Assembly: GCF_011067745.1 (NCBI RefSeq)
Contig: NZ_JAAMPJ010000006.1
Span: 473,019-537,018 of the forward strand
DNA length: 64,000 nucleotides
Source: Lentzea alba
GTDB lineage: Bacteria; Actinomycetota; Actinomycetes; Mycobacteriales; Pseudonocardiaceae
Direction of reading: 5' to 3'
In this document: piece by piece, positions 1-64,000 of the stretch
Position numbering within the stretch: the stretch's first letter is position 1
How the letters are laid out: each line of letters begins with the position of its first letter
Made by a program: the position numbers and the translations under genes
The notes under the pieces: model-generated
Told to the model about the DNA's origin: nothing
Database searches by the model: none
The model's input: only the letters and a program-made list of their open reading frames with translations

Positions 1-204
1 CTGCACGCCGGCACCCGCCGCCGCGAGGACGGCGCCGTGGTGTCCGCCGGCGGCCGCGTGCTGTCGGTCGTGGGCACCGGCAAGTCGCTGGCCAAGGCCC
101 GCGAGCGCGCCTACAAGCGGATCGCGGACATCCACCTCACCGGCTCGCACCACCGCACGGACATCGCGTCGAAGGCGGTCGACGGCACGATCACGGTGCC
201 GTGA
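1..204 (+). CDS. purD: Phosphoribosylamine-glycine ligase, C-terminal fragment
   Basis: The window opens inside this gene; 67 codons of the 3' end remain. The frame reads LHAGTRRREDG at the start and ends DGTITVP before TGA. The pattern (GTG-K-S-L-A-K-A-R-E-R-A-Y, then the I-x-G-S-H-H-R-T-D-I-A segment) is the usual C-terminal ATP-grasp tail of PurD, which makes glycinamide ribonucleotide in purine synthesis. The stop overlaps the GTG start of the next gene (GTGA), so the two are probably translationally coupled. Identification rests on the tail and on the other pur genes downstream; the N-terminal catalytic part lies outside the window. Confidence 0.9.
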   Translation: MHAGTRRREDGAVVSAGGRVLSVVGTGKSLAKARERAYKRIADIHLTGSHHRTDIASKAVDGTITVP

Positions 205-1109
205 GCCTGCTCGGATCGCTGCTGGGCGGTGCCGTCGGTGACGCTCTGGGCGCGCCGATCGAGTTTTCGTCGATCGACGTGATCCGACGGCTCTACGGTG
301 AGGCTGGCGTTGTCGATCTCCCTCAGCTGGAGATCACCGACGACACCCAGATGACGCTGTTCACGCTGGAGGGCCTGCTGCTCGCCCGTGACCGCGGGGT
401 TGCCCCGGTTCCGGCTGTGCACGCGGCTTACCTGCGTTGGCTGCACACGCAAGGCGGCCCCGTCGTCGCCGATGACGGCTGGCTGATGGCGGACCGGCGC
501 CTGCACTCACGGCGGGCGCCGGGCCACACGTGCATCACCGCCTTGAAGCACAACGAGAAGAACAACTCCAAGGGCTGCGGCGGCGTCATGCGCGCCGCCC
601 CCGTCGCCGTGTGGTCCCGAGACCCGCGCGAGGTCTTCGGCTTGGCGGCGGAGACGGCACGCCTGACCCACCACCACCCCAGCGGCTACCTGTCCGCAGG
701 CGTGCTGGCAGTGATCGTGCAGGCATTGCTGGGCGGTACCGATCTGCTCGCGGCGGTGGCCGTGGCGCGCGCCGAGCTGGTCCGCTGGGACGGTCACGAG
801 GAACAAACCTCGTTGCTGGACAAGGCGATCAGCCTGGGCCCGCTCACCCCGGAAGAGATCGAGTCGTCCCTCGGCGGCGGCTGGGTGGGCGAAGAAGCCC
901 TGGCTATCGGCCTGCACGCCGCCCTGGTCGGCGCCGACTTCGCTTCCGCGTTGCGCCTGGCCGTCAATCACTCAGGCGACTCGGACTCGACCGGCTCGAT
1001 TTGCGGCAACATCCTGGGCGCCCGCGATGGTGTTGCCGTGATTCCTGATTCTTGGCTTTCCGTGCTGGAACTGCGAGACGTGATCGAACGCCTGGCACTC
1101 AGCTGGTGA
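201..1109 (+). CDS. ADP-ribosylglycohydrolase family protein
   Basis: A 302-residue protein of the DraG/ARH fold, which uses a di-magnesium centre to hydrolyse ADP-ribose N- or O-glycosidic bonds. Visible family motifs are GGAVGDALGAPIEF near residue 9 (N-terminal helix), DDTQMTLF near residue 47 (metal ligands D-D-T), and SGDSDSTGSICGNILGA near residue 257 (second D-x-D-S/T metal site with the following glycine-rich stretch). All metal-binding acidic residues appear present. Length is normal for the family. The GTG start overlaps the purD stop by 4 bp, so it is co-transcribed with purD. The substrate (ADP-ribosylated protein, or a free nucleoside-type glycoside) cannot be told from sequence. 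Confidence 0.88.
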   Translation: MSLLGSLLGGAVGDALGAPIEFSSIDVIRRLYGEAGVVDLPQLEITDDTQMTLFTLEGLLLARDRGVAPVPAVHAAYLRWLHTQGGPVVADDGWLMADRRLHSRRAPGHTCITALKHNEKNNSKGCGGVMRAAPVAVWSRDPREVFGLAAETARLTHHHPSGYLSAGVLAVIVQALLGGTDLLAAVAVARAELVRWDGHEEQTSLLDKAISLGPLTPEEIESSLGGGWVGEEALAIGLHAALVGADFASALRLAVNHSGDSDSTGSICGNILGARDGVAVIPDSWLSVLELRDVIERLALSW

Positions 1110-1947
1110 CCGGAATCCACAGCTCGGCCTTGGCCGTGTCGCCGTCGATCTGCGTGCGCAACATCGTCGGCCCCTCAACGCTCTGGTAGCTGTTCGACGG
1201 GAACCACTGCGTGTAAACGTCCCGCCACATGTACTGAATCGTCTCGGGATAAGGCCCTTCGGTCTTGAACACGGCCCACGTGTTCCTGGGCACCGTCATG
1301 GTCTCCATGTCGTCCGGCGCCTCCTTGCTCGTCACCACCCCCTGGAAGTAGTCGAGATGATCGCCTTCCTCGACCCCCTCCTGGTTGGAGGTGACCGCGA
1401 GCAGCCCACCCGGCTCCCCGTCGCTCAACTCCTTCATCCGCTCCAACGTCGGCATGCCGATGCCCTTGACGAACTCGACGATCGCGGGGTTCATCCCCAA
1501 GTGCACCAACGGCACCCGCGTCCCCCGCCCGACAACGCGGAACTCGTCCTTCTCCACGATCCGGTACTCCATGTTCGTGCTCCCTTCGACAACCAGCCTG
1601 AACGTGAGAATCTGCTGTGACTGCAACGCCTTCTTCTCGGCCCGAGCCTCCTGCGGCCCCACCTTGTGCATGGCCTTGAACGCCCGCGCAAAGGCCTCGT
1701 TGGACCCGTAGCCCCACCTCGTCGCGATGTCGAGCAGCGAGTCGTGTCCACTGAGGACTTCGCCGGCCGCCTTCGTCAACCTGCGCCTGCGGATGTACTC
1801 GCTCAGCGGAATCCCGGCGAGCGCACTGAACATCCTTCTGAAGTGGTACTCACTGGTGCCCGCGATCCGCGCGAGCAGCTTGACGTCGACCTCGCCGGCG
1901 AGGTCGTCCTCGATGCGGGCCATGGCCTCGTTGAGTCGTTCCAGCAC
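1099..1947 (-). CDS. AraC-family regulator with GyrI-like effector domain
   Basis: A 282-residue transcription factor. Residues about 1-110 form the two helix-turn-helix AraC DNA-binding domain (LLARIAGTSEYHFRRMFSALAG, then IATRWGYGSNEAFARAFK). Residues about 120-282 form a GyrI/SoxR-like small-molecule-binding domain, with the characteristic PRNTWAVFKTEGPYPETIQ and YQSVEGPTMLR segments. This architecture is that of Rob and BmrR-like effector sensors; the ligand is unknown. The gene is convergent with the ADP-ribosylglycohydrolase gene and their ends overlap by 11 bp. It is divergent from the lipoprotein gene at 2038, with 90 bp between starts where a shared operator could lie. The start is GTG. 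Confidence 0.9.
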   Translation of the reverse strand: MLERLNEAMARIEDDLAGEVDVKLLARIAGTSEYHFRRMFSALAGIPLSEYIRRRRLTKAAGEVLSGHDSLLDIATRWGYGSNEAFARAFKAMHKVGPQEARAEKKALQSQQILTFRLVVEGSTNMEYRIVEKDEFRVVGRGTRVPLVHLGMNPAIVEFVKGIGMPTLERMKELSDGEPGGLLAVTSNQEGVEEGDHLDYFQGVVTSKEAPDDMETMTVPRNTWAVFKTEGPYPETIQYMWRDVYTQWFPSNSYQSVEGPTMLRTQIDGDTAKAELWIPVTS

Positions 1948-2037
1948 GTGCTCAACGCTATGGGGCCAGGCGGGCTTTCACCCGACTTCCTGTGCCCCGT
2001 TCGATCGGGTTCCCAGCGAGGTCCGGAAGCCGCCGCT

Positions 2038-2694
2038 ATGGTCGTTCGCGTGTTGATCGTGAAGCGGATGGTCGCTGCGCTGTTGGCCGTGACGGCGATG
2101 TCCGCCTGCACCACGCCGCCGGAGCCGCCGATGGGCTCACCGGGGCCGAAGCTGGACCCGGAGGCGATCGCCTACGACAACCTCGATTTCAACCGGTCGC
2201 GGCCGGAGGTCTTCGACAACACGTGCGAGGGCCTGCCGTCGAACCTCCAGTCGCTGATAGGCCTTGGCAAGAAGCCGAACACGGGTGTCGGTGGCGGCTG
2301 CCACGCGCAGGAGGACTGGGGCCGCCTCTCCATCGAGCTGTTCAGCCCCGGCGCCGCGCGCAAGTCGAAGGCCCAGCACTTCGTCGACGTCTGGAACGGG
2401 GACAGCGGCGCCGGTCGATACTTCCAGCGATCGATCTTGCTGGACCGCTACTACGCGACGACCGTGATCACCGGCGAAGTGAACGAGTACTGCACCGTCA
2501 CGGTCGACACCGGTGCTGAGCGCCCGTTCGAGGTCCAAGCCGCGATGGGCTTCGACGAGGCCGTCGCGCTGCGGGCTCAGGACGTCGACCAGCCGATCGA
2601 CCGGGCTCTGCGCGAGTACTGCCCCAAAGCCACGGAGGTGGCGGAGAAGGTGCTGCCGCTGATCGACGAGAACGGGGGCAGCCGGGCCCGCTGA
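2038..2694 (+). CDS. DUF3558-like secreted lipoprotein
   Basis: A 218-residue exported lipoprotein. The frame is open much further upstream, but the ATG at 2038 fits because it begins a signal peptide: basic start (VKRM), hydrophobic AALLAVTA, and lipobox MSAC at about residues 21-24, followed by a Thr/Pro-rich linker. The mature part has four to five further cysteines (NTCEGLP, GGGCHAQ, EYCTVTV, EYCPKA), as in the DUF3558 family common in Pseudonocardiales and mycobacteria. Function is unknown; several such lipoproteins sit with T7SS genes, including two others in this window. An alternative ATG lies at 2068. The family assignment is by cysteine pattern and layout rather than strong motif identity. 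Confidence 0.7.
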   Translation: MVVRVLIVKRMVAALLAVTAMSACTTPPEPPMGSPGPKLDPEAIAYDNLDFNRSRPEVFDNTCEGLPSNLQSLIGLGKKPNTGVGGGCHAQEDWGRLSIELFSPGAARKSKAQHFVDVWNGDSGAGRYFQRSILLDRYYATTVITGEVNEYCTVTVDTGAERPFEVQAAMGFDEAVALRAQDVDQPIDRALREYCPKATEVAEKVLPLIDENGGSRAR

Positions 2695-2703
2695 GTGAGC
2701 GGC

Positions 2704-3489
2704 TCAGCCCGCGTCGCGCCGGCTGAGCACGAGCAGCGAGATGCCGAGCAGGGTCAGCCACACGACCAGCGACGAGATGGTCTGCGGCCACCCCGCGCCG
2801 CTGCCTGCCAGGTGCCAGGCCGGTTCGAGCGGGTAGATGAGGCCGAAGACGTCGGGCAGCAGCATCCGGGCGAGGGCCAGCAGCGGCACCACGATGAAGA
2901 ACACCGTGAGCGAGCCGCCCGTGTTGGGAATGAGCAGCGAGACGATCAGCGCCGTGAGCAGCACCAGTGCGGTGGACAGCATGGCCACGCCGAGCACCCA
3001 GCCCGGCCGGTTGCCGAGCAGGTAGTCGTGGTTGAGCCCGTTCGCGGCCATCTTGATCAGGACCGGGTACAGGATGAACGTGACCAGCGTGCACACCACC
3101 CACACGCCGGCGAGCACGACGGCCTGCGCCAGCAGGTAGCGCATCCTGGAGGGCTGCACCAGCAGCGTGGGTTGCACGCTCTTGTACTGCCACTCGCCCG
3201 CGACGAGCTTGATCACGGTCGCGAAGACCAGCAGCAGGCCCAGCTGAACCACGACGAGCATCGGCTGGAGTTGCTTGCCCGCGCTGGCGAGGTTCGACTG
3301 CGGGAGCGTGAACAGCAGCATCAGGCCGATCAGGAAGAGCGGGGCCGAGGCCATCACGATCTTGTCCGACCGGGAGCCGACGAGTTTGCGCGCCTCGACC
3401 GCGACCAGCCGCCAGAACGACGAGGACTGGTTCGCGCGGACGGCCCACGGAACATGTGCCTGCTGCACCGGCGGGTGGCCGAGAGTCAT
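2704..3489 (-). CDS. ABC-2 type transporter permease
   Basis: A 261-residue integral membrane protein with about six hydrophobic segments. The first is around residues 48-62 (SAPLFLIGLMLLFTL) and the last is a C-terminal segment LVVWLTLLGISLLVL. The N-terminal cytoplasmic stretch (FWRLVAVEARKLVGSRSDK) resembles the amphipathic entry helix of ABC-2 permeases. It forms a two-gene exporter with the ATPase encoded just upstream: the start ATG overlaps the ATPase stop by 4 bp. The likely role is export of a small molecule or peptide, or immunity. The substrate is not identifiable. Confidence 0.88.
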   Translation of the reverse strand: MTLGHPPVQQAHVPWAVRANQSSSFWRLVAVEARKLVGSRSDKIVMASAPLFLIGLMLLFTLPQSNLASAGKQLQPMLVVVQLGLLLVFATVIKLVAGEWQYKSVQPTLLVQPSRMRYLLAQAVVLAGVWVVCTLVTFILYPVLIKMAANGLNHDYLLGNRPGWVLGVAMLSTALVLLTALIVSLLIPNTGGSLTVFFIVVPLLALARMLLPDVFGLIYPLEPAWHLAGSGAGWPQTISSLVVWLTLLGISLLVLSRRDAG

Positions 3490-4367
3490 GCCCGACCTCC
3501 GCCGGTGAGACGGAAGAACAGGTCTTCCAGGCTCATCTGCTCCTCACGCAGGCCCAGCAGCGGGATCCCCGCGGCGAAGGCAACGGTAGAGACCTGCTCG
3601 ACCGGCGCGTGCGCGGCGATGAAACCGTCCGGTGCGGGCTGGATGGCGATGCCGCCCCGCTGCAGCGCCTCGGCCAGGCGGTTCATGTCCTTGGCGCGCA
3701 CCAGAGAACGGGAAGAACTGGTCAGGCCGGCCAGCGGACCGTCGGCCACGATCCGGCCGTTGCCGATCACCAGCACCCGGTCGGCGGTCTGGTCCACTTC
3801 GGACAGAACGTGACTGGACAGCAGCACGGTGCCGCCTCGGGCAGCATGTCCTCGCAACAGCGTGCGCACCGCGCGGATGCCCTCCGGGTCGAGACCGTTG
3901 ATGGGTTCGTCGAGCACCAGCAGCGGCGGGTTGGTGAGCAGGGCGTGCGCGATGCCCAGGCGCTGGCGCATGCCGAGGCTGTACTTGCCGATCTTGCGCG
4001 TGGCCGCGTCGGCCAGCCCGAGCATCTCCAGCACCTCGTCCGCCCGGCGGCCGGGCACGCCGGACAACGTGGCAGCCATCCGCAGGTGACCTCGGCCGCT
4101 GCGCCCAGGATGGACAGCGGCCGCGTCGAGGAGCACCCCGGCCACGTGGGACGGGTTGGGCCACGCGGTGAACGGGCGCCCCGCGATCGTCGCCTGCCCG
4201 CGGTCCGGCCGAGTCAGGCCGGTGATCATCCGCAGCGTCGTCGACTTGCCGGCACCGTTGGGCCCGAGAAAGGCGGTCACCGTGCCGGGCTGGAGTTCGA
4301 AGCCCACCTGATCGACGACCGTGCGGCCCTCATAGGCCTTGGTCAGCCCCCACGCTGTCAACACCAA
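3486..4367 (-). CDS. ABC transporter ATP-binding protein
   Basis: A 293-residue ATPase of the drug/bacitracin-exporter type (DrrA/BcrA-like). It has Walker A GPNGAGKST (about residues 35-43), a degenerate ABC signature YSLGMRQRLGIA, Walker B LLVLDEPINGLDP and the H-loop LLSSHVLSEVD. The last 80 residues are the extension typical of ABC-2 exporter ATPases. The start is TTG at 4367, with an in-frame GTG one codon later. The stop overlaps the start of the permease at 3489 (ATGA), so the pair is translationally coupled. Together they form an efflux or export complex at the cytoplasmic membrane. Confidence 0.93.
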   Translation of the reverse strand: MVLTAWGLTKAYEGRTVVDQVGFELQPGTVTAFLGPNGAGKSTTLRMITGLTRPDRGQATIAGRPFTAWPNPSHVAGVLLDAAAVHPGRSGRGHLRMAATLSGVPGRRADEVLEMLGLADAATRKIGKYSLGMRQRLGIAHALLTNPPLLVLDEPINGLDPEGIRAVRTLLRGHAARGGTVLLSSHVLSEVDQTADRVLVIGNGRIVADGPLAGLTSSSRSLVRAKDMNRLAEALQRGGIAIQPAPDGFIAAHAPVEQVSTVAFAAGIPLLGLREEQMSLEDLFFRLTGGGRA

Positions 4368-4550
4368 CTCACCGTAGCGATGGTCACCGTGCGTCGCCGG
4401 TTTGATTCGTCTCGTTGCCGGACGTGTCGCGGAAATGCGGTGGAACCGTGGCCGGGTGGTCTTCGTCCAACCACAGGTACGTCTTACGCAGGCGTTGGTA
4501 GCCTGCGAAGCGGGACCGAACCGTTACCAACCGTACGGGGGTAGGACGTC

Positions 4551-5003
4551 GTGACACAGGAGAGCGCGGGGGCGGATGCCGCTCTCAGTGCCGTCGCGGG
4601 TGTGGCCGGCGGGGCGATCGCTGGAGCGGTGAGCGCGTTCAAGGCCGCGTCGTCGATGATGGACAGACTGTCTGCTGGTCCGTCGAGTCAGCAGTTCCAC
4701 GTGGAGAAGGACACCGTCATGAGGGCGGGCAAGGTCATTCACGACCAGCTCAGCCTGTTGGAGACGGCGTACAAGACCAACGTCCCCAAGCTGCGGATCC
4801 CGTCCAGTGACGACCAGATCACCGAGGACATCGTAAAAGCTTGGAATGACCGGCTGGTTTTCCACGATGACTCCTACGCCAACAGAATCGCCCTCTACAT
4901 GGAGAAGCTGCGGAATCTTTCCGACCAGCTGAAGGAGTCGGCGCAGCAGTACGGCTACACCGATGACGAGGTTGCTGCCGTGTTCAGCAAGTCGAAAGAG
5001 TGA
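4551..5003 (+). CDS. Small helical PE-like T7SS-associated protein
   Basis: A 150-residue protein with no recognised catalytic motif. An Ala/Gly-rich stretch (residues about 8-35) precedes a predominantly helical body. The second half carries F-x-V, a long helix, a W-N-D turn (VKAWNDRLVF) and a final coiled segment LRNLSDQLKESAQQYGYTDDE. This layout matches the 123-residue product at 40308: FxV, two helices, a ND turn and a QYxxT ending. That protein also opens a cassette with a lipoprotein, PPE-like and EspG genes. I infer a helical-hairpin (PE/WXG-like) partner of the downstream PPE-like protein. The GTG start is preceded by a purine-rich GGGGGTAGGA. The stop overlaps the lipoprotein start by 4 bp. 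Confidence 0.6.
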   Translation: MTQESAGADAALSAVAGVAGGAIAGAVSAFKAASSMMDRLSAGPSSQQFHVEKDTVMRAGKVIHDQLSLLETAYKTNVPKLRIPSSDDQITEDIVKAWNDRLVFHDDSYANRIALYMEKLRNLSDQLKESAQQYGYTDDEVAAVFSKSKE

Positions 5004-5593
5004 CGATGCGCATATCCAAGCTTGCTGCCGTGGTTGTCATCGCGGCGGCCGTTTCGGCTTGTACCACTAGCGGCGAGAAGGGGAACCCCACTCCTGCGCC
5101 GTCGACCGGCACTTCCAACAGCGATTCGGGGAGCAAGCTGCCCGACCGTCCGCAGGCTCTCAAGCTGGATTCGGTGGACACCTGCAAGCTTCTCACGACA
5201 GAGCAGAGGAAGCAGATCGACGTCGTCTCCGCTGATCCGGTGCAGCTGGACCTGGTTGACGGCAAGAAGTCACCCAGCTGTGATTACAGCAGCGATGGTG
5301 GGTTCGGTTACCAGGTCGGGGCGGTCACCCACAACGGCGTTTCCTACTGGCTGCAGAGCGGCGGCAACGTTGATTCGAAGGTGATCAAGGTTGGCGACTA
5401 CGGTGCGGTGCAGGTCCAGCTCAAAGGTGGGTCCGGATTCGATTGCTCGGTGGCGGTCGACGTCGCTGACGGTCAGCAGTTGATGGTCAGCTACATCCCG
5501 ACCACCACGAAGGAGAAGGACCAGTCCGTCCTGTGCGGGAAGGCTGAGAAGGCCGCTGGTCTCGCGCTCTCGACGCTCAAGACATTGAAGTGA
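5000..5593 (+). CDS. DUF3558 domain lipoprotein, T7SS cassette A
   Basis: A 197-residue lipoprotein. The signal peptide is MRISKLAAVVVIAAAV and the lipobox is VSAC (Cys about residue 21), followed by a Ser/Thr/Pro/Gly linker. The DUF3558 pattern is clear: VDTCKLLTTEQRK, a conserved CDYS, FDCSVAVDV and a C-terminal VLCGKAEKAAGLAL. The GTG start at 5000 overlaps the preceding stop (GTGA); an internal ATG two codons later is also possible. The family is an extracytoplasmic lipoprotein of unknown function found near T7SS substrates in Pseudonocardiales. A similar lipoprotein precedes the second cassette at 39593. Confidence 0.88.
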   Translation: MTMRISKLAAVVVIAAAVSACTTSGEKGNPTPAPSTGTSNSDSGSKLPDRPQALKLDSVDTCKLLTTEQRKQIDVVSADPVQLDLVDGKKSPSCDYSSDGGFGYQVGAVTHNGVSYWLQSGGNVDSKVIKVGDYGAVQVQLKGGSGFDCSVAVDVADGQQLMVSYIPTTTKEKDQSVLCGKAEKAAGLALSTLKTLK

Positions 5594-5602
5594 GGGGGAG
5601 CC

Positions 5603-6898
5603 ATGTCGGGTTATCGGCAGCTCAATGACTGGAACTTCGACGGCTGGTCCAACCAGCAACTCGCGGACGAGGTCCAGAAGCTCGCGGGCAGCACGATCGC
5701 ATCGAAGTTCGGTGAGGCTTCGGAGGCACTGCGCACGCTGGCCAACTCACTCGAGTCCATCGACCAGACGATTCGTGCGCAGCTGACCGAACTCGACATC
5801 GCTTGGGGTGGCGAGGCCGGTAAGAAGAGCCACGAGCACACCGATGTGGTCGCCAAGGGCATCGACGACAGCAGCCAGGCGTCGCAGCAGAACTCGGACG
5901 CGATGACGCAGCAGGGCGAGAGCACCAGCACCGCCCGCTACAGCACGCCTCCTGAGCAGGATCTCCGCGGCGACACCGAACAGAACTTCAAGGACAAGGT
6001 CGGCGGTTTCTTCGGCATCGAGACCGACCACGCCGCCGAGGTCGAGGCGACCAACCGCGCGCGTCAGCAGGCCATCGACAGCCTCAACGGCTACGTGTCG
6101 AACAGCCAGGGCTCCCTCGACGGCTTCCGCGCCCCTGACAAGGCCCCGGACATCGTGGTGACCAGCGCCGCGGTAGCCACTCCCGTCGGTCCTCCCGTCG
6201 GAACCCCGACCGCGGGCACGCCCGGCATCCAAGGCGGCCCCGCCTTCACCGGCTCTCCGGGCAGCCCCGGCTCCCCAGGCGTCCCGGTCGGCCCCACCCC
6301 GAACATCCCCGGCAACGCCACCGGCGTCATCCCCGGCACCGGCACCCCGACCCCCGTCGCGACCGGCCCCGGCCTGCCCAAGCCGTTCGGCGTCCCGTCG
6401 ATCGGCCTCACCGCGGCCACGGCTGCGGCCAGCGGTCTCGCCGGCACGGCGGGTGCGGCGAAGGGTGCGCAGGTCGTGGGTGGTGGGCGTGGGCCTAGCC
6501 AGGCGCCGAAGACTCCGATCGCGCCTGCCGGGCCGAAGGGTGCCCCGAGCACGATCGGCGCGGGCGCCGGCAAGGGAGGTCCGGGCGCAGGCCCGGGTGG
6601 TGCGGCGGGTGCTGGAGGACCCGGCACGACCGGTGCTGCCGGCAAGGGCACGGTCACGCCTGGTGGCGCCACTGGCGTCGGGCCCGAGGCCAACCGGGCT
6701 GCGGCGGCCGGCAAGGGTGGTGTTGGCGGCGGTAAGGGATCCGGGTCGCTCATGTCGCCTGCGGCCAGTGCGGCCAAGGGTGAGGGCGAGGAGGACGGCG
6801 AGCACGTGCGCAAGTACGGCGTCGACTCCGACGAGATGTTCGGTGATGATCGTATGGTGGTGCAGTCCGTCATCGGCGAAGACCCGAAGGACCAGTAA
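5603..6898 (+). CDS. WXG/PPE-like T7SS substrate with Gly/Pro-rich tail
   Basis: A 431-residue protein. Residues about 1-170 are helical and WXG100/PPE-like: NWNFDGWSNQQLADEV early on, then LDIAWGGEAGKKS giving a W-G-G turn between two long helices. Residues about 185-385 are a low-complexity region rich in Gly, Pro, Thr and Ala, like secreted PPE-type proteins. The last 35 residues hold DSDEMFGDDRMVVQSVIG. This tail is shared with the PPE-like protein at 40695 (TDDVFGDDRMVAPPVIG), suggesting a secretion or chaperone-binding tail. The gene lies between a lipoprotein gene and an EspG gene and is preceded by a clear GAGGGGG ribosome site. Secretion through an ESX system is inferred. Confidence 0.8.
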   Translation: MSGYRQLNDWNFDGWSNQQLADEVQKLAGSTIASKFGEASEALRTLANSLESIDQTIRAQLTELDIAWGGEAGKKSHEHTDVVAKGIDDSSQASQQNSDAMTQQGESTSTARYSTPPEQDLRGDTEQNFKDKVGGFFGIETDHAAEVEATNRARQQAIDSLNGYVSNSQGSLDGFRAPDKAPDIVVTSAAVATPVGPPVGTPTAGTPGIQGGPAFTGSPGSPGSPGVPVGPTPNIPGNATGVIPGTGTPTPVATGPGLPKPFGVPSIGLTAATAAASGLAGTAGAAKGAQVVGGGRGPSQAPKTPIAPAGPKGAPSTIGAGAGKGGPGAGPGGAAGAGGPGTTGAAGKGTVTPGGATGVGPEANRAAAAGKGGVGGGKGSGSLMSPAASAAKGEGEEDGEHVRKYGVDSDEMFGDDRMVVQSVIGEDPKDQ

Positions 6899-6902
6899 TC
6901 CC

Positions 6903-7658
6903 TTGAGCTCACCAGGTTCTGTGGTTTTGTCCACAGTGGAGTTCGCCGTGGTCTGGGAGGCGCAACGCCTCCCGGCCGCGCACGTTGCTCTCGACACGCG
7001 GATTCCCTCCATCACCCACACCGAGAAGGCCGAGGTGGTGAAGCGGGCCTGGGAGTCGTTGGAGGCGCGCGGGCTGGCGAACAACGGGCGGGTGGTGTCC
7101 GAGTTGGCTGACGGCTTTGCCTTGCTGGCCAACTCGACCACCGCCATCGACCTGTGGATCTGGGCCGACCGGCAGATCAGCGGGCTCGCGGCGGCGATCG
7201 GGGACGAGGCGATCCTGGCGGTGCAGGATCGGGACGAGATGTGGTTGATCGAGGCCCGTGGGACCGCTCTCGCCGAGGCCGCGGTGTCGGTCGCCGGGGA
7301 CATGCCGGCCGGGTACGGGCGGTCGATCAGCCTGCCCTACGACGATCTGGTGGCCGCGGCCAAGGACGTCGGGCTGGACGCTCAGCGGATGATCACCACG
7401 TTGGAGCGGCAGGGAATGCGGCTCGGCGACGCGCAAGAGCTCGCTGGAATGCTCGACGGCACCTCGACGCGCGGGCAGTTCGGTGTGCAGCGCAATGGGC
7501 GGAGGGCCGGGCGGGTCGTTTCTTTTCACGACACGCACAACGGGCGTTATCTGCGCCAGCTCAAGCCGAGCAGTGACGGGCGCAAGTGGTGCACCATCAC
7601 GCCGGTCGACAACCATCGCCTCGCGGCTTCCATCTGGGAGCTCCTGCAAGAGGTCTGA
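6903..7658 (+). CDS. EspG-family ESX secretion chaperone, cassette A
   Basis: A 251-residue protein of the EspG family, cytosolic chaperones that bind PE-PPE pairs before ESX export. The N-terminal VVLSTVEFAVVWEA aligns with ITLSAEEFDVLWER of the second EspG here (41930). The C-terminal part has the family's RxGRVVSFHDTHNGRYL strand pair and a final TPVDNHRLAASIWELL helix. The frame is open far upstream inside the PPE-like gene. I chose TTG 6903 because it sits five bases after that gene's stop with GAAGGA upstream and matches the paralogue's N-terminus; GTG 6921 is the alternative. Its position directly after the PPE-like gene fits its role. Confidence 0.87.
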   Translation: MSSPGSVVLSTVEFAVVWEAQRLPAAHVALDTRIPSITHTEKAEVVKRAWESLEARGLANNGRVVSELADGFALLANSTTAIDLWIWADRQISGLAAAIGDEAILAVQDRDEMWLIEARGTALAEAAVSVAGDMPAGYGRSISLPYDDLVAAAKDVGLDAQRMITTLERQGMRLGDAQELAGMLDGTSTRGQFGVQRNGRRAGRVVSFHDTHNGRYLRQLKPSSDGRKWCTITPVDNHRLAASIWELLQEV

Positions 7659-7675
7659 TCGCGGAACCCCTGAGC

Positions 7676-7707
7676 GTGCCCGCCCGTCGAACCTGAGGGG
7701 CGGGCAC
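7676..7707. terminator. GC-rich hairpin after espG-like gene
   Basis: A perfect 10-bp inverted repeat, GTGCCCGCCC / GGGCGGGCAC, with a 12-base loop lies 17 bases after the EspG stop. There is no U-run, so it may be a weak or factor-assisted terminator, as is common in actinobacteria. Confidence 0.45.
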
Positions 7708-7746
7708 GAAAGAGCGAATCGGCGCCCTGCTCGGCACGATTCGTTC

Positions 7747-7752
7747 TAAGGT
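7747..7752 (+). promoter_or_regulatory. Candidate -10 upstream of EspC-like gene
   Basis: TAAGGT fits the actinobacterial TANNNT -10 consensus and lies 36 bases before the ATG at 7783, after the hairpin that separates this gene from the EspG cassette. A small inverted repeat CGAATC/GATTCG (7715-7743) overlaps the expected -35 region and could be an operator. No convincing -35 was seen. Confidence 0.35.
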
Positions 7753-7782
7753 CTTCGAGGAGACATGAGGGGGTAGGCGCGC

Positions 7783-8088
7783 ATGGCTGTGGCGAAGTTC
7801 AACAGCGAAGCCATGGAACAGTGCCGCACGACCGTGAGCAGCCAGGCCGGACAATTCGGCGCGATCGGTGACGGCTTTTCCAATCAGTACGGCAATCCGG
7901 ACATTTTCGGAAAACTCAGCGCTTCCGGTGCCATCTCGGGCGCGGTGACCGCAATGGATCAGGCGGGCGCGCAGGAATTCGAGGCGGCCGAGAAAGTGTT
8001 GCGCAAGGTCGAAAGCGCGCTCGACGCCGTTCAGACCAGCGTGCAGGACGTCGAGGACGTCAACAAGAACTCCATGAAGGCGGTCTGA
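7783..8088 (+). CDS. EspC/WXG100-like small T7SS protein
   Basis: A 101-residue all-helical protein of the size of WXG100, PE and EspC (DUF2580) proteins. Its first helix ends in a GNPDIFGKLSASG turn, and its second (MDQAGAQEFEAAEKVLRKVESALDAVQTSVQDVEDVN) is a long amphipathic heptad-like helix. It lacks a strict W-x-G; the turn has FGK instead. It is separated by a single base from the WXG-transglycosylase gene, so the two products are probably a secreted heterodimer. The ribosome site GAGGGGGTAGG supports the ATG. It resembles the small protein at 49988, which likewise precedes a large T7SS effector. Confidence 0.75.
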   Translation: MAVAKFNSEAMEQCRTTVSSQAGQFGAIGDGFSNQYGNPDIFGKLSASGAISGAVTAMDQAGAQEFEAAEKVLRKVESALDAVQTSVQDVEDVNKNSMKAV

Positions 8089-8089
8089 C

Positions 8090-9256
8090 GTGAGCGCGAT
8101 GGACGAGGTCGCGGCGCTGCCGGGAGGGGCTGAGCTGGCCGCGCTCGCGGACAAGATCGAGACCGCGCAACCGCAGGCCGTGCGCGACATCGCGAACCGC
8201 TGGAAGCAGGCGGCGGGCAAGTGCGGTGACCAGACGAACGCCCTGCAGCGGTCGGTCAGTCAGCTCGACGGCGCCTGGGAGGGCAAGTCGGCGGACGGGT
8301 TCGTCGCCTACATGGGCAACGTCACGAAGGCCGGCACCTCGATGACCGACGCGCTGGGCGGCGCCGCGGCCGACCTGGAGGCGGCCGCGAACGCGTTGGA
8401 GTCCGCGAAGACCTCGATGACGAGCATCTGCGAGAACCTGCTGAGCCGCGCTCGGCAGACGCGCCAGCAGCTGCACAACCAGCCGCAGGAGGACGTCGAC
8501 AGCATCATCCGCGGCTACTGCGCCGAGGCCACGAGTGACGCGAAACCTGTTATCTCCCAAGCGGAAAACGCCGTGAACGCCGCCGCAGGCACGCTCAAGG
8601 GCCGTCCTGGCGCGCTGTCGCCGAAGTTCTCGTCCGTCGAGGACCCGAACACGCAGTCCTTCACACCGGCACCGGGCAAGCCGATCGAGTGGGCACCGAG
8701 TGCGCCGCCCGACGACTCGACCAAAACGTCCTCTTCGGACTCTCCGCCCCAGCAGCAACAGCAGCAGCAACCAGCTCCCGCCCAGCACCAAGGCGGTGGT
8801 GGCGGCGGCGGAGGTGGCAACTCCGGAGGCGGCGGCGGTGGTGGCGGCGGAGGCGGCATGGGCCCCAGCGGCGGCCCGCCCTCCGGCAGCCCGCCTCCCG
8901 GCAACGTCGAGGAGTGGATCCGCGAGGCCATCAAGATCCTGCAGGCCAACGGCATCCCGGTCACCGACGCGAACATCGACGAGATCTGGAAGATCATCGA
9001 GAAGGAGTCGAGCGGCAACCCGCACGCCATCAACCTCTGGGACTCCAACTACCAGGCGGGGCACCCGTCCAAGGGCCTGATGCAGTGCATCGACTCGACG
9101 TTCAACGCCCACAAGCTGCCCGGTCACGACGACATCTGGAACCCGGTGGACAACATCATCGCCGGCGTCCGGTACACGTTCTCGCGCTACGGCGGCTTCG
9201 AAGGCCACCCCGGTCTCAAGGCGATGGCACAGGGCGGCGGCTACCAGGGCTACTGA
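8090..9256 (+). CDS. WXG100-like protein fused to SLT transglycosylase
   Basis: A 388-residue protein in three parts. Residues about 1-150 form a WXG100-type helical hairpin with W-E-G at 63-65. Residues about 190-272 are a Pro/Gln/Gly linker with runs of Gln and Gly. Residues about 273-388 are a lysozyme-like SLT domain: catalytic Glu about 305 in EKESSGNPHAIN, then GLMQCIDSTF and NPVDNIIAGVRY, which are standard goose-lysozyme/SLT motifs. No Sec signal is present, so export through a T7SS using the WXG hairpin is inferred. It would cleave peptidoglycan outside the membrane, either to let the secretion machine cross the wall or as an antibacterial effector. The GTG start lies one base after the EspC-like stop. 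Confidence 0.88.
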   Translation: MSAMDEVAALPGGAELAALADKIETAQPQAVRDIANRWKQAAGKCGDQTNALQRSVSQLDGAWEGKSADGFVAYMGNVTKAGTSMTDALGGAAADLEAAANALESAKTSMTSICENLLSRARQTRQQLHNQPQEDVDSIIRGYCAEATSDAKPVISQAENAVNAAAGTLKGRPGALSPKFSSVEDPNTQSFTPAPGKPIEWAPSAPPDDSTKTSSSDSPPQQQQQQQPAPAQHQGGGGGGGGGNSGGGGGGGGGGGMGPSGGPPSGSPPPGNVEEWIREAIKILQANGIPVTDANIDEIWKIIEKESSGNPHAINLWDSNYQAGHPSKGLMQCIDSTFNAHKLPGHDDIWNPVDNIIAGVRYTFSRYGGFEGHPGLKAMAQGGGYQGY

Positions 9257-9265
9257 CCTGGGAGT

Positions 9266-9271
9266 TAGCCT
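9266..9271 (+). promoter_or_regulatory. Leaderless -10 (TAGCCT) for aminotransferase
   Basis: TAGCCT ends 6 bases before the ATG at 9278. This spacing puts the transcription start at or next to the start codon, the usual geometry of leaderless actinobacterial transcripts. The same arrangement recurs at 16208, 18944, 39580, 47568 and 55480. Confidence 0.55.
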
Positions 9272-9277
9272 CAGGGC

Positions 9278-10408
9278 ATGCTCACCGTGGCTGCTCGCGC
9301 CGACGTCCCGCCCTTCCACGTCATGGACGTGCTTTCCGCTGCCGCGCAACGGCAGCGGACGCACGGTGACGTGATCTCACTGGCCGCCGGGCAGCCTTCG
9401 AGCCCGGCGCCGAAACCCGTGCGGGACGCCGCCGCGAAAGCGCTGAACGACCACGCCCTGGGCTACACCGAGCAGCTCGGCATCCCCGAGCTGCGTCACG
9501 CCATCGCCGGCCACTACCAGCGCGAGTACGACCTCGACGTCACGGCGGACGACGTGGTGGTCACCACCGGGTCGTCGGGTGCGTTCACGCTGGCGTTCCT
9601 GGCCGCGTTCGACGCCGGCGACAAGGTCGCCCTGGCACGGCCCGGCTATCCCGCCTACCGCAACATCCTGAAAGCGCTGGGATGCGAGGTCGTCGAGCTG
9701 CCGTGCGGCCCGGAAACGCGCTTCCAGCCCACCGTCGAGATGCTCGGCACCGACCTCAAGGGCTTGATCGTCGCCAGCCCGGCCAACCCGACCGGGACCA
9801 CAGTGGACATCGGCCCGATCGCGAACTGGTGCCAGAGCAACGGCGTGCAGCTGATCAGCGACGAGATCTACCACGGCATCAGCTACGGCGAACCGCTGCA
9901 CTGCGCCTGGGAGACCTCGCGAGAAGCCGTCGTCGTCAACTCGTTCTCCAAGGCCTTCGCGATGACGGGCTGGCGGCTCGGCTGGATGCTTCTCCCGGAA
10001 CGACTCCGCAGGGCCGTCGACTGCCTGACCGGCAATTTCACGCTGTGCCCGCCCGCGTTGGCGCAATACGCCGCGGTCGAGGCCTTTCACGAGGATGCCT
10101 ACGCGGAAACCGCACTACACCTGAAAAGGTACAAAACCAACCGGGACCTCCTCCTCGAAGGCTTGACGAACCTCGGCATCGACAAGCTCGCACCGGCCGA
10201 CGGCGCGTTCTACGTCTACGCCGACATCCGGCACCTGACCGACGACTCGATGGCGTTCTGCCGCCGGTTCCTCGACGACACCGGCGTCGCGATCGTCCCC
10301 GGCATCGACTTCGACCCGGTCGACGGCCACCACTTCGTCCGGATGTCGTTCGCCGGTGCAACACAGGACGTCGAAGAAGCGTTGGTACGTCTGAAGGCGT
10401 GGCTTTGA
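9278..10408 (+). CDS. PLP-dependent class I/II aminotransferase
   Basis: A 376-residue fold-type I aminotransferase. Motifs in order are LAAGQPS near residue 33, TTGSSGAFTLAF (cofactor phosphate loop), SPANPTGT (substrate/PLP Asn), ISDEIYHGISY (Asp binding the pyridine nitrogen), and NSFSKAFAMTGWRLGW with the Schiff-base Lys. The C-terminal RMSFAGA holds the carboxylate-binding Arg. The family transfers amino groups between an amino acid and a 2-oxo acid; the exact substrate is not determinable. It stands alone after the T7SS effector gene with its own leaderless-type promoter and is followed by a tiny membrane-protein gene. Confidence 0.92.
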   Translation: MLTVAARADVPPFHVMDVLSAAAQRQRTHGDVISLAAGQPSSPAPKPVRDAAAKALNDHALGYTEQLGIPELRHAIAGHYQREYDLDVTADDVVVTTGSSGAFTLAFLAAFDAGDKVALARPGYPAYRNILKALGCEVVELPCGPETRFQPTVEMLGTDLKGLIVASPANPTGTTVDIGPIANWCQSNGVQLISDEIYHGISYGEPLHCAWETSREAVVVNSFSKAFAMTGWRLGWMLLPERLRRAVDCLTGNFTLCPPALAQYAAVEAFHEDAYAETALHLKRYKTNRDLLLEGLTNLGIDKLAPADGAFYVYADIRHLTDDSMAFCRRFLDDTGVAIVPGIDFDPVDGHHFVRMSFAGATQDVEEALVRLKAWL

Positions 10409-10421
10409 AGGGGAGACAACC

Positions 10422-10571
10422 ATGTGGGCGATCATCGGGTGGCTGGTGGCGATCTGGATCGTGCTGGCCGTCGTCGGGGCCGTCGTGAAAGGCCTTTTCT
10501 GGCTCGCTGTGATTGGAGGACTACTCCTCGCAGGCACGGCCGCTTACGGTGCGATCAAATCCAAGCGATGA
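10422..10571 (+). CDS. 49-residue hydrophobic membrane protein
   Basis: A short gene with good signals: AGGGGAGA lies 6 bases before the ATG at 10422 and the reading frame ends TGA at 10571. The product starts MWAIIGWLVAIWIVLAVVGA and continues VVKGLFWLAVIGGLLLAG before a basic AIKSKR end. This gives one or two transmembrane helices and a positive cytoplasmic tail. Similar small hydrophobic proteins are common in actinomycetes; no function is known. It lies 13 bases after the aminotransferase gene and may share its mRNA. Confidence 0.65.
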   Translation: MWAIIGWLVAIWIVLAVVGAVVKGLFWLAVIGGLLLAGTAAYGAIKSKR

Positions 10572-10610
10572 CCCCTGGCCTAAACGGGACACACCGCTCA
10601 CCATGAAGCG

Positions 10611-11336
10611 GTGTTGCAGTCCAACGAGGCCCGCCTTGAGCGGTGGGAGCGAAAGGTCGAGTGGCCGCTGACGGCTCTCGCCGTGCTGTTCCTCGTCGCG
10701 TACGCGTGGCAGGTCTTCGATGATCACGGCAGCATGCATTTCGCTCTCGAAATCGTGTTGTGGCTGGTCTGGGCGGTGTTCGCGGCGGAGTACGTGACCA
10801 GGCTGACGCTCGCGAACAACAAGATCCAGTTTCTGAAGTCGCACCTGTTCGATCTCGCCGCGGTCGTGCTGCCGATGGTGCGGCAACTCCGGGTGCTCCG
10901 GTTGATCACCGTCATCACGCTGCTGAACAAGAAGTTCCAGCACAAAATCCGGCAGCGGGTCAGCATTTACGTCGGTGGCGTGACGCTGATCGTCGTCTTT
11001 TGTGCGAGCCTCGCCGTGCTGGACGCGGAAAGGCACGCGGAAAACGCGAGCATCACGACGTTCGGCGACGCGCTGTGGTGGACGCTCACCACCATGTCGA
11101 CGGTCGGCTACGGCGACCGCTTCCCCGTCACGGTCGAGGGACGGCTGGTGGCGGGGCTGCTCATGGTCGGCGGGATCGCCCTGCTCGGTGTCATCACCGG
11201 CACGATCGCCAGCTGGCTCGTGGAGAAGCTGCGCGGCGTCGAGGAGGCCGAACTCGAGACCGCGCAGGAGCTGCGGAACCTACGCGCCGAGATCGCCGAA
11301 CTCCGCGCGGAGCTCAACACGCGCAGCGGCGGCTGA
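10611..11336 (+). CDS. Voltage-gated-type potassium channel subunit
   Basis: A 241-residue membrane protein. It has about four N-terminal hydrophobic segments, with an arginine-bearing segment MVRQLRVLRLITVI resembling a voltage-sensor S4. The pore loop has the selectivity filter TMSTVGYGDRFPV, followed by the inner helix LLMVGGIALLGVITGTIASWL. The last 35 residues are a charged coiled coil (EEAELETAQELRNLRAEIAELRA as a heptad pattern) likely to aid tetramerisation. There is no RCK domain, so gating is probably by voltage. The GTG start is used. The 3' end overlaps the convergent HAD gene by 57 bp, where both frames look coding. Confidence 0.92.
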   Translation: MLQSNEARLERWERKVEWPLTALAVLFLVAYAWQVFDDHGSMHFALEIVLWLVWAVFAAEYVTRLTLANNKIQFLKSHLFDLAAVVLPMVRQLRVLRLITVITLLNKKFQHKIRQRVSIYVGGVTLIVVFCASLAVLDAERHAENASITTFGDALWWTLTTMSTVGYGDRFPVTVEGRLVAGLLMVGGIALLGVITGTIASWLVEKLRGVEEAELETAQELRNLRAEIAELRAELNTRSGG

Positions 11337-11882
11337 CGTCCACAACCTCGCGTCGATCCCGAAGGCCAGCGCGCCGTCGATGTTCGTCCGGCGGTCGTCG
11401 AAGAAGATCAGGTCTGCGGGCGCGGCACCCAGCACACCGCACAGGTGCTCCCAGATCGCCACGTCCGGCTTCGCGCACCCGAGGTCGCCGGAGAAGATCA
11501 GGTGCCGGAAGTGCTCGGCCCACGGCACCTTCTCGGCGAGCCGCGCGAACGTCACCGGTGCGTTCGACAGCAACGCCAGCGGCACCGCCGCCGCCGAAAG
11601 GTCCTCGATCAGCGCAACGGTGTCCGCCACCGGGTCGTCCAGCCACCCGGCGTTGTCGAGCGCGGTCAGCTCGCGCACGGCGTCGTCGTCGAATGAAAGC
11701 CCCAGCGACGACCCGATCAACGACCAGTAGTCGGCATCCGACCCGCCGCGGTCGTAGGCGTCACGGTCCCAGTAGGCGCCCTCGAAGCGTTCCACCGGCA
11801 CCCCGAGCCGTGCGGCCATCGCGGGCAGCGCCGGATTCCGCTGACTGATGACCTCGCCGAAGTCGAACACGATCCAGCGCAT
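11280..11882 (-). CDS. HAD-superfamily hydrolase
   Basis: A 200-residue haloacid-dehalogenase-like phosphatase. Motif I is FDFGEVIS (an N-terminal DxG variant: the nucleophile Asp is present, while the usual second Asp is replaced by Gly as in many epoxide-hydrolase-like HADs). Motif II is LLSNAP, motif III is the Lys in CAKPD, and motif IV is FFDDRRTNIDGA. The alpha-helical cap lies between residues about 15 and 90. The substrate is unknown. The ATG starts one base after the threonine aldolase stop, so both form an operon. The lack of the acid/base Asp in motif I suggests a non-classical phosphatase or dehalogenase-type chemistry. Confidence 0.85.
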   Translation of the reverse strand: MRWIVFDFGEVISQRNPALPAMAARLGVPVERFEGAYWDRDAYDRGGSDADYWSLIGSSLGLSFDDDAVRELTALDNAGWLDDPVADTVALIEDLSAAAVPLALLSNAPVTFARLAEKVPWAEHFRHLIFSGDLGCAKPDVAIWEHLCGVLGAAPADLIFFDDRRTNIDGALAFGIDARLWTSAAAARVELRAEFGDLGA

Positions 11883-11883
11883 C

Positions 11884-12876
11884 TCAGGCGTCCTCTCGCA
11901 GTCGGCGCAGCACCTCGGCGATGTCGGACGAGTCCACGTCGCCGTGCGTCACGAACCGGACCTTGCCGGACATCGGACTGGCGAGCACCCCGACGTCGCG
12001 CAACGACGACAGGGTCTTGTCCGGCTCCGGCACGGAGGCCAGCACGATGTTCGTGGCGGGCTCCGGCACGTCCCAGCCCACCGCGCGCAGCCCGGCGGCC
12101 AGCGCCGAAGCATTCGAATGATCGTCGGCGAGCCGCGAGATCCGGTCGAGCGCGACCAGACCGGCGGCCGCCAGCACGCCACCCTGGCGAACCCCGCCAC
12201 CGAGCATCTTCCGCACGCGCCGAGCCTCGACGACGAACGACGCGGACCCGGCCACGACCGACCCGACCGGCGCCCCGAGCCCCTTCGACAGGCACACCTG
12301 CACGGTGTCCGCCCCCGCGGTCAACGCGGTGAGCGGCACGCCGAGAGCGACCGACGCGTTCCACAACCGGGCACCGTCCAGGTGCACGGCCAGCCCGGCG
12401 GACCGGGCTGCCGACACCAGCAAGGCGTGCTCATCGGCAGTGGTCACGGTGCCACCGGAAGCGTTGTGCGTGTTCTCCAGACACAACAACGTCGTGCGCA
12501 GCCCGTAGTAAGGAGACTCGGCACCACCTGCGGCCACCACGGCTTCGGGAGTCATGACCGGCAGCGCGTGCGGCATCCCGCCCGCCAGCCAAGCCGCCGT
12601 CCCGAGCTCGGCGTCCAGCACGTGCGCGCCGAGCGGAGCGAGGAACCGGTCACCGCGCTCGAGGTGCAGGAACAACGCGATGAGGTTGCCCATCGACCCG
12701 GACGGAACCCACAGGGCGGCTTCGACGCCGAGCAGTTCGGCGACCCGCTCCTCCAGCAGCGCCATGGTGGGGTCGTGATCCAGGACGTCGTCGCCGACCT
12801 CGGCCGAGGCCATCGCACGACGCATCTCCTCGTCCGGCTGGGTGACGGTGTCCGAGCGCAGGTCAATGGGGGTCAC
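11884..12876 (-). CDS. ltaE: Low-specificity L-threonine aldolase
   Basis: A 330-residue PLP enzyme that splits L-threonine/allo-threonine into glycine and acetaldehyde. Family motifs are IDLRSDTVTQP at the N-terminus, EVGDDVLDHDPT, SGSMGNLIAL (PLP phosphate), LENTHNASGG, LHLDGARLWNA (Asp contacting PLP) and VQVCLSKGLGAPVGS with the Schiff-base Lys. The frame is open much further upstream, but homology begins at IDLRSD. I chose GTG 12876 (CGGGG just upstream); GTG 12888 is the alternative. It heads a two-gene operon with the HAD hydrolase. The divergent sigma factor promoter lies about 70 bp away. Confidence 0.92.
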   Translation of the reverse strand: MTPIDLRSDTVTQPDEEMRRAMASAEVGDDVLDHDPTMALLEERVAELLGVEAALWVPSGSMGNLIALFLHLERGDRFLAPLGAHVLDAELGTAAWLAGGMPHALPVMTPEAVVAAGGAESPYYGLRTTLLCLENTHNASGGTVTTADEHALLVSAARSAGLAVHLDGARLWNASVALGVPLTALTAGADTVQVCLSKGLGAPVGSVVAGSASFVVEARRVRKMLGGGVRQGGVLAAAGLVALDRISRLADDHSNASALAAGLRAVGWDVPEPATNIVLASVPEPDKTLSSLRDVGVLASPMSGKVRFVTHGDVDSSDIAEVLRRLREDA

Positions 12877-12941
12877 GACCCCGATCACATCACATCCGGT
12901 GAACGACCGAGGGGGTGATGTAGCTCTCCCCGGTGGTTCGT

Positions 12942-12968
12942 GCAACCGTTGGTGCCTCAGATTCCGTC
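12942..12968 (+). promoter_or_regulatory. SigE-family-type promoter, locus 1
   Basis: GCAACC (12942-12947), a 17-base spacer, then CGTC (12965-12968), about 40 bp before the GTG at 13009. The same GCAACC/CGT layout precedes the other two sigma genes (14857, 54247). This suggests autoregulation. It also rules out the upstream in-frame GTG at 12940, which would lie on the -35 element. Confidence 0.65.
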
Positions 12969-13008
12969 CGGTAAGTGCAACTCGAGGAACGAGCGGAGAG
13001 CAGTCCGC

Positions 13009-13527
13009 GTGGATCAGCGCGACGAGCAGGAGTTCGCGGAGTACTTCGTGGCTCGCCGTGAGGCCGTGCGCCGAACGGCATACCTGCTGTGCGGCGACTG
13101 GCATCGCGCTGACGACTTCGCGCAGACAGCGTTCGTGGCGGTGCACAGGAGGTGGCGGAAGATCCGGGACAAGCAGGCTCTCGACGCCTACGTCCGGCGC
13201 ACCGTCGTGCGCGCGGTGATCGACGAGTCGCGTCGTCCGTGGCGACGCGAGAAGTTCACCGACGAGATGCCGGAACCACCGACGACGGACAACGAGATCG
13301 GTGAGACGGTCGCGACGCGCGAGGCGTTGATGAAGGGTCTGCGCAGAGTCCCGCCCCGGCAACGGGCCGTGCTCGTGCTGAGGTTCCTCGAGGGCCTCGA
13401 CGTGACGGCCACGGCCGAGGTGCTGAAGTGCTCGGAAGGAACTGTGAAGAGTCAGACCGCCCGCGGGCTGACCGCGTTGCGGGAAGCTCTCGGTGACGCC
13501 ATCGACGACCTGCGACCGGCGTCGTGA
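13009..13527 (+). CDS. SigE-family ECF RNA polymerase sigma factor
   Basis: A 172-residue group IV sigma factor. Region 2 holds RRTAYLLCGDWHRADDFAQTAF (shown in parts: RRTAYLLCGDWH, ADDFAQTAF), and region 4 holds PPRQRAVLVLRFLEGLDV, TATAEVLKCSEGTVKSQTAR. The tryptophan-containing CGDWHRA motif is typical of the SigE-family (SCO-type) ECFs of actinobacteria. The start at GTG 13009 follows GGAGAG and lies downstream of the promoter-like element; longer starts are unlikely. The gene is followed 35 bp later by a single-pass membrane protein likely to be its cognate partner. It is one of three such loci in the window. Confidence 0.92.
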   Translation: MDQRDEQEFAEYFVARREAVRRTAYLLCGDWHRADDFAQTAFVAVHRRWRKIRDKQALDAYVRRTVVRAVIDESRRPWRREKFTDEMPEPPTTDNEIGETVATREALMKGLRRVPPRQRAVLVLRFLEGLDVTATAEVLKCSEGTVKSQTARGLTALREALGDAIDDLRPAS

Positions 13528-13562
13528 ACAGCCTCGTGAACACGAGCGAGAGGAGGACGTAG

Positions 13563-14243
13563 ATGGACGAGCAGAAGCTCGCGGACCTGTTCCGCGACGC
13601 CGCGCACGACGCGCCACCGGCGTCCTTCGACGCGAGTGACGTCCGCACGGCTTCGCGACGCGCCACGGTGCGCAGGCGCAACTCGATCGCGGCCGGCACT
13701 ACCCTGGCCGTGGTGCTCGGTTTCGGCGGTGCCGTGGCGGGTACCAACTGGATCGCGCAGGACAAGAACAACTCGAGCGTGGCTGGTCCTGGGCAGCAGG
13801 AGAACAACGCGGCACAATCGCCGATGACTCCGCTGGAACAGGACCAGCGCAAGGACTTCCCGAAGGACGAAACGTCCAAGCAGGGGGACGCGACGTCACA
13901 GGGAAGCGCCGGCCTTACGCCCGGCGTGCGCGCAGTGCAGGGCTGCGCAGGTGTGGACCGAGAGCTCGCCGTCGCCCTCGCCGGAGAGCTTTCGGTTCCA
14001 CCGGAATTCGCGATCCCGCCGACGGTGACGTGTTCACCGGACTCCCGCTCGGCCGCGTTCAAGATCGACGGTCTGACCATCACCGCGATCGTCACGCCAC
14101 AGGCGTTCGATCCCCCCGCCGGCGCGCAGGTGGAAAAGACGGAGACCGCGGCGAACCAGGACCTCTACGTCTTCACGCAGGGCGACGGGGAGCTGAAGGG
14201 CAAGGCCAAGCCCATCGCGACCGCACTGGCCCCCAGGTTCTGA
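13563..14243 (+). CDS. Single-pass membrane partner of sigma factor, locus 1
   Basis: A 226-residue protein. A cytoplasmic N-terminus of about 40 residues (LADLFRDAAHDAPPASFD, then RRATVRRRN) precedes one transmembrane helix at about 41-62. A polar Asn/Gln/Lys-rich linker follows, then an extracytoplasmic domain with two cysteines (VQGCAGV, VTCSPD). The layout (short cytosolic segment, basic RRR, TM, external sensor) is that of anti-sigma-like proteins encoded next to SigE-family sigma factors. No zinc-binding HxxxCxxC motif is present, so if it controls the sigma factor it does so differently from ZAS-type anti-sigmas. The function is inferred from position and from the locus 3 fusion. Confidence 0.7.
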   Translation: MDEQKLADLFRDAAHDAPPASFDASDVRTASRRATVRRRNSIAAGTTLAVVLGFGGAVAGTNWIAQDKNNSSVAGPGQQENNAAQSPMTPLEQDQRKDFPKDETSKQGDATSQGSAGLTPGVRAVQGCAGVDRELAVALAGELSVPPEFAIPPTVTCSPDSRSAAFKIDGLTITAIVTPQAFDPPAGAQVEKTETAANQDLYVFTQGDGELKGKAKPIATALAPRF

Positions 14244-14270
14244 CCGTCCGCCAAGTACCCTGGCGCGACT

Positions 14271-14855
14271 ATGACGGCAGCAACCCCCAAAGGCGAGCGC
14301 AGGCGGCAGGCTCTCGTCGAGGCCGCGTCCGAACTGCTCGTGCAGGGCGGATTCGACGCGGTCAGGCACCGCGCGGTCGCCGAACGCGCAGGTCTGCCGC
14401 TCGCGTCGACCACCTACTACTTCGACTCGCTCGACGAGCTGATCACCGCGGCCGTCGAGTTCCACGGCCACGCGGAGCTGGCGAGCTGCCGCGAACGGCT
14501 GAGGACGATCTCGGACCGGCTGACCGACGACGACGTGCTCGTCGAACTGGTCCTCGACCTGCTGGTCGGCCAGGACGTCACCGACACCGAGACGATGCTG
14601 CTGCGCTACGAACGCCTCGTCGCGACCGGCCGCCGCCCGTACCTGCGGCCGTTGATGCGCGTGCTGTCCACGCAGCTGCACGAACTGATCGCCGACATCT
14701 TCGCCCGCTCCGGCCGTGACATCGCACCGGACCGGGTCGAGGAGTTGATCGCGCTGGTCGACGGTTCGATGGTGAACGCGTTCATCGAGCTGAAGCCCGA
14801 TCCCCGCGGCGTCGCGGCCAGGATGCTCCGTTCGGCTCTTTCGCGTCAGGCGTGA
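14271..14855 (+). CDS. TetR-family transcriptional regulator
   Basis: A 194-residue repressor-type protein. The N-terminal helix-turn-helix (VEAASELLVQGGFDAVRHRAV, shown here as AASELLVQGGFDAV and AERAGLPLASTTYYFDS) has the classic TetR A-G-x-x-x-x-T-x-Y-x-F pattern at about residues 40-57. The C-terminal two-thirds is a helical ligand/dimer domain. It stands between two sigma factor loci, with a TACCCT box 9 bases before the ATG suggesting a nearly leaderless transcript. The target genes are unknown; no obvious palindromic operator was noticed in the 27 bp upstream. Confidence 0.9.
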   Translation: MTAATPKGERRRQALVEAASELLVQGGFDAVRHRAVAERAGLPLASTTYYFDSLDELITAAVEFHGHAELASCRERLRTISDRLTDDDVLVELVLDLLVGQDVTDTETMLLRYERLVATGRRPYLRPLMRVLSTQLHELIADIFARSGRDIAPDRVEELIALVDGSMVNAFIELKPDPRGVAARMLRSALSRQA

Positions 14856-14856
14856 T

Positions 14857-14882
14857 GCAACCTCGCGTTCCCCTGACGCGTT
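14857..14882 (+). promoter_or_regulatory. SigE-family-type promoter, locus 2
   Basis: GCAACC (14857-14862), a 16-base spacer, then CGTT (14879-14882), starting two bases after the TetR stop and 31 bases before the sigma gene start at 14913. It matches the elements at 12942 and 54247. Confidence 0.65.
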
Positions 14883-14912
14883 CCCCTGTTTGAGGACGCG
14901 AGAGGGGATCGC

Positions 14913-15446
14913 ATGCGCAAGGCCGATGAGCAGGGCTTTCGCGAGTTCGCGGCAGCCAATGCCGCGTCTTTGCGACGCACTGCGTATCTGTTCTGTGGCG
15001 ACTGGCACACGGCAGAAGACCTGATGCAGTCGAGCCTGATGAAGATGTACATCGCCTGGAAGCGCATCAAGGACCTGGACAACCTGATCGCCTACGCCCG
15101 CAAGGTGCTGCTGCGCACCTGGCTGGACGAGAAGCGCAGGCCGTGGCGCAGAGCCGAGCAGCGCGACGGGGAGCTGCCGGACGCCGCGGACGCCACCGTG
15201 GATCCCGACACGACCAGCGCGAAGCTGTGGGCACGTGAGTTGGTGCACACCGCGTTGCTGCAGGTGCCGCCGAGGCAACGAGCGGTGCTGGTGCTGCGAT
15301 ATTTCGAAGACCTGTCGGTCGCCGAGGTGGCGGTGGCCATGGGGTGCACCGAGGGAACGGTCAAAAGCCAGACGGCGCGCGGCCTCGCGACGTTGCGCGC
15401 CATCGTGGAGAAGCTCGACAGCAGTTCGGGGAGGGTCGCGTCGTGA
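14913..15446 (+). CDS. SigE-family ECF RNA polymerase sigma factor
   Basis: A 177-residue sigma factor with region 2 (RRTAYLFCGDWHTAEDLMQ, in part) and region 4 (VPPRQRAVLVLRYFEDLSV, then VAMGCTEGTVKSQTARG). It is closely related to the sigma at 13009 through the shared CGDWH and EGTVKSQTARG motifs. AGAGGGGATC precedes the ATG. Its stop overlaps the start of the downstream membrane protein by 4 bp (GTGA), a tight coupling expected for a sigma factor and its partner. Confidence 0.92.
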   Translation: MRKADEQGFREFAAANAASLRRTAYLFCGDWHTAEDLMQSSLMKMYIAWKRIKDLDNLIAYARKVLLRTWLDEKRRPWRRAEQRDGELPDAADATVDPDTTSAKLWARELVHTALLQVPPRQRAVLVLRYFEDLSVAEVAVAMGCTEGTVKSQTARGLATLRAIVEKLDSSSGRVAS

Positions 15447-16195
15447 GTGAGCAGGAGATCCGCGAGGGAATGCTGCTGGCCGTCTGGGACGAGCCGCCGC
15501 TCGACTTCGACCCCGACACCCTGATCAAGCGGGTCGAACAGAAAAAAAGTCGTCGCCGAGCGCTGGTCGGTGTGGGCGTGGCTACGGCGATGATCGCCGT
15601 GGTGTCGTTCGCGCTGCCGGGCCTGCTGCCCCGTGGCAACGACGGCCAGCTCGCCTCGGACAACCCGACGTCCTCGTCCGCGCCCCCGAGCGAGCCGGTG
15701 GAGAAGAAGGCCCAGCGCCTCGGGGACAAGCTCGCCGAGAAGCTCGACCTGAAGATGCCGAACCTCAAAGACGTCTACGCGCACTTCGAAGCCGGGGTGT
15801 ACGCCTACCAGCCGTCCTCGCCGACGACCCCGCCGAGACGAGCGAACGACCCCGAGCTGTCCGGCTTCGTGTACCTCACCGACGACATCGGACCGACTTC
15901 GCTTCAGGTGGTCCTCACCAAGAACCGGTCGATCGAGGAGTACATCTGCGTCAGCGCGACCACGTGCCGGGACGTGCCGCAGAAGGACGGATCGTCCGTC
16001 ATGGAGGCCGAGTTCGTCGAAGGTCAGGAGATCACGCGGTCGGTGACGCTGCGCAAGTTCCCGAGCGGGTACTACGCGCAGATCTCCAGCTACAACGCCA
16101 ACCCCGCCACGGGCAGCGGACTGAGGCAGATGGTGCCGGTGCGTGTGGACGTGCTCACAGCGCTGGTCACGGACCCGGACGTGCGCTGGGAGTGA
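15443..16195 (+). CDS. Single-pass membrane partner of sigma factor, locus 2
   Basis: A 250-residue protein starting at GTG 15443 (GGGAGG upstream, overlapping the sigma stop). Residues 1-38 are cytosolic (WDEPPLDFDPDTLIKRV, then KKSRRRA), followed by a transmembrane helix at about 39-61. The rest is an extracytoplasmic domain with a Ser/Pro linker and two cysteines (YICVSATTCRD). The D-x-x-x-L-I-K-R...RRRA segment before the helix matches SDVIRKG...RRRA in the sigma-membrane fusion at 54298. That supports the idea that the partner contacts the sigma factor through this short stretch. No classical anti-sigma zinc motif is seen. Confidence 0.72.
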   Translation: MSEQEIREGMLLAVWDEPPLDFDPDTLIKRVEQKKSRRRALVGVGVATAMIAVVSFALPGLLPRGNDGQLASDNPTSSSAPPSEPVEKKAQRLGDKLAEKLDLKMPNLKDVYAHFEAGVYAYQPSSPTTPPRRANDPELSGFVYLTDDIGPTSLQVVLTKNRSIEEYICVSATTCRDVPQKDGSSVMEAEFVEGQEITRSVTLRKFPSGYYAQISSYNANPATGSGLRQMVPVRVDVLTALVTDPDVRWE

Positions 16196-16207
16196 GTGCG
16201 GGTGCAC

Positions 16208-16213
16208 TAGCCT
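16208..16213 (+). promoter_or_regulatory. Leaderless -10 (TAGCCT) for purB
   Basis: TAGCCT ends 7 bases before the GTG start of purB, consistent with a leaderless mRNA. The GAGGGG between them is too close to the start codon to act as a ribosome site. Confidence 0.55.
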
Positions 16214-16220
16214 GAGGGGC

Positions 16221-17639
16221 GTGACCAAGCCGCGCATCACCAACGTCCTCGCAGGTCGCTACGCCTCCACGTCGCTCGCGACGCTCTGGTCGGCCGAGCA
16301 CAAGATCGTGCTGGAGCGCCAGCTGTGGCTCGCCGTGCTGCGCGCGCAGGCCGCCGCCGGCATCGAGGTGCCGGCGACCGCGATCGCCGACTACGAGCGC
16401 GTGCTGGAGCAGGTCGACCTGGAGTCGATCGCGGCGCGTGAGCGGGTCACGCGGCACGACGTGAAGGCGCGCATCGAGGAGTTCAACGCGCTCGCCGGTC
16501 ACGAGCAGGTGCACAAGGGCATGACCTCGCGAGACCTGACCGAGAACGTCGAACAGCTGCAGGTGCTGCGGTCGCTGGAGCTGATCAGGTCCAAGGTCGC
16601 GGCGGTGCTCGGACGCCTCGCGCGGCTCGCGGCGGAGCACTCCGACCTGGTGATGGCCGGCCGTTCGCACAACGTGGCCGCGCAGGCCACGACGCTGGGC
16701 AAGCGGTTCGCGACCGGTGCGGACGAGCTGCTGGTGGCGTTCAGCAGGCTGGACGAGCTGATCGCGCGGTACCCGTTGCGCGGCATCAAAGGCCCAGTCG
16801 GCACCGCCCAGGACATGCTCGACCTGCTCGGCACGCCGGAGAAGCTGACCGAGCTGGAGCGCACGGTCGCCGGTCACCTCGGCTTCGAGCGGGTGTTGAC
16901 GTCCGTCGGCCAGGTCTACCCGCGCTCGCTCGACTTCGACGTCGTGTCGACGCTCGTGCAGCTCGCGGCGGCGCCGTCGTCGGTCGCGAAGACCATCCGC
17001 CTGATGGCCGGCCACGAGCTGGTGACCGAGGGCTTCAAGCCCGGTCAGGTCGGGTCCAGCGCGATGCCGCACAAGATGAACACCCGCTCGTGCGAGCGCG
17101 TGAACGGCTTCGCGGTGATCCTGCGCGGTTACCTGTCGATGGTCGGCGAGCTCGCGGGCGACCAGTGGAACGAGGGCGACGTGTCGTGCTCGGTGGTCCG
17201 CCGGGTCGCGCTGCCGGACGCGTTCTTCGCGTTCGACGGGCTGCTGGAGACGTTCCTGACGGTGCTGGACGAGTTCGGCGCCTACCCGGCCGTGGTCGCG
17301 CGGGAGCTGGACCGCTACCTGCCGTTCCTCGGCACGACGAAGGTGCTGATGGCGGCGGTGCGGGCGGGCGTCGGCCGGGAGACCGCGCACGAGGCCATCA
17401 AGGAGAACGCGGTGGCCGTCGCGCTGGCGATGCGCGAGCAGGGCCTCGCGCAGAACGACCTGCTGGACCGGCTGGCCGCCGACTCCCGCCTGCCGCTCGA
17501 CCGGGCCGCGCTGGACGCGCTGCTGGCCGACCGCCTGTCGTTCACCGGCGTGGCGTCGGCGCAGGTCGCGTCCGTCGTCGAGCAGGTCGCCGCGGTCGTC
17601 GAGAAGTACCCGGCCTACGAGCCGGAGCCGATTCTGTGA
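16221..17639 (+). CDS. purB: Adenylosuccinate lyase
   Basis: A 472-residue fumarase/aspartase-superfamily enzyme. It catalyses two beta-eliminations: SAICAR to AICAR plus fumarate, and adenylosuccinate to AMP plus fumarate. Motifs are YASTSLATLWS at the N-terminus, HKGMTSRDLTENV, RSHNVAAQATTLG and the catalytic-loop signature GSSAMPHKMN at about residue 280. GTG 16221 is chosen because protein homology begins at TKPRITNVLAGRYAS and a TAGCCT -10 lies 7 bases upstream. The stop overlaps the start of the MOSC gene (GTGA). Confidence 0.96.
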   Translation: MTKPRITNVLAGRYASTSLATLWSAEHKIVLERQLWLAVLRAQAAAGIEVPATAIADYERVLEQVDLESIAARERVTRHDVKARIEEFNALAGHEQVHKGMTSRDLTENVEQLQVLRSLELIRSKVAAVLGRLARLAAEHSDLVMAGRSHNVAAQATTLGKRFATGADELLVAFSRLDELIARYPLRGIKGPVGTAQDMLDLLGTPEKLTELERTVAGHLGFERVLTSVGQVYPRSLDFDVVSTLVQLAAAPSSVAKTIRLMAGHELVTEGFKPGQVGSSAMPHKMNTRSCERVNGFAVILRGYLSMVGELAGDQWNEGDVSCSVVRRVALPDAFFAFDGLLETFLTVLDEFGAYPAVVARELDRYLPFLGTTKVLMAAVRAGVGRETAHEAIKENAVAVALAMREQGLAQNDLLDRLAADSRLPLDRAALDALLADRLSFTGVASAQVASVVEQVAAVVEKYPAYEPEPIL

Positions 17640-18433
17640 TCGTTTCCGATCTGGTCGTCTACCCGATCAAGGGGTGTGGCGGGTACTCCGTCACGTCCTC
17701 GGCCGTGGACCTCACGGGGTTGCGCGGCGATCGGATGATGATGTTGGTGGACGACGAGGGCGTGTTCCTGTCGCAGCGCAAGGTGCCCGCGATGGCCGCC
17801 CTGCGACCCTCGCTCGTGGACTCGTCGCTGTCGATCGGCGGGAAGTCGTTCCCGATCGTCGCCGACGGGCCTCGGGTGCCGGTCGTCCTGCACACCTGGA
17901 ACGGGTCCGGAGTGGACCAGGGCGACGCCGCCGCCGCTCACTTCTCCGACCTGCTGGGCAAGTCGGTGCGGCTCGTGCGGACGCCACCGGACCTGCGCAG
18001 GGAGACGACCGGCGCGACCATCGGCGTCGTCGGCTACGCGGACGGCAACGCGTTGCTGGTGCTCTCGCTGTCCTCGTTGGACGGGTTGAACGAGCGGATC
18101 CTGGAGCGCGGCGGCGAACCCGTGCCGATGAACCGGTTCCGCCCGAACGTGGTGGTGTCCGGGTGGCCGGAACCGCACACGGAGGACCGGGTGCGGCGCG
18201 CGGTGATCGGCGACGTGGAACTGGGCTACGCCAAGGACTGCGTGCGGTGCGCGGTGCCGATGGTCGATCAGGAGACCGGGTTGAAGGACGGCCCGGAGCC
18301 GATCCGTTCTCTCTCGACCTACCGGCGGGACGGCGACGGCGGGGTGACCTTCGGGATGAAGGCGCAGGTCGTGCGCACCGGCACCATCGCCGTCGGCGAC
18401 AAGATCGACGTCCTGGAGTGGGCCGCCGGCTAG
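17636..18433 (+). CDS. MOSC domain protein
   Basis: A 265-residue protein with the MOSC N-terminal beta-barrel domain (VYPIKGCGGYSV, the common YPIKS-like start, residues 5-16). A C-terminal MOSC domain follows (RFRPNVVVSG at about 165, then KDCVRCAVPMVDQETG with the conserved cysteine pair C-x-x-C). This family relates to molybdenum cofactor sulfurase C-terminal and mARC/YcbX-type proteins, which bind Moco through the conserved Cys and reduce N-hydroxylated compounds. A redox partner is not encoded nearby. The GTG start overlaps the purB stop. The 3' end shares CTAG with the convergent gene at 18430. Confidence 0.9.
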   Translation: MIVSDLVVYPIKGCGGYSVTSSAVDLTGLRGDRMMMLVDDEGVFLSQRKVPAMAALRPSLVDSSLSIGGKSFPIVADGPRVPVVLHTWNGSGVDQGDAAAAHFSDLLGKSVRLVRTPPDLRRETTGATIGVVGYADGNALLVLSLSSLDGLNERILERGGEPVPMNRFRPNVVVSGWPEPHTEDRVRRAVIGDVELGYAKDCVRCAVPMVDQETGLKDGPEPIRSLSTYRRDGDGGVTFGMKAQVVRTGTIAVGDKIDVLEWAAG

Positions 18434-18873
18434 GCCTTGTGCCAGCGCAGCCGGTCGCCGCGCTGGGGGTCCTTGCGGCAGACCAGCGGTTCGTTGAGCA
18501 GGCCGACGCCCTGCGCGCCTTCGGGATCGCACCGCGCACCTTCGTTGACCAGCAGTCCCCGCTGCGGGGGTGTCGTGGTCGTCGTGGGCTGCTGAGCGGG
18601 CGGAGGAGCCTGCACGGGTGGCGGCTTGGGCCGCGTGGTCGTCGTCGTGGTGGTCGTCGTTTCGGAGGACGCGGTCTTCACCGTGATGTCGGCGACGTCC
18701 GGGGTCGGCACGATGCTGACCGACTGGGCCGTGCTCGTGTTCGGAGAGCCCGGCTGAGGGGACGAGATCGGGGTGGAGTCGATGCCCCACCCGGCCACGC
18801 CCAGCACGATGAGCAGTCCCAGGCTGGCCAATGCCGGGATCCACAACGCCTTTCGGGTGAGCACGGGGTGCAC
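18430..18873 (-). CDS. Single-pass membrane protein with Thr/Pro-rich linker
   Basis: A 147-residue protein. An N-terminal basic segment (TRKAL) leads into one hydrophobic helix (IPALASLGLLIVLGVAGWG). A long Thr/Pro-rich external linker with runs of threonine follows. The short C-terminal module is GARCDPEGAQGVGLLNEPLVC with a basic end GDRLRWHKA. The two-cysteine module ending in R-W recurs in many actinobacterial surface proteins of unknown function. The frame is open to 18963, but a start there would overlap purC; GTG 18873 fits the membrane-anchor layout. A membrane protein between purB and purC is also found in mycobacteria from memory. Confidence 0.65.
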   Translation of the reverse strand: MHPVLTRKALWIPALASLGLLIVLGVAGWGIDSTPISSPQPGSPNTSTAQSVSIVPTPDVADITVKTASSETTTTTTTTTRPKPPPVQAPPPAQQPTTTTTPPQRGLLVNEGARCDPEGAQGVGLLNEPLVCRKDPQRGDRLRWHKA

Positions 18874-18943
18874 CTTAAGGCCCGTCGGGCTTGATCTGTA
18901 GAGGTGAGGGGGTGTAGGCCGGTTTTCCGGAACCCGGGGCACG

Positions 18944-18949
18944 TAGGCT
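18944..18949 (+). promoter_or_regulatory. Leaderless -10 (TAGGCT) for purC
   Basis: TAGGCT ends 7 bases before the GTG start of purC at 18957, the leaderless geometry also seen at purB. No clear -35 was found. Confidence 0.55.
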
Positions 18950-18956
18950 GACCGGC

Positions 18957-19832
18957 GTGCCAACGCTCGCTGACTACCAGCACGTCGCCCGCGGCAAGGT
19001 TCGCGACCTGTACGACGTGGACGACGAGCTGCTGCTGTTCGTCGCGTCCGACCGCATCTCCGCGTTCGACCACATCCTGAGCACGGAGATCCCGGACAAA
19101 GGCCGCGTGCTCACCGCGATGAGCGTGTTCTGGTTCGAGCGGCTCACCCCGAACCACCTGGTCGCCCACGACGACCCGCGCATCCCCGCCGAGGTCCGCG
19201 GCCGGGCGTTGCTGGTGCGCAAGCTGCAGATGGTCGACGTCGAGTGCGTGGCGCGCGGGTACCTGACCGGTTCCGGCATGGCCGACTACACGGCGACCGG
19301 TGCGGTGTGCGGGATCGAGCTGCCGGCCGGGCTGGTCGAGGCCTCCGAGCTGAACCCGCCGATCTTCACGCCCGCGTCGAAGGCCGAGATCGGGGCGCAC
19401 GACGAGAACGTGTCGTTCGACGTCATCGCCGCGAAGCACGGTGAGGAGCTGGCGTCCAAGCTGCGTGACCGCACGATCGAGCTGTACAGCGAGGCGCGCG
19501 CGTACGCGTTGACACGTGGCCTGATCTTGGCGGACACGAAGTTCGAGTTCGGGCTGGACGCCGCCGGTGAGCTGATCCTGGCCGACGAGGTGTTCACACC
19601 GGACTCGTCGCGGTACTGGCCGGCCGAGGGCTACGAGCCCGGTCGTGTGCAGCCGTCGTTCGACAAGCAGTACGTGCGTGACTGGCTGACGTCTTCCGAG
19701 TCGGGCTGGGACCGCAAGAGCGACACCCCGCCGCCTCCGCTGCCCGCGGACGTCGTCGAGGCGACCCGGCAGAGGTACGTCGAGGCCTACGAACGGCTCA
19801 CCGGCCGGTCTTTCGCCGACTGGCTCGCGTGA
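18957..19832 (+). CDS. purC: SAICAR synthetase
   Basis: A 291-residue phosphoribosylaminoimidazole-succinocarboxamide synthase. It joins CAIR and aspartate using ATP. Family motifs are [16 protein letters not shown] (nucleotide loop), [35 protein letters not shown] and [14 protein letters not shown], all intact. The roughly 290-residue length is that of the actinobacterial/eukaryotic-type long form. The GTG start is supported by the leaderless -10. It stands alone downstream of a divergent membrane-protein gene. Confidence 0.96.
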
Positions 19833-19882
19833 GTTAGCTCCGGTTTCACGCGGATGTCACCACGGCATGGCGCACTCGAAGC

Positions 19883-20533
19883 GTGCACTCACAGCTCGTG
19901 GTCTCACTGTCCGGCATCGGTCCGCAGACACTCGACCGATGCGCTGATCTCGCCGCGGCCCTCGACCCGCGGCAGGTGCCGTTGTCGCTGCTCGTGATAC
20001 CTCGCGAGCTCGGCAGGGCGCAGGAATGGGTGCGGCAGCGCGCCGCGCTCGGCGATGCGGTCGTGTTGCACGGCCTGGGCCAACGGCGGTTGCCCGCCTA
20101 CGAGGCAGGGCTGCTGCTCACCGGTGCGCGCGTCCAGATGGAAGCCATCGGGCTCAACGCCGACACGTTCGCGCCCCGGCGTTGTGTCGCGTCGCCCGGG
20201 ACGTTGCTCGCGCTCGCCAAGCACCAGTTCAGCCGCTGCGCCGACGCGCACGCCGTCCGCGACCTGGGCACCGGGCTCGCGACGATCGGCCGCCTGCACG
20301 CGCTGACCGAGCGCAGCAGCTTCGGTGAGCTGCGGTCGCTCGCGCTGGTCTACGCGGCGGCCAGGTCCGCACGCCGAGGTGGCCTGACCCGGATCACCGT
20401 CGATGCCCGTGACCTGCACCGGCCCGGTGCGCGACAGGCCGTGCTCGACGCCGTGGACATCGCCCTCGCCCACGACGCCGCGCCGACCACGTACGTCAGA
20501 CTGCCGTCTCCTCGCCACGCTTCAGCGGCCTGA
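19883..20533 (+). CDS. DUF2334-like (polysaccharide deacetylase-like) protein
   Basis: A 216-residue protein that opens LVVSLSGIGPQTLDRCADL, a first strand like the (S/D)-V-S-G/D start of DUF2334 and NodB-like barrels. It continues with VPLSLLVIP, DAVVLHGLGQ and LNADTFAPRRCVASPGTLL, which matches the order of strands in actinobacterial DUF2334 proteins (dynamic pattern: H-G in strand 3, a P-x-x-x-x-SPG region later). No signal peptide is visible. Catalytic activity is uncertain because the metal-binding HxxxH is not obvious. The 3' end overlaps the convergent metallo-hydrolase gene by 38 bp. Confidence 0.6.
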   Translation: MHSQLVVSLSGIGPQTLDRCADLAAALDPRQVPLSLLVIPRELGRAQEWVRQRAALGDAVVLHGLGQRRLPAYEAGLLLTGARVQMEAIGLNADTFAPRRCVASPGTLLALAKHQFSRCADAHAVRDLGTGLATIGRLHALTERSSFGELRSLALVYAAARSARRGGLTRITVDARDLHRPGARQAVLDAVDIALAHDAAPTTYVRLPSPRHASAA

Positions 20534-21119
20534 CCTCGGTGCCCGCCGGCTTGAGGTTCTCGAAGTGGCGGTAGGCCATCTCCGGCATCGCGAGGACCGC
20601 CTCGTGGATCGGCACGGCCACGCGCGGCTTGACCGCCCGCATGAAGTCGACCGCCTCACCAGTGCGCATCCACGGCGCGCCGGAGGGCAGACCGAGCACG
20701 TCGACGTCCTCGTCGGGCACGAAGAGCGCGTCGCCGGGGTGGTAGAACGCGCCGTCGCCGACCACGTAACCGGTGTTCGGGATGACCGGGATGTCCTCGT
20801 GGATCACGGCGTGCTGCCCGCCGACGACCTTGACCGTCGTGTCGCCGACCTTGAGCACGTCACCCGGCCGGGCGATGGTCGGGTTCTCGACGCTGGGCGC
20901 TGATCCCTCGTCCACGATCAGCTGCGCGCCGGGGTTGGCGGCGAGCAGCTTCGGCAGCTTCTCGACGTCCAGGTGGTCGAAGTGCTGGTGCGTGATGAGC
21001 ACGGCGTCCAGGTCCTGCACGTCCTCGAACCCAGTGGAGAACGTGCCGGGATCGATCAGGATGCGCGTCGACCCGGTGTCCAGCAGCACACAGGCATGAC
21101 CGAAATGGACAACTTGCAT
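20496..21119 (-). CDS. Metallo-beta-lactamase-fold hydrolase (UlaG-like)
   Basis: A 207-residue MBL-fold protein. The first strand has HFGHACVLLDTGSTRILIDPG, with the UlaG/YycJ-type start (shown in parts: HFGHACVLL, LIDPG). The metal motif is THQHFDHLD. The second-site ligands are in VVGGQHAVIHED and YHPGDALF, and PIHEAVL supplies a late His. It probably binds two metals and hydrolyses a small phosphodiester or lactone; the substrate is unknown. ATG 21119 was chosen because GGAGGA lies 5 bases upstream; ATG 21155 and 21132 are in frame but lack a site. It is divergent from the secreted protease gene, with 66 bp between starts. Confidence 0.88.
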   Translation of the reverse strand: MQVVHFGHACVLLDTGSTRILIDPGTFSTGFEDVQDLDAVLITHQHFDHLDVEKLPKLLAANPGAQLIVDEGSAPSVENPTIARPGDVLKVGDTTVKVVGGQHAVIHEDIPVIPNTGYVVGDGAFYHPGDALFVPDEDVDVLGLPSGAPWMRTGEAVDFMRAVKPRVAVPIHEAVLAMPEMAYRHFENLKPAGTEVRPLKRGEETAV

Positions 21120-21185
21120 GGATTCCTCCATTACCGACGTTCGGCGGGCTGACACGGTCAGGTGACGTCGGAAGTATCAAAAGGC

Positions 21186-22322
21186 ATGAGGAAAACCCTG
21201 CAACTCCTCACGGCACTGGCACTTGCCCTGCCGATGACGTCCTTCGTCCCTGCTACCACCACCTCTACTCCTGCTCAGGCCGCGTCGCCCCAAGACGCGT
21301 CACAGTCGCAGGAAATCGGCACCGAGGAATCGCTCTCGGTCCGAGTGGGTGGCAACAACCGTTCCACCACGATCGAACGGCCTGGATCCGGTTACGTCAA
21401 GATCCATTTCACGGACCTCCGGATCCTGCCCGGTGACGTGCTGACGGTGTCGAACCCTGACGGCACCGAGAAGTACACGTACACGCGGGATCTTCGTTCG
21501 TCTTTGACGGCCACGCCCGACCGGACCGGTTTCTGGGCCATGTCGATCACCGGCGAGAAGGCCGTGGTGTCGCTGAAGAACCCGCTCAGCCGCGTGCGGA
21601 TCGACAAGATCACGCGGGGCTACACCGAGGCCGAGATGGACTCGCAGCTGTCGGTGCAGAGCATCTGCGGCACGAACGACTACAAGGACGCGGTCTGCTA
21701 CCAGTCCAGCAACCCGACCGAGTGGGGCAAGACCGCCTCCGTCGCGAAACTGCTGCGCAACGGCAGTTCGCTGTGCACGGCGTGGCGGGTCGGCCCGAAC
21801 AACCGCATGCTCACCAACAACCACTGCTTCACCAGCGTCAGCGGCATCGAGGTGTGGTTCAACTACCAGTGTCCGACCTGCGGCGGCACCAACTCGGCCA
21901 CCGTCACGAAGGTGCTGGCGGCCCAGGTCCTCAAGACCAACGCTCCCCTGGACTACACCCTCTTCACCGTGAACAACTTCACGGCCATCAGCTCGTTCGG
22001 CTACCTCGAGCTGGACGCGCGCGTTCCGGCCGTGGGTGAAGAGATGTACATCGTCGGCCACCCGGCCGGGAAGCTGAAGAAGTTGTCGTTGCGCGACAAC
22101 AGCAACGGCGGCGGCTACTGCGTCGTGCGCGCGGTGCGCGTCACCGGCAACGTGTCGCAGTCCGACATCAGCTACATGTGCGACACCGAAGGCGGCTCGT
22201 CCGGCTCGCCGGTGCTGTCGAGGCGCACGCACAAGGTGATCGGGCTCCACCACTTCGGCGGCTGCCCGAACCAGGGCGTGCGCATCGACCTCGTCGCCGC
22301 GCAGATCAACTCACTGCTGTGA
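21186..22322 (+). CDS. Secreted trypsin-like serine protease
   Basis: A 378-residue exported protease. The Sec signal peptide is MRKTLQLLTALALALPMTSF with an AQA cleavage region near residue 32. Residues about 45-150 form a beta-rich N-terminal domain (VRVGGNNRSTTIERPGSG, SGYVKIHFTDLRI). The protease domain follows: His in LTNNHCF, Asp in APLDYTLFTV and Ser in DTEGGSSGSPVLS, plus several cysteines for disulfides. The fold is of the V8/lysyl-endopeptidase type, probably degrading extracellular protein. The start ATG has AAAAGG upstream. The 3' end overlaps the convergent epimerase gene by 17 bp. Confidence 0.9.
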   Translation: MRKTLQLLTALALALPMTSFVPATTTSTPAQAASPQDASQSQEIGTEESLSVRVGGNNRSTTIERPGSGYVKIHFTDLRILPGDVLTVSNPDGTEKYTYTRDLRSSLTATPDRTGFWAMSITGEKAVVSLKNPLSRVRIDKITRGYTEAEMDSQLSVQSICGTNDYKDAVCYQSSNPTEWGKTASVAKLLRNGSSLCTAWRVGPNNRMLTNNHCFTSVSGIEVWFNYQCPTCGGTNSATVTKVLAAQVLKTNAPLDYTLFTVNNFTAISSFGYLELDARVPAVGEEMYIVGHPAGKLKKLSLRDNSNGGGYCVVRAVRVTGNVSQSDISYMCDTEGGSSGSPVLSRRTHKVIGLHHFGGCPNQGVRIDLVAAQINSLL

Positions 22323-23286
22323 GGATTTCCTGCTCTTCCTGAGCCGTGAGTCCGGCCTTGCGAGGCCGGTCCAGCCCGAGGCCGCGCTCGTACTCCAGCG
22401 AGTCGAGCGCGGTCTCGGCCAGCGGCCGCTGCCTCAACCCGTTGGCCAGCGCCGCACTGACGTCACGGCTGGTCATCTTCGCGAAGTCCTTCGGCAGCCA
22501 CAGCGGAAGCGACCGCGGCCCGCCCCACGGGTTGACCTGGAGCTCCTCCAGCACGCTCTCCGGCACCGACACGAGCTGCGTCCCCTGCGGCGCGACCGCT
22601 CCCGCGATCTCCCCGATCGCCATCTGGAACGGCATCACCGGCCCTACCGCGTCGTACGTGCCCGTGATGTGCTCCTCGGCGGCCAGCAAGATCCACTCCG
22701 CGAGGTCGCGCGCGTCGATGTGCTGAAAGCTCAGGTCAGGGCTGTCCGGCACGACGACCCGTCCACCCTGGCTGAGCCGCGCGGGCCAGTACCCGAACCG
22801 GTCCGAGGGGTCGTCCGGCCCGGTGACCAGCCCGGCGCGCACGATGAACTCGCGCCCCCTGACCGTCTCGAGCACGGCGTTCTCGCTGGCCACCTTGACG
22901 CTGCCGTAGCGCTCCGAGGTGAACTCCGCCGCCGGGTCGTCCTCCAGCGGCGGGAGGAGCTCGTCGCTGCCCGTGGCGTGGTCCGCGTAGACCGAGATGC
23001 TGGACACGAACGTCCAGTGCGGCGTGGTCGCGCCGAAGGCCTCCAACGCGTCCCGCACCCAGTTCACCGAGTACTTCGCCACGTCGATCACCGAGTCGAA
23101 CTGCTCGCCGGCCAGCTGGTCGAACGCGCCGGGTTTGTTTCTGTCGATCGAGATCAGCCTGGCTCCGTCCGGCACCTGACCGGACGCGCCGCGGGCGCCG
23201 CACACCACGTCGTGGCCCCGGCGCACCGCCTCCGCCGTGATGGCCTTGCTGAGGAACACGGTTCCGCCGAGCACCAGGATCTTCAT
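22306..23286 (-). CDS. NAD-dependent epimerase/dehydratase family protein
   Basis: A 326-residue extended short-chain dehydrogenase. The Rossmann start is MKILVLGGTVFLSKAI, with the GGTxFLG-like loop of the isoflavone-reductase/CSP41-like subgroup. Downstream are FVSSISVYAD (the catalytic Ser/Thr strand) and YGSVKVASE, which gives the Y-x-x-x-K catalytic pair. RAGLVTGPDDPSDR is the usual post-catalytic loop. The substrate is probably a nucleotide sugar or similar. The open frame extends to 23988, but ATG 23286 has GGAG upstream and starts the nucleotide-binding fold. It is divergent from the DUF3800 gene at 23356. Confidence 0.88.
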   Translation of the reverse strand: MKILVLGGTVFLSKAITAEAVRRGHDVVCGARGASGQVPDGARLISIDRNKPGAFDQLAGEQFDSVIDVAKYSVNWVRDALEAFGATTPHWTFVSSISVYADHATGSDELLPPLEDDPAAEFTSERYGSVKVASENAVLETVRGREFIVRAGLVTGPDDPSDRFGYWPARLSQGGRVVVPDSPDLSFQHIDARDLAEWILLAAEEHITGTYDAVGPVMPFQMAIGEIAGAVAPQGTQLVSVPESVLEELQVNPWGGPRSLPLWLPKDFAKMTSRDVSAALANGLRQRPLAETALDSLEYERGLGLDRPRKAGLTAQEEQEILTAVS

Positions 23287-23355
23287 GATCTCCAGCATCC
23301 GTCCGATCGGGCTCGGCTGCCAGCGGTCTCGCTGTCGGCGAAATACCTCGTTGCG

Positions 23356-23940
23356 ATGGCTTTGATCAACTATCGTTCGGGTCCGGCAGATGAACGTTTC
23401 GTGAGTCTGCACGCCTTCGTCGACGAGTCTCGGCGAAACAACACCTATCTGCTTGCCGCGGCGATCGTTGATCCGGGTGAGCTGACCAAGCTGCGCAAGC
23501 TGCTCATGGGGCTGCGCATGCCGAACCAGCGCGAGTTGCATTTCAAGAAGGAAACACCGGCCCGCCGCAAACAGATCTTGTCCGCCTTGACGCCGGCCGC
23601 GGTCCACGTCGACATCTACCTCGCATGCTGTCGGAGGGGTGAAGAGCGGGCAAGGCAGAACTGTGTGGCTCGGCTGACCGATGAAGTGCTGAAAGCCGGC
23701 GTGACGCGGTTGGTGTTCGACAGTCGCGAGGTCCGGGACGACCACGATCTGCTGACCATTCGAACTGCTCTCGGCAAGTCCGCATGGGGCACGGGCTTGT
23801 TCTACGAGCACCTGCCCAGCGAGAACGATCCGTTGCTGTGGATCGCGGACATCGTGGCGTGGTGCTACGGCGCCGGCGGTGACTGGTTGCGGAGGGTTCA
23901 GCCGTTGATGGGCGACGTCATCGACATGAGAGCGCCCTAG
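23356..23940 (+). CDS. DUF3800 protein
   Basis: A 194-residue protein of the DUF3800 family, whose RNase H-like fold starts with an F-x-D-E-S strand (here HAFVDESRRNNTYLLAAA). Conserved acidic positions follow in VFDSREVRDDHDLL and IWIADIVAWCYG (written as LLWIADIVAW), consistent with a metal-dependent nuclease-like site. Activity has not been assigned for the family; members occur in accessory and defence-like regions. The ATG at 23356 lacks a good ribosome site, and GTG 23401 is an alternative start just before the core. It is a stand-alone gene between an epimerase and the purSQL operon. Confidence 0.8.
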   Translation: MALINYRSGPADERFVSLHAFVDESRRNNTYLLAAAIVDPGELTKLRKLLMGLRMPNQRELHFKKETPARRKQILSALTPAAVHVDIYLACCRRGEERARQNCVARLTDEVLKAGVTRLVFDSREVRDDHDLLTIRTALGKSAWGTGLFYEHLPSENDPLLWIADIVAWCYGAGGDWLRRVQPLMGDVIDMRAP

Positions 23941-23949
23941 AAAGCGCGA

Positions 23950-23985
23950 AGCACGGCGGCCGACCGTCCGGACGGGCACCGTGCT
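23950..23985 (+). terminator. Hairpin after DUF3800 gene
   Basis: AGCACGG (23950-23956) pairs with CCGTGCT (23979-23985). The loop contains the perfect 12-bp palindrome CCGTCCGGACGG. It lies 10 bases after the stop, with only a weak U-rich tract afterwards. The remaining sequence up to purS (24173) shows only a candidate promoter. Confidence 0.4.
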
Positions 23986-24102
23986 CACTTCTCCGGCTTA
24001 CGGGCCGAAGCTAGGGCAAGAATACCAAACCGTCGGACCGTGACAAGGCGGTTCACCCGATGGTGAGGCCACGTGAAGATGTGCCTCCGCACACCTGTCG
24101 AG

Positions 24103-24129
24103 TTGATGAACACCCAGGTCAGGTAGGCT
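24103..24129 (+). promoter_or_regulatory. Candidate purSQL promoter
   Basis: TAGGCT (24124-24129) fits TANNNT and TTGATG (24103-24108) resembles a -35, with a short 15-base spacer. It lies 43 bases before the purS start. No PurR-box or purine riboswitch-like structure was recognised in the leader. Confidence 0.4.
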
Positions 24130-24172
24130 CCCCGAGTACCGCCAGCCCCCTCAAACCCGGGAGCAGTCTGTC

Positions 24173-24412
24173 GTGGCCCGAGTCGTCGTCGACGTCATGC
24201 CGAAGCCCGAAATTCTCGACCCGCAAGGCCAGGCGGTGGCGAACGCGCTGCCGCGCCTTGGGTTTGACGGCATCACCGCCGTCCGCCAGGGCAAGCACTT
24301 CGAGCTGGAGGTCGCCGACGACGTCGACGACGCCACGCTCGCCAAGATCGCTGAGACCTTCCTCGCCAACCCCGTGATCGAGGACTGGACCGTGCGCAGG
24401 GTCGAGGCATGA
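24173..24412 (+). CDS. purS: FGAM synthetase subunit PurS
   Basis: A 79-residue small subunit of the three-part formylglycinamidine ribonucleotide synthetase. It bridges PurL and PurQ and helps ammonia transfer. Visible pattern: [20 protein letters not shown], then [19 protein letters not shown] and a final [13 protein letters not shown], the standard PurS start and end. The GTG start at 24173 gives the normal family length. The stop overlaps the purQ ATG by 4 bp. Confidence 0.95.
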
Positions 24413-25080
24413 GGGTCGGTGTCATCACCTTCCCCGGCACGCTCGACGACGTCGACGCGCAAAGGGCCGTGAAGTACGCCGACGGGGAGGCCGTGCCGCT
24501 CTGGCACGGCGACCACGACCTGAAGGGCGTTGACGCGGTCATCGTGCCCGGCGGGTTCTCCTACGGCGACTACCTGCGGTGCGGCGCCATCGCGCGGTTC
24601 GCGCCGGTCATGCAGGAAGTGATCGAGGCCGCGAACAAGGGGATGCCGGTGCTCGGCATCTGCAACGGCTTCCAGATCCTCGCCGAGGCTCATCTGCTGC
24701 CGGGCGCGCTCGTCCGCAACCACAAGCTGCACTTCGTGTGCCGCGACCAGTGGCTCAGCGTCGAGAACAACACCACCGCCTGGACCACGCGTTACGACGC
24801 GAAAGCCGAGATCCTCGTGCCGCTGAAGTCGGGTGAGGGCGGTTACCAGGCCAACGAGGAAACCCTCAAGGAGCTCGAAGGCGAGAACCGGGTGGTCTTC
24901 CGGTACGTCGGCGAGAACCCGAACGGCAGCCGCAACAACATCGCGGGCATCACCAACGCCAGGGGCAACGTCGTCGGCCTCATGCCGCACCCCGAGCACG
25001 CCATCGACGCGCTCACCGGCCCGACCGACGACGGTCTCGGGATGTTCCTGTCCCTGCTCGACACGGTGGTGAAGGCATGA
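24409..25080 (+). CDS. purQ: FGAM synthetase glutaminase subunit PurQ
   Basis: A 223-residue class I glutamine amidotransferase that supplies ammonia for FGAM synthesis. It shows [16 protein letters not shown] at the start, the oxyanion region [13 protein letters not shown], the nucleophile loop [11 protein letters not shown] (catalytic Cys about residue 85) and the His-Glu pair in [11 protein letters not shown]. It overlaps purS by 4 bp upstream and purL by 4 bp downstream, so the three subunits are translated as a coupled unit. Confidence 0.97.
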
Positions 25081-27332
25081 GCATCGACACCGTCAAGAAC
25101 GCCGAAAGCACGCCCGACCAGGAGCAGCCCTACAAGGAGCTGGGCCTGAAGGACGACGAGTACGCGCGCATCAAGGAGATCCTCGGCCGCCGTCCCACGG
25201 ACGCCGAGCTCGCGATGTACTCGGTCATGTGGAGCGAGCACTGCTCCTACAAGTCGTCCAAGGTGCACCTGAAGTACTTCGGCGACACCACGACCGACGA
25301 GATGCGCAGCAAGATGCTCGCGGGCATCGGCGAGAACGCCGGCGTCGTCGACATCGGTGACGGCTGGGCGATCACGTTCAAGGCCGAGAGCCACAACCAC
25401 CCGTCCTACGTCGAGCCCTACCAGGGTGCGGCGACGGGTGTCGGCGGCATCGTGCGCGACATCCTCGCGATGGGTGCGCGGCCGCTCGCGGTCATGGACC
25501 CGCTGCGGTTCGGCAAGCCGGACGCCGCGGACACGCGCAGGGTGCTGCCCGGCATCGTCGCGGGCGTCGGTGGCTACGGGAACTGCCTCGGCCTGCCGAA
25601 CATCGGCGGCGAGGTCGTGTTCGACGAGTCGTACCAGGGCAACCCGCTGGTCAACGCGCTGTGCGTGGGTGCCATGCGGGTCGAGGACCTGCACCTGGCG
25701 CACGCGTCGGGCACCGGCAACAAGGTCATCCTCTACGGCGCGCGCACCGGCCTCGACGGCATCGGTGGCGTGTCCGTCCTCGCGAGCGAGACGTTCGACG
25801 ACTCCGCGGGCAAGCGCAAGAAGCTGCCGAGCGTTCAGGTCGGCGACCCGTTCACCGAGAAGGTGCTGATCGAGTGCTCCCTGGAGCTCTTCGAGAAGGG
25901 CATCGTCGTCGGCATCCAGGACCTCGGCGGCGCGGGTCTGTCCTGCGCGACGAGCGAGCTGGCGTCCGCTGGTGACGGCGGCATGCACGTGTGGCTCGAC
26001 CGCGTGCCGCTGCGGGCCACCGGCATGACCCCGGCCGAGATCCTCTCCAGCGAGTCCCAGGAACGCATGTGCGCGGTCGTCGAGCCCGCGAACGTCGAGG
26101 CGTTCATGGAGGTCTGCCGGAAGTGGGACGTCATCGCCACCGAGATCGGTGAGGTGACCGACGGCGACCGCCTGGTGATCACGTACCACGACGAGGTCGT
26201 CGTGGACGTGCCGCCGCGCACCGTCGCCCACGAGGGCCCCGTGTACCACCGGCCGATCCAGCGCCCGGCCGACCAGGACGAGCTGCAGGCGAACACGCCG
26301 GACAGCCTGCCCAGGCCGGAGAACCTGCTGGAGCTCATCAAGACCATGGCGGCCAGCCCCAACCTGGCCTCCAAGAAGTGGGTCACCGACCAGTACGACC
26401 GGTACGTGCGCGGTGGCACGGTCCTGGCGCAGCCCAGCGACTCCGGCATGATCCGGATCGACGAGGAGACGCACCGCGGTGTCGCTCTCTCGACGGACTG
26501 CAACGGCCGCTACACCAAGCTCGACCCGTACGAGGGCGCACGGCTCGCGCTCGCCGAGGCGTACCGCAACGTCGCGGCCACCGGTGCCACGCCGGTCGCC
26601 GTCACGAACTGCCTCAACTTCGGCTCGCCCGAGGACCCCGGTGTCATGTGGCAGTTCGAGCAGGCCGTGAAGGGCCTCGCGGACGGCTGCGTGGAGCTCG
26701 GCATCCCGGTGACCGGCGGCAACGTCAGCTTCTACAACCAGACCGGTTCCACGGCGATCCTGCCGACGCCGGTCGTGGGTGTGCTGGGCGTGATCGACGA
26801 CGTGCGGCGCCGCATCCCCACCGGGATCGGGGCCGAGGCCGGCGAGACGCTGCTGCTGCTCGGCGAGACGAAGGCCGAGTTCGGCGGCTCGGAGTGGGCA
26901 CACCACGTCCACGGCCACCTCGGCGGTCTGCCGCCGAAGGCCGACCTGCAGCGCGAGAAGCTGCTCGGCGAGGTCCTCGTCGCGGGTTCCCGCGACGGCA
27001 TGGTCTCCGCCGCGCACGACCTCGCCGAGGGCGGCCTGGCCCAGGCGCTGGTCGAGACGTGCCTGATCGGCGAGACGGGTGCGCGGGTCTTCCTCGAGGG
27101 CGACCTGTTCACCGCGCTGTTCAGCGAGTCGGCCGGTCGCGTCCTGGTCGCCGTGCCTCGCACGGAGGAGCAGCGGTTCACCGACATGTGCACCGCGCGC
27201 GCCCTGCCGTGGCGCAAGGTCGGTGTGGTGGACCCGGAGTCGAACGCCCTGGAGATCCAGGACCTCGGCTCTCTCCCACTGCCCGAGCTCCGCGAGGCCT
27301 GGGAGGGTACCCTCCCGGCCCTGTTCGACTAG
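25077..27332 (+). CDS. purL: FGAM synthetase large subunit PurL
   Basis: A 751-residue small-type PurL that uses ATP and PurQ-derived ammonia to turn FGAR into FGAM. Landmarks are [12 protein letters not shown] near residue 56, the first ATP/substrate loop [49 protein letters not shown] and GNVSFYN. The second half repeats the AIR-synthetase fold, as expected. Length is normal for the PurSQL system. The gene ends 65 bp before the convergent muramidase stop, with a long hairpin between them. Confidence 0.97.
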
Positions 27333-27343
27333 CTGTTTCAGCC

Positions 27344-27394
27344 GCACGCGGGGCGCTTTCGTACTATCAGACAGTACGGAAGGGCCCCGCGTGC
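27344..27394. terminator. Long bidirectional hairpin between purL and GH25 gene
   Basis: GCACGCGGGGC (27344-27354) pairs exactly with GCCCCGCGTGC (27384-27394). After one unpaired base on each side, a ten-base inner stem (CTTTCGTACT with AGTACGGAAG, one G-U pair) closes a 7-base loop. The total stem is over 20 bp, placed symmetrically between two converging stops, which fits a terminator acting in both directions. Confidence 0.75.
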
Positions 27395-27396
27395 CG

Positions 27397-28200
27397 TCAG
27401 CTGGCGGCGATGCGTTGTAGCTGGTCGAACTTGCCGTTGAAAAGGTTTTGGTCGCCTGGGAAGAGGCCGGCGGCCTGCCACTGCCAGATGGTGTGGAAGT
27501 CGAAACCCACGGGCAGCGGGCCCAGCTGCGAGTTGTAGTGCGCGACCCACAGCGGGTTGTTGTCGCCGAACTTCACCGAGCCGCCGACGCACCTGTTCCA
27601 CCAGCTCGTGGACGTGTAGATCGTCGGGTACCGCTTGGTGCGCGCGAAGACCGTGTCGCTGAACGCCTTCACCCAGGCGGTCATGGCGGCCTGGCTCATG
27701 TTGTAGCAAGTCTCGCCGTACGGGTTGTACTCCATGTCGAGCGCGGGCGGCAGCGTCTTGCCGTCGGGTGACCACCCGCCGCCGTTGTTGACGAAGAAGT
27801 TCGCCTGCGCCGCGCCGTCGGCACGGTCCGGCAGCGCGAAGTGGTACGCGCCGCGGATCATGCCGATGTTGAAGGAACCGTTGTACTGCTGGGTGAACTT
27901 CGGGTTCCGGTAGTGGGTGCCCTCGGTCGCCTTGACGTAGGCGAACCGGGCTCCTTTGTCCCAAGAGGACTTCCAGTCGACGTCACCCTGGTGGCTGCTG
28001 ACGTCCATGCCGGGCACTTTGCCCTCTGTCGGCGGGTCCTCCGCTGTTCGGAGGCCGCCCCCGAGGTCACCGGTGCCTTCGTGCTTGAGGATCTGGGAAC
28101 CCGCCGTGTGGTCCGCGGAGCCCTCGGGCAAGGGCGCCGCGGACGCGGGGGCCGGCGAGAGGCCGGCGACGATCGCCACGATGCTGATCAAGGTCCGCAT
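27397..28200 (-). CDS. Secreted GH25 muramidase (lysozyme)
   Basis: A 267-residue exported glycoside hydrolase family 25 enzyme (1,4-beta-N-acetylmuramidase). The signal peptide is MRTLISIVAIVAGLSPAPASA, followed by a short linker. The barrel starts at GMDVSSHQGDVDW (Asp about 66 at the active site). Further motifs are YVKATEGTHYRN, GAYHFALPD and the catalytic LDMEYN (Asp/Glu about 155/157), then PTIYTSTSWW and WQW near the end. It would cut peptidoglycan glycan strands outside the cell, as an autolysin or against competitors. No wall-binding domain is attached. Confidence 0.94.
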   Translation of the reverse strand: MRTLISIVAIVAGLSPAPASAAPLPEGSADHTAGSQILKHEGTGDLGGGLRTAEDPPTEGKVPGMDVSSHQGDVDWKSSWDKGARFAYVKATEGTHYRNPKFTQQYNGSFNIGMIRGAYHFALPDRADGAAQANFFVNNGGGWSPDGKTLPPALDMEYNPYGETCYNMSQAAMTAWVKAFSDTVFARTKRYPTIYTSTSWWNRCVGGSVKFGDNNPLWVAHYNSQLGPLPVGFDFHTIWQWQAAGLFPGDQNLFNGKFDQLQRIAAS

Positions 28201-28242
28201 GGACTAGATCGTGCGACCATTTGTCCTAATTTGCCACTGGGG

Positions 28243-29082
28243 TCACCCGTCCAGGCGGGTCAGCTCCTCCTCGGTCAACTGCAGGTGGGTGGCCGAGGCC
28301 GAATCCCGGATGCTCGCGGGCCGGGAAGCACCCGGAATGGGGACCACCACTTCGGACTTCGCCAGCATCCACGCGAGACAGACCTGGTGCGCGCTGACGC
28401 CGTGCGCGTCACCGACCTCCTTGAACGGCCCGCCCAACGCACCCGCCTTGCCGATGCCCCCGAACGGGCTCCACGGCAGGAACGCGATGCCGAGCTTCGC
28501 GCACAGCTCCAGCTCGGGTTCGCTCGACCGGAACAGCGGCGAGAACTGGTTCTGCACGGCCGCGAGCCGTCCACCCAGGACCTCGTTGGCCTGCACGATC
28601 TCGTCCGGGTTGAAGTTCGACACGCCCGCGTAGCGGATCTTGCCGTTGTCCAGCAGCTCCTTCAGCGCGCCGACCGACTCCGCGATCGGCGTCTTCGGGT
28701 CCGGCCGGTGGAACTGGTACAGGAAGATCTGGTCGACCCCGAGCCGTTGCAACGAACCGTCCACGGCGCGACGCAGGTACTCCGGCCGTCCGTCGAGGCC
28801 CCAGCCACCGCCCGGCACGCGGGTGTGCCCGCCCTTGGTCGCCACGAACACCTCTTCGGACCGGCCGCGCAACGCCTCGGCGATCAGCGATTCGTTGTGG
28901 CCGAAGTCGGTGTCGTCGAGCGAGTAGGCGTCGGCGGTGTCGATGAACGTCACGCCCGCGTCCAGCGCGGCGTGGATGGTCTCGATCGCCTGTGCGCGGT
29001 CCGGCCTCCCCTGGACGGAGACGGGCATGCCGCCCAGGCCGATGGCGCTGACTTCCACTTCTCCGATACGACGCTTCTGCAT
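28243..29082 (-). CDS. Aldo/keto reductase
   Basis: A 279-residue NADPH-dependent (beta/alpha)8-barrel oxidoreductase. Motifs include SAIGLGGMPVS at the start, TFIDTADAYSLDDTDFG with catalytic Asp and Tyr, VATKGGH with catalytic Lys, LYQFHRPDP with His, and the C-terminal NADP-binding region VVPIPGASRPASIRDSA. The physiological carbonyl substrate is unknown. ATG 29082 has GTGGAG five bases upstream; a GTG three codons earlier overlaps that site and is less likely. It is divergently arranged with the LysR gene at 29161, which is probably its regulator. Confidence 0.92.
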   Translation of the reverse strand: MQKRRIGEVEVSAIGLGGMPVSVQGRPDRAQAIETIHAALDAGVTFIDTADAYSLDDTDFGHNESLIAEALRGRSEEVFVATKGGHTRVPGGGWGLDGRPEYLRRAVDGSLQRLGVDQIFLYQFHRPDPKTPIAESVGALKELLDNGKIRYAGVSNFNPDEIVQANEVLGGRLAAVQNQFSPLFRSSEPELELCAKLGIAFLPWSPFGGIGKAGALGGPFKEVGDAHGVSAHQVCLAWMLAKSEVVVPIPGASRPASIRDSASATHLQLTEEELTRLDG

Positions 29083-29160
29083 GAACTCCACTCTGGACCC
29101 TCTGGATTAAGCTGTCCAACGCAAAGAAGTGATCTCATTGAGCACTGCGGGTGATGAATC

Positions 29161-30054
29161 GTGGAACTCAGACAGCTGGAGCACTTCCTCGCGGTCGCCG
29201 ACGAATGCCACTTCACGAGGGCCGCGCGCCGGATGCACGTCTCCCAGTCGGGCCTGTCGGCGTCGATCCGGGCGCTGGAGGTGGAACTCGGCGCGCCGCT
29301 GTTCCTGCGCACCACCCGTCAGGTGGAGCTGACCCAGGCCGGCCGCGCCCTGCTGCCCGAAGCGCGCCGGGCGTTGAGCAGCGTCGAGTCGGCGAGGGAC
29401 GCCGTCGCCGCGGTGCAGGGACTGCTGCGCGGCACGCTGTCCGTCGGCAGTCTGCAGTGCCTGCACGTGGTGCACCTGCCCGCGGTGCTGGCGCGGTTCC
29501 ACGAGCTCCACCCCGGCGTGGAGATCAGGATGCGTCAGTCCGGCAACGCGGAGCTGGTCGAGGAGGTCCGGGCGGGCCGGCTCGACCTAGCGTTCGTCAC
29601 GCGTCCGCCGAAGATGGCGGACGACCTGCGAGTGTCCACTTTGGCCAGCGAACCGCTGGTGCTGGCGTGCGCGCTGGGAAGCCCGTTTGCCGCAAGGGAT
29701 TCCGTCGAACTGTCCGAGCTGGCCGGTCAGTCGTTCGTCGACTTCAACGCCGACTGGGGCACCCGGGACGAGGTCGACCGCACGCTCGCCGCGGCCGGGG
29801 TCGAGCGGCACGTCGCCGTCGAGGTCAACGACGTGCACTCACTCCTCGACTTCGTGGGCTTCGGCCTCGGCGTCGCGCTAGTCCCGCAGTCCTTCGCCGT
29901 CAAGACGACCAGCGCGTGCTTCGTCGGCCTGCGCGGGGATCTTCCCGTTGCCGAGACCGTTGTCGTCACGAGCAACACCGTCAGCGCCGCCGCGAGCGTC
30001 CTGCTCGACATGGTCGCCGAGGCCAAGTCCGGCCGCCTCCGTGCTGCCGGTTAG
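29161..30054 (+). CDS. LysR-family transcriptional regulator
   Basis: A 297-residue LysR-type regulator of normal length. The winged helix-turn-helix is MELRQLEHFLAVADECHFT, then AARRMHVSQSGLSASIRALE. A long linker helix and a periplasmic-binding-like effector domain follow (GTLSVGSLQCLHVVHLPAVL, shown in parts). The gene is divergent from the aldo/keto reductase gene; the 78 bp between them (29083-29160) would hold the shared operator. The 3' end is overlapped for 177 bp by the open frame of the opposite-strand pentapeptide-type gene, but the LysR frame is the one with family-like sequence there. Confidence 0.93.
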   Translation: MELRQLEHFLAVADECHFTRAARRMHVSQSGLSASIRALEVELGAPLFLRTTRQVELTQAGRALLPEARRALSSVESARDAVAAVQGLLRGTLSVGSLQCLHVVHLPAVLARFHELHPGVEIRMRQSGNAELVEEVRAGRLDLAFVTRPPKMADDLRVSTLASEPLVLACALGSPFAARDSVELSELAGQSFVDFNADWGTRDEVDRTLAAAGVERHVAVEVNDVHSLLDFVGFGLGVALVPQSFAVKTTSACFVGLRGDLPVAETVVVTSNTVSAAASVLLDMVAEAKSGRLRAAG

Positions 30055-30933
30055 CGGCCAGTCGTTCACGAGCCCGCGGAACTGCGTGCCGGGCAGCACC
30101 TTCAGCTCACCCGAGAGCTGAGCCGGCCGTCGCGCCGACGGGTGGATGAAGGTGCCGACCTCCGCGTTGAGCTCGACCAGCCCCGCGAAGCTCGTCTCCT
30201 GGAACGAGATCCCGCCCTCGAACCGCCCGTTGGTCAGATCGAGCCTGCCGTGGAACGCGCCGCCGGAGAACAGCGCGGGCTTCTGCACGTGCATGTTGCG
30301 CAGGTTGGTGATGCCGTAGAACTGCGCACGCCGGGCGACGAACCTGTTGACGTGCCTGCCGTCCAGCGAGAAGTACTCCAGCACGGCACCGGTCAGGTCC
30401 AGGTTCAGGTGGTCGTGTTCCTGGTGATCGCCCCACGACAACGTGTCCTTGATCAGCCGTTGTGCGGTGAGGCGGACCTGATGTTCCAACCGGATGTCCT
30501 GGTCGACATCCATGAACATTTGGTCCGGGTCTTCCGGCTTCGCTTGGTGAGCCGGGTGTTCGAAGGGGCGGCGCAGGTACGCGCACAGCACGTCGATGAC
30601 GGTCTGGCGGTAGCGCGGCGTGGACCTCGCCAGCCACGCCAACGCGTGCATCGCGCCCACCCGGACCTGGTCAGCGTCGTTGCCGAGCAGCTCGACGGAT
30701 CGGGCGAACCGTTCGTCCGCGACCTTCTCGCTCTCCAGGTTGTGCCGGGCTTCCTCGGTGCGGCGCCGCTTGTCGTTGAGCCACAACGCGTACAGCGCGA
30801 CCACGGCGCCACCCGCGACCCCTGCCGTCTTCACGATCTCGACCGGAGGTGCCTTCACCAGCCACAGCGCCACCCCCGTCGCCGCCGTCGTGACGAGCGC
30901 GGCGAAGACCGCCACCAGCCAGGGTGCACGCAC
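29878..30933 (-). CDS. Pentapeptide-type membrane protein, copy 2
   Basis: A 351-codon frame. It has two hydrophobic segments near the N-terminus (VAVFAALVTTAATGVALWLV; GGAVVALYALWL), a basic NDKRRRTEEARHNLE helix, and the conserved block VADERFARSVELLGNDADQVRVGAMHALAWL. Residues about 160-290 are beta-helix-like, with repeating strands such as LDLTGAVLEYFSLDG and GGAFHGRLDLTNGRFEGG. It is a tandem paralogue of the gene at 30935. The last 55 or so codons run antisense through the LysR 3' end and look non-native (Gly/Asp/Ala-rich), so the original stop may have been lost by a frameshift near 30050. Function is unknown. Confidence 0.72.
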   Translation of the reverse strand: MRAPWLVAVFAALVTTAATGVALWLVKAPPVEIVKTAGVAGGAVVALYALWLNDKRRRTEEARHNLESEKVADERFARSVELLGNDADQVRVGAMHALAWLARSTPRYRQTVIDVLCAYLRRPFEHPAHQAKPEDPDQMFMDVDQDIRLEHQVRLTAQRLIKDTLSWGDHQEHDHLNLDLTGAVLEYFSLDGRHVNRFVARRAQFYGITNLRNMHVQKPALFSGGAFHGRLDLTNGRFEGGISFQETSFAGLVELNAEVGTFIHPSARRPAQLSGELKVLPGTQFRGLVNDWPLTGSTEAAGLGLGDHVEQDARGGADGVARDDNGLGNGKIPAQADEARAGRLDGEGLRD

Positions 30934-30934
30934 G

Positions 30935-31861
30935 TCAGTTCCTCCACGCTTCCGGCAGGTCGGGCTCCACCGCGAACGTACAACCGTCCGCCTTCACGTC
31001 CGCCCACTCCGAGCCCGTGAACTTGGTCTCGCCCAGGAACTTCGACTCGGTGAACACCGCGAGCCCGTGCGCCTTGAACCGGCTGAACCACGCCTTGCCG
31101 CGCAGTTCGGTGTGGTGCAGGTAGAACCGGCCGGCCACCTCGGCCTCGGTGAGGTACAGGGAGCCGTGGATCACCATGTGGTGGAACGCGTTGGACTCCT
31201 TGAGGTGCGCGACCCGCAGGACGAGGTCGCCGACGTGCCGGTACGACAGGTCCATGTACTCGAGGTGCGCCTTGGTGAGGTTGAGGTCGTAGCGCACCGG
31301 GTCCTTCTCCTCGACCCGCGGCAGCAGGTCCTCGATCAGCCGTTGCGAGGTGAGCCGGACCTCCAGTTCGATCTCGTTCTGCTCGGCGTCGAAGTCCTCC
31401 AGGTCGTCGTCGGCGCGCTTGAACGGCCGGCGCAGGTAGGCGCAGAGGATGTCCAGCACGGTTTGCGTGTATTCCGGCCGGGACTTCGCGAGCCCGGCCA
31501 GCGCGTGCATCGCGCCCACCCGGACCTGTGCCGCGTCGTGGCCCAGCAGCTCCACGGCGCGCGCGAACCGTTCGTCCGCCACGCGGGACCTGTCGTGCTC
31601 GATGCGCTGGCTCTCGAGCTCCTGGCGGGCCTCCTCGACCTTGCGGCGCCGGTCGTTGAGCCACAACGCGTAGAGCGCCACGATCGCGCCGCCCGCGAGG
31701 CCACCGGTCTTGATGGCCTCGTGCTTCGGCGCGCCGGGATCGATGAGCAGCAGAGCGCCGCCGACCAGCGCGAACGCGCCGAGCGACGCGAGCACGGTCA
31801 GGAGCAGCAGACTTTTCGCGCGGCGGTGCTTGCGCGCACCGGCGGCCGGCAGGAACCTCAC
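30935..31861 (-). CDS. Pentapeptide-type membrane protein, copy 1
   Basis: A 308-residue protein with the same layout as its neighbour: two N-terminal hydrophobic segments (SLLLLTVLASLGAFALVGGA, GGAIVALYALWLNDRRR), a charged helix, the block VADERFARAVELLGHDAAQVRV, GAMHALAGLAKS and LDILCAYLRRPF. A strand-rich beta-helix-like region ends at EPDLPEAWRN. Such proteins are common in actinomycetes as pentapeptide-repeat proteins of unknown function. Start GTG 31861 is tentative (weak ribosome site). Its stop lies one base before the start of copy 2, so the pair is an operon formed by duplication. Confidence 0.75.
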   Translation of the reverse strand: MRFLPAAGARKHRRAKSLLLLTVLASLGAFALVGGALLLIDPGAPKHEAIKTGGLAGGAIVALYALWLNDRRRKVEEARQELESQRIEHDRSRVADERFARAVELLGHDAAQVRVGAMHALAGLAKSRPEYTQTVLDILCAYLRRPFKRADDDLEDFDAEQNEIELEVRLTSQRLIEDLLPRVEEKDPVRYDLNLTKAHLEYMDLSYRHVGDLVLRVAHLKESNAFHHMVIHGSLYLTEAEVAGRFYLHHTELRGKAWFSRFKAHGLAVFTESKFLGETKFTGSEWADVKADGCTFAVEPDLPEAWRN

Positions 31862-31951
31862 GAGATCGGCATTCTGCCAAGCAGGACCTACACCGCGCGG
31901 GCTGATTGGCCGATGATGGGTGAACGGGCCGACACGAACAGAGGTGAGCAG

Positions 31952-32764
31952 GTGGAACGGCCGCAGTGGGCGCCGGGGGACATCGACCTGGAACGGCCGA
32001 GCGTCGCGCGCGTCTGGGACTACCTGCTGGGCGGCGCGCACAACTTCGCCGCCGATCGGGCGGTCGCGGAGAAGACCCTCGAGATGATGCCCGAGGTGCG
32101 CGCCGGCGCCCTCCAACACCGCGCGTTCCTCCGGCGGGCCGTGCGCTACCTGGTGGGCAGGGGCGTCCGGCAGTTCCTCGACCTGGGTTCCGGCATCCCG
32201 ACCGTGGGCAACGTGCACGAGATCGCCCAGGCCGTCCAGCCGGCCGCCAAGGTCGTCTACGTCGACCTGGACCCGGTCGCCGTCGCGCACAGCCGGTCGC
32301 TGCTCGACGGCAACGAGCAGGTGAACGTGCTGCAGGCCGACGTGCGCGACCCGGCGTCGGTGCTCGCCTCCCCGGAGGTGAACGACCTGCTCGACTTCGA
32401 CGAGCCGATCGCGGTGCTGATGATCGCGGTCCTGCACTTCGTGCCGGACGAGGAGGACCCGCTGGGCATCCTCGCCGGCTACCGCGACCGTCTCGTTCCC
32501 GGCAGCTTCCTCGCGCTGTCCCACGCCGGCTTCGAGGCGGACGAGGAAACGCCCGAGATACGCGCGGCGCGCCGCGTCTACGAGCGGAGTGTCACGCGGA
32601 CGACGTTGCGCAACAGCGCCGAGTTCACCAAGTTGTTCGAGGGGTTCGAGCTGGTGGAACCCGGTGTGGTGCGGCTGCCGGCGTGGCGCCCCGAGGGTCC
32701 GGACGACGAGGGCATCGCGGACAGGGCATTCCCGGGGTTCGCCGCGGTAGGCCGAAAGGCTTAG
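31952..32764 (+). CDS. SAM-dependent methyltransferase (DUF574 type)
   Basis: A 270-residue protein of the actinobacterial S-adenosyl methyltransferase family (PF04672). The family start RPSVARVWDYLLGGAHNFAA is seen at about residue 13. It is followed by the SAM-binding loop FLDLGSGIPTVGNVHE, the acidic VVYVDLDPVAVAHS that binds the ribose, and LQADVRDP. The natural substrate is not known for the family, which is abundant in streptomycetes and Pseudonocardiales. GTG 31952 has AGAGG 7 bases upstream and gives family length; ATG 31913 is an in-frame alternative. It is divergent from the pentapeptide-type pair. Confidence 0.9.
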   Translation: MERPQWAPGDIDLERPSVARVWDYLLGGAHNFAADRAVAEKTLEMMPEVRAGALQHRAFLRRAVRYLVGRGVRQFLDLGSGIPTVGNVHEIAQAVQPAAKVVYVDLDPVAVAHSRSLLDGNEQVNVLQADVRDPASVLASPEVNDLLDFDEPIAVLMIAVLHFVPDEEDPLGILAGYRDRLVPGSFLALSHAGFEADEETPEIRAARRVYERSVTRTTLRNSAEFTKLFEGFELVEPGVVRLPAWRPEGPDDEGIADRAFPGFAAVGRKA

Positions 32765-32824
32765 AGATGACTGCGCAGGGCGACCGGCCGTATGCTGCGC
32801 GTTCGTGGCGTTAGGGCCGAACAG

Positions 32825-34990
32825 ATGACCGATCGGGTTGACCACCGGGTGCGTGACGACCGTTCTCCTTTGGACCCGGCCGTTTTGGCCGGTGCCGAGT
32901 CGTTCGCGCGCAGCTGGGCCACGGCCGTGATCGGGTCGAGCTACGTCCCGATGACCAGGGCCGAGGTCGCGCAGCACCTCCAGGACCTCACCGAGATGCT
33001 GGTCGAGGCGCTGTACGCGAGCCCGTTCCGCACGGCACCCGGTTACGAGATCGGCTCACGGCTGGTCGACGCGCACTTCACCGGCACGGACACGCTGGGC
33101 CGCACCGTCCAGCTCCTCGGCGACGACCTGCTGGGCGAGCTGGGTGCCGCCGGTGACGAACGCCTGCAGTCCCGCCTGGCGGCTCTGCAGGGTGCGTTGT
33201 CGGCCGGCTACGCCCGCGCCCTGCGGGAACGCACGCTGGCCGAGCAGGAGGCGATCAGGGCGGCCGTCCTGGACGCCCGCGACCAGGCCGAGGCGATGCT
33301 GCGGGCCTCCGAGGCCCGGTTCCGCGCGATGTTCACCGAGGCCGCGATCGGCATCGGCATCGCCGACATCGAGGGCCGGATACTGGACGTCAACCAGGCC
33401 CTGCAGGACATGCTGGGGTTCAGCGTCGAGGAGATGCGCCAGTACAACGTGCGCGACCTCATGCACCCCGAGGACGCGGGCAGCGTGTGGCGGCTCTACG
33501 ACCAGCTGATCGCGGGCGAGTGCGACCACTACCGCGCCGAGAAGCGCTTCCACCGGGCCGACGGTGAGCAGGTGTGGACGCACCTGACGCTGTCACTGGT
33601 CCGCGACGATCACGGCGAACCGCAGTACCAGGTCGCGATGATCGAGGACGTCACCGACCGCCACCTGCTGCAGAACCGCCTGCGCTACCAGGCCCTGCAC
33701 GACCCGCTGACCGGCCTGCCGAACCGCGCGCTGTTCCTCGAACGCCTCGGCCGCGTGTTCAGCAACCGCGCGAAGCACGCCCGAGCCGGCCTCTGCTACC
33801 TCGACCTGGACGGCTTCAAGGTCATCAACGACTCGCTGGGCCACGACACGGGCGACCAGCTGCTGGTCGAGGTCGGCCGCAGGCTCGACCACTCGGTGTC
33901 CGGCGAGGGCAAGCTGGTCGCGCGCATGGGCGGCGACGAGTTCGTGATCCTGGTCGAGGGTTCGTCCGGCGAGCAGGACATCGTCGACGTGGCCGAGCGC
34001 GTGCTGACCGAGCTGGAGGCGCCGATCCGCATCGCCGGCCACGAGCTGTCGGTCTCGGCGTCCATCGGCATCGTCGAACGGCAGCTGTCGAGCACGACGT
34101 CGGCCGACCTCATGCGCGACGCGGACATCACGCTGTACTGGGCCAAGGCCGACGGCAAGGCGCGGTGGGCGCTGTACGACCCGGAGCGCAACGCCCGTGA
34201 GGTCGCGCGGTTCACGCTGTCCGCGACGATGCCGCGTGCCTTGGAACGCGGCGAGTTCTACGTCGAGTACCAGCCGCTGGTGCGGCTGGAGGACTCGACG
34301 GTCACCGGCGTGGAAGCCCTGGTGCGCTGGCAACACCCGGAGTTCGGCCGCCTGGCACCGGACCGGTTCATCGAGCTGGCCGAGGAGACCGGCCTGATCG
34401 TCCCGTTAGGACGGTGGGTGCTCCGCAAGGCGTGCGAGGAGGCCCGGCGCTGGCTGGTCGAGTTCGGCGACGCGGCCCCGTTCGTGTCGGTGAACCTGGC
34501 CGTGCGCCAGTCCCGCGACCCCGAACTGGTGCGCGACGTCAAGCGCATCCTCGACGAGTGCGCCCTGCCGCCGCACCACCTGCAGCTGGAGCTGACCGAG
34601 TCGGCGATCATGGGCACCGCCGACGAGCCGCTGGAAGCGCTGCGGGCGTTGTGCGACATGGGTGTGCGCATCGCGATCGACGACTTCGGCACCGGCTACT
34701 CGAACCTGGCCTACCTCAAGCACCTGCCCGTGCACGAGCTGAAGATCGCGGGCTCGTTCATGGAGGGGCTGCGGGCGGAGAACGAGGAGGACCCGGTCGA
34801 CTCGCAGATCGTGGCAACCCTGGTCCAGCTCGCGCACGCACTCTCGTTGGGCGTCACGGCGGAAGGCGTGGAGACGCCGGCTCAGGCCGCCCGGTTGTTG
34901 CGACTCGGCTGTGACACGGGCCAGGGCTGGTTCTTCGCCCGGCCGGGTCCGCCGGAGAACATCGACAGCTTGCTGCGTGGTGATCTCTAG
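32825..34990 (+). CDS. PAS-GGDEF-EAL c-di-GMP enzyme
   Basis: A 721-residue cytosolic protein. Residues about 1-150 form an uncharacterised helical sensory domain. A PAS domain follows (FRAMFTEAAIGIGIADIEG; YNVRDLMHPED), then GGDEF (LTGLPNRALFLE; RMGGDEFVIL) and EAL domains. The EAL catalytic set is present: EAL in GVEALVRWQHP, SVNLAVRQ, ELTESAIM, IDDFGTGYSN, the Lys of HELKIAG, AEGVET and GQGWFFARP. There is no RxxD inhibitory site before GGDEF. The order matches the bifunctional RmdA-type proteins of Streptomyces, so both c-di-GMP synthesis and breakdown are plausible. ATG 32825 fits; the earlier in-frame ATG at 32792 lies on a TATGCT -10-like box. Confidence 0.93.
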   Translation: MTDRVDHRVRDDRSPLDPAVLAGAESFARSWATAVIGSSYVPMTRAEVAQHLQDLTEMLVEALYASPFRTAPGYEIGSRLVDAHFTGTDTLGRTVQLLGDDLLGELGAAGDERLQSRLAALQGALSAGYARALRERTLAEQEAIRAAVLDARDQAEAMLRASEARFRAMFTEAAIGIGIADIEGRILDVNQALQDMLGFSVEEMRQYNVRDLMHPEDAGSVWRLYDQLIAGECDHYRAEKRFHRADGEQVWTHLTLSLVRDDHGEPQYQVAMIEDVTDRHLLQNRLRYQALHDPLTGLPNRALFLERLGRVFSNRAKHARAGLCYLDLDGFKVINDSLGHDTGDQLLVEVGRRLDHSVSGEGKLVARMGGDEFVILVEGSSGEQDIVDVAERVLTELEAPIRIAGHELSVSASIGIVERQLSSTTSADLMRDADITLYWAKADGKARWALYDPERNAREVARFTLSATMPRALERGEFYVEYQPLVRLEDSTVTGVEALVRWQHPEFGRLAPDRFIELAEETGLIVPLGRWVLRKACEEARRWLVEFGDAAPFVSVNLAVRQSRDPELVRDVKRILDECALPPHHLQLELTESAIMGTADEPLEALRALCDMGVRIAIDDFGTGYSNLAYLKHLPVHELKIAGSFMEGLRAENEEDPVDSQIVATLVQLAHALSLGVTAEGVETPAQAARLLRLGCDTGQGWFFARPGPPENIDSLLRGDL

Positions 34991-35010
34991 CTCGGGGAAC
35001 ACCTTGGGTC

Positions 35011-36804
35011 ATGAAGTCATTGGCCCTGGTCGTGCTCCTGCTCGTCACCATGACTCCGGTCGTCCGCGCCGCTGTTGACGTCGTGCCGCTGCCCGCCGAC
35101 AAACAGGCGTTCGGCACGGCCAGGTCCAAAGCCAGTCCGGTGTGGTTCACGCTCGGCCACCAGGGCCTGTCCGAGATCTTCCACCCGGACCTCAGCACGC
35201 CCGCGACCCGCGAGACCCGGCTGCTGGTCGACGGAAAGCCAGGTCAGGCGTACACCGAACCTGCCGACGACCGGTCGCTGACCTTCCGGCAGCGGCTGCG
35301 GGGCGACGGCTGGCGAGCCGAGATCACCTACGTCACCGATCCACAGCGGGCCGCCGTGCTCGCGGACGTCACGGTCACGGCGCACCGCCCGGTCCGGTTG
35401 TCGGTCGAGCACGTGCCGATGAAGGGTTCCAGCGAGGTCAGGAGCACTCTGCCCACCCAGCCGGTGCGGCAGGCGCGCGGCACGTTCGCGGTCGGGTTCG
35501 GTGCCGGCGTCGCCCAGGCCGCGCTGGACCGCGGATTCCACGCCACCGCGAAGGAGTACGCGCGCGGCTGGCACACCTACCTCGACGGTCTGAAGCGGCC
35601 GAAGTCGGCAGACCGGCGGCTCTACGACATGTCCGTGATGGTGCTGGCCGCGACGGAGGACAAGGCCAACCCCGGCGCGTCGATCGCGTCGCCGAGCTTC
35701 CCGTGGGCCTTCGGGTTCGACCGGGAACTGGCACCGGAGCTCGGCCCGTACGCGCTGGTCTGGCCGCGCGACCTCTACCACGTGTCCACGGCGATGATCG
35801 CGGCCGGAGACACCGGGTTCGCTCAGCGGTCGCTGGACTTCATGCTGCGAGAACAACAGCAGCCGGACGGTCACCTGCCGCAGAACACGAAGGTCGACGG
35901 CACGCCGTTCTGGCAGAGCGTCCAGCTGGACGAGACCGCCGCGCCGCTGCTGCTGGCCTGGCAACTGGACCGGCGCGACAAGTCCACTGTGGACTCACTG
36001 CGCCGAGCCGCCGACTACCTGCTGAGCTACCCGAACGCGCCGTTCAGCGAGCAGGAGCGGTGGGAGAACCAGAGCGGTTACTCGCCCGCCACGATCGCCT
36101 CGGTCGTCGCCGGCTTGGTGTGCTTCGCGGACTTGTTGCAGCGCAACGGAGAGGACGCCGCCGAATACCTGAACGCCGCCGACGCGTGGCAGCGCCAGGT
36201 GGAGAGCTGGACCGCGACGAAGACCGGCCCGTACGAGCCCAAGCCGTACTACCTGCGGCTCACCAAGGACGGAAAGCCCGACGCGGGCACCGAGTACAAC
36301 CTCGGCGACAACAACCCCGCCGACATCGACCAACGCGCGGTCGTGGACCCGAGCTTCCTGGAACTGGTCCGGCTCGGCGTCAAGCGCGCCGACGACCCGA
36401 CCGTCCGCAACACCGTCACCGTCGTCGACCAGCAGCTGAAGGAACAGGGTTACTGGCACCGGTTCACGCAGGACGGTTACGGCGAGACCAAAGATGGCGG
36501 GCCGTGGAACGTGCCGAACCCGGTCCGCACCTACGGGCGCCTGTGGCCGTTGCTGAGCGGCGAACGCGGTGAGTACGAGCTGCTCCTCAACCAAAAGGCC
36601 AACGCCGCCCAACGCCTGAAGGAGATCGCCGCCACCGCCAACAGCGGTCTCATGCTGCCCGAACAGGTGTGGAACGGCCGCGGCACCACCTCCGCCACTC
36701 CGCTCGCCTGGACGCACGCGCAGTACGTGCGGCTGGCGTGGTCGCTCGACCGGGGTGCGCCGGTCGAGCGACCGTCCGTCGTGGCGGATCGCTATCTCAG
36801 CTGA
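35011..36804 (+). CDS. Secreted GH15 glucoamylase/glucodextranase-like enzyme
   Basis: A 597-residue exported protein. The signal peptide is MKSLALVVLLLVTMTPVVRAA. Residues about 22-190 are a beta-sandwich N-domain and residues about 200-590 an alpha/alpha barrel of GH15. Visible barrel landmarks are FPWAFGFDRE, LVWPRDLYHVSTAM, QQPDGHLPQNTKVDG, VQLDETA with a likely catalytic acid region, ERWENQSGYSP, and RTYGRLWPLLSGERGEYEL toward the C-terminus. The family releases glucose from the non-reducing ends of alpha-glucans. The N-domain seems 60-80 residues shorter than in the glucoamylases I recall. It converges on the GH2 gene, with an 8 bp overlap of ends. Confidence 0.88.
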   Translation: MKSLALVVLLLVTMTPVVRAAVDVVPLPADKQAFGTARSKASPVWFTLGHQGLSEIFHPDLSTPATRETRLLVDGKPGQAYTEPADDRSLTFRQRLRGDGWRAEITYVTDPQRAAVLADVTVTAHRPVRLSVEHVPMKGSSEVRSTLPTQPVRQARGTFAVGFGAGVAQAALDRGFHATAKEYARGWHTYLDGLKRPKSADRRLYDMSVMVLAATEDKANPGASIASPSFPWAFGFDRELAPELGPYALVWPRDLYHVSTAMIAAGDTGFAQRSLDFMLREQQQPDGHLPQNTKVDGTPFWQSVQLDETAAPLLLAWQLDRRDKSTVDSLRRAADYLLSYPNAPFSEQERWENQSGYSPATIASVVAGLVCFADLLQRNGEDAAEYLNAADAWQRQVESWTATKTGPYEPKPYYLRLTKDGKPDAGTEYNLGDNNPADIDQRAVVDPSFLELVRLGVKRADDPTVRNTVTVVDQQLKEQGYWHRFTQDGYGETKDGGPWNVPNPVRTYGRLWPLLSGERGEYELLLNQKANAAQRLKEIAATANSGLMLPEQVWNGRGTTSATPLAWTHAQYVRLAWSLDRGAPVERPSVVADRYLS

Positions 36805-39442
36805 ACGACTTCTTCGCCACGTTGTGACCGGAGACCTCCACGACCGGCTGCGCGGAGCCGAGCGACGAGGACCGGTACTCGGCCTTGAGCGTCAAGGTCT
36901 CGCCAGGCCACAGCGTCACGTAGTTGTCGCTCCACCGCGTCGGCAGCACCTCGGCGCCGCCCTGACCCTTGCGCAGCGACGCCCGCACGAAGAACGCCAC
37001 GGTGTTGCCGGTGTTCTTCAGCGTCACCGTGGTCACCTGCTTGTCGTCACCGACCGGCGAGGTGGCCACCGTGGAGGACACCGTGCCGGGCTTCAACGTG
37101 TTGAGGCCCTTGAGATCCGCGTAGCCGGACTGCGGCGTGTGGTACCAGGTGGAGCCGCCGTAGTTCAGCGTGTCGGCCTTGGTGGACAGCCAGTAGACGT
37201 TGCGGTCGACCACGTTGCCGGCCGCGTCCTTCAGCAGCAGGCGCACGAAGTACGTCGTGGACAGCCCGGACGGCTGCGGCAGCGAGCCCACCTTGGTGGG
37301 ACCGTTGGCCGTCGCGTTCACGTTGCGCGTCTCGTCGGCCTTCTGCGTGCCGTCGAGGTTGAACAGCGTGACCTGGAGCTTCAGCCCGTTCGCGTTCTGC
37401 AGCGAAGTGTTCATCACGGCCAGCGACTTGTCGTCGTACGAGTACTGGGCGTGCAGCGGCCGCAGACCGGTCTTGGCGCCGAAGTACGAACCCGCCGTGG
37501 CGAGGTAGTAGTCGTACAGGTGCCAGTACAGCGTTGGCCACGCGTTGTTGAGCATCCAGTAGATGACGCCGGTCGACGGGTTGCTGGAGTCGTTGAAGTT
37601 GTCGCCGAACGCCTCGAACTGCGCGCGGTTCGTCTCGTAGTTCGCGAGTTGTGCCTTGCGGACCAGGTCCTCGACCCCGGACGGTTTGCCGTAGCGGTTG
37701 TCGAGCGCCGTGCCCCAGAAGGTGAGCTTGTTGAACGTCGACGACGGTGACAGGTGGTACTGCGTCGCGTTGTAGTTCGTCAGCTTGTCGATCTCGCCCT
37801 GCGACAGGAACTTCTTGAGCTCGTCCATCTCCGGGATGGTCGCGCCGGGGCCGATCTCGGACGCGAAGCCCGCCGCGCCGCCCTTCTGCTTGGTGAACCA
37901 GTAGACCGGCGGCTCCCACCAGTACGGGCCGTCCATCTTCATGCCGGGGTTGCCGAGCTGCGGCGAGCTGATGTTCTTCGCCGACGAGATCACCGGCAGG
38001 TTCCACTCGGCCCGCTTCAGCGCGTCGAGGTAGATCTTCTCCAGGCCCGCGCCGGGGGCGGCGTCCGAGCCGATCATGAAACCGATCATGCTCGGGTGGT
38101 TGCGGATGCGCTTGGCCTCGCTCTCCGCCGACGCACCGGCGACCCGGTTGTCCTCGGCGTCGAACGAATCGTACTTCTCCCACTTGGAACAGCACTCCCA
38201 GCCGGTGAGCAGCATGATGCCCAGGCGATCGGCCAGGTCGTACAACTCGTCGTTCTCCGGCTTGCCTTCGAGGCGGATGGTGTTCATGCCCATCGCCTTG
38301 ACGAGGTCGAGCTGGTCCTCGATGTAGCGCAGATCGGTGCGCAGGAACAGGTCCGACGCCCAGCCGCCGCCCCGCACGAGGAACGGCTTGCCGTTGACGG
38401 TGAACTGCCGGCCGCTGCCGCGGATGCTCGACGTGACCTCGCGGACGCCGAAGGTCGTCTTCGCCGTGTCGGACTCGGTCGTGCCGACGTTCGCGGCGAG
38501 CGTCGCGAGGTACAGCGGCTGCGCGCCCATCTGGAACGGCCACCACACCTGCGGGTTCTGCAGGTCCTGGGTGAACGTGACGGTCTTGGTCTGGTTCGCG
38601 TTCAGCTGCACCTGCTGCTTGAACACCTGACCGGCGACGGTCGCGGTCACCTCGGCGGTGACGGAGGAACCGGTGTTGTTGCGGGCGTCGACCTTGGTGG
38701 TGATCTTCGCGCTGCTCAGGCTCGGCAGCGGCAGATCGGAGTCCACCCGCAGGTTGCGCAGCGAGACCGGGCCGCTCGGCGTGAACTGCACGTCGCGGAA
38801 GATGCCCTGGTTGCGGTCGGGCGGCAGCTGCGCCCAGTCGATGAAGTGGATCAGCAGGTCGTTCTGCGGGTCGGACGGCGACGCCTTGATCGCCAGGGCG
38901 TTGTCACCCTTGCGCAGCAACGAGGTCACGTTGAACTCGTGCGTCGGGTACGCGCCGACGACCGTGTCGGTGCCCGCGACCTTGGTGCCGTTCAACCAGA
39001 TCTCGCCGCGCGAGATGATGCCGCCGTTGAGCTTGAGGAACGTGTTGACGCCCGGCTGCGGGTCCGCCTGGAAGACCTTGCGGTACCACCACGGCACCTT
39101 GAAGTCGTTGGGGTTGGCCTGCTTGAGGTTCTCGGAGTACCGGACGTCCGGGTACTTGTTGTTGGCGATCAGGCCGGCCATCACGGTGGACCGCGCCGGC
39201 ACCGTCATCCACCCGGAGTCCGAATAGGCCGGTCCGGAGATCACGTCACCGGCCTGCGTGGCCTTGGTGCTGCTCTGCAGGCGCCAGTCCGGGATCGTGG
39301 AGGTCTTTCCGGGGCTCGCGGCCACCTCGAGCGCCGCTCCCGTGCCGGGCACGGGGCCCGCGTTGGCTGAGGTGCCTGGCACGAGCAGGGCCAGGCCCAC
39401 CGCGGCCACGACCAATGTCGGCAGTGGTCGGTTGCGCAGCAT
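36797..39442 (-). CDS. csxA: Secreted GH2 exo-beta-D-glucosaminidase (CsxA-like)
   Basis: An 881-residue exported enzyme. The signal peptide is RNRPLPTLVVAAVGLALLVP with an ANA cleavage region. It is followed by the GH2 sugar-binding domain (VPWWYRKVFQ; GEIWLNGTKV), immunoglobulin-like domain, and barrel. The barrel shows the CsxA pattern: GSDAAPGAG carries the unusual acid/base Asp, where most GH2 enzymes have NE, and GFASEIGPG carries the nucleophile Glu. Domains after the barrel match CsxA from Amycolatopsis, which removes glucosamine from chitosan ends. It lacks the C-terminal carbohydrate-binding module of some homologues. ATG 39442 has GAGGAG upstream; the open frame extends to 39520. 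Confidence 0.88.
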   Translation of the reverse strand: MLRNRPLPTLVVAAVGLALLVPGTSANAGPVPGTGAALEVAASPGKTSTIPDWRLQSSTKATQAGDVISGPAYSDSGWMTVPARSTVMAGLIANNKYPDVRYSENLKQANPNDFKVPWWYRKVFQADPQPGVNTFLKLNGGIISRGEIWLNGTKVAGTDTVVGAYPTHEFNVTSLLRKGDNALAIKASPSDPQNDLLIHFIDWAQLPPDRNQGIFRDVQFTPSGPVSLRNLRVDSDLPLPSLSSAKITTKVDARNNTGSSVTAEVTATVAGQVFKQQVQLNANQTKTVTFTQDLQNPQVWWPFQMGAQPLYLATLAANVGTTESDTAKTTFGVREVTSSIRGSGRQFTVNGKPFLVRGGGWASDLFLRTDLRYIEDQLDLVKAMGMNTIRLEGKPENDELYDLADRLGIMLLTGWECCSKWEKYDSFDAEDNRVAGASAESEAKRIRNHPSMIGFMIGSDAAPGAGLEKIYLDALKRAEWNLPVISSAKNISSPQLGNPGMKMDGPYWWEPPVYWFTKQKGGAAGFASEIGPGATIPEMDELKKFLSQGEIDKLTNYNATQYHLSPSSTFNKLTFWGTALDNRYGKPSGVEDLVRKAQLANYETNRAQFEAFGDNFNDSSNPSTGVIYWMLNNAWPTLYWHLYDYYLATAGSYFGAKTGLRPLHAQYSYDDKSLAVMNTSLQNANGLKLQVTLFNLDGTQKADETRNVNATANGPTKVGSLPQPSGLSTTYFVRLLLKDAAGNVVDRNVYWLSTKADTLNYGGSTWYHTPQSGYADLKGLNTLKPGTVSSTVATSPVGDDKQVTTVTLKNTGNTVAFFVRASLRKGQGGAEVLPTRWSDNYVTLWPGETLTLKAEYRSSSLGSAQPVVEVSGHNVAKKSFS

Positions 39443-39579
39443 GTCGCTCCTCGACGCATCGGGGCGGCGGCGCTTCGGGGTATCGTAAAGAAGGTTTCCT
39501 TTTAGTGGGGTCACGGGCAATGCGCCTTCTGGGTGACGCGGGACACACCGTTCGCCACCCTCCGTGCGCGACGATCCGA

Positions 39580-39585
39580 TACGTT
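39580..39585 (+). promoter_or_regulatory. Leaderless -10 (TACGTT) for lipoprotein gene
   Basis: TACGTT ends 7 bases before the ATG at 39593, the same leaderless spacing as at purB and purC. It supports this ATG over the in-frame upstream GTG at 39533. Confidence 0.5.
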
Positions 39586-39592
39586 GGCCGTC

Positions 39593-40186
39593 ATGCTTCG
39601 ACTTGCCGTCCCGTTCGTGCTGGCAGCGGTCCTGACCGGGTGTTCTTCGCAGGAAGCGGGGACGCCCTCCGCGGGGAACCAGACCGGCGCGGCGCCGACG
39701 ACCGGAACTTCGGCCGGAACCGCCCCGGTGAACAGGCCGAAGGCCGTGGATCTGAAGACCGTCGACCCGTGCTCCCTGATCACGTCAGAGGCCAGGACCG
39801 CACTCGGTCTGAGCAGCGTGCAGCCGGGCACCCCGCTGCCCGAGTACGGCGAGGGCAGCAAGCGGTGCAATGAGAGCTATGCGGATCACAAGTACATCGC
39901 CAACATCCACACGCTGCTCAACGGCGGTGTGGACAGGCTGAAGCAGACGACCGGTGAGGCCAAGCTCACCTCGGTGCAGATCGCCGGCTACCCGGCCTAC
40001 CTCACCAAGACCGAGTCGCCGGGAACTGCTGGGGCCTGCGAGGTTTACGTCGATGCCCATGACGGGCAGTTGTTGCTGGTAACGGGAATCGCCGGGATGG
40101 GTGAGTCGACTGCCACTGTGGACGGTGCGTGTGAGCGGGCCAAGGCGCTCGCCGAGGCCGTCGGCACCGTGCTCGCGACCAAGTGA
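39593..40186 (+). CDS. DUF3558 domain lipoprotein, T7SS cassette B
   Basis: A 197-residue lipoprotein with signal MLRLAVPFVLAAVLTG, lipobox LTGC (Cys 17), and a Thr/Pro/Gly linker. The DUF3558 pattern is present: VDPCSLITSEARTALGL, GEGSKRCNESY, AGACEVYVDAHDG and DGACERAKALAEAV. It resembles the lipoprotein in cassette A (5000) in length and cysteine spacing. It has its own leaderless-type promoter. It is followed after 121 bp by the PE-like, PPE-like and EspG genes, so it belongs to the same functional group even if transcribed separately. Confidence 0.87.
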   Translation: MLRLAVPFVLAAVLTGCSSQEAGTPSAGNQTGAAPTTGTSAGTAPVNRPKAVDLKTVDPCSLITSEARTALGLSSVQPGTPLPEYGEGSKRCNESYADHKYIANIHTLLNGGVDRLKQTTGEAKLTSVQIAGYPAYLTKTESPGTAGACEVYVDAHDGQLLLVTGIAGMGESTATVDGACERAKALAEAVGTVLATK

Positions 40187-40307
40187 AGGTTGAGTAGAAC
40201 TACTCCGCTTTTACCGGGAACCGGTCCACTGCGTCATGCATCAGAGCTAAAGTCGTTCCAAATGCACACGCGGCCCAACTGGGGGGCCGTACCGAGGAGG
40301 GTGTGCC

Positions 40308-40679
40308 GTGTATCTCGCGGACGGTGGCGGTGGCGGTTCGACGCCTCCGGAGTTCGGGCAGCGCAAGCTGAAGGTCGATCCCTCGGCGATTCCGCAGGCC
40401 CGGAAGGCGTTCGAGCACGCGCTGTCGGAGTTCGAGAACAAGATCGCGCAGGCCGTGCACGACCTGCCCACGAAGCCTTGGGCGCAGGACCCGATCAGCA
40501 GCGAGACCTCGAAGGCGTTCAACGACCAGACGTCGGAGAAGGCGCTGGCTGCCCTGAACGTCTACAAGGAGCAGCTCGTCGGCGTGATCGCCCAGTTGAC
40601 CCGCATCGAACAGCAGTACCGCCTGACCGAGGGCGACAACGAGGCCATGTGGGGCAAGCACCTGCGAGACCGAGGCTGA
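40308..40679 (+). CDS. PE-like small T7SS protein, cassette B
   Basis: A 123-residue protein with a Gly-rich start (YLADGGGGG) and then a helical hairpin. Helix 1 runs from VDPSAIPQARKAFEHALSEF, a turn follows at KPWAQDPISSETSKAFNDQ, and helix 2 ends IEQQYRLTEGDN. Its F/L-x-V, ND turn and Q-Y-x-x-T ending match the 150-residue protein at 4551. GAGGAGGG lies 7 bases before the GTG. It precedes the PPE-like gene by 15 bp, the gene order of PE-PPE pairs. It is therefore probably the binding partner of the PPE-like protein in export. Confidence 0.72.
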   Translation: MYLADGGGGGSTPPEFGQRKLKVDPSAIPQARKAFEHALSEFENKIAQAVHDLPTKPWAQDPISSETSKAFNDQTSEKALAALNVYKEQLVGVIAQLTRIEQQYRLTEGDNEAMWGKHLRDRG

Positions 40680-40694
40680 GAGGGGGACTGACCG

Positions 40695-41933
40695 ATGACT
40701 GACCACCGCTTTCAGGGGTACGGACACCCCGAGCTGTACAAGATGATCAACTCTGGTCCCGGCGTCTCCGCCTCGATCCCGGTGGAGCAGGGTTGGAAGA
40801 CGATCGCGGCCACGCTCGCCCAGATCGACGGCGACCTGCACCAGGCGCTCGGCAAGATGGGCGCGGACTGGGAGTCCGACGCAGCCGACGCCGCGCAGGG
40901 CGCGTTGTCGCCGCTCGCCCAGTGGGCCGGGTTCGCCGAGCAGGGCGCCACGACCATGGAGAGCTCCGCGCGGCTGCAGGGCGAGTACATCGCCGACGCG
41001 CGCAAGAAGATGCCCGAGGTCGTCCCGGTCACGACCGAGAAGCCCGGCTTCATGGACATGGCGGTCGGCGCGCTGACCGGTCCGGTCGGCATGGCGCACG
41101 TCGTCGGCCAGCAGCTGGACCACGAGAAGCAGGAAGCGGCCGCGGACAACGCCGCCGCCCAGGCCGTCAAGGTCATGGAGGACTACCAGTCGGACAGCCG
41201 CTGGAACTCCTCGACGCTCGGTGAGTTCCCGCAGCCGCCGCAGGTCGTGATCGACACGCCGCCGCCCGCCGACACCGGCACCGGCAGCACGCGCGTCGGC
41301 TACACCCCGACCGGCGCGCCGTCGCCGTCGGGCAACACCGGCACGACGAACCCGGCGTGGGCGACGCCGCCGTCGACCCAGCAGCACGTGTCGACAGGGT
41401 GGACGCCTCCGCCCACCGACACCACGCACGTGTCGTGGACGCAGCCGCCGACGCCTCCTCCGCCTCCGCCGGTTCACACCCCGCCGCCGACGAGCTTCCC
41501 GCAGCCGACGCCGCAGCCGACCCCGACGCCTGGTGGACCGGTGTTCACCCGGCCCTCCACGGACGTGCCCGGTGGCGGCCGCGGTGGCCAGTCCGGCAAC
41601 GTTCGCGGTGGTCAGCTCGGTGGTGGCAAGGCGTTCGGGCCGATGTCCGGCTCGCTCGGCTCGTCCGGCCAGCAGGGCCCGATGAAGCCCGGCGGCCTGC
41701 CCGGCATGGGCGGCGCCGAGGGCATGCGCGGCGGGGCCATGGGCTCCGGTGCGGGTGCCGCCGGCAAGGGCGGTGCTGCCGGTGCTGGTGCCGGTGGTGG
41801 CGCGCACGGCCAGAAGGGCGAGGGCGAGGACGACATCGAGCACAAGGCCGCCGACTACCTGGTCGAGACCGACGACGTGTTCGGTGACGACCGGATGGTG
41901 GCGCCGCCCGTCATCGGCGGCTTCTCGGAATGA
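40695..41933 (+). CDS. PPE-like T7SS substrate with Pro-rich tail
   Basis: A 412-residue protein. Residues about 1-160 form a PPE/WXG-type helical domain: helix VEQGWKTIAATLAQIDGDLH, a W-E-S turn in GADWESDAADAAQG, and a second long helix. Residues about 180-380 are Pro/Thr/Gly-rich low complexity, including a PPTPPPPPP run. The C-terminal segment DYLVETDDVFGDDRMVAPP, then VIG, matches the tail of the cassette A protein at 5603. It ends in ATGA overlapping the EspG start, so chaperone and substrate are coupled. Export by an ESX system is inferred; its fate outside the cell is unknown. Confidence 0.83.
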   Translation: MTDHRFQGYGHPELYKMINSGPGVSASIPVEQGWKTIAATLAQIDGDLHQALGKMGADWESDAADAAQGALSPLAQWAGFAEQGATTMESSARLQGEYIADARKKMPEVVPVTTEKPGFMDMAVGALTGPVGMAHVVGQQLDHEKQEAAADNAAAQAVKVMEDYQSDSRWNSSTLGEFPQPPQVVIDTPPPADTGTGSTRVGYTPTGAPSPSGNTGTTNPAWATPPSTQQHVSTGWTPPPTDTTHVSWTQPPTPPPPPPVHTPPPTSFPQPTPQPTPTPGGPVFTRPSTDVPGGGRGGQSGNVRGGQLGGGKAFGPMSGSLGSSGQQGPMKPGGLPGMGGAEGMRGGAMGSGAGAAGKGGAAGAGAGGGAHGQKGEGEDDIEHKAADYLVETDDVFGDDRMVAPPVIGGFSE

Positions 41934-42736
41934 GCTTGTTCGGCGGTACGGCGGAGAGGGAGCCGATCACTCTCTCCGCCGAGGAGTTCGACGTGCTGTG
42001 GGAACGCATGAACGTCGGCCCCATGCCGCTCGTGCTCAAAGTTCCCACGCCCGGCAAGACGCGGGACGAGCGCATCCAGCTCGAGAACCGCGTCTACCAG
42101 CAGTTGGACCACCGCCGCCTGGGCAACTCGCGCGGGTTGTCGTCCGAACTGGACGGGCTGCTGCGCATGTTCGTCAAGCCCGAGCGGGAGGCGGACGGCC
42201 GCCTCTGGCTGGGCAGGAGCCTGCGCGTTCTCGCCGTCGCGAACGGTGACTTCGGCGCGCTGGCGACGCTGCGCGACGACCAGTTGACGTTCCAGCCGTG
42301 GGCGGGCTCCGGGCTCGCCTCCGCGGTGCTCTCGGTGCTGCCGTCCCATCCGGCCGGCACGGGGCTGTCGGTGACGCTGCCCAGCGCGGACATCGAGAAG
42401 GCGATCTCGCAGACCGACGGTTCGCCGAAGTCGATGGAGGCCGCGTTCCGGGGCATCGGCCTGCGCGAGGACGACGCCAAGGCGCTGGTGAAGATGTTCA
42501 CCGGGCTGGTGCACACGGGCAATTTCGGTGCGGCGTGCCGGGACAAGTACGGCAAGCGGTGGCGACCCGAGCGCGTGGTCGCGTTCTTCGACACCGAAGA
42601 AGGCCGCTACCTGCAGCAACGCCGTGCCTCGAACGGCCAGCCGCCGTGGAGCACGTTCACGCCGACCGACGCCCGCCGGATGATGCACCAGGTGGACGAG
42701 CTGATCTCCGAGGCGGTTCGTTCCGCAAGCGCCTGA
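41930..42736 (+). CDS. EspG-family ESX secretion chaperone, cassette B
   Basis: A 268-residue EspG-family protein, paralogue of the product at 6903. It shows ITLSAEEFDVLWERM at the start, GNSRGLSSELDGLLRMF and WLGRSLRVLAVANGDFGALA in the middle, and the C-terminal strand pair RPERVVAFFDTEEGRYLQQ followed by TPTDARRMMHQVDELI. EspG chaperones bind the tip of the PPE protein in a PE-PPE dimer and keep it soluble for export. The ATG overlaps the PPE-like stop by 4 bp. Each EspG is probably specific for its own cassette. Confidence 0.88.
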   Translation: MSLFGGTAEREPITLSAEEFDVLWERMNVGPMPLVLKVPTPGKTRDERIQLENRVYQQLDHRRLGNSRGLSSELDGLLRMFVKPEREADGRLWLGRSLRVLAVANGDFGALATLRDDQLTFQPWAGSGLASAVLSVLPSHPAGTGLSVTLPSADIEKAISQTDGSPKSMEAAFRGIGLREDDAKALVKMFTGLVHTGNFGAACRDKYGKRWRPERVVAFFDTEEGRYLQQRRASNGQPPWSTFTPTDARRMMHQVDELISEAVRSASA

Positions 42737-42786
42737 TGTCTGGTTTGATCTGAGCACCGCCGCCGTGTCCCCTTGGAGACGGCGAA

Positions 42787-44430
42787 ATGAACATCGACAG
42801 ACGACGATTCCTGCTGGCTACAGGAGTCGCGCTGGTCGGCTCGTCAGCGATGACGGGGAGTGCGTCCGCAGCGCCCTCCCCCTCGCTCTGGCAGGAGTTC
42901 GTGGCGAACCCGTACAACCACCCGCAGATCCCGAACATCGCTTACGCCGGCTACCGGACCGGTGAAAGGCCCGCTCGTAGGCCTGTGCTGGCGAACGTGC
43001 TGTTCTTCGGCGCACGCCGGGACGGCTCGGCCGACGCCTCGGTGGCGATCAACCGGGCGATCGAGTTCGTGGGCAGGCTGGGTGGTGGCACCGTCTTCGT
43101 GCCACCGGGTCGCTACCGGATCGACGACATCATCCGCATCGGCTACGACAACGTGGTGCTGCGCGGTGCGGGCAGCACGAAGACGACGTTCTGGGCGACC
43201 CGGTCGCTGGAGGAGATCGTCGGCATCAACCGCAGCCGCTACGGCTCGGAGAACTCGGCGTGGAGCTGGTCGGGCGGTCTGGTGTGGGTGTGTCACCGCG
43301 ACCGCAGCAAGTCTCTCATCGACGCGATCAAGGCGCGCAAGTGGCCTTTCGAGGGCTGGACGGGCAACGAGCTGGAGCAGGGCTCGACCCTGACCGGCGT
43401 CACCGGCTCGGCGGCGCGCGGTGCGTTCGTCGTGACCGTCGAGAACGGACGGAAGCTGCGCGCCGGTCAGCGCGTGTTGTTGCGGCTGGACGACTTCGAG
43501 TACTCGCTGCCGATACACATGTGCGGTGACCTTCCCGGCTGTTCGTCCTACAAGTGGGACGACAAGGACAAACTCCTGTCGTACTTCCCGTTCCTGTGGC
43601 CGGTGCGCGTGGAGTGGGTGCGCGGCAACAGGGTCAAGCTCGCGCAGCCGTTGCCGCTGGAGATCCGACCGGAGTGGAAGGCGCGCCTGACCACGATGGC
43701 GCCGGTCGTCACGGGTGCGGGCGTCGAGGGCATCAAGATCGAGATGTTCCGGGTGCCGACGCCGAAGCACCTGCAGGACAAGGGGTACAACGGTCTCGCG
43801 TTCCAGTGCGCGTGGGACTGCTGGGCCGACGACGTGCACGTGCAGGACGTCGACAACGGGTTCCTGCTGGTGTCCGCCAAGGGAATCTCGCTGCTGAACA
43901 CGCGGGTGTCCGGCCGCGGTCACCACCACGCGTATGCGACGCGCGAGCAGTCCCACGACAACCTCACCGACGGGTTCGTGATCGAGGCACCTTCAGAGCC
44001 GTCCCAGGCCGGCGCGGGCAACCACGGGTTGAACGTCGAAGGCTTGTCCTGCGGCAACGTCTGGACTCGCGGCAGGATGGACCACGACGTCTTCGACACC
44101 CACCGCGGTCTGCCGTTCGGGAACGTCCGCACCGAGATCACCATCAACAACGTCGGTGCGCACGGCGGCAGCGCGAACGCGGGTCCGTTGTACGGCGCCA
44201 GGTTCACGCACTGGAACGTCACGGTGACGAACCAACGCGCCGGCAACGTCCGCATCGACCAGGTGGCCCCGTGCAGTGCCACGGTGGCGATCTCCGAGGT
44301 GCGCGACTTCGGTCAGGTCGACAAGCCGGACTTCGCCGGGCCGTTGAACTCGCGACTGGAGCTCTACGGCACCACGGACGTCACGCCGCGCAACCTCTAT
44401 GACGCGCAACGAAAGTTGCGTCGCTCATGA
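42787..44430 (+). CDS. Tat-exported beta-helix (pectate lyase-like) protein
   Basis: A 547-residue protein with a twin-arginine signal (DRRRFLLATG, then a hydrophobic stretch and SASAA cleavage region). The mature part begins with the pectate-lyase-superfamily motif LFFGARRDGSADASVAIN and FVPPGRYRIDDIIRI. It continues with right-handed parallel beta-helix repeats (NVVLRGAGSTKTTF; GVEGIKIEMF; DDVHVQDVDNGFLL; ISLLNTRVSGRGHHHAYA). A carbohydrate-active lyase or hydrolase is likely, but the catalytic residues cannot be assigned. It follows the EspG gene by 50 bp. Tat export implies folding, perhaps with cofactor, before transport. The ends of this gene and the convergent EccC-like gene overlap by 6 bp. 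Confidence 0.82.
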   Translation: MNIDRRRFLLATGVALVGSSAMTGSASAAPSPSLWQEFVANPYNHPQIPNIAYAGYRTGERPARRPVLANVLFFGARRDGSADASVAINRAIEFVGRLGGGTVFVPPGRYRIDDIIRIGYDNVVLRGAGSTKTTFWATRSLEEIVGINRSRYGSENSAWSWSGGLVWVCHRDRSKSLIDAIKARKWPFEGWTGNELEQGSTLTGVTGSAARGAFVVTVENGRKLRAGQRVLLRLDDFEYSLPIHMCGDLPGCSSYKWDDKDKLLSYFPFLWPVRVEWVRGNRVKLAQPLPLEIRPEWKARLTTMAPVVTGAGVEGIKIEMFRVPTPKHLQDKGYNGLAFQCAWDCWADDVHVQDVDNGFLLVSAKGISLLNTRVSGRGHHHAYATREQSHDNLTDGFVIEAPSEPSQAGAGNHGLNVEGLSCGNVWTRGRMDHDVFDTHRGLPFGNVRTEITINNVGAHGGSANAGPLYGARFTHWNVTVTNQRAGNVRIDQVAPCSATVAISEVRDFGQVDKPDFAGPLNSRLELYGTTDVTPRNLYDAQRKLRRS

Positions 44431-46059
44431 GCTGACGGCGTACATCGCGACTGGCAGTGACCGTGCGACCGAGTCGAGATCGGTGGGGAGCACGAAGCTC
44501 TCCACCGATCTGCCGATGCGGCGCACCCAGCCGTTCTCGGTGAGTTCCAGGCGGTATGAGGTGTGCAGCTGGGGCAGGTCGCTGGGTGGCGTCGAATCGG
44601 ACAGCAGCAGGTGCTGGCCGTACGTGCGTCCTACCTGGGTGAGGGTCTGCAGCGTGGCGAAGAACGCCGGCCTTGCTGCTGCCAGGCCGTGCACGCCGTC
44701 CACGCAGACGAGCAGCCGCGGCGATGCGGCGCCATCCGCCAGCATCCTGATGCGTTGTTCGAGGTCGTCTTTCAGATCGTGTGGTTGCACATGTGGTGCG
44801 TGCTCCAGACCCGCGAACGCACCAGTGCGGTGGAAGTCGATGAGGACGACCTGGAGTTCGTCCGGCGAGTGCCACAGCATCTGGCCGAGAATCAGCGCCT
44901 TGAGCGCGTCCGCACGTCGTTCTGGAGGCGCCACGACCTCGCCGTGCGGACCCATCCCGTCCTCGGTGAGACCGGCTTTGATGTCGATCTCGACGGGCTG
45001 ACCGTGTTCGTCCACGCCCACCGCTGTCCGGTACCGCAACTTGACCGGACGCGGCCGCCATCCGTGCGTCGTGTCGAACTTCGGCATGTCGTGCAGGGTG
45101 AAGAAGTCCGGCGGTGGCTCGGCCTCGCGCATCAGGCGGGGCAACTCGCCGGCGTGCTGGTCCAGGTTCGCCGGCGTGGTGCAGTCGTCGATCTGAACGT
45201 TCGCCGACTCGTGCGGGGCGTCCAGCAGCAGCTGCATCCCGGACCTGCCGACGTCCTGGGCGATGGCGGCGAGGGCGGTGCCGAGCTCCGTGGCTTCGAC
45301 GTCCCGGAAACCGGTGACGCAGATGAGAAGCTGAGGCAGCACCTGGTGCAGGCCGCGGTGGTCGAAGATCGTCCAGGTGTTGCCGACGATCTCCAGCCGT
45401 CGTTCGGACTCGGCCAGCAGGACGTCCGCGATCCGTGCGGGGTTCTTCGTCGCGTTGCGGTGATGTGCCTGCACGTGCGGCGCCTGGTCCAGTCCGGCGA
45501 ACGCGTCCGTGTCGTGCGCGTCGATGAAGATCGTGTGGAACAGCCGGGGCGAATGCGTCGTCATCAGGCCCAGCACCAGACTCCGGAACGCTGCCGGCGC
45601 GGTGACGCTGAGGTGCGATCCCGTGCGCCACTTGCCGTCCACGAAGTGGGTGAGCTCGACGACGACCGGCTCACCGGTGCTGTCGATGCCGATCGGGACC
45701 TTCCACCACCGGCCCTTCCACGCGAGCGCCTTGGTGAAGGTGCTCAGGCCGTGCAGGGCGAGGAAGTCCATCCGCACCAACGATCGCAGGTGCTTCGGCA
45801 CGTCGGTCAGCGTGCCGGTCGTGATGACCACCCGGACGTCCCGTGCCGTCGAGGTGATCCACCGAACGGCCTCGGCGAGCCCGGGATCGCTTGCCGCGCA
45901 GAGCTTCCAATCGTCGATCAGCAGCGTCGCACCGGGCTCGGCGCCGCGTTCGAACCACGTCAGCAGGTTCTGGCAGCGGCGCTGGTCAGCGGGGTCGAAC
46001 GAGACGTTGACCGGCTCGGCCGGCGTGCCGCGGCCGATGCGGTAGACCTGCCCGGTCAC
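44425..46059 (-). CDS. EccC/FtsK-like pseudo-ATPase, second of tandem pair
   Basis: A 544-residue protein. It starts (GTG, overlapping the upstream stop) with YRIGRG...WFERGA...LLIDDWKLC, the Walker B half of a P-loop module, homologous to residues 33-82 of its upstream neighbour. Two EccC-type modules follow. The first has SHLSVTAPAAFRSLVLGLMT where a Walker A should be, then IFIDAHDTDAFAGLDQAPHV. The second has PHGEVVAPPERRADALKALI, then LIDFHRTGAFAGLEHAPHV and LLVCVDGVHGLA. The D-x-x-x-x-x-F-A-G-L-x-x-x-P-H-V block is diagnostic of EccC D1 domains. No GxxxxGK[ST] remains anywhere, so it is probably a scaffold or substrate-binding partner, not an ATPase. Confidence 0.78.
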   Translation of the reverse strand: MTGQVYRIGRGTPAEPVNVSFDPADQRRCQNLLTWFERGAEPGATLLIDDWKLCAASDPGLAEAVRWITSTARDVRVVITTGTLTDVPKHLRSLVRMDFLALHGLSTFTKALAWKGRWWKVPIGIDSTGEPVVVELTHFVDGKWRTGSHLSVTAPAAFRSLVLGLMTTHSPRLFHTIFIDAHDTDAFAGLDQAPHVQAHHRNATKNPARIADVLLAESERRLEIVGNTWTIFDHRGLHQVLPQLLICVTGFRDVEATELGTALAAIAQDVGRSGMQLLLDAPHESANVQIDDCTTPANLDQHAGELPRLMREAEPPPDFFTLHDMPKFDTTHGWRPRPVKLRYRTAVGVDEHGQPVEIDIKAGLTEDGMGPHGEVVAPPERRADALKALILGQMLWHSPDELQVVLIDFHRTGAFAGLEHAPHVQPHDLKDDLEQRIRMLADGAASPRLLVCVDGVHGLAAARPAFFATLQTLTQVGRTYGQHLLLSDSTPPSDLPQLHTSYRLELTENGWVRRIGRSVESFVLPTDLDSVARSLPVAMYAVSS

Positions 46060-47531
46060 GGCGCCGCGATCTGGACGGCGGTCTTGTCGTGCACGGAAAG
46101 CCCCATGCCGGGCTGGTCCGGCACGTGCGAGGCGCTGCGGGCGTTGATCAACGACGTGTTCGGGTCGTCCAGCCGGAGCTCGATGCCGAACGCCAGGCTG
46201 TCCTTGATGAACTGCGGGACCTGGTCCCACGTGTGCGCGGTGACGACGATGTGCCGTTGCGGGTCGAGGGGCTCGCCGGGCCCGTCGAGCAGCTGGAACG
46301 CGCTGAGATCGCCGAGCGCGGCGGCGAGGGTCCGCAACGCCGTGGACTTGCCGCTGCCGGGCGCGCCGACGATGGCGCCGTGCCGCAGCTCGGTCGTGAA
46401 GTGCGGGACGAACGGGTCGCGGCGGTGTTCGTACGGCTTGTCGAGCAGGCCGACGGCGCCGGGCGGGAGCATGCCCAGGGTCAGCGGTTCCTCGAGCGGT
46501 GGCAGCACGATCTCGTAGGCGAGTCCGCCACCGGTGACGTCCGGCAGGTCGTCGAGCGCCTCGGCGAAGTCGTGGGTCGGGTTGGCGAGCGGCCACTCCG
46601 GCAGCTCGTACGGAATCCCTTGGGGCACTTGGCCTGCGAACACGACGTGCATGCCCAGTGAGCGACCGGCGCGCATGGCCATCAACAGCGCCGCGAGGAA
46701 CTTCGGTTCCCTTGCCAGGAAAGCCTCCGCCCCGGACACGCAGATGATCAGCTCGGGGACGCGGTTCCCTTCCGTGTGAACGATCTCCTGCCGCCGGTTG
46801 ATCTCACCGTAGAACGCGTCCAGCAGCCGGACGACCATCGCGTCGTCCGCCGCCGGCGTGATCGTGAACGCGACCTGGTCCACGAACGCCAGCGGGTCGA
46901 AGACGCCGCTGCCGTCACCGTCGACGAAGAGGTACTGCACGTGGTCGGCCGAGTGCGTGACCATCAGGCCGAGCAGCGCGCTCTGCAACTGGGCCGGTGT
47001 GCCGCGGTGCACGGCGCTGCCCAGCGTGATCTCGACGTGGACCGGCCAGCCCCGGTCGTCGACACCGGCGGCGGCCTTGAGGTCGTCGCGCTGCCACATG
47101 TTGCTCAGATCGGCCTCGATGCCGTGCAGCGCGAGGAAGTCCGTCGGCTCGCCGAGCAGGTGCCTGCGCAACCGGTCCGGCAGGTCGGCCCACTTCCGCG
47201 CCGTGACGACGACCTGCACCCCACGCGCGGGCCCCAAAGCCGCGATCCACTCCACGGTCCGGTCCAGCTCAGGGTCCTGCCCGGCGCACAACGCCCAGTC
47301 GTCCACCAGCAACACCGCCCCCGACGGCGCCCCGCGCTCGAACCAGTCCAGCAGACTCCGGCAGCCGGGCTGGTCGGACGGATCGAACGTGGCCGCCACC
47401 GGCAACGGGTCAGCGCCCCGCCCGATCCGGTAGACCGCCGTGTCCGGCGCGGCCGCGAGAGCGGCCGTCAACCGCTCCCTGGTCGCCTGCCCGGGACCGA
47501 CGACGGCGAAGTTCCTGATCACCGCCCACAT
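46056..47531 (-). CDS. EccC/FtsK-like protein with one intact P-loop
   Basis: A 491-residue protein of three P-loop-like modules. Module 1 (about 1-130) has an eroded loop VVGPGQATRERL but a Walker B-like VLLVDDW. Module 2 (about 160-305) keeps the EccC order (ALLGLMVTHSADHVQYLFVD; LIICVSGAEAFL; MHVVFAG) but no Walker A. Module 3 (about 360-491) has intact GAPGSGKSTALRTLA at 389, then passes within about 30 residues to IVVTAHTWDQVP and the EccC-type SASHVPDQPGMGLS ending, omitting most of a normal ATPase core. There is no membrane segment. It is probably a T7SS-associated motor remnant or regulator. ATG 47531 or GTG 47522 is the start. Confidence 0.78.
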   Translation of the reverse strand: MWAVIRNFAVVGPGQATRERLTAALAAAPDTAVYRIGRGADPLPVAATFDPSDQPGCRSLLDWFERGAPSGAVLLVDDWALCAGQDPELDRTVEWIAALGPARGVQVVVTARKWADLPDRLRRHLLGEPTDFLALHGIEADLSNMWQRDDLKAAAGVDDRGWPVHVEITLGSAVHRGTPAQLQSALLGLMVTHSADHVQYLFVDGDGSGVFDPLAFVDQVAFTITPAADDAMVVRLLDAFYGEINRRQEIVHTEGNRVPELIICVSGAEAFLAREPKFLAALLMAMRAGRSLGMHVVFAGQVPQGIPYELPEWPLANPTHDFAEALDDLPDVTGGGLAYEIVLPPLEEPLTLGMLPPGAVGLLDKPYEHRRDPFVPHFTTELRHGAIVGAPGSGKSTALRTLAAALGDLSAFQLLDGPGEPLDPQRHIVVTAHTWDQVPQFIKDSLAFGIELRLDDPNTSLINARSASHVPDQPGMGLSVHDKTAVQIAAP

Positions 47532-47567
47532 ATACCAACAGCGCCCGGACCGCCGCTGCCCCTTCGC

Positions 47568-47573
47568 TAATGT
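47568..47573 (+). promoter_or_regulatory. Leaderless -10 (TAATGT) for sterol-carrier-family gene
   Basis: TAATGT ends 7 bases before GTG 47581, the same spacing as the other leaderless-type promoters here, and supports that start codon. It lies within the 49 bp between the divergent EccC-like gene and this gene. Confidence 0.5.
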
Positions 47574-47580
47574 GGGCGAC

Positions 47581-47958
47581 GTGCCAGCCAAAGCCGTCGA
47601 TCCAGCCGAGATGCGAGCCGCCGTGCAGGCCGTGCTCCCCTGGCTGCGAGGCGAGGCCGACCAGCCCTCCCGCCCCGAACTGGCCGCCGCCGTCCGCCTG
47701 AGCCTGCGCACCCTCGAACAGATCGCACCGGGCCGCAGCGTCGAGGTCCGCGTCCCCCCGTTCGCCGCCGTGCAGTGCGTCGAGGGCCCGCGCCACACCC
47801 GCGGCACGCCCCCGAACGTCGTGGAGACCGACCCCCGCACCTGGCTGGAACTGGCGACCGGCGACCTGGCCTGGTCCGACGCCCTGGACGGCGCTCGGGT
47901 CACCGCGTCCGGGACCCGAGCCGACCTCTCCCACCTGCTGCCGGTGGTGCGTTTCTAG
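47581..47958 (+). CDS. Sterol carrier family protein
   Basis: A 125-residue protein of the small actinobacterial family annotated as sterol-carrier-like. It reads VDPAEMRAAVQAVLPWLRG at the start, has the conserved RSVEVRVPPFAAVQCVEGP and HTRGTPPNVVETDP blocks, and ends ASGTRADLSHLLPVVRF. The hydrophobic-pocket fold suggests lipid or acyl binding, but the ligand is unknown. In related genomes it lies next to purF from memory; here it is 3.7 kb away, with T7SS genes between. The stop shares CTAG with the convergent hydrolase gene. Confidence 0.83.
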   Translation: MPAKAVDPAEMRAAVQAVLPWLRGEADQPSRPELAAAVRLSLRTLEQIAPGRSVEVRVPPFAAVQCVEGPRHTRGTPPNVVETDPRTWLELATGDLAWSDALDGARVTASGTRADLSHLLPVVRF

Positions 47959-49991
47959 AAGATCCGGCCGATCGTGTTGTCGTAGGCCGACTTCGCGCCG
48001 TCCTTGACGGCGTTGCCGGCGTCCTTGGCCATGTCGACGCCGCCCTCGACGACGGCCTTGCCACCCTCGTACACGTCGCGCCCGAGTTCGGCCGCCTTGC
48101 CGACGGTGTCGACGGTGGCGTCGAGCGCGTCGCTGCCGACCTCCTTGGCGGTGCCCCAGGCGTGGTCGCCGGCCGAACCCCAGTCGCCTCGGCCGATGTC
48201 GCCGACCACCTGCTTGCCGCCCTGGTAGACGTCGCCGACCACGTCGACGCCCTCCTTCACGACACCGCTGCCCCAGTCGAGCACCGGGCCGACCCCGGGA
48301 AGGTCCGAGCCGGGCAGGTTCGGTGAGGTCGGACGGTCGTACCAGGGGTCGCTGCTGACCTCGCCACCGCGACCGGTCGCGATCTTGCCGAGGTTCTCCA
48401 GCGACTCGCTGTTCTCGTCGTAGTAGGCGGAGTGGGCCTCGGCGATGCCCTTCGACTCCGTGGTGCCGAAGTGCGTGCCGCCGAACTCCTTGTCGTACGG
48501 GCCGGTGGACGAACCGTCCTCGGTGAACCAGTTCGAGCTGGTGCCCTGCACGACGGGGTCGTGCTCGGTGCCGCCGACGTACACGTGGCCGGGTCCGGCG
48601 GAGAGCTGGTTGACGTTCGACGCGCCGACGCCGGGCGAACCGACGAACGCGATGTCGTCCGCCTTCAGGCCGTTCATGCCCGCGTGGCCGACGGTGGCGC
48701 TGCCGTAGCTGTGGCCGATCACGGTCAGGTGCTGGCCCTCGGGACCGGCGGCGCGGTAGCCGTCGACGTCCTTCACCAGGTTCTGGCCGCCCTCGCGAGC
48801 CTGTGCCGGGTTGTCGACCTCGCCGGGCGACCAGCCGGGCGCGTCGTAGCCGAGCCACTGGATGGTGGCGTTGTCCGGGCCACCGCCCATTTCCTCACGC
48901 AGGTTGGCCGCCTGGTTCCAGCTGAAAGCACCCACGTCGGAGCCGGTACCCGGCACGCAGACCGCGAGGTTCTTCGCGGTGTCGGGGTTGCCGAACGCCA
49001 CCGCGATCTGTGCGTCGCCACGTGGTCCGGTGGGGTCCCACGCCATGACACGGGCGTTTTCGCCGTTGAACTTCTCCCGCGACTTCTCGTCGGCCTCGTC
49101 CAGGCTCTTGTTGGCCTTCTCGCAGTTCTCCTTGATGTTCGTGGCGGCCAGCCGCTCGTCCAGCAGCTTCGCCAGCTGCGGGTCGTTGCTGTTGCGCAGC
49201 GCGGCTTCGTTGTTCGGGTCCAGCCCGAGCTGGGCAGCCCGCTCGTTGATCGCCTTCGTCGACTGGTCGATCGTGGCGTTGGCCTTGCTGAGATCGTCGT
49301 TGATGCGCCTGCGGTTGGCCGTGTCGAGCACGTCCGACGGCAGACCGCGCAGCTTGCCGAGCTCCTGGAACCGGTCGCGCAGCAAAGCTTGCTGCTGCTC
49401 TGGCGTGAGCGACTTCCACCACGCGGCGACGGCCTTCGGGTCCGTGTTCGGTCCCGGCACCTGCGGTCCGGCGGCACGACCCTGTGCGGCGCGACCCCAG
49501 CCGCAGTCGGTGCGCGCGGACTCCTCGAAGCCCGGAGGGATCTTGGTGAGAGCGCCCGCGTAGGAACGCAGCACGTTCTCGTAACCCGACTTGACCTTGG
49601 TCAGCGAGTCGTTGACCTGGTTGGCGAGCGTGCGCGTCTGCTCCTCGTCCATGCCCGGCGGACGGCTGCGCCACACGCTGATCGCCTGATCGGCGGCGGT
49701 GCGCATCTGGCCGTAGGCCTGGGACGCTGCTCGGACGATCTCGGCGCCCGCGCCCAGGCGCTCACCGGCGGCCTTGGCGGCCGTCGCGGAGAGGTCGGCG
49801 CGTGCGGTGAACTTCTGCGCGGTGGTGCCGGTCCAGTTGCTGACCGCGGCCTTGCCGCCCTTGGCGACCGACTCACCGGCCCGGCCGACCGCGCTCATCG
49901 CACCGGTGATCGGGTCGGCGGCAGCGGCGATCCGGCCGACGTCTCCTGCCGCGAGCTTGCCGTACAGGCTCTCGGGATCCGTGTAGCTCAC
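47955..49991 (-). CDS. WXG-type protein with DUF1023 alpha/beta hydrolase domain
   Basis: A 678-residue protein. Residues about 1-165 are a WXG-like helical domain with W-T-G at 53-55. Residues about 185-560 form a DUF1023 alpha/beta hydrolase: AAWWKSLTPEQQQALL and LRGLPSDVLDTANR lead in, then VCVPGTGSDVGAF, the nucleophile elbow VIGHSYGSA (Ser about 428), VGSPGVGA, and a possible catalytic His in EAHSAY (about 520). The last 110 residues are an amphipathic region with repeated Y-x-G-G-K-x-V-V segments. No Sec signal is present, so T7SS export with the small protein encoded just upstream is inferred. It is probably an esterase-type effector. GTG 49991 overlaps the upstream stop. Confidence 0.88.
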   Translation of the reverse strand: MSYTDPESLYGKLAAGDVGRIAAAADPITGAMSAVGRAGESVAKGGKAAVSNWTGTTAQKFTARADLSATAAKAAGERLGAGAEIVRAASQAYGQMRTAADQAISVWRSRPPGMDEEQTRTLANQVNDSLTKVKSGYENVLRSYAGALTKIPPGFEESARTDCGWGRAAQGRAAGPQVPGPNTDPKAVAAWWKSLTPEQQQALLRDRFQELGKLRGLPSDVLDTANRRRINDDLSKANATIDQSTKAINERAAQLGLDPNNEAALRNSNDPQLAKLLDERLAATNIKENCEKANKSLDEADEKSREKFNGENARVMAWDPTGPRGDAQIAVAFGNPDTAKNLAVCVPGTGSDVGAFSWNQAANLREEMGGGPDNATIQWLGYDAPGWSPGEVDNPAQAREGGQNLVKDVDGYRAAGPEGQHLTVIGHSYGSATVGHAGMNGLKADDIAFVGSPGVGASNVNQLSAGPGHVYVGGTEHDPVVQGTSSNWFTEDGSSTGPYDKEFGGTHFGTTESKGIAEAHSAYYDENSESLENLGKIATGRGGEVSSDPWYDRPTSPNLPGSDLPGVGPVLDWGSGVVKEGVDVVGDVYQGGKQVVGDIGRGDWGSAGDHAWGTAKEVGSDALDATVDTVGKAAELGRDVYEGGKAVVEGGVDMAKDAGNAVKDGAKSAYDNTIGRIF

Positions 49992-50311
49992 TTGCCGCCC
50001 CCAAGTCCCTGCAGAAGCTTCGTCAGCGCGGACGCGTGGTCGTCGTCCGTGCGCTGGTAGGCGTCGGCGTTCGACACGAGGCCTTCCGCGGCGTCGGTGA
50101 TCCAGGCGGAACCGCGCTGCAGGTCCTGCGCGTGCGTGCCCACGAACTTCGACAGCGCGTCGGCGAACTCGGCGGCCGCGTCGACCTCGCCGAGCGCACC
50201 GGCGTCGAGCTTGAGCATCGAGATCATCTCTGCCGCCTCACGCACCGCGTCTGAGCCGTTGCCGAACTCCTTGGACGCGCTGCGCAGCAACTCGGGCTCA
50301 ACGCCGAACAT
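49988..50311 (-). CDS. EspC/DUF2580-like small T7SS protein
   Basis: A 107-residue helical protein of the EspC/DUF2580 type. It shows VEPELLRSASKEFGNGSDAV, then a hairpin and second helix FADALSKFVGTHAQDLQRGS, and a C-terminal DAYQRTDDDHASAL with the Y-x-x-x-D-like export pattern seen in T7SS partners. It ends in a Gly-rich tail. ATG 50311 has GGGGG upstream at proper distance; a GTG two codons earlier overlaps that site. It overlaps the hydrolase gene by 4 bp and is probably its co-secreted partner. Confidence 0.8.
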   Translation of the reverse strand: MFGVEPELLRSASKEFGNGSDAVREAAEMISMLKLDAGALGEVDAAAEFADALSKFVGTHAQDLQRGSAWITDAAEGLVSNADAYQRTDDDHASALTKLLQGLGGGK

Positions 50312-50399
50312 CGCCACCCCCCACTGTTGGTCCTTGATCCCTGCGACGCAGTCACATCATGGACGGTTCCACCCGCATGCGTGATCCGTTTCGGGCACG

Positions 50400-51155
50400 A
50401 TGTCGCGCATGGTGCAGACAGGATGGACCGCGCAGCGCTGGACCGAGGTGTTCGCGGAGCAGGCAGACATGTTCCGCAAGGCGGTCGGTGACGCCGACCT
50501 CACCACGGCCGTGTCGACCCGCATCGGGTGGACGCTGCAGGACCTGGTGGTGCACGTCGCCCGCTTCCTGGAGACCGCCACGGGCTACCTGCGCACCGGC
50601 AGCCGAGTTCAGATGGGACCGCCGCCCGTTCCCGGCACCCTGTCGCCCCTGGAGTACCTCGACCTGCAGCTCACCGCGGCGAACGAGATCATGCCCGCCG
50701 TCCCCGGCAACCGGCCGGTGTGGACGTTCTCGCCCGCCGCGCCGGACCTCGCGTGGGTGTGGCACCGGCGGATCGCCCACGAGATGACGCTGCGCCGGTT
50801 CGACGTGCAGGCGACGCTGCGCCAGCTCGTCCCGACCAGCCCCGACCTCGCGGCGGACGGCATCGACGAGGTGCTCACCACCATCGTTGCCGCGAAGCTC
50901 GACAGCGACGTGCCCAACACGGCTTCCGGGGTTGCCGTGGTGCGGCCGTCCGACGTGCCCGAGTCGTGGCACGTCGCCTTCAGCCCCGGTGAGATGCCCG
51001 AGGTGCGCGCGGCCGCACCCGGTGAGGAAGGCACTGCCTCCGTCAGCGGCGAGGCCGAGTTGCTCTACTACTGGCTGTGGAACCGGATGACGATCAACAC
51101 CGCGTCCGGTGACTCCCAGTTGCTGCAGGTGCTCCAGGTCGGGAAGGGCCACTGA
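50400..51155 (+). CDS. Maleylpyruvate isomerase family (mycothiol-dependent) protein
   Basis: A 251-residue protein with the DinB-like four-helix MDMPI N-terminal domain: WTAQRWTEVFAEQADMF at the start, GWTLQDLVVHVARFLETAT with metal-binding His, and WVWHRRIAHEMTLRRFDVQ carrying the later His pair. The C-terminal domain ends in ELLYYWLWNRM, typical of the family. Members use mycothiol as cofactor or are DinB-type metal proteins. The substrate is unknown. The ATG at 50400 is 88 bp from the divergent EspC-like gene. Its stop overlaps the next ATG, so it is co-transcribed with a small lipoprotein gene. Confidence 0.87.
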   Translation: MSRMVQTGWTAQRWTEVFAEQADMFRKAVGDADLTTAVSTRIGWTLQDLVVHVARFLETATGYLRTGSRVQMGPPPVPGTLSPLEYLDLQLTAANEIMPAVPGNRPVWTFSPAAPDLAWVWHRRIAHEMTLRRFDVQATLRQLVPTSPDLAADGIDEVLTTIVAAKLDSDVPNTASGVAVVRPSDVPESWHVAFSPGEMPEVRAAAPGEEGTASVSGEAELLYYWLWNRMTINTASGDSQLLQVLQVGKGH

Positions 51156-51493
51156 TGCGCAAGATCGCTGCTGCACTGCTCGGTTGTCTCGTGCTCGCCG
51201 GGTGCGCCTCGGACTGGCAGGCGGACCTGCGGTTCAAGGTCACCGAGCTGGAGGAGAAGAAGGGGCATCCGGATCAGCCAGGCACCATGTGGGTGCACCT
51301 GGACCTGATCGGCGAGATGCCGGAGGACGCTCTGGAGCGGAAGAACTTCACCGGGTCGGGCGTGCCCCTGGACAAGGTCTCCGGCGACGTCAAGGTGGGC
51401 GACGAAGTCATCTGCACCGCGAAACAGAAGACGATGGGCGCCGTGCAGGCCAACTCCATCGAAACCGACCTCAGCGGGTGTAAGAAGGCCTGA
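51155..51493 (+). CDS. Small lipoprotein of unknown function
   Basis: A 112-residue exported lipoprotein: signal MRKIAAALLGCLVL, lipobox LAGC (Cys about 17), and mature domain of about 95 residues with two further cysteines (EVICTAKQK, DLSGCKKA) likely to form a disulfide. The segment VKVGDEVICTAKQ, then a short strand and TDLSGC, is typical of small actinobacterial DUF4307/4333-like lipoproteins, but I cannot name the family with confidence. The ATG shares a base with the stop of the preceding gene. Confidence 0.7.
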   Translation: MRKIAAALLGCLVLAGCASDWQADLRFKVTELEEKKGHPDQPGTMWVHLDLIGEMPEDALERKNFTGSGVPLDKVSGDVKVGDEVICTAKQKTMGAVQANSIETDLSGCKKA

Positions 51494-51594
51494 CGCGCCA
51501 ACTCGATCTCCACCGAGCCGTTTCTGCGTCTCAAGGCATGAGTTTGGTCACCTCACCGGGGGTGCGAAGGGGGTAGTTGGCCCCCTGCTCCACT

Positions 51595-51600
51595 TACACT
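51595..51600 (+). promoter_or_regulatory. Candidate purF -10 (TACACT)
   Basis: TACACT lies 38 bases before the purF GTG in the 145-bp gap after the lipoprotein gene. A short hairpin GGGGG/CCCCC precedes it. No clear -35 was found. Confidence 0.35.
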
Positions 51601-51638
51601 CGGGTTGCAGCCAGCCCCGTCGTGAGGGAGCCAATTCG

Positions 51639-53144
51639 GTGGTCGCCGACCATTCCCAGTCCGAACAGGAACCCCGTGAGGAGTGCGGCGTCTTCGGCGT
51701 CTGGGCTCCGGGTGAAGACGTCTCCAAGCTGACCTACTACGGGCTCTACGCCCTGCAGCACCGCGGCCAGGAGGCAGCGGGCATCTCGGTCGGTGACGGG
51801 GCGCAGGTCGTCGTCTTCAAGGACCTCGGGCTCGTCAGCCAGGTTTTCGACGAGCAGGTCCTGCAAAGCTTGAAGGGCCACGTGGCCGTCGGGCACTGCC
51901 GTTACTCCACCACCGGGTCCACGACCTGGGAGAACGCCCAGCCGACGTTCCGCACCACCGCCGCCGGAAGCGGCCTGAGCCTCGGTCACAACGGCAACCT
52001 GGTGAACACCGCCGAGCTGCTCGACAAGGCCAAGGCGCTCGGCATCGTCGAGCGCAACGGCGCGACCACCGACTCGGACATCCTCTGCGGTCTGCTCGCG
52101 CACGCGGCGGCCGACAAGGGCATCGAGCAGGCCGCGCTGGAGCTGCTTCCCACGGTCAAGGGCGCGTACTGCCTCACGTTCTCCGACGAGTCCACGCTGT
52201 ACGCGGCGCGTGACCCGCACGGTGTCCGCCCGCTGGTGCTCGGCCGGCTCGACCGCGGCTGGGTCGTGGCCAGCGAGACCGCGGCGCTCGACATCGTGGG
52301 TGCGAGCTTCGTGCGCGAGGTCGAGCCCGGTGAGCTCATCGCGATCGACGAGGACGGGCTGCGGTCCACCCGGTTCGCCACCCCCGAGCCCAAGGGCTGC
52401 ATCTTCGAGTACGTCTACCTGGCTCGGCCGGACACGACGATCTCCGGGCGCGGCGTCCACGCCACGCGCGTCGAGATCGGGCGCCGGCTCGCCAAGGAGC
52501 ACCCGGTCGAGGCCGACCTGGTGATCCCGGTGCCCGAGTCCGGCACGCCGGCCGCGATCGGGTACGCGCAGGCCAGCGGCATCCCGTACGGGTCGGGCCT
52601 GGTCAAGAACGCCTACGTCGGCCGGACGTTCATCCAGCCGTCGCAGACCATCCGTCAGCTGGGCATCCGGCTCAAGCTGAACCCGCTGCGGGACGTCATC
52701 CGCGGCAAGCGGCTGGTCGTCGTGGACGACTCGATCGTGCGCGGCAACACCCAGCGCGCGCTCGTGCGCATGCTGCGCGAGGCCGGTGCGCTCGAGGTGC
52801 ACGTGCGGATCGCGTCGCCGCCCGTCAAGTGGCCGTGCTTCTACGGCATCGACTTCGCCTCCCGCGCGGAGCTCATCGCGAACGGGCTGGATGACGACGG
52901 CATCCGCCGCTCGGTCGGCGCCGACTCGCTCGGGTACGTGTCGCTCGAGCAGCTCATCGCCGCGACCGAGCAGCCCAAGACGCGGCTGTGCTCGGCGTGC
53001 TTCGACGGCGAGTACCCGATCGAACTGCCGCCGGACGCGCTCATCGGCAAGCACCTGCTCGAAGGCCTCAAGGGCGTGGCGGGCTCAGCCGCCCCCGTCC
53101 TGGCCAACGGCTATGGTGCCGAGGACGCACTGCGTCGTCCCTGA
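51639..53144 (+). CDS. purF: Amidophosphoribosyltransferase
   Basis: A 501-residue enzyme of the first committed step, turning PRPP and glutamine into phosphoribosylamine. A 15-residue propeptide precedes the N-terminal nucleophile Cys16 (EECGVFGVW). The glutaminase domain shows GHCRYSTTGST and LGHNGNLVN. The phosphoribosyltransferase domain has VVVDDSIVRGNTQ, the PRPP-binding loop. Cysteines in PKGCIFEYVY, WPCFYGID and RLCSACFDGEYP indicate the iron-sulfur type with a cleaved propeptide, as in Bacillus. The GTG start has GAGGGAG nine bases upstream. It is followed after 29 bp by purM. Confidence 0.97.
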   Translation: MVADHSQSEQEPREECGVFGVWAPGEDVSKLTYYGLYALQHRGQEAAGISVGDGAQVVVFKDLGLVSQVFDEQVLQSLKGHVAVGHCRYSTTGSTTWENAQPTFRTTAAGSGLSLGHNGNLVNTAELLDKAKALGIVERNGATTDSDILCGLLAHAAADKGIEQAALELLPTVKGAYCLTFSDESTLYAARDPHGVRPLVLGRLDRGWVVASETAALDIVGASFVREVEPGELIAIDEDGLRSTRFATPEPKGCIFEYVYLARPDTTISGRGVHATRVEIGRRLAKEHPVEADLVIPVPESGTPAAIGYAQASGIPYGSGLVKNAYVGRTFIQPSQTIRQLGIRLKLNPLRDVIRGKRLVVVDDSIVRGNTQRALVRMLREAGALEVHVRIASPPVKWPCFYGIDFASRAELIANGLDDDGIRRSVGADSLGYVSLEQLIAATEQPKTRLCSACFDGEYPIELPPDALIGKHLLEGLKGVAGSAAPVLANGYGAEDALRRP

Positions 53145-53173
53145 GGCCTCCAGATCAAGTGGAAGAAGTTGAC

Positions 53174-54235
53174 GTGACCGACAGCGCCAAGGCCACCTAC
53201 GCCGCCGCCGGAGTCAGTATCGCCGCAGGTGACGAGGCGGTGGAGAAGCTCAAGCCGTGGGCGGCCAAGGCGCATCGGCCCGAGGTGCTCGGTGGCATCG
53301 GCGGGTTCGCCGGGCTGTTCCAGCTCAAGCTCGACCGCTGGAAGGAGCCGATCCTCGCGTCCTCCACGGACGGCGTCGGCACCAAGATCGCGGTCGCGCA
53401 GGCGCTCGACAAGCACGACACCGTGGGCATCGACCTGGTCGCCATGATCGTGGACGACCTGGTCGTGTGCGGTGCCGAGCCGCTGTTCGTGCAGGACTAC
53501 ATCGCGGTCGGCCGGGTCGTCCCGGACAAGATCGCGGCGCTGGTCAAGGGCATCGCCGAGGGCTGTGTCCAGGCCGGTTGCGCGCTGCTCGGCGGCGAGA
53601 CGGCCGAGCACCCCGGCCTGATGGGCGACGACGACTACGACATCTCCGGCACCGGCGTCGGCGTGGTCGAGCAGTCCAAGCTGCTCGGCCCGGACCGGGT
53701 GCGCGACGGCGACGTCGTGATCGCGATGGGCTCGTCGGGCCTGCACTCCAACGGCTACTCGCTCGCCCGGCACGTGCTGCTGGAGATCGCGCGGATGCCG
53801 CTGGAAGGTCACGTCGAGGAGTTCGGCCGCACCCTCGGCGAGGAGCTCCTGGAGCCGACCAAGATCTACGCCAAGGACTGCCTCGCGCTGATCGCCGAGA
53901 CCGAGGTCCGCGGGTTCTCCCACGTCACCGGTGGTGGCCTGGCCGCGAACCTGGCCCGCGTGCTGCCGGAGGGCCTGCACGCCACGCTGGACCGCGGCAC
54001 CTGGACGCCCGCGCCGGTGTTCCAGCTCATCGCCCAGCGCGGCCGCGTCGAGCGCGAGGAGATGGAGAAGGCGTTCAACATGGGCGTCGGCATGGTCGCC
54101 GTCGTCGCGCCCGAGGACGTCGACCGCGCCCTGGCCGTGCTCACCGCGCGCCACGTGCCGGCGTGGGTGCTGGGCGAGATCACCAAGTCCCCGGAGGGCG
54201 GCGCCGCGCTCGTCGGCGACCACCCCAGGTTCTAG
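53174..54235 (+). CDS. purM: AIR synthetase
   Basis: A 353-residue phosphoribosylformylglycinamidine cyclo-ligase closing the imidazole ring with ATP. Landmarks are TYAAAGVSIAAGDEAVE, ASSTDGVGTKIAVAQ, DLVAMIVDDLVVCGAEPLF, LGGETAEHPGLM, GSSGLHSNGYSL and FSHVTGGGLAANLARVLP, all in normal order. GTG 53174 follows GGAAGAAG and begins at the usual N-terminus. The open frame extends back into purF but without homology. It is probably co-transcribed with purF. Confidence 0.97.
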   Translation: MTDSAKATYAAAGVSIAAGDEAVEKLKPWAAKAHRPEVLGGIGGFAGLFQLKLDRWKEPILASSTDGVGTKIAVAQALDKHDTVGIDLVAMIVDDLVVCGAEPLFVQDYIAVGRVVPDKIAALVKGIAEGCVQAGCALLGGETAEHPGLMGDDDYDISGTGVGVVEQSKLLGPDRVRDGDVVIAMGSSGLHSNGYSLARHVLLEIARMPLEGHVEEFGRTLGEELLEPTKIYAKDCLALIAETEVRGFSHVTGGGLAANLARVLPEGLHATLDRGTWTPAPVFQLIAQRGRVEREEMEKAFNMGVGMVAVVAPEDVDRALAVLTARHVPAWVLGEITKSPEGGAALVGDHPRF

Positions 54236-54246
54236 AAAACTCGTTG

Positions 54247-54273
54247 GCAACCTTCCCCGGTCGTCGTTGCGTA
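54247..54273 (+). promoter_or_regulatory. SigE-family-type promoter, locus 3
   Basis: GCAACC (54247-54252), a 17-base spacer, then CGTA (54270-54273, within CGTATAAAG). It lies 25 bases before the TTG start of the sigma fusion gene and matches the elements at 12942 and 14857. Confidence 0.65.
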
Positions 54274-54297
54274 TAAAGCGGCGACCGAGGAGGGGAC

Positions 54298-55482
54298 TTG
54301 GACCGCGACCGCGAGTTCAGGGAGTTCGTCGACGCACGCGCTCTCGTCATGCGCCGCACGGCGTTCCTGCTGTGCGGCGACTGGCACCGCGCAGAGGACA
54401 TCGTCCAAACCACGCTGACCAAGCTGTACGTGGCCTGGGCACGGGTGCGCAAGGACAGCGTGGACGCCTACGCGCGCAAGGTGCTGGTGCGCACCGCCAT
54501 CGACGAGGGCCGGCGCGGTTTCTTCCAGCGTGAACGTACGACGGACGCCGTGCCCGAACACGCCGTGTCGGACCACTCGACCGACCTGGACCTCAAGCTC
54601 GCGCTGGACGCGTTGCCACCGGGGCAACGCGCCGTCGTCGTGCTGCGGTACTGGGAGGACCTGAGCATCACCGAGACCGCCCGCATCCTCGGCAGGACGG
54701 AGGGCACGGTGAAGAGTCAGGCGTCCAAGGGGCTCGCGGCGTTGCGCGACCTGCTGGTGGACGAGCCGGAATCGCGGATCTACGCCTCCGACGTGATCCG
54801 GAAGGGCAAGACCAAGCTGACCCGGAGGCGGGCGGCAGTGGCGGCCGCGTTGGCCTTCGTGCTGATCGCGGGACTGGGCACGGCCGGATACCTGGCGCTT
54901 CCGCGGTTGGCCTCCACGACGAGCGTGACCTCGGCGGACTCCGGGGTGGCACCGGCGCCCGACCGCAACGCCCAGCTCACCGAGCTGCTCCGGAAGTCGT
55001 ACCAACTGCCGGCCGGCAAGACCGCCGAGGACGTCCCCGAGATCAACGCCAAGGCGTTCGTGTTCTTCACGCGCACCAACACCAACACCCCCGACAACCT
55101 GCGGCGGGCGGTGGCCAGGGTGCGGGACGCGCAGGGCGTCGGCGGTGTCGCGATCGCGCTCAAACCCATGCCCGCAGGGGGCACGGTCACGTGTCGAGAC
55201 GACGACATCTACTGCTCGATCGAAGAGCGCAACGGCATCAGGGTCCGCATTTCCCAGTACCCGTCCCCCACCCAGGCCGGCGAGCCCGAGATGCTGAGGA
55301 TGTACGCCGAGGCGATCCATCCCGATGGCTCCATGGTCAGCGTCTCCAGCGACAACATGGGTGCCTTCGACGACGGCACCTGGGGCGACCCGGGGTACAG
55401 CAGGACGCCAGGGCGGCCGAACGTCGTGCTCGACCGCGAGGAGCTGATAAAGATCGCGACAATCCCAGGCCTCACTCCGTAG
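54298..55482 (+). CDS. SigE-family sigma factor fused to transmembrane sensor domain
   Basis: A 394-residue single protein. Residues 1-155 are a complete SigE-family sigma factor: RRTAFLLCGDWHRAEDIVQ in region 2, then PPGQRAVVVLRYWEDLSITE and GRTEGTVKSQASKG in region 4. Residues about 162-178 (YASDVIRKGKTKLTRRRA) match the cytosolic stretch of the separate partner at 15443. A transmembrane helix lies at about 179-201, followed by a roughly 190-residue external domain with a cysteine pair (VTCRDDDIYCS). TTG 54298 has a strong GAGGAGGGG site. The fusion would tether the sigma factor to the membrane, so release by proteolysis or membrane-localised action is inferred. Confidence 0.9.
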   Translation: MDRDREFREFVDARALVMRRTAFLLCGDWHRAEDIVQTTLTKLYVAWARVRKDSVDAYARKVLVRTAIDEGRRGFFQRERTTDAVPEHAVSDHSTDLDLKLALDALPPGQRAVVVLRYWEDLSITETARILGRTEGTVKSQASKGLAALRDLLVDEPESRIYASDVIRKGKTKLTRRRAAVAAALAFVLIAGLGTAGYLALPRLASTTSVTSADSGVAPAPDRNAQLTELLRKSYQLPAGKTAEDVPEINAKAFVFFTRTNTNTPDNLRRAVARVRDAQGVGGVAIALKPMPAGGTVTCRDDDIYCSIEERNGIRVRISQYPSPTQAGEPEMLRMYAEAIHPDGSMVSVSSDNMGAFDDGTWGDPGYSRTPGRPNVVLDREELIKIATIPGLTP

Positions 55483-55485
55483 CCT
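55480..55485 (+). promoter_or_regulatory. Leaderless -10 (TAGCCT) for arfB-like gene
   Basis: TAGCCT overlaps the stop codon of the sigma fusion gene and ends 7 bases before ATG 55493, indicating a leaderless transcript independent of the upstream gene. Confidence 0.5.
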
Positions 55486-55492
55486 GGGAGGC

Positions 55493-55915
55493 ATGAACGA
55501 CGTGACCGTGACTCGGACGCTGGTGCTGCCGGCGTCTGAGTTGCGCGAACGTTTTTCCAGGTCAGGTGGGCCGGGCGGGCAGGGAGTGAACACGGCGGAC
55601 AGCCGCGTGGAGCTCTCGTTCGACCTGGCTGCCTCGCCGTCGATCCCCGAGCACCTCAAGCGCCGGATGCTCGACCGCCTGGAGCACCGGCTGGTCGACG
55701 GCGTGCTCACGATCGCCGCGTCCGAGCACCGCGCGCAGCTGCAGAACCGTGCCGCCGCCCGCGAACGCCTCGCCGCGATCCTGCGCAGTGCCGCCGCCCC
55801 GCCACCGCCGATGCGCAAGCCGACCAAGCCCACCAAGGGGTCGAAGGAACGCCGCATCGCCGGCAAGAAGCGCCGCGCGGAGACCAAACGCGGCCGCTCA
55901 GGCTCCTGGGACTAA
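55493..55915 (+). CDS. arfB: ArfB-type ribosome rescue peptidyl-tRNA hydrolase
   Basis: A 140-residue release-factor-like protein. The catalytic loop SGGPGGQGVNTADSRVEL has the GGQ motif that hydrolyses peptidyl-tRNA. The C-terminal 40 residues are strongly basic (KPTKPTKGSKERRI, then KKRRAETKRG), the tail that enters the empty mRNA channel of stalled ribosomes. The codon-recognition domain of RF1/RF2 is absent, as expected for ArfB (YaeJ). Length is normal. Its 3' end overlaps the convergent response regulator gene by 18 bp. Confidence 0.94.
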   Translation: MNDVTVTRTLVLPASELRERFSRSGGPGGQGVNTADSRVELSFDLAASPSIPEHLKRRMLDRLEHRLVDGVLTIAASEHRAQLQNRAAARERLAAILRSAAAPPPPMRKPTKPTKGSKERRIAGKKRRAETKRGRSGSWD

Positions 55916-56569
55916 CGCGTAGATCCGTTCCGGACGCCCGGTTCCGCCGTACCGCAACCGAACCTCGGCCCGTCCGGTGGACACGAAGTGCTCCAGGTAC
56001 CGCCGCGCACTCACCCGAGCGACACCGGTAGACGAAGCACATTCCGAAGCCGAGAGCCCGTCCGGACGTGACCGCAGCGCACCCTCCACGAGCCGCGCGG
56101 TCTCCGGCGTCAAACCCTTGGGCAACAACGGTTTCGAAGTAGGCCGCGCGCCGAACACCTGGTCCACGTCAGCCTGCGCGGCCGAGTCCAGCCGGTGCAG
56201 CTTCTCCCGCAACGACGCGAAGTGCGCGAGCTGGTCGCGCAGGGCCGAGTAGTCGAACGGCTTGATCAGGTAGTGCAGCACGCCACCGCGCATCGCACTG
56301 CGCACGGTCTCGACGTCGGTCGCCGCGGTGATCACGATGACGTCCACGTCCTCGTTGGCGCGCAACGACTTCAGCACGTCGAGCCCGCTCTGGTCGGGCA
56401 GGTAGATGTCGAGCAGCACCAGATCCGGTTTCAACGACGACACCAGCCGCAACGCGTCTCCACCGGTGTGCGCGACCCCGACGACCTCGAAACCCTCGGT
56501 GCGCGCGACATAGCCGCTGTGCACCTTGGCCACCATGAAGTCGTCGTCGACGACGAGCACCCGGATCAC
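55898..56569 (-). CDS. CitB/DpiA-type response regulator
   Basis: A 223-residue regulator. The receiver domain reads IRVLVVDDDFMVAKVHSGYV, with the phospho-acceptor Asp in LVLLDIYLPDQSG (about residue 55), Thr in VIVITAATD and Lys in LIKPFDYSAL. The C-terminal domain has a winged helix: LTPETARLVEGALRS, then GVARVSARRYLEHFVSTG, as in CitB/DpiA regulators of citrate or dicarboxylate uptake. GTG 56569 overlaps the kinase stop (GTGA). With the neighbouring kinase and tctCBA genes it probably controls tricarboxylate transport. Confidence 0.93.
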   Translation of the reverse strand: MIRVLVVDDDFMVAKVHSGYVARTEGFEVVGVAHTGGDALRLVSSLKPDLVLLDIYLPDQSGLDVLKSLRANEDVDVIVITAATDVETVRSAMRGGVLHYLIKPFDYSALRDQLAHFASLREKLHRLDSAAQADVDQVFGARPTSKPLLPKGLTPETARLVEGALRSRPDGLSASECASSTGVARVSARRYLEHFVSTGRAEVRLRYGGTGRPERIYALVPGA

Positions 56570-58104
56570 CAGGGGAGCCTTGCGGTGAAGACCGAGCCCG
56601 ACACGCTCACCGAACCACCACGCCGCAGGCACGCCCGCCGGATCAGCGCGAGCCCGATGCCGCGTTCGCCGTGCGACGCCGCCTTGGTCGTGAAGCCGTG
56701 CCGGAACACCTCATCGGCCAGTTCCGGCGCCACCCCGGGACCCGAGTCGCGCACCACGACCTGGACCTCGTCGTCCAACTGCATCACACCCACCTCGATC
56801 CACTTGCCGGCTCCGTTGGCACTCGGCGAGCTCAGTGCATCCAACGCGTTGTCGACGAGATTTCCCAGCACCATCACCAAATCCGCGGACAAGGCCTCGT
56901 CGACGCGGCCCAGCACGCTGTCCGGGCCCATGCGCAGCTCCGTGCCGCGTTCGGCCGCGAGCGACGCCTTGGCGATCAGCAGCGCGGCCACGGCGGGGTC
57001 GCCGATCGACGAGCTGACCTCGGCCCGCCACTGGTCCTGTGCCGAGCTGATCTGGTGAATGTAGTTGGTGACCTCGTCGTACTCCTTCAACGCGATCAGC
57101 CCGGCGATGGTGTGCAGCCGGTTCGCGAACTCGTGCGCCTGCGCCCGCAACGTGTCCGTCGCGTGTTGTGACGCGTCGAGTTCATGTTGCAGCGCAAGGA
57201 GTTCGGTGCGATCTCGCAACGTCACGACCGCGCCCTCGCCGCCCTCGATCGGCATGCGGTTCAACGTCAGCACCACGCCCTGCCGCAGCACCAGCTGGTC
57301 GACACCGGTCGCGCGGCCGGTCAGCACGTCGCGCAGCCGCTCGTTGAGCTCCAATTCCTCGACCGAACGGCCGACCGCGTCCTCCGGCAACGCCAGCAGG
57401 TCGCTCGCGTGATCGTTGACCAGGGTGATCCGGTGCTGCCCGTCGAGGCCGACCACGCCCTCCTTGATGCCGTGCAGCAACGCCTCGCGGTTCTCCACCA
57501 GCGCGGTGATCTCGTGCGGCTCCAGCCCGAGCGTCTGGTTCTTCACCCGGCGGGCCAGCAGCAACGACCCGGTGACGCCGATGATCAGCGCGATCGCCAG
57601 GTAGCGCAGCACGTCGACGGGCTGCTGCAGCACGCCGGCGAAGACTCCCTGGTCCTCCGCGCCCGCGATCACCATGCCGTTCACCTTGCGGCTGACCGGG
57701 TCGAACACCGGCACGTGCGCTTCGATCGAGTCGCCGACGGTCCCGGTCCAGGACCTGCCCTCGAGCGCGGTGGTCCGGGTGTCCAGAGTGGACCCGATCT
57801 GGTCCGGGACCGGCGAGGCGATCACGAGCCGCTTGTCGTCGAGGATCAGCACGTAGGAGGCCCCGGACAGGCTGCGGCCCGTCTCGGCGGGCGCGGCGAG
57901 CAGGCGCCAGTTGCCCATCTGCTCCTGGACCAGCGAGTTCGCGGCCACCGTCTCCGCGACCGACAGCATGCGGCGTTCCTCGTTGGAGCGAAAGTTGCTC
58001 CCCGTCTGGACGACGGTCAGCGCGCCGACGGCGCACAGTAGCAACGTGACGACTACGAGTTGCCACACGAGGAGTTGACTGGCCAGGGAACGGCGGCGGC
58101 GCAT
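56566..58104 (-). CDS. CitA/DcuS-type sensor histidine kinase
   Basis: A 512-residue membrane kinase. The first transmembrane helix is LLVWQLVVVTLLLCAVGAL. The external PAS-like (PDC) ligand domain is about residues 38-170 (YVLILDDKRLVIASP; GMVIAGAEDQGVF), the second helix LRYLAIALIIGVTGSLLL, and a cytosolic PAS follows (GIKEGVVGLDGQHRITLVN). The dimerisation segment LRAQAHEFANRLHTIAGLI carries the phospho-accepting His. The ATPase domain has VLGNLVDNALDA, RDSGPGVAPEL and GIGLALI. ATG 58104 follows GGGAGG. It is divergent from tctC, with 112 bp between starts. It probably senses citrate or a related acid outside the cell. Confidence 0.93.
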   Translation of the reverse strand: MRRRRSLASQLLVWQLVVVTLLLCAVGALTVVQTGSNFRSNEERRMLSVAETVAANSLVQEQMGNWRLLAAPAETGRSLSGASYVLILDDKRLVIASPVPDQIGSTLDTRTTALEGRSWTGTVGDSIEAHVPVFDPVSRKVNGMVIAGAEDQGVFAGVLQQPVDVLRYLAIALIIGVTGSLLLARRVKNQTLGLEPHEITALVENREALLHGIKEGVVGLDGQHRITLVNDHASDLLALPEDAVGRSVEELELNERLRDVLTGRATGVDQLVLRQGVVLTLNRMPIEGGEGAVVTLRDRTELLALQHELDASQHATDTLRAQAHEFANRLHTIAGLIALKEYDEVTNYIHQISSAQDQWRAEVSSSIGDPAVAALLIAKASLAAERGTELRMGPDSVLGRVDEALSADLVMVLGNLVDNALDALSSPSANGAGKWIEVGVMQLDDEVQVVVRDSGPGVAPELADEVFRHGFTTKAASHGERGIGLALIRRACLRRGGSVSVSGSVFTARLPW

Positions 58105-58216
58105 GAAACCTCCCGTGACCAGAAAGACCGAAAGAAACCTTAGAAGCGCAAGAGCGACATCAAGGTTTACACCAGAGCAACATGTCGAACCACGCGGACG
58201 AGAGGCGGGGATCACA

Positions 58217-59203
58217 GTGTCGGTGAAGGTGTGGGTGGCGGTGGCGACGGCGTTGCTCGCCGTCCTGCTGGTGCCACCGCTGCTGACGCCGGGTGCGGAC
58301 AGCGGCGACGCGAACCAGGTGAGGGCGCTGCGCGTGCTCGTGCCGAACGCTCCCGGCGGTGGGTACGACATCACCGCGAGGACCGCGGCCAAGGCCATGG
58401 AGGACGCTGACCTGCTGCGCAACGCCGAGGTGTTCAACCTCCCCGGCGCCGGCGGCACGGTCGGGCTCGGCCGGACGGTCGGCGAGCGCGGCAACGGCAA
58501 GCTGATCATGTCGATGGGTCTGGGCGTCGTCGGTGCGGTGTACACGAACAAGTCGCCGAACTCGCTGCTCGACACCACCCCGATCGCGAAGCTGATCGAG
58601 GAACCGGACATCGTCGTGGTCGCGAAGGACTCGCCGTACACGTCGATGCAACAACTCGTGGACGCGTGGAAGGCGAACCCCGGCACGGTGACCGTGGGCG
58701 GCGGCTCGGCTCCCGGCGGCCCGGACCACCTGGCGCCGATGCTGATCGCGAAGGCGGTCGGCCTGCAGCCGAAGACCGTCAACTACATCCCGTTCGACGG
58801 TGGTGGCGAGCTGCTGGCGTCGGTGCTCGGCGGCAAGGTCGCGTTCGGCGTCTCGGGCGTCGGCGAGTACCGCGACCAGATCCAGGCCGGCACGTTGCGG
58901 GTGCTCGCGGTGACGAGCAAGGACCGCATCCAGGGCATCGACGCGCCGACCCTCAAGCAGGCCGGCGTGGACGTCGAGTTCACCAACTGGCGCGGCATCA
59001 TCGCGCCGCCGGGCATCACGCAGACCGACCGCGACAAGCTGGTCGACCTGTTCGGGCGGCTTCACCAGACGCCGCAGTGGGCGGAAGCGTTGCAGCGCAA
59101 CGGCTGGACCGACGCCTTCGCACCGGGAGACGAGTTCAGGACCTTCCTGGAAAACGAGAACAAGCGGGTGGCAACGGTGCTGAAGGACTTGGGGCTGGCA
59201 TGA
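58217..59203 (+). CDS. tctC: Tripartite tricarboxylate transporter substrate-binding protein
   Basis: A 328-residue extracytoplasmic binding protein. A signal/anchor helix (VWVAVATALLAVLLVPPLL) precedes the mature domain with LRVLVPNAPGGGYDITART (the ligand-contacting PGGGYD loop), FNLPGAGGTVGLG, and TVNYIPFDGGGELLASVLGG, all typical of TctC/Bug-family proteins. It delivers citrate-like or other carboxylic acids to TctAB. GTG 58217 has GGGG seven bases upstream; the longer frame from 58103 overlaps the divergent kinase start and is unlikely. The stop overlaps the tctB ATG. Confidence 0.93.
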   Translation: MSVKVWVAVATALLAVLLVPPLLTPGADSGDANQVRALRVLVPNAPGGGYDITARTAAKAMEDADLLRNAEVFNLPGAGGTVGLGRTVGERGNGKLIMSMGLGVVGAVYTNKSPNSLLDTTPIAKLIEEPDIVVVAKDSPYTSMQQLVDAWKANPGTVTVGGGSAPGGPDHLAPMLIAKAVGLQPKTVNYIPFDGGGELLASVLGGKVAFGVSGVGEYRDQIQAGTLRVLAVTSKDRIQGIDAPTLKQAGVDVEFTNWRGIIAPPGITQTDRDKLVDLFGRLHQTPQWAEALQRNGWTDAFAPGDEFRTFLENENKRVATVLKDLGLA

Positions 59204-59718
59204 CGTCCGAGACGAAGACGGGGCCCCGGAACTGGCTTCGCGAACGCTCTGAGCTGGGCATCTGCGCCCTGCTGGTCGTGCTCGGCGTGCTGGTGCTGAC
59301 CGACGCGCTGCGCATCCCCACCGACTTCGCCCAGCGCGGCCCGGTCGGCCCGAAGGCGGTGCCGATCCTGGTCGGCTCGCTGCTCCTGCTCGTCGCCGCG
59401 CTGCTGGCCCGCGACGTGCTGCGCGGCGGTCGCGGCGAGGCGGAGGGCGGCGAGGACGTCGACCTGTCCGCGCCCGCCGACTGGCGCACGGTTCTCCTGC
59501 TGTGCGGAGCTTTCCTCGCCAACGCCGTGCTGATCGGGGTGGTCGGGTTCCCGATCTCCGGCGCGATCCTGTTCTGGGGCGCGGCCTACGCGCTCGGCAG
59601 CCGCAACCTGGTGCGCGACCCGTTGATCGCGGCCGGTCTGTCGATCCTGACGTTCCTGGTGTTCAACAACCTGCTCGGTGTCCCGCTCCCCGGTGGCCCG
59701 TTGATGGAGGTGTTCTAG
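59200..59718 (+). CDS. tctB: Tripartite tricarboxylate transporter small membrane subunit
   Basis: A 172-residue protein with four hydrophobic segments (ICALLVVLGVLVLTDAL; ILVGSLLLLVAALLA; VLLLCGAFLANAVLIGVVG; AAGLSILTFLVFNNLLGV). TctB-family features include GPVGPKAVPILVG after the first helix and a short acidic cytosolic loop (EAEGGEDVDLS). TctB stabilises the TctA channel subunit. Its ATG overlaps the tctC stop and its stop directly abuts the tctA GTG, so the three are coupled in one operon. Confidence 0.93.
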   Translation: MTSETKTGPRNWLRERSELGICALLVVLGVLVLTDALRIPTDFAQRGPVGPKAVPILVGSLLLLVAALLARDVLRGGRGEAEGGEDVDLSAPADWRTVLLLCGAFLANAVLIGVVGFPISGAILFWGAAYALGSRNLVRDPLIAAGLSILTFLVFNNLLGVPLPGGPLMEVF

Positions 59719-61236
59719 GTGGAACAACTGCTCAACGGCTTCGCGACAGCGCTGACGCCGACACACCTGCTGCTCGCCGCTGTCGGCGTACTGCTGGGCA
59801 CCGCAATCGGTGTCCTGCCGGGCATCGGACCGGCCATGGCGGTGGCGCTGCTGCTGCCCGTCACCTACGGCATGGAGCCGACCGGCGCGTTCATCATGTT
59901 CGCGGGCATCTACTACGGCGGCATGTTCGGCGGTTCGACGACGTCGATCCTGCTGAACACACCGGGTGAGAGCGCCGCGGTCGTCGCCGCCTTCGAGGGC
60001 AATCCCATGGCCCGCAAGGGTCGTGGTGCGCAAGCGCTTGCCGCCGCTGCCATCGGCCATTTCACCGGCGGCATCATCGGCACGATCCTGATCGTCCTGC
60101 TGGCGCCGTTCGTGGCCAAGCACGCTGTCGACATCGGCGCGCCCGACCTGTTCGCGGTCATGGTGCTGGCGTTCATCGCCGTCACCTCGGTGCTGGGTGC
60201 GTCGCGGATCCGCGGGTTCGCCTCGTTGCTCATCGGCCTGACGCTCGGCCTGGTCGGCCTGGACGAGATGACCGGTCAGCAGCGCCTCACGTTCGGCTCG
60301 CTGCACCTCGCCGACGGCATCGACATCATCGTCGTCGCGGTGGCGTTGTTCGCGGTCGGCGAGGCCCTGTGGGTCGCGGCCCACCTGCGGCGCAAGCCGT
60401 TCGAACCGATCCCGGTCGGCCGCCCGTGGCTGTCTCGCGCGGATCTGAAGCGCACCTGGAAGCCGTGGCTGCGCGGCCCGGTGATCGGGTTCCCGTTCGG
60501 TGCGATTCCGGCCGGTGGCGCGGAGATCCCGACCTTCCTGTCGTACGTGACGGAGAAGCGGCTCTCCAAGCACAAGGACGAGTTCGGCAAGGGCGCCATC
60601 GAAGGCGTCGCGGGCCCGGAGTCGACGGCGTCCGCGTCCGCCGCCGGCACCCTGGTCACGATGCTGACGCTGGGCCTGCCGACCACCGCGGTCGCGGCCG
60701 TGATGCTGGCGGCGTTCCAGCAGTACGGCATCCAGCCCGGGCCGCTGCTGTTCCAGCGGGAAGCCAACCTGGTGTGGGCGCTGATCGCGTCGCTGTTCAT
60801 CGGCCTGACGCTGCTGCTGGTGCTGAACCTGCCGCTGGCGCCGCTGTGGGCGAAGCTGCTGCGGATCCCGCGGCCGTACCTCTACGCGGGCATCCTGTTC
60901 TTCGCCTCGGTCGGCGCCTACGCGGTGAACGCGGACATCTTCGACCTGCTGCTGATGTTCGTGATCGGCCTGCTGGGCTTCGCGATGCGCCGCTACGGCC
61001 TGCCGGTGCTGCCGGCGATCATCGGCGTGATCCTCGGCCCGGCCGCGGAACAGCAGATGCGCCGCGCGTTGCAGCTCTCCGACGGTTCGCTGACCGGCCT
61101 GGTGAACACGCCGATGTCGATCATCGTCTACGTGGTCGTCCTGGTGATCCTGTTCTTCCCGCTGATCAAGAAGTTCCTGCCGAAGCCGACGCCTCCTGCG
61201 GCTCCGGCCCCTGAACGCGAGAAGGTCGACGCCTGA
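59719..61236 (+). CDS. tctA: Tripartite tricarboxylate transporter large permease
   Basis: A 505-residue integral membrane protein with about twelve hydrophobic segments. TctA signatures are present: [19 protein letters not shown] near residue 30, [20 protein letters not shown] near 75 (the substrate-lining region), and [16 protein letters not shown] with the repeated [15 protein letters not shown] about residues 265-310. It transports citrate or a similar acid with a cation. The GTG start abuts the tctB stop. The gene ends 9 bases before a strong terminator, closing the tct operon. Confidence 0.95.
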
Positions 61237-61245
61237 TCGCGCGAG

Positions 61246-61276
61246 AAAGCCCCCGCTCTCCCGGCGGGGGCTTTTT
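61246..61276 (+). terminator. Rho-independent terminator of tctCBA
   Basis: GCCCCCGC (61249-61256) pairs with GCGGGGGC (61264-61271) across a 7-base loop, flanked by AAA before and a run of five T after. This is the clearest intrinsic terminator in the window. Its end meets the stop of the convergent regulator gene at 61276. Confidence 0.93.
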
Positions 61277-61785
61277 CACGCGCTGCGCACGATCAGGATC
61301 GCGAACGGTTTGTCGTTCTCCGGGCCGCTGACCGCGAGCTCGGTCTGCTCGCGCAACGTCGCCCACAGCTCCATCACCCGCGCCACCTGCGGCTCGGGCA
61401 GTCCGCAGATCGTCACGAACGCCCGCACCTGCTCGGGTTTCGTCGGCAGCTTGCCGCGCTTGAGCAGCGAGTAGATCTGGCTGCGTGGCAGCACCTGACC
61501 GGCCTTGCGGGAGATCTCCGACGGGGTCAGGCCCGACCGCACCTGGATCGTCCGCAGCAGGTCGATGAACTCGGCCGCCGTCGCCGCCCGCAGCTCGGCG
61601 GTCGAGGTCGCGAGCAACGGCAGCGCGGGCTCGGGGTCGATGCCCAGCTCGGTGCCCAGGATCACGCGCACCTCGCGGTAGACCGCGAGCGCCTCGGCCC
61701 GCCGGCCCGATCTGGGCAGCGCGAGCATGAGCTGCGACCACAGGCGGTTCAGGCGCTCGAGCGGATCGCCGTCGGGACAGGTCAT
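61276..61785 (-). CDS. BTAD-XRE hybrid regulator without SARP DNA-binding domain
   Basis: A 169-residue protein. Residues about 1-62 are the second half of a bacterial transcriptional activation domain (BTAD) as in SARP regulators: LERLNRLWSQLMLALPRSGR, then AEALAVYREVRVILGTELGIDP. Residues about 70-150 look like an XRE helix-turn-helix domain: FIDLLRTIQVRSGLTPSEIS, RKAGQVLPRSQIYSLLKRGK, PTKPEQVRAFVTICGL. The OmpR-type winged helix normally at the N-terminus of SARPs is absent, as is the first half of the BTAD. ATG 61785 overlaps the stop of the small membrane-protein gene (ATGA) and has GGAG upstream. Confidence 0.75.
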   Translation of the reverse strand: MTCPDGDPLERLNRLWSQLMLALPRSGRRAEALAVYREVRVILGTELGIDPEPALPLLATSTAELRAATAAEFIDLLRTIQVRSGLTPSEISRKAGQVLPRSQIYSLLKRGKLPTKPEQVRAFVTICGLPEPQVARVMELWATLREQTELAVSGPENDKPFAILIVRSA

Positions 61786-62048
61786 CGCTCGTTCTCCTGC
61801 CAGATCACCGGCGGGTCGGACGGCGGCAGCACGCCGAACCGCGCGCTGAACGGCCGGATGCCGATCAGCCGGCTCCTGCTCAACGTGGTGGTCACGGCCA
61901 TCACGGCACCGGTGGTGGCCACGGCGACGACCGGGGTGTGGCCCTGCGTGAGCATCCAGCCGGTGAAGACGAACGCGGTCACCACGAGCAGGACGGAGCT
62001 GGGACCGGACGACGAACAACGCCTGCGCGAGTGCGGTGGGGTGGTCAT
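61782..62048 (-). CDS. Small membrane protein upstream of BTAD-XRE gene
   Basis: An 88-residue protein. It has a polar N-terminus TTPPHSRRR, one or two hydrophobic helices (SVLLVVTAFVFTGWMLTQG; VVAVATTGAVMAVTTTL), and a basic/Pro-rich cytosolic end. CAGGAG lies 6 bases before ATG 62048. It is the first gene of the operon with the BTAD-XRE regulator, and the 383 bp upstream hold two direct-repeat arrays. Similar small membrane proteins appear beside such regulators in actinomycetes, but no function is known to me. Confidence 0.65.
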   Translation of the reverse strand: MTTPPHSRRRCSSSGPSSVLLVVTAFVFTGWMLTQGHTPVVAVATTGAVMAVTTTLSRSRLIGIRPFSARFGVLPPSDPPVIWQENER

Positions 62049-62261
62049 GAGAACTCCTGGATGGGGGGACCCGGCGCAGGGCGGCACCGTGCGCCGGGGG
62101 ACCAGCTGATTGCGGAACAGCGACAAGCCGGATGTGCGGAAAGCGTCCCCGCGGTTTATTGGCGTTGCCGCGGGACTTTGCGGCATAGCGGCTCGAAGAC
62201 GAGCATGTCACTCAGACGGGTGATTGCCAACTGAATCGCCGTCCAGGTTTTTCATGTCCCT

Positions 62262-62303
62262 GCCCAACGGCGTCCGAATCCGTCCAACGAAGTCCAACTG
62301 TCC
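62262..62303. repeat. Direct-repeat array 1, five TTGGAC-like units
   Basis: On the minus strand, units TTGGGC, TCGGAC, TTGGAC, TTGGAC and CTGGAC are spaced 10, 10, 10 and 8 bases apart (plus-strand unit starts 62262, 62272, 62282, 62292, 62300). Helical-turn spacing of a short heptamer is the form of SARP-type binding sites. The array lies in the gap before the BTAD-XRE operon. Confidence 0.6.
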
Positions 62304-62330
62304 AGCTTTTGTCATCTTTGCCGACGCTCC

Positions 62331-62347
62331 TGACCACCCGATGGTCA
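62331..62347. repeat. Inverted repeat TGACCA-N5-TGGTCA
   Basis: A perfect 6-bp inverted repeat with a 5-base centre lies between the two direct-repeat arrays. It has the size of a dimeric repressor site and is a candidate operator. Apart from this and the repeats, the gap 62049-62431 shows no gene. Confidence 0.4.
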
Positions 62348-62365
62348 ATTGGTCGTATTGACACC

Positions 62366-62387
62366 GTCCAATGCCGTCCAACCGTCT
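62366..62387. repeat. Direct-repeat array 2, three units
   Basis: Plus-strand GTCCAA at 62366 and 62376, then GTCTGG at 62384: spacing 10 then 8, the same as the end of array 1. It may be a second binding site for the same factor. Confidence 0.5.
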
Positions 62388-62431
62388 GGCCGGTGGTTCT
62401 GCGGACCGTTAGGGTTGCGAACGTGCCGGAT

Positions 62432-62794
62432 TCATTCCGGCGGTGAGAAACCCCTGGCCGAGCTTTGGACCAGCTGAGCAGCGGGGTGCGGCCTTCTGTT
62501 GGCGCAGGAGGCCGCCACGCGCCGCCACTGCTCCACCCAGGCCTCCAGCGCCTCCGGCGTCTCCCTGCATCCGGTCAGGAACGCTCGCAGCGTGCCCTCC
62601 TGCTTCGGGAACGTGATCGTGCACATCGCGTGCGCCGTGCTCTTGGGCAACATCAGGTCGCCGCTGTTGTCCGCGACCTGCTGGTACGAGAGTCCTTTCC
62701 ACTTCCGCAGCTGGTTCAGTGCTTGAACGAATTCGGCACGTGCGGTGGCGCGGCATGCCGTCGCGAACGGACTGTCGTCCTCGCTGAGCGACAT
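62432..62794 (-). CDS. XRE-like helix-turn-helix protein
   Basis: A 120-residue protein with an XRE-like DNA-binding region: FVQALNQLRKWKGLSYQQVA, then DNSGDLMLPKSTAHAM and TLRAFLTGCRETPEALEAWV, the layout of small actinomycete XRE regulators acting with SARP-type or abi-like partners. The arrangement (helix, L-S-x-x-x-V-A, S-x-x-x-x-M/L, P-x-x-x-x-V-R-A-F) parallels the C-terminal half of the BTAD-XRE protein at 61276. AGGAGGACC lies about 7 bases upstream of ATG 62794. It probably regulates its neighbours through the repeats at 62262-62387, which lie just downstream of its stop. Confidence 0.72.
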   Translation of the reverse strand: MSLSEDDSPFATACRATARAEFVQALNQLRKWKGLSYQQVADNSGDLMLPKSTAHAMCTITFPKQEGTLRAFLTGCRETPEALEAWVEQWRRVAASCANRRPHPAAQLVQSSARGFSPPE

Positions 62795-62924
62795 CGTGTT
62801 CGGTCCTCCTGCGCTGTTTTGTGAGCGCCGATAATACCGATGTGTCCAGCTTCTACGTCGAACCGTGATGCGCGTGGCGATATTCCATGATCGGCGAACT
62901 GAGAATTGGTTCGTACCAACCAGA

Positions 62925-62953
62925 AACGGCCGCCCCTGTTCGGGACGGCCGTT
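62925..62953 (-). terminator. Hairpin terminator after mmsA
   Basis: AACGGCCG (62925-62932) pairs with CGGCCGTT (62946-62953), extended by inner C/G pairs around a TGTT loop. On the minus strand it follows the mmsA stop by about 16 bases and is trailed by TTTC. The rest of 62795-62924 has no gene; an AT-richer stretch near 62870-62910 could hold the XRE gene promoter. Confidence 0.6.
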
Positions 62954-62968
62954 GGAGACTGCGCCTGC

Positions 62969-64000
62969 TCAGCCGTGCGTCGGGAAGCCCAGGTTCACGC
63001 CGTGCTGCTGCGGCCACCGAGCCGTGATCGCCTTTGCGCGGGTGTAGAACTTCACGCCCTCGGCGCCGTGCACGTGCGTGTCGCCGAACAACGAATCCTT
63101 CCAACCGCCGAACGAGTAGTAGGCCATCGGTACGGGAATCGGCACGTTGATGCCGACCATGCCGACGTGCACCCGCCGCTGGAACTCGCGGGCGGCCAGG
63201 CCGTCACCGGTGTAGATCGCGGTGCCGTTGCCGTACTGGTTGCTGTTCACCAGTTCGAGGGCGTCCTCGAACGTCTCGGCGCGCACGACCGACAGCACCG
63301 GGCCGAAGATCTCGTCGGTGTAGATCGTCATGTCCGTGGAGACGTGGTCGAACAACGTCGGCGCGAGCCAGAAGCCGTCGGCGTGACCCTCCGGCGCGTA
63401 GCCGCGGCCGTCGACCACCAGCGTGGCACCGGCGGCCTCGCCCGCGTCCACGTAGGACCGGACCTTGTCCCGGTGCACGCCGGTGACCAGTGGGCCCATC
63501 TGGGCGGACGGATCCGTGCCGGGCAGCACCGACGGGTGCAGGTCCCGCGTCCGCGCAGCGATCTTGGCGACCAGTTCGTCGCCGGTCTCGCCCACCGCCA
63601 CGACCACGGAGATCGCCATGCAGCGCTCGCCGGCGGAGCCGTAACCAGCGGAAACAGCGGCGTCGGCAGCGACGTCGAGGTCGGCGTCCGGCAGCACCAC
63701 CATGTGGTTCTTCGCGCCGCCCAGCGCCTGCACGCGCTTCCCGGCCGCCGTGCCGCGGGTGTAGACGTGCCGGGCGATCGGGGTCGAGCCGACGAACGAG
63801 GCCGCGGCCACGTCCGGGTGGTCCAGCAGCGCGTTCACCGCGAAGGCATCGCCCTGCAGGACGTTCAGCACGCCATCGGGCAGGCCGGCCTCCTGGAACA
63901 GCTCGGCCAGCCGCACCGATGCCGACGGGTCGCGCTCGGAAGGCTTGAGGATGAACGTGTTTCCGGTCGCGATGGCGATGGGGAACATCCACATCGGCAC
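62969..64000 (-). CDS. mmsA: Methylmalonate-semialdehyde dehydrogenase (CoA-acylating), C-terminal part
   Basis: The 5' end lies beyond the window; 343 codons remain, ending NLGFPTHG. It is an aldehyde dehydrogenase with NAD-binding FILKPSERDPSAS, FVGSTPIARHVYTRG, GAKNHMVVLPDAD, the catalytic Cys in GSAGERCMAI (ERCMA is typical of MMSDH), and IYTDEIFGPVLSVVRA. The ending FGGWKDSLFGDTHVHGAEGVKFYTRAKAIT is also characteristic (quoted here in two parts: FGGWKDSLFGD, HGAEGVKFYTRAK). It oxidises methylmalonate or malonate semialdehyde to propionyl- or acetyl-CoA in valine and inositol breakdown. The internal Met near the window edge is not the true start. Confidence 0.95.
   Translation of the reverse strand: MPMWMFPIAIATGNTFILKPSERDPSASVRLAELFQEAGLPDGVLNVLQGDAFAVNALLDHPDVAAASFVGSTPIARHVYTRGTAAGKRVQALGGAKNHMVVLPDADLDVAADAAVSAGYGSAGERCMAISVVVAVGETGDELVAKIAARTRDLHPSVLPGTDPSAQMGPLVTGVHRDKVRSYVDAGEAAGATLVVDGRGYAPEGHADGFWLAPTLFDHVSTDMTIYTDEIFGPVLSVVRAETFEDALELVNSNQYGNGTAIYTGDGLAAREFQRRVHVGMVGINVPIPVPMAYYSFGGWKDSLFGDTHVHGAEGVKFYTRAKAITARWPQQHGVNLGFPTHG

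Follow-up and report, generated by a model that had tools for sequence, protein, structure and literature searches.

A conserved pair of EccC-derived pseudo-ATPase genes in a type VII secretion satellite cassette of Lentzea

Here we show that two overlapping genes, B and A, occur in Lentzea, a genus of soil bacteria, and that their products are almost certainly conserved pseudo-ATPases derived from EccC. As to what they do, we favour a soluble pair of pseudo-motors in which linker 2 would dock cargo or EccC itself, and in which the site in module BM3 would be a nucleotide switch or a structural site; to this statement as a whole we assign a probability of about 0.4. It is favoured because the D1-linker 2-D2 arrangement is kept, D3 is absent, the P-loops are eroded, the gene overlap is conserved and the pair lies in a satellite setting.

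EccC works as a large membrane hexamer, and its D1 type is the main ATPase. Its hallmarks as a motor are two N-terminal transmembrane helices, a D1 with Walker A and an hhhhDE Walker B, and the domain order DUF-D1-D2-D3. The window, a stretch of 64,000 nucleotides from the 10.2-Mb genome of Lentzea alba, contains the following features of the pair:

46056..47522, minus strand: gene B, 488 aa, three EccC-type modules (orthologue starts, profile matches, hhalign)
44425..46059, minus strand: gene A, 544 aa, three EccC-type modules, no P-loop (profile matches, hhalign)
46056..46059, minus strand: GTGA shared by the stop of B and the start of A, 4-nt overlap in 21/21
47530..47534, minus strand: TATAT/TATAC box, conserved, immediately before the GTG of B
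47103..47522, minus strand: BM1, D2-like, eroded P-loop GPGQATRE, Walker-B-like VLLVDDW retained, AlphaFold model with a D2-like fold
47475..47498, minus strand: degenerate P-loop position of BM1, intact in 0/23
47286..47315, minus strand: Walker-B-like strand VLLVDDWALC of BM1, DD in 23/23
46518..47102, minus strand: BM2, D1-like, P-loop absent (0/23 intact)
46416..46517, minus strand: linker-2-like segment joining the D1-like BM2 to the D2-like BM3 (alignment to EccC)
46059..46415, minus strand: BM3, shortened D2-like, sole P-loop of the pair (hhalign, alignment to EccC)
46341..46367, minus strand: P-loop GAPGSGKST of BM3, intact in 23/23
45724..46059, minus strand: AM1, BM1-like, P-loop part missing in this species, Walker-B-like LLIDDW kept
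45094..45723, minus strand: AM2, D1-like, VTAPAAFRS at the P-loop position (45580-45606), 0/21 intact
44428..45093, minus strand: AM3, D1-like, VVAPPERRADA at the P-loop position (44905-44937), 0/21 intact

The sequence-only reading of this stretch had described two overlapping genes, which stands, both lying on the minus strand, and had begun B at 47531, which does not. B starts at GTG 47522 (VIRNFAVVG), a start common to all 23 full orthologues, while the ATG at 47531 is retained in the closest species only; in Lentzea kentuckyensis the whole of B is 95% identical. The 4-nt overlap, GTGA or ATGA, recurs in every one of the 21 loci that bear A, that of the window included. Upstream, the TATAT/TATAC box is a putative promoter of B, and since it lies just before the GTG, and the divergent SCP_3 gene starts 49 nt from that codon, a leaderless B-A message seems likely. 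The block upstream of B, which partly coincides with the 5' end of SCP_3, has a single copy when searched for across its own genome, and hence defines no regulon.

The EccC ancestry first proposed from the sequence is borne out by profile, structure-family and module matches. By hhalign, BM1, BM2, BM3, AM2 and AM3 reach probabilities of 95-99.9% to EccC D1 or D2; AM1 alone matches D2 weakly (17.5%) and was placed via BM1 (99.9-100%). The resulting map contains six modules, in the order D2-like (BM1), D1-like (BM2), linker 2 with D2-like (BM3) in B and D2-like (AM1), D1-like (AM2), D1-like (AM3) in A. The modules had thus been rightly called EccC-type and miscounted as five, AM1 being a D2-like unit without its P-loop part here. 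NCBIfam model TIGR03925 matches B at 4.5e-37 (127.6 bits, far under the family cut-off of 346.55) and TIGR03924 matches A at 1.9e-38 (132.6 bits, far under the cut-off of 509.15); the genome's two own EccCs, encoded elsewhere than the B-A locus, score 920 and 852 bits against TIGR03924. EccC 4nh0 is matched at 4e-20 by B and 1.1e-22 by A, and aligned parts of five modules are 31-42% identical to an own EccC. In a tree of D1-like modules, BM2, AM2 and AM3 form one clade each, AM2 and AM3 join at 0.85, and EccC is not monophyletic. A separate candidate, the MADS defence protein mad8, was rejected: its match spans 49 of 314 profile positions (1e-13) and is generic, because an own EccC matches mad8 far better (1-277, 7.6e-59).

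The AlphaFold model of B has a mean pLDDT of 44 and is good for BM1 alone, which is modelled as a complete domain in its own right and aligns to the EccCb1-D2 structure 9jv8; the linker/BM3 part modelled alone reaches a mean of 32. In a Foldseek search with the B model, EccC/EssC rank first, the confident range being BM1. Because the model is otherwise poor, with a TM-score to EccC of ~0.2, only the BM1 range was used. Absence of an FtsK/EccC fold, named beforehand as grounds for giving up the ancestry, was accordingly not what this search returned. B and A therefore count among EccC/FtsK relatives by homology to EccC D1/D2 and by an FtsK-like fold, the latter for BM1 only.

Although B and A clearly descend from EccC, tests of four features that define the motor all came out negative. 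By hydropathy both proteins are membrane-free, as had been claimed: the best 19-residue Kyte-Doolittle mean is at most 1.49 in the B set and at most 1.76 in the A set, whereas the own EccCs reach 2.13 and 2.11, and by this measure neither set contains an EccC-like hydrophobic segment. The hhalign map finds no D3 part in B or A, with no module matching D3 best, and no DUF (D0) part, the best match to D0 being 59% (AM3); nor does the order DUF-D1-D2-D3 occur in either protein.

The only GAPGSGKST of the pair is that of BM3, where all 23 orthologues fit the consensus GxPG[ST]GK[ST]T. Intact P-loops were found in 0/23 orthologues for BM1 and BM2 and in 0/21 for AM2 and AM3, and GPGQATRE occupies the BM1 position in 13/23. 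The P-loop part of AM1 is missing in six species including this one, and GK[ST] is absent from the other fifteen; AM4 has GKPGSGRTT, with Arg for Lys, in 4/4. As a control, 32 true EccCs keep the P-loop of D1 in 31 cases (the exception being L122), that of D2 in 32 and the GKT of D3 in 32. Among the D1-like modules, the Walker-B Asp persists in 21/23 (BM2), 0/21 (AM2) and 20/21 (AM3) and the Walker-B Glu is lost from all three, so that no D1 combining Walker A with an hhhhDE Walker B was found among BM2, AM2 and AM3 (P-loops 0/23, 0/21 and 0/21). The earlier quotation of the degenerate motifs VTAPAAFRS, VVAPPERRADA, GTPAQLQS and GPGQATRE proved accurate, as did that of a single intact module; the latter belongs to the D2 type (BM3) and not to the D1 of EccC's main ATPase. 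Orthologues with intact P-loops, which would have pointed to error or decay, did not emerge: in all 23 B and all 21 A proteins the same P-loops are missing.

The BM3 P-loop may bind nucleotide. Aligned to an own EccC, BM3 is without the middle (central part) of the D2 domain, and because of this gap ATP hydrolysis is doubtful even there; its LLDG strand falls opposite the Walker-B strand of D2 in that alignment, and could be strand 2 instead. The pair would nevertheless be an active ATPase if the BM3 P-loop met the acidic strand of BM1 or AM1, from the same or a neighbouring chain, in a composite site. Such a site would suit a P-loop kept 23/23, a DD kept in BM1 (23/23) and AM1 (20/21) despite the loss of their own P-loops, and a BM3 devoid of the middle of D2. 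It is quite improbable, however, given that LLDG may serve as BM3's own Walker B, that BM1 forms a complete domain unaided, and that one genome (G019) has BM1 without BM3.

Both genes are under purifying selection across the genus, and their conservation is not chance. In close pairs chosen by the analyst, whole-gene Nei-Gojobori omega lies between 0.20 and 0.42 in 9 pairs for B and between 0.14 and 0.48 in 8 pairs for A; the highest values for a single module, each from one pair, are 0.72 in BM2 and 0.83 in AM1. Since every P-loop but that of BM3 is eroded in all orthologues while omega is low, B and A represent a conserved pseudo-ATPase and not a decaying gene. Eroded motifs, the single module of G019, the two genomes without A (G010 and G016) and omega values of up to 0.7-0.8 for single modules in some pairs might be expected of a decaying remnant of an EccC gene. 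This account is very improbable indeed, and pseudogene decay and sequencing error were ruled out as causes, on the strength of frames that are open in 23 (B) and 21 (A) orthologues, whole-gene omega of 0.14-0.48, a P-loop kept in 23/23 and an overlap kept in 21/21.

The most informative clue to function, passed over in the sequence-only reading, is linker 2, the D1-to-D2 linker, which is present in B with the motif LPPL..L..LPPG..G..DkP..RRD, seven positions of which are invariant in 23/23; the linker 2-D2 part is absent from A in this species. In passages of PMC9765416 and PMC7028111, both citing Bunduc et al., linker 2 is the proposed PE/PPE recognition site on EccC, and a passage of PMC6954902 has EsxB bound by EccC D3. 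The Trp of linker 2 is found in 32/32 EccCs but in 0/23 B proteins. As linker 2 is kept and PE-, PPE- and EspG-like genes adjoin, a soluble cargo- or motor-docking protein would be the most economical reading. The same parts could also make an inhibitor or governor, with B mimicking the linker 2-D2 of EccC and filling its D1 pocket or poisoning mixed hexamers. Kept D1/D2 folds and linker 2 would serve such a role, and the ATPase1 and ATPase2 pockets are reported, in the portion of PMC6954902 consulted, to bind the inter-ATPase linker with auto-inhibition as the result. The setting in a cargo cassette, however, fits a cargo role better, and the linker Trp is gone from B; we consider inhibition unlikely.

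Among the 24 Lentzea genomes sampled, all have a match to B covering at least the first module, and 21 have A; G010 and G016 have B without A, and in G019 the B match covers the first 130 residues only, the first module standing alone as a 127-aa gene. For the B and A profile searches, the best three first-look candidates per genome were scored. No full-length B was detected in the 366 other genomes of the family (390 in total) at E <= 1e-25, and none outside the genus among 397 genomes of the order and 396 of the phylum (genus members included) at E <= 1e-35; the A profile matched 21/390 family genomes at E <= 1e-60, all of them Lentzea. The best B-profile match outside the genus in the family genomes was 6.7e-32, and the extra-genus matches listed lie in frames of 728-2097 aa and cover only about positions 134-315 of the model, an EccC-like pattern. 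Only partial matches came from 37 plasmid and 2 phage records, none reaching 80% coverage of the query at any one place; the broadest, in a phage record, spans 65% at 24.5% identity. The pair was thus found only in Lentzea among the genera searched.

Species trees were built with FastTree from purL codons and from purL+EspG proteins. In both, G019 branches first, the other 23 genomes being supported at 0.989 and 0.957, respectively; G010 and G016 together branch second, and the remaining 21 then follow (support of 0.898, protein tree). Along this order the states are none (outgroups), first module (G019), B (G010, G016) and B+A (21 genomes), which fits stepwise growth along the tree or nested loss: the order would suit growth, and two losses would explain it equally. 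An EspG-only tree gives the same order, with support of 59 for the G019 split. An EspG+DUF1023 protein tree gives another, with G011, G005 and the window's genome before G019, and was set aside because DUF1023 looks exchanged between species.

The surroundings of the pair in the window comprise:

40308..40679, plus strand: small PE/WXG-like protein, satellite (matches below cut-off)
40695..41933, plus strand: PPE-like protein, satellite (25.8 bits, just under the Pfam cut-off of 26)
41930..42736, plus strand: EspG family chaperone, satellite
47572..47958, plus strand: SCP_3 family gene, divergent from B
47955..49991, minus strand: DUF1023-type alpha/beta hydrolase (Abhydrolase_8), satellite
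49988..50311, minus strand: EspC-like protein, satellite

The pair accordingly lies within a PE/PPE/EspG-EspC-DUF1023 satellite, in line with the satellite cassettes that the sequence-only reading had noted nearby, and does so at the same site in 24/24 Lentzea loci. EspG, the small PE/WXG-like protein and DUF1023 surround this site in all 24; the PPE-like protein, a pectate-lyase-like neighbour and DUF3558 were each called in 23/24 and the EspC-like protein in 21/24, and some missing neighbours may be gene-calling misses. The nine best EspG loci outside Lentzea, from four genera (120 genomes searched), all have the cassette and neither B nor A. In eight of them the aligned ends of EspG and SCP_3 are 31-135 bp apart, while the ninth (L112) has two other genes in between; purF-purM adjoin the cassette in eight. 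As these nine loci manage without the pair, and G019 with a 127-aa module, the cassette does not require it. That independence would suit a role outside type VII export, with EccC modules reused as a cytosolic scaffold for another job. Such a role is unlikely, however, for proteins of EccC origin encoded only inside an ESX satellite, at one site in 24/24 loci.

Under the favoured docking reading, B and A would be made as a pair from one message, the linker-2 region would offer a surface in the cytosol on which PE/PPE-EspG cargo, or else the D1 pocket of the genuine EccC, could dock, and the single nucleotide site of BM3 would be a bound-nucleotide switch or a structural site with no power stroke. 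Judged from sequence, the part played by B and A is probably in the selection or regulation of cargo and not in pumping it. Counting against this reading are the nine outgroup cassettes without the pair, the loss of the linker 2 Trp in B, the location of the own EccCs elsewhere, and the lack of linker 2-D2 in A. A bolder version, in which D1-linker 2-D2 has, within a single genus, been freed from the membrane motor, multiplied, deprived of its motor chemistry and built up stepwise into a stand-alone cargo receptor, with the one nucleotide site (perhaps composite between BM3 and BM1 or AM1) as a loading switch for the neighbouring PE/PPE/EspG cassette, is distinctly unlikely.

PE/PPE cargo choice and the roles of linker 2 and D2 are hard to study inside the large membrane hexamer of EccC. 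A natural, membrane-free D1-linker 2-D2 protein would make the recognition step testable apart from the motor, in soil bacteria, and related species with none, the first module, B, or B and A offer a natural series for doing so. In addition, the pair shows a secretion ATPase that became a pseudo-enzyme recently and at a point that can be placed. The literature searched, mostly titles and the starts of abstracts, describes no membrane-free EccC-derived proteins with eroded P-loops and contains no paper joining Lentzea with type VII secretion, or pseudo- or inactive ATPases with EccC, in keeping with the earlier impression that no system with this arrangement had been described.

Among known systems, the T7SSc-T7SSj variants surveyed for EccC/EssC diversity each have, in the portion of PMC11217815 seen, an ATPase that is bound to the membrane and has four predicted NTPase domains, which sets them apart from B and A; the words truncated, degenerate and orphan are absent from the main text of that survey. 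The DUF (NBD0) of EccC, given in a passage of PMC11154593 as a degenerated ATPase fold with a proposed structural, non-catalytic role, resembles the pair as a degenerate ATPase, but the B-A modules match D1 or D2 and not D0. EccCb1 of ESX-1, a natural split of EccC after ATPase1, is likewise a part of EccC in a separate protein. It consists of ATPase2-ATPase3 with EccCa1 as its partner (in the part of PMC6954902 consulted), whereas B and A have P-loop-less D1-like modules and no D3. Compared with EccC itself (4nh0, TIGR03924, TIGR03925), the pair has no detected transmembrane, DUF or D3 part, its D1s lack a P-loop, its D2 is repeated and shortened, and its orders are D2-D1-D2 and D2-D1-D1; what it shares with EccC are D1- and D2-type modules together with linker 2.

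When the window was compared with the locus of the closest species (L039), identity was 62% for the DUF1023-type hydrolase, 94% for B, which with the overlapping gene A encodes the EccC-derived, P-loop-eroded proteins, and 98% for EspG.

47955-49991, minus strand: DUF1023-type hydrolase

Within the hydrolase, alignment columns 1-160 were 82-89% identical and columns 161-320 only 32-51%; the enzyme appears to be a secreted protein that is polymorphic and has been exchanged.

B and the SCP_3 gene, which diverges from it, both start with GTG; the short gap between these starts is well conserved throughout Lentzea, and the transcripts of both genes may be leaderless.

47523-47571: B/SCP_3 gap, 49 bp

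The convergent neighbour of A overlaps its end by 6 bp, and no such gene was found at the corresponding site in the nine outgroup loci, the best EspG loci outside Lentzea.

42787-44430, plus strand: pectate-lyase-like protein (PF12708)

In G019, the genome with only the first module of B, purF-purM was not found adjoining the satellite within the locus stretch compared, and purL lies on a different contig (loci L061 = G019 C7, L167 = G019 C13); the cassette may therefore have been relocated.

The window also holds a second ESX satellite, whose WXG100 protein carries a transglycosylase (SLT) domain.

4602-9256, plus strand: PPE-like protein, EspG, WXG100-SLT protein

In loci L040-L043 (G011, G001, G023 and G009), A is extended by a fourth, D2-like module, with a GSGRTT P-loop in which Arg replaces Lys in all four.
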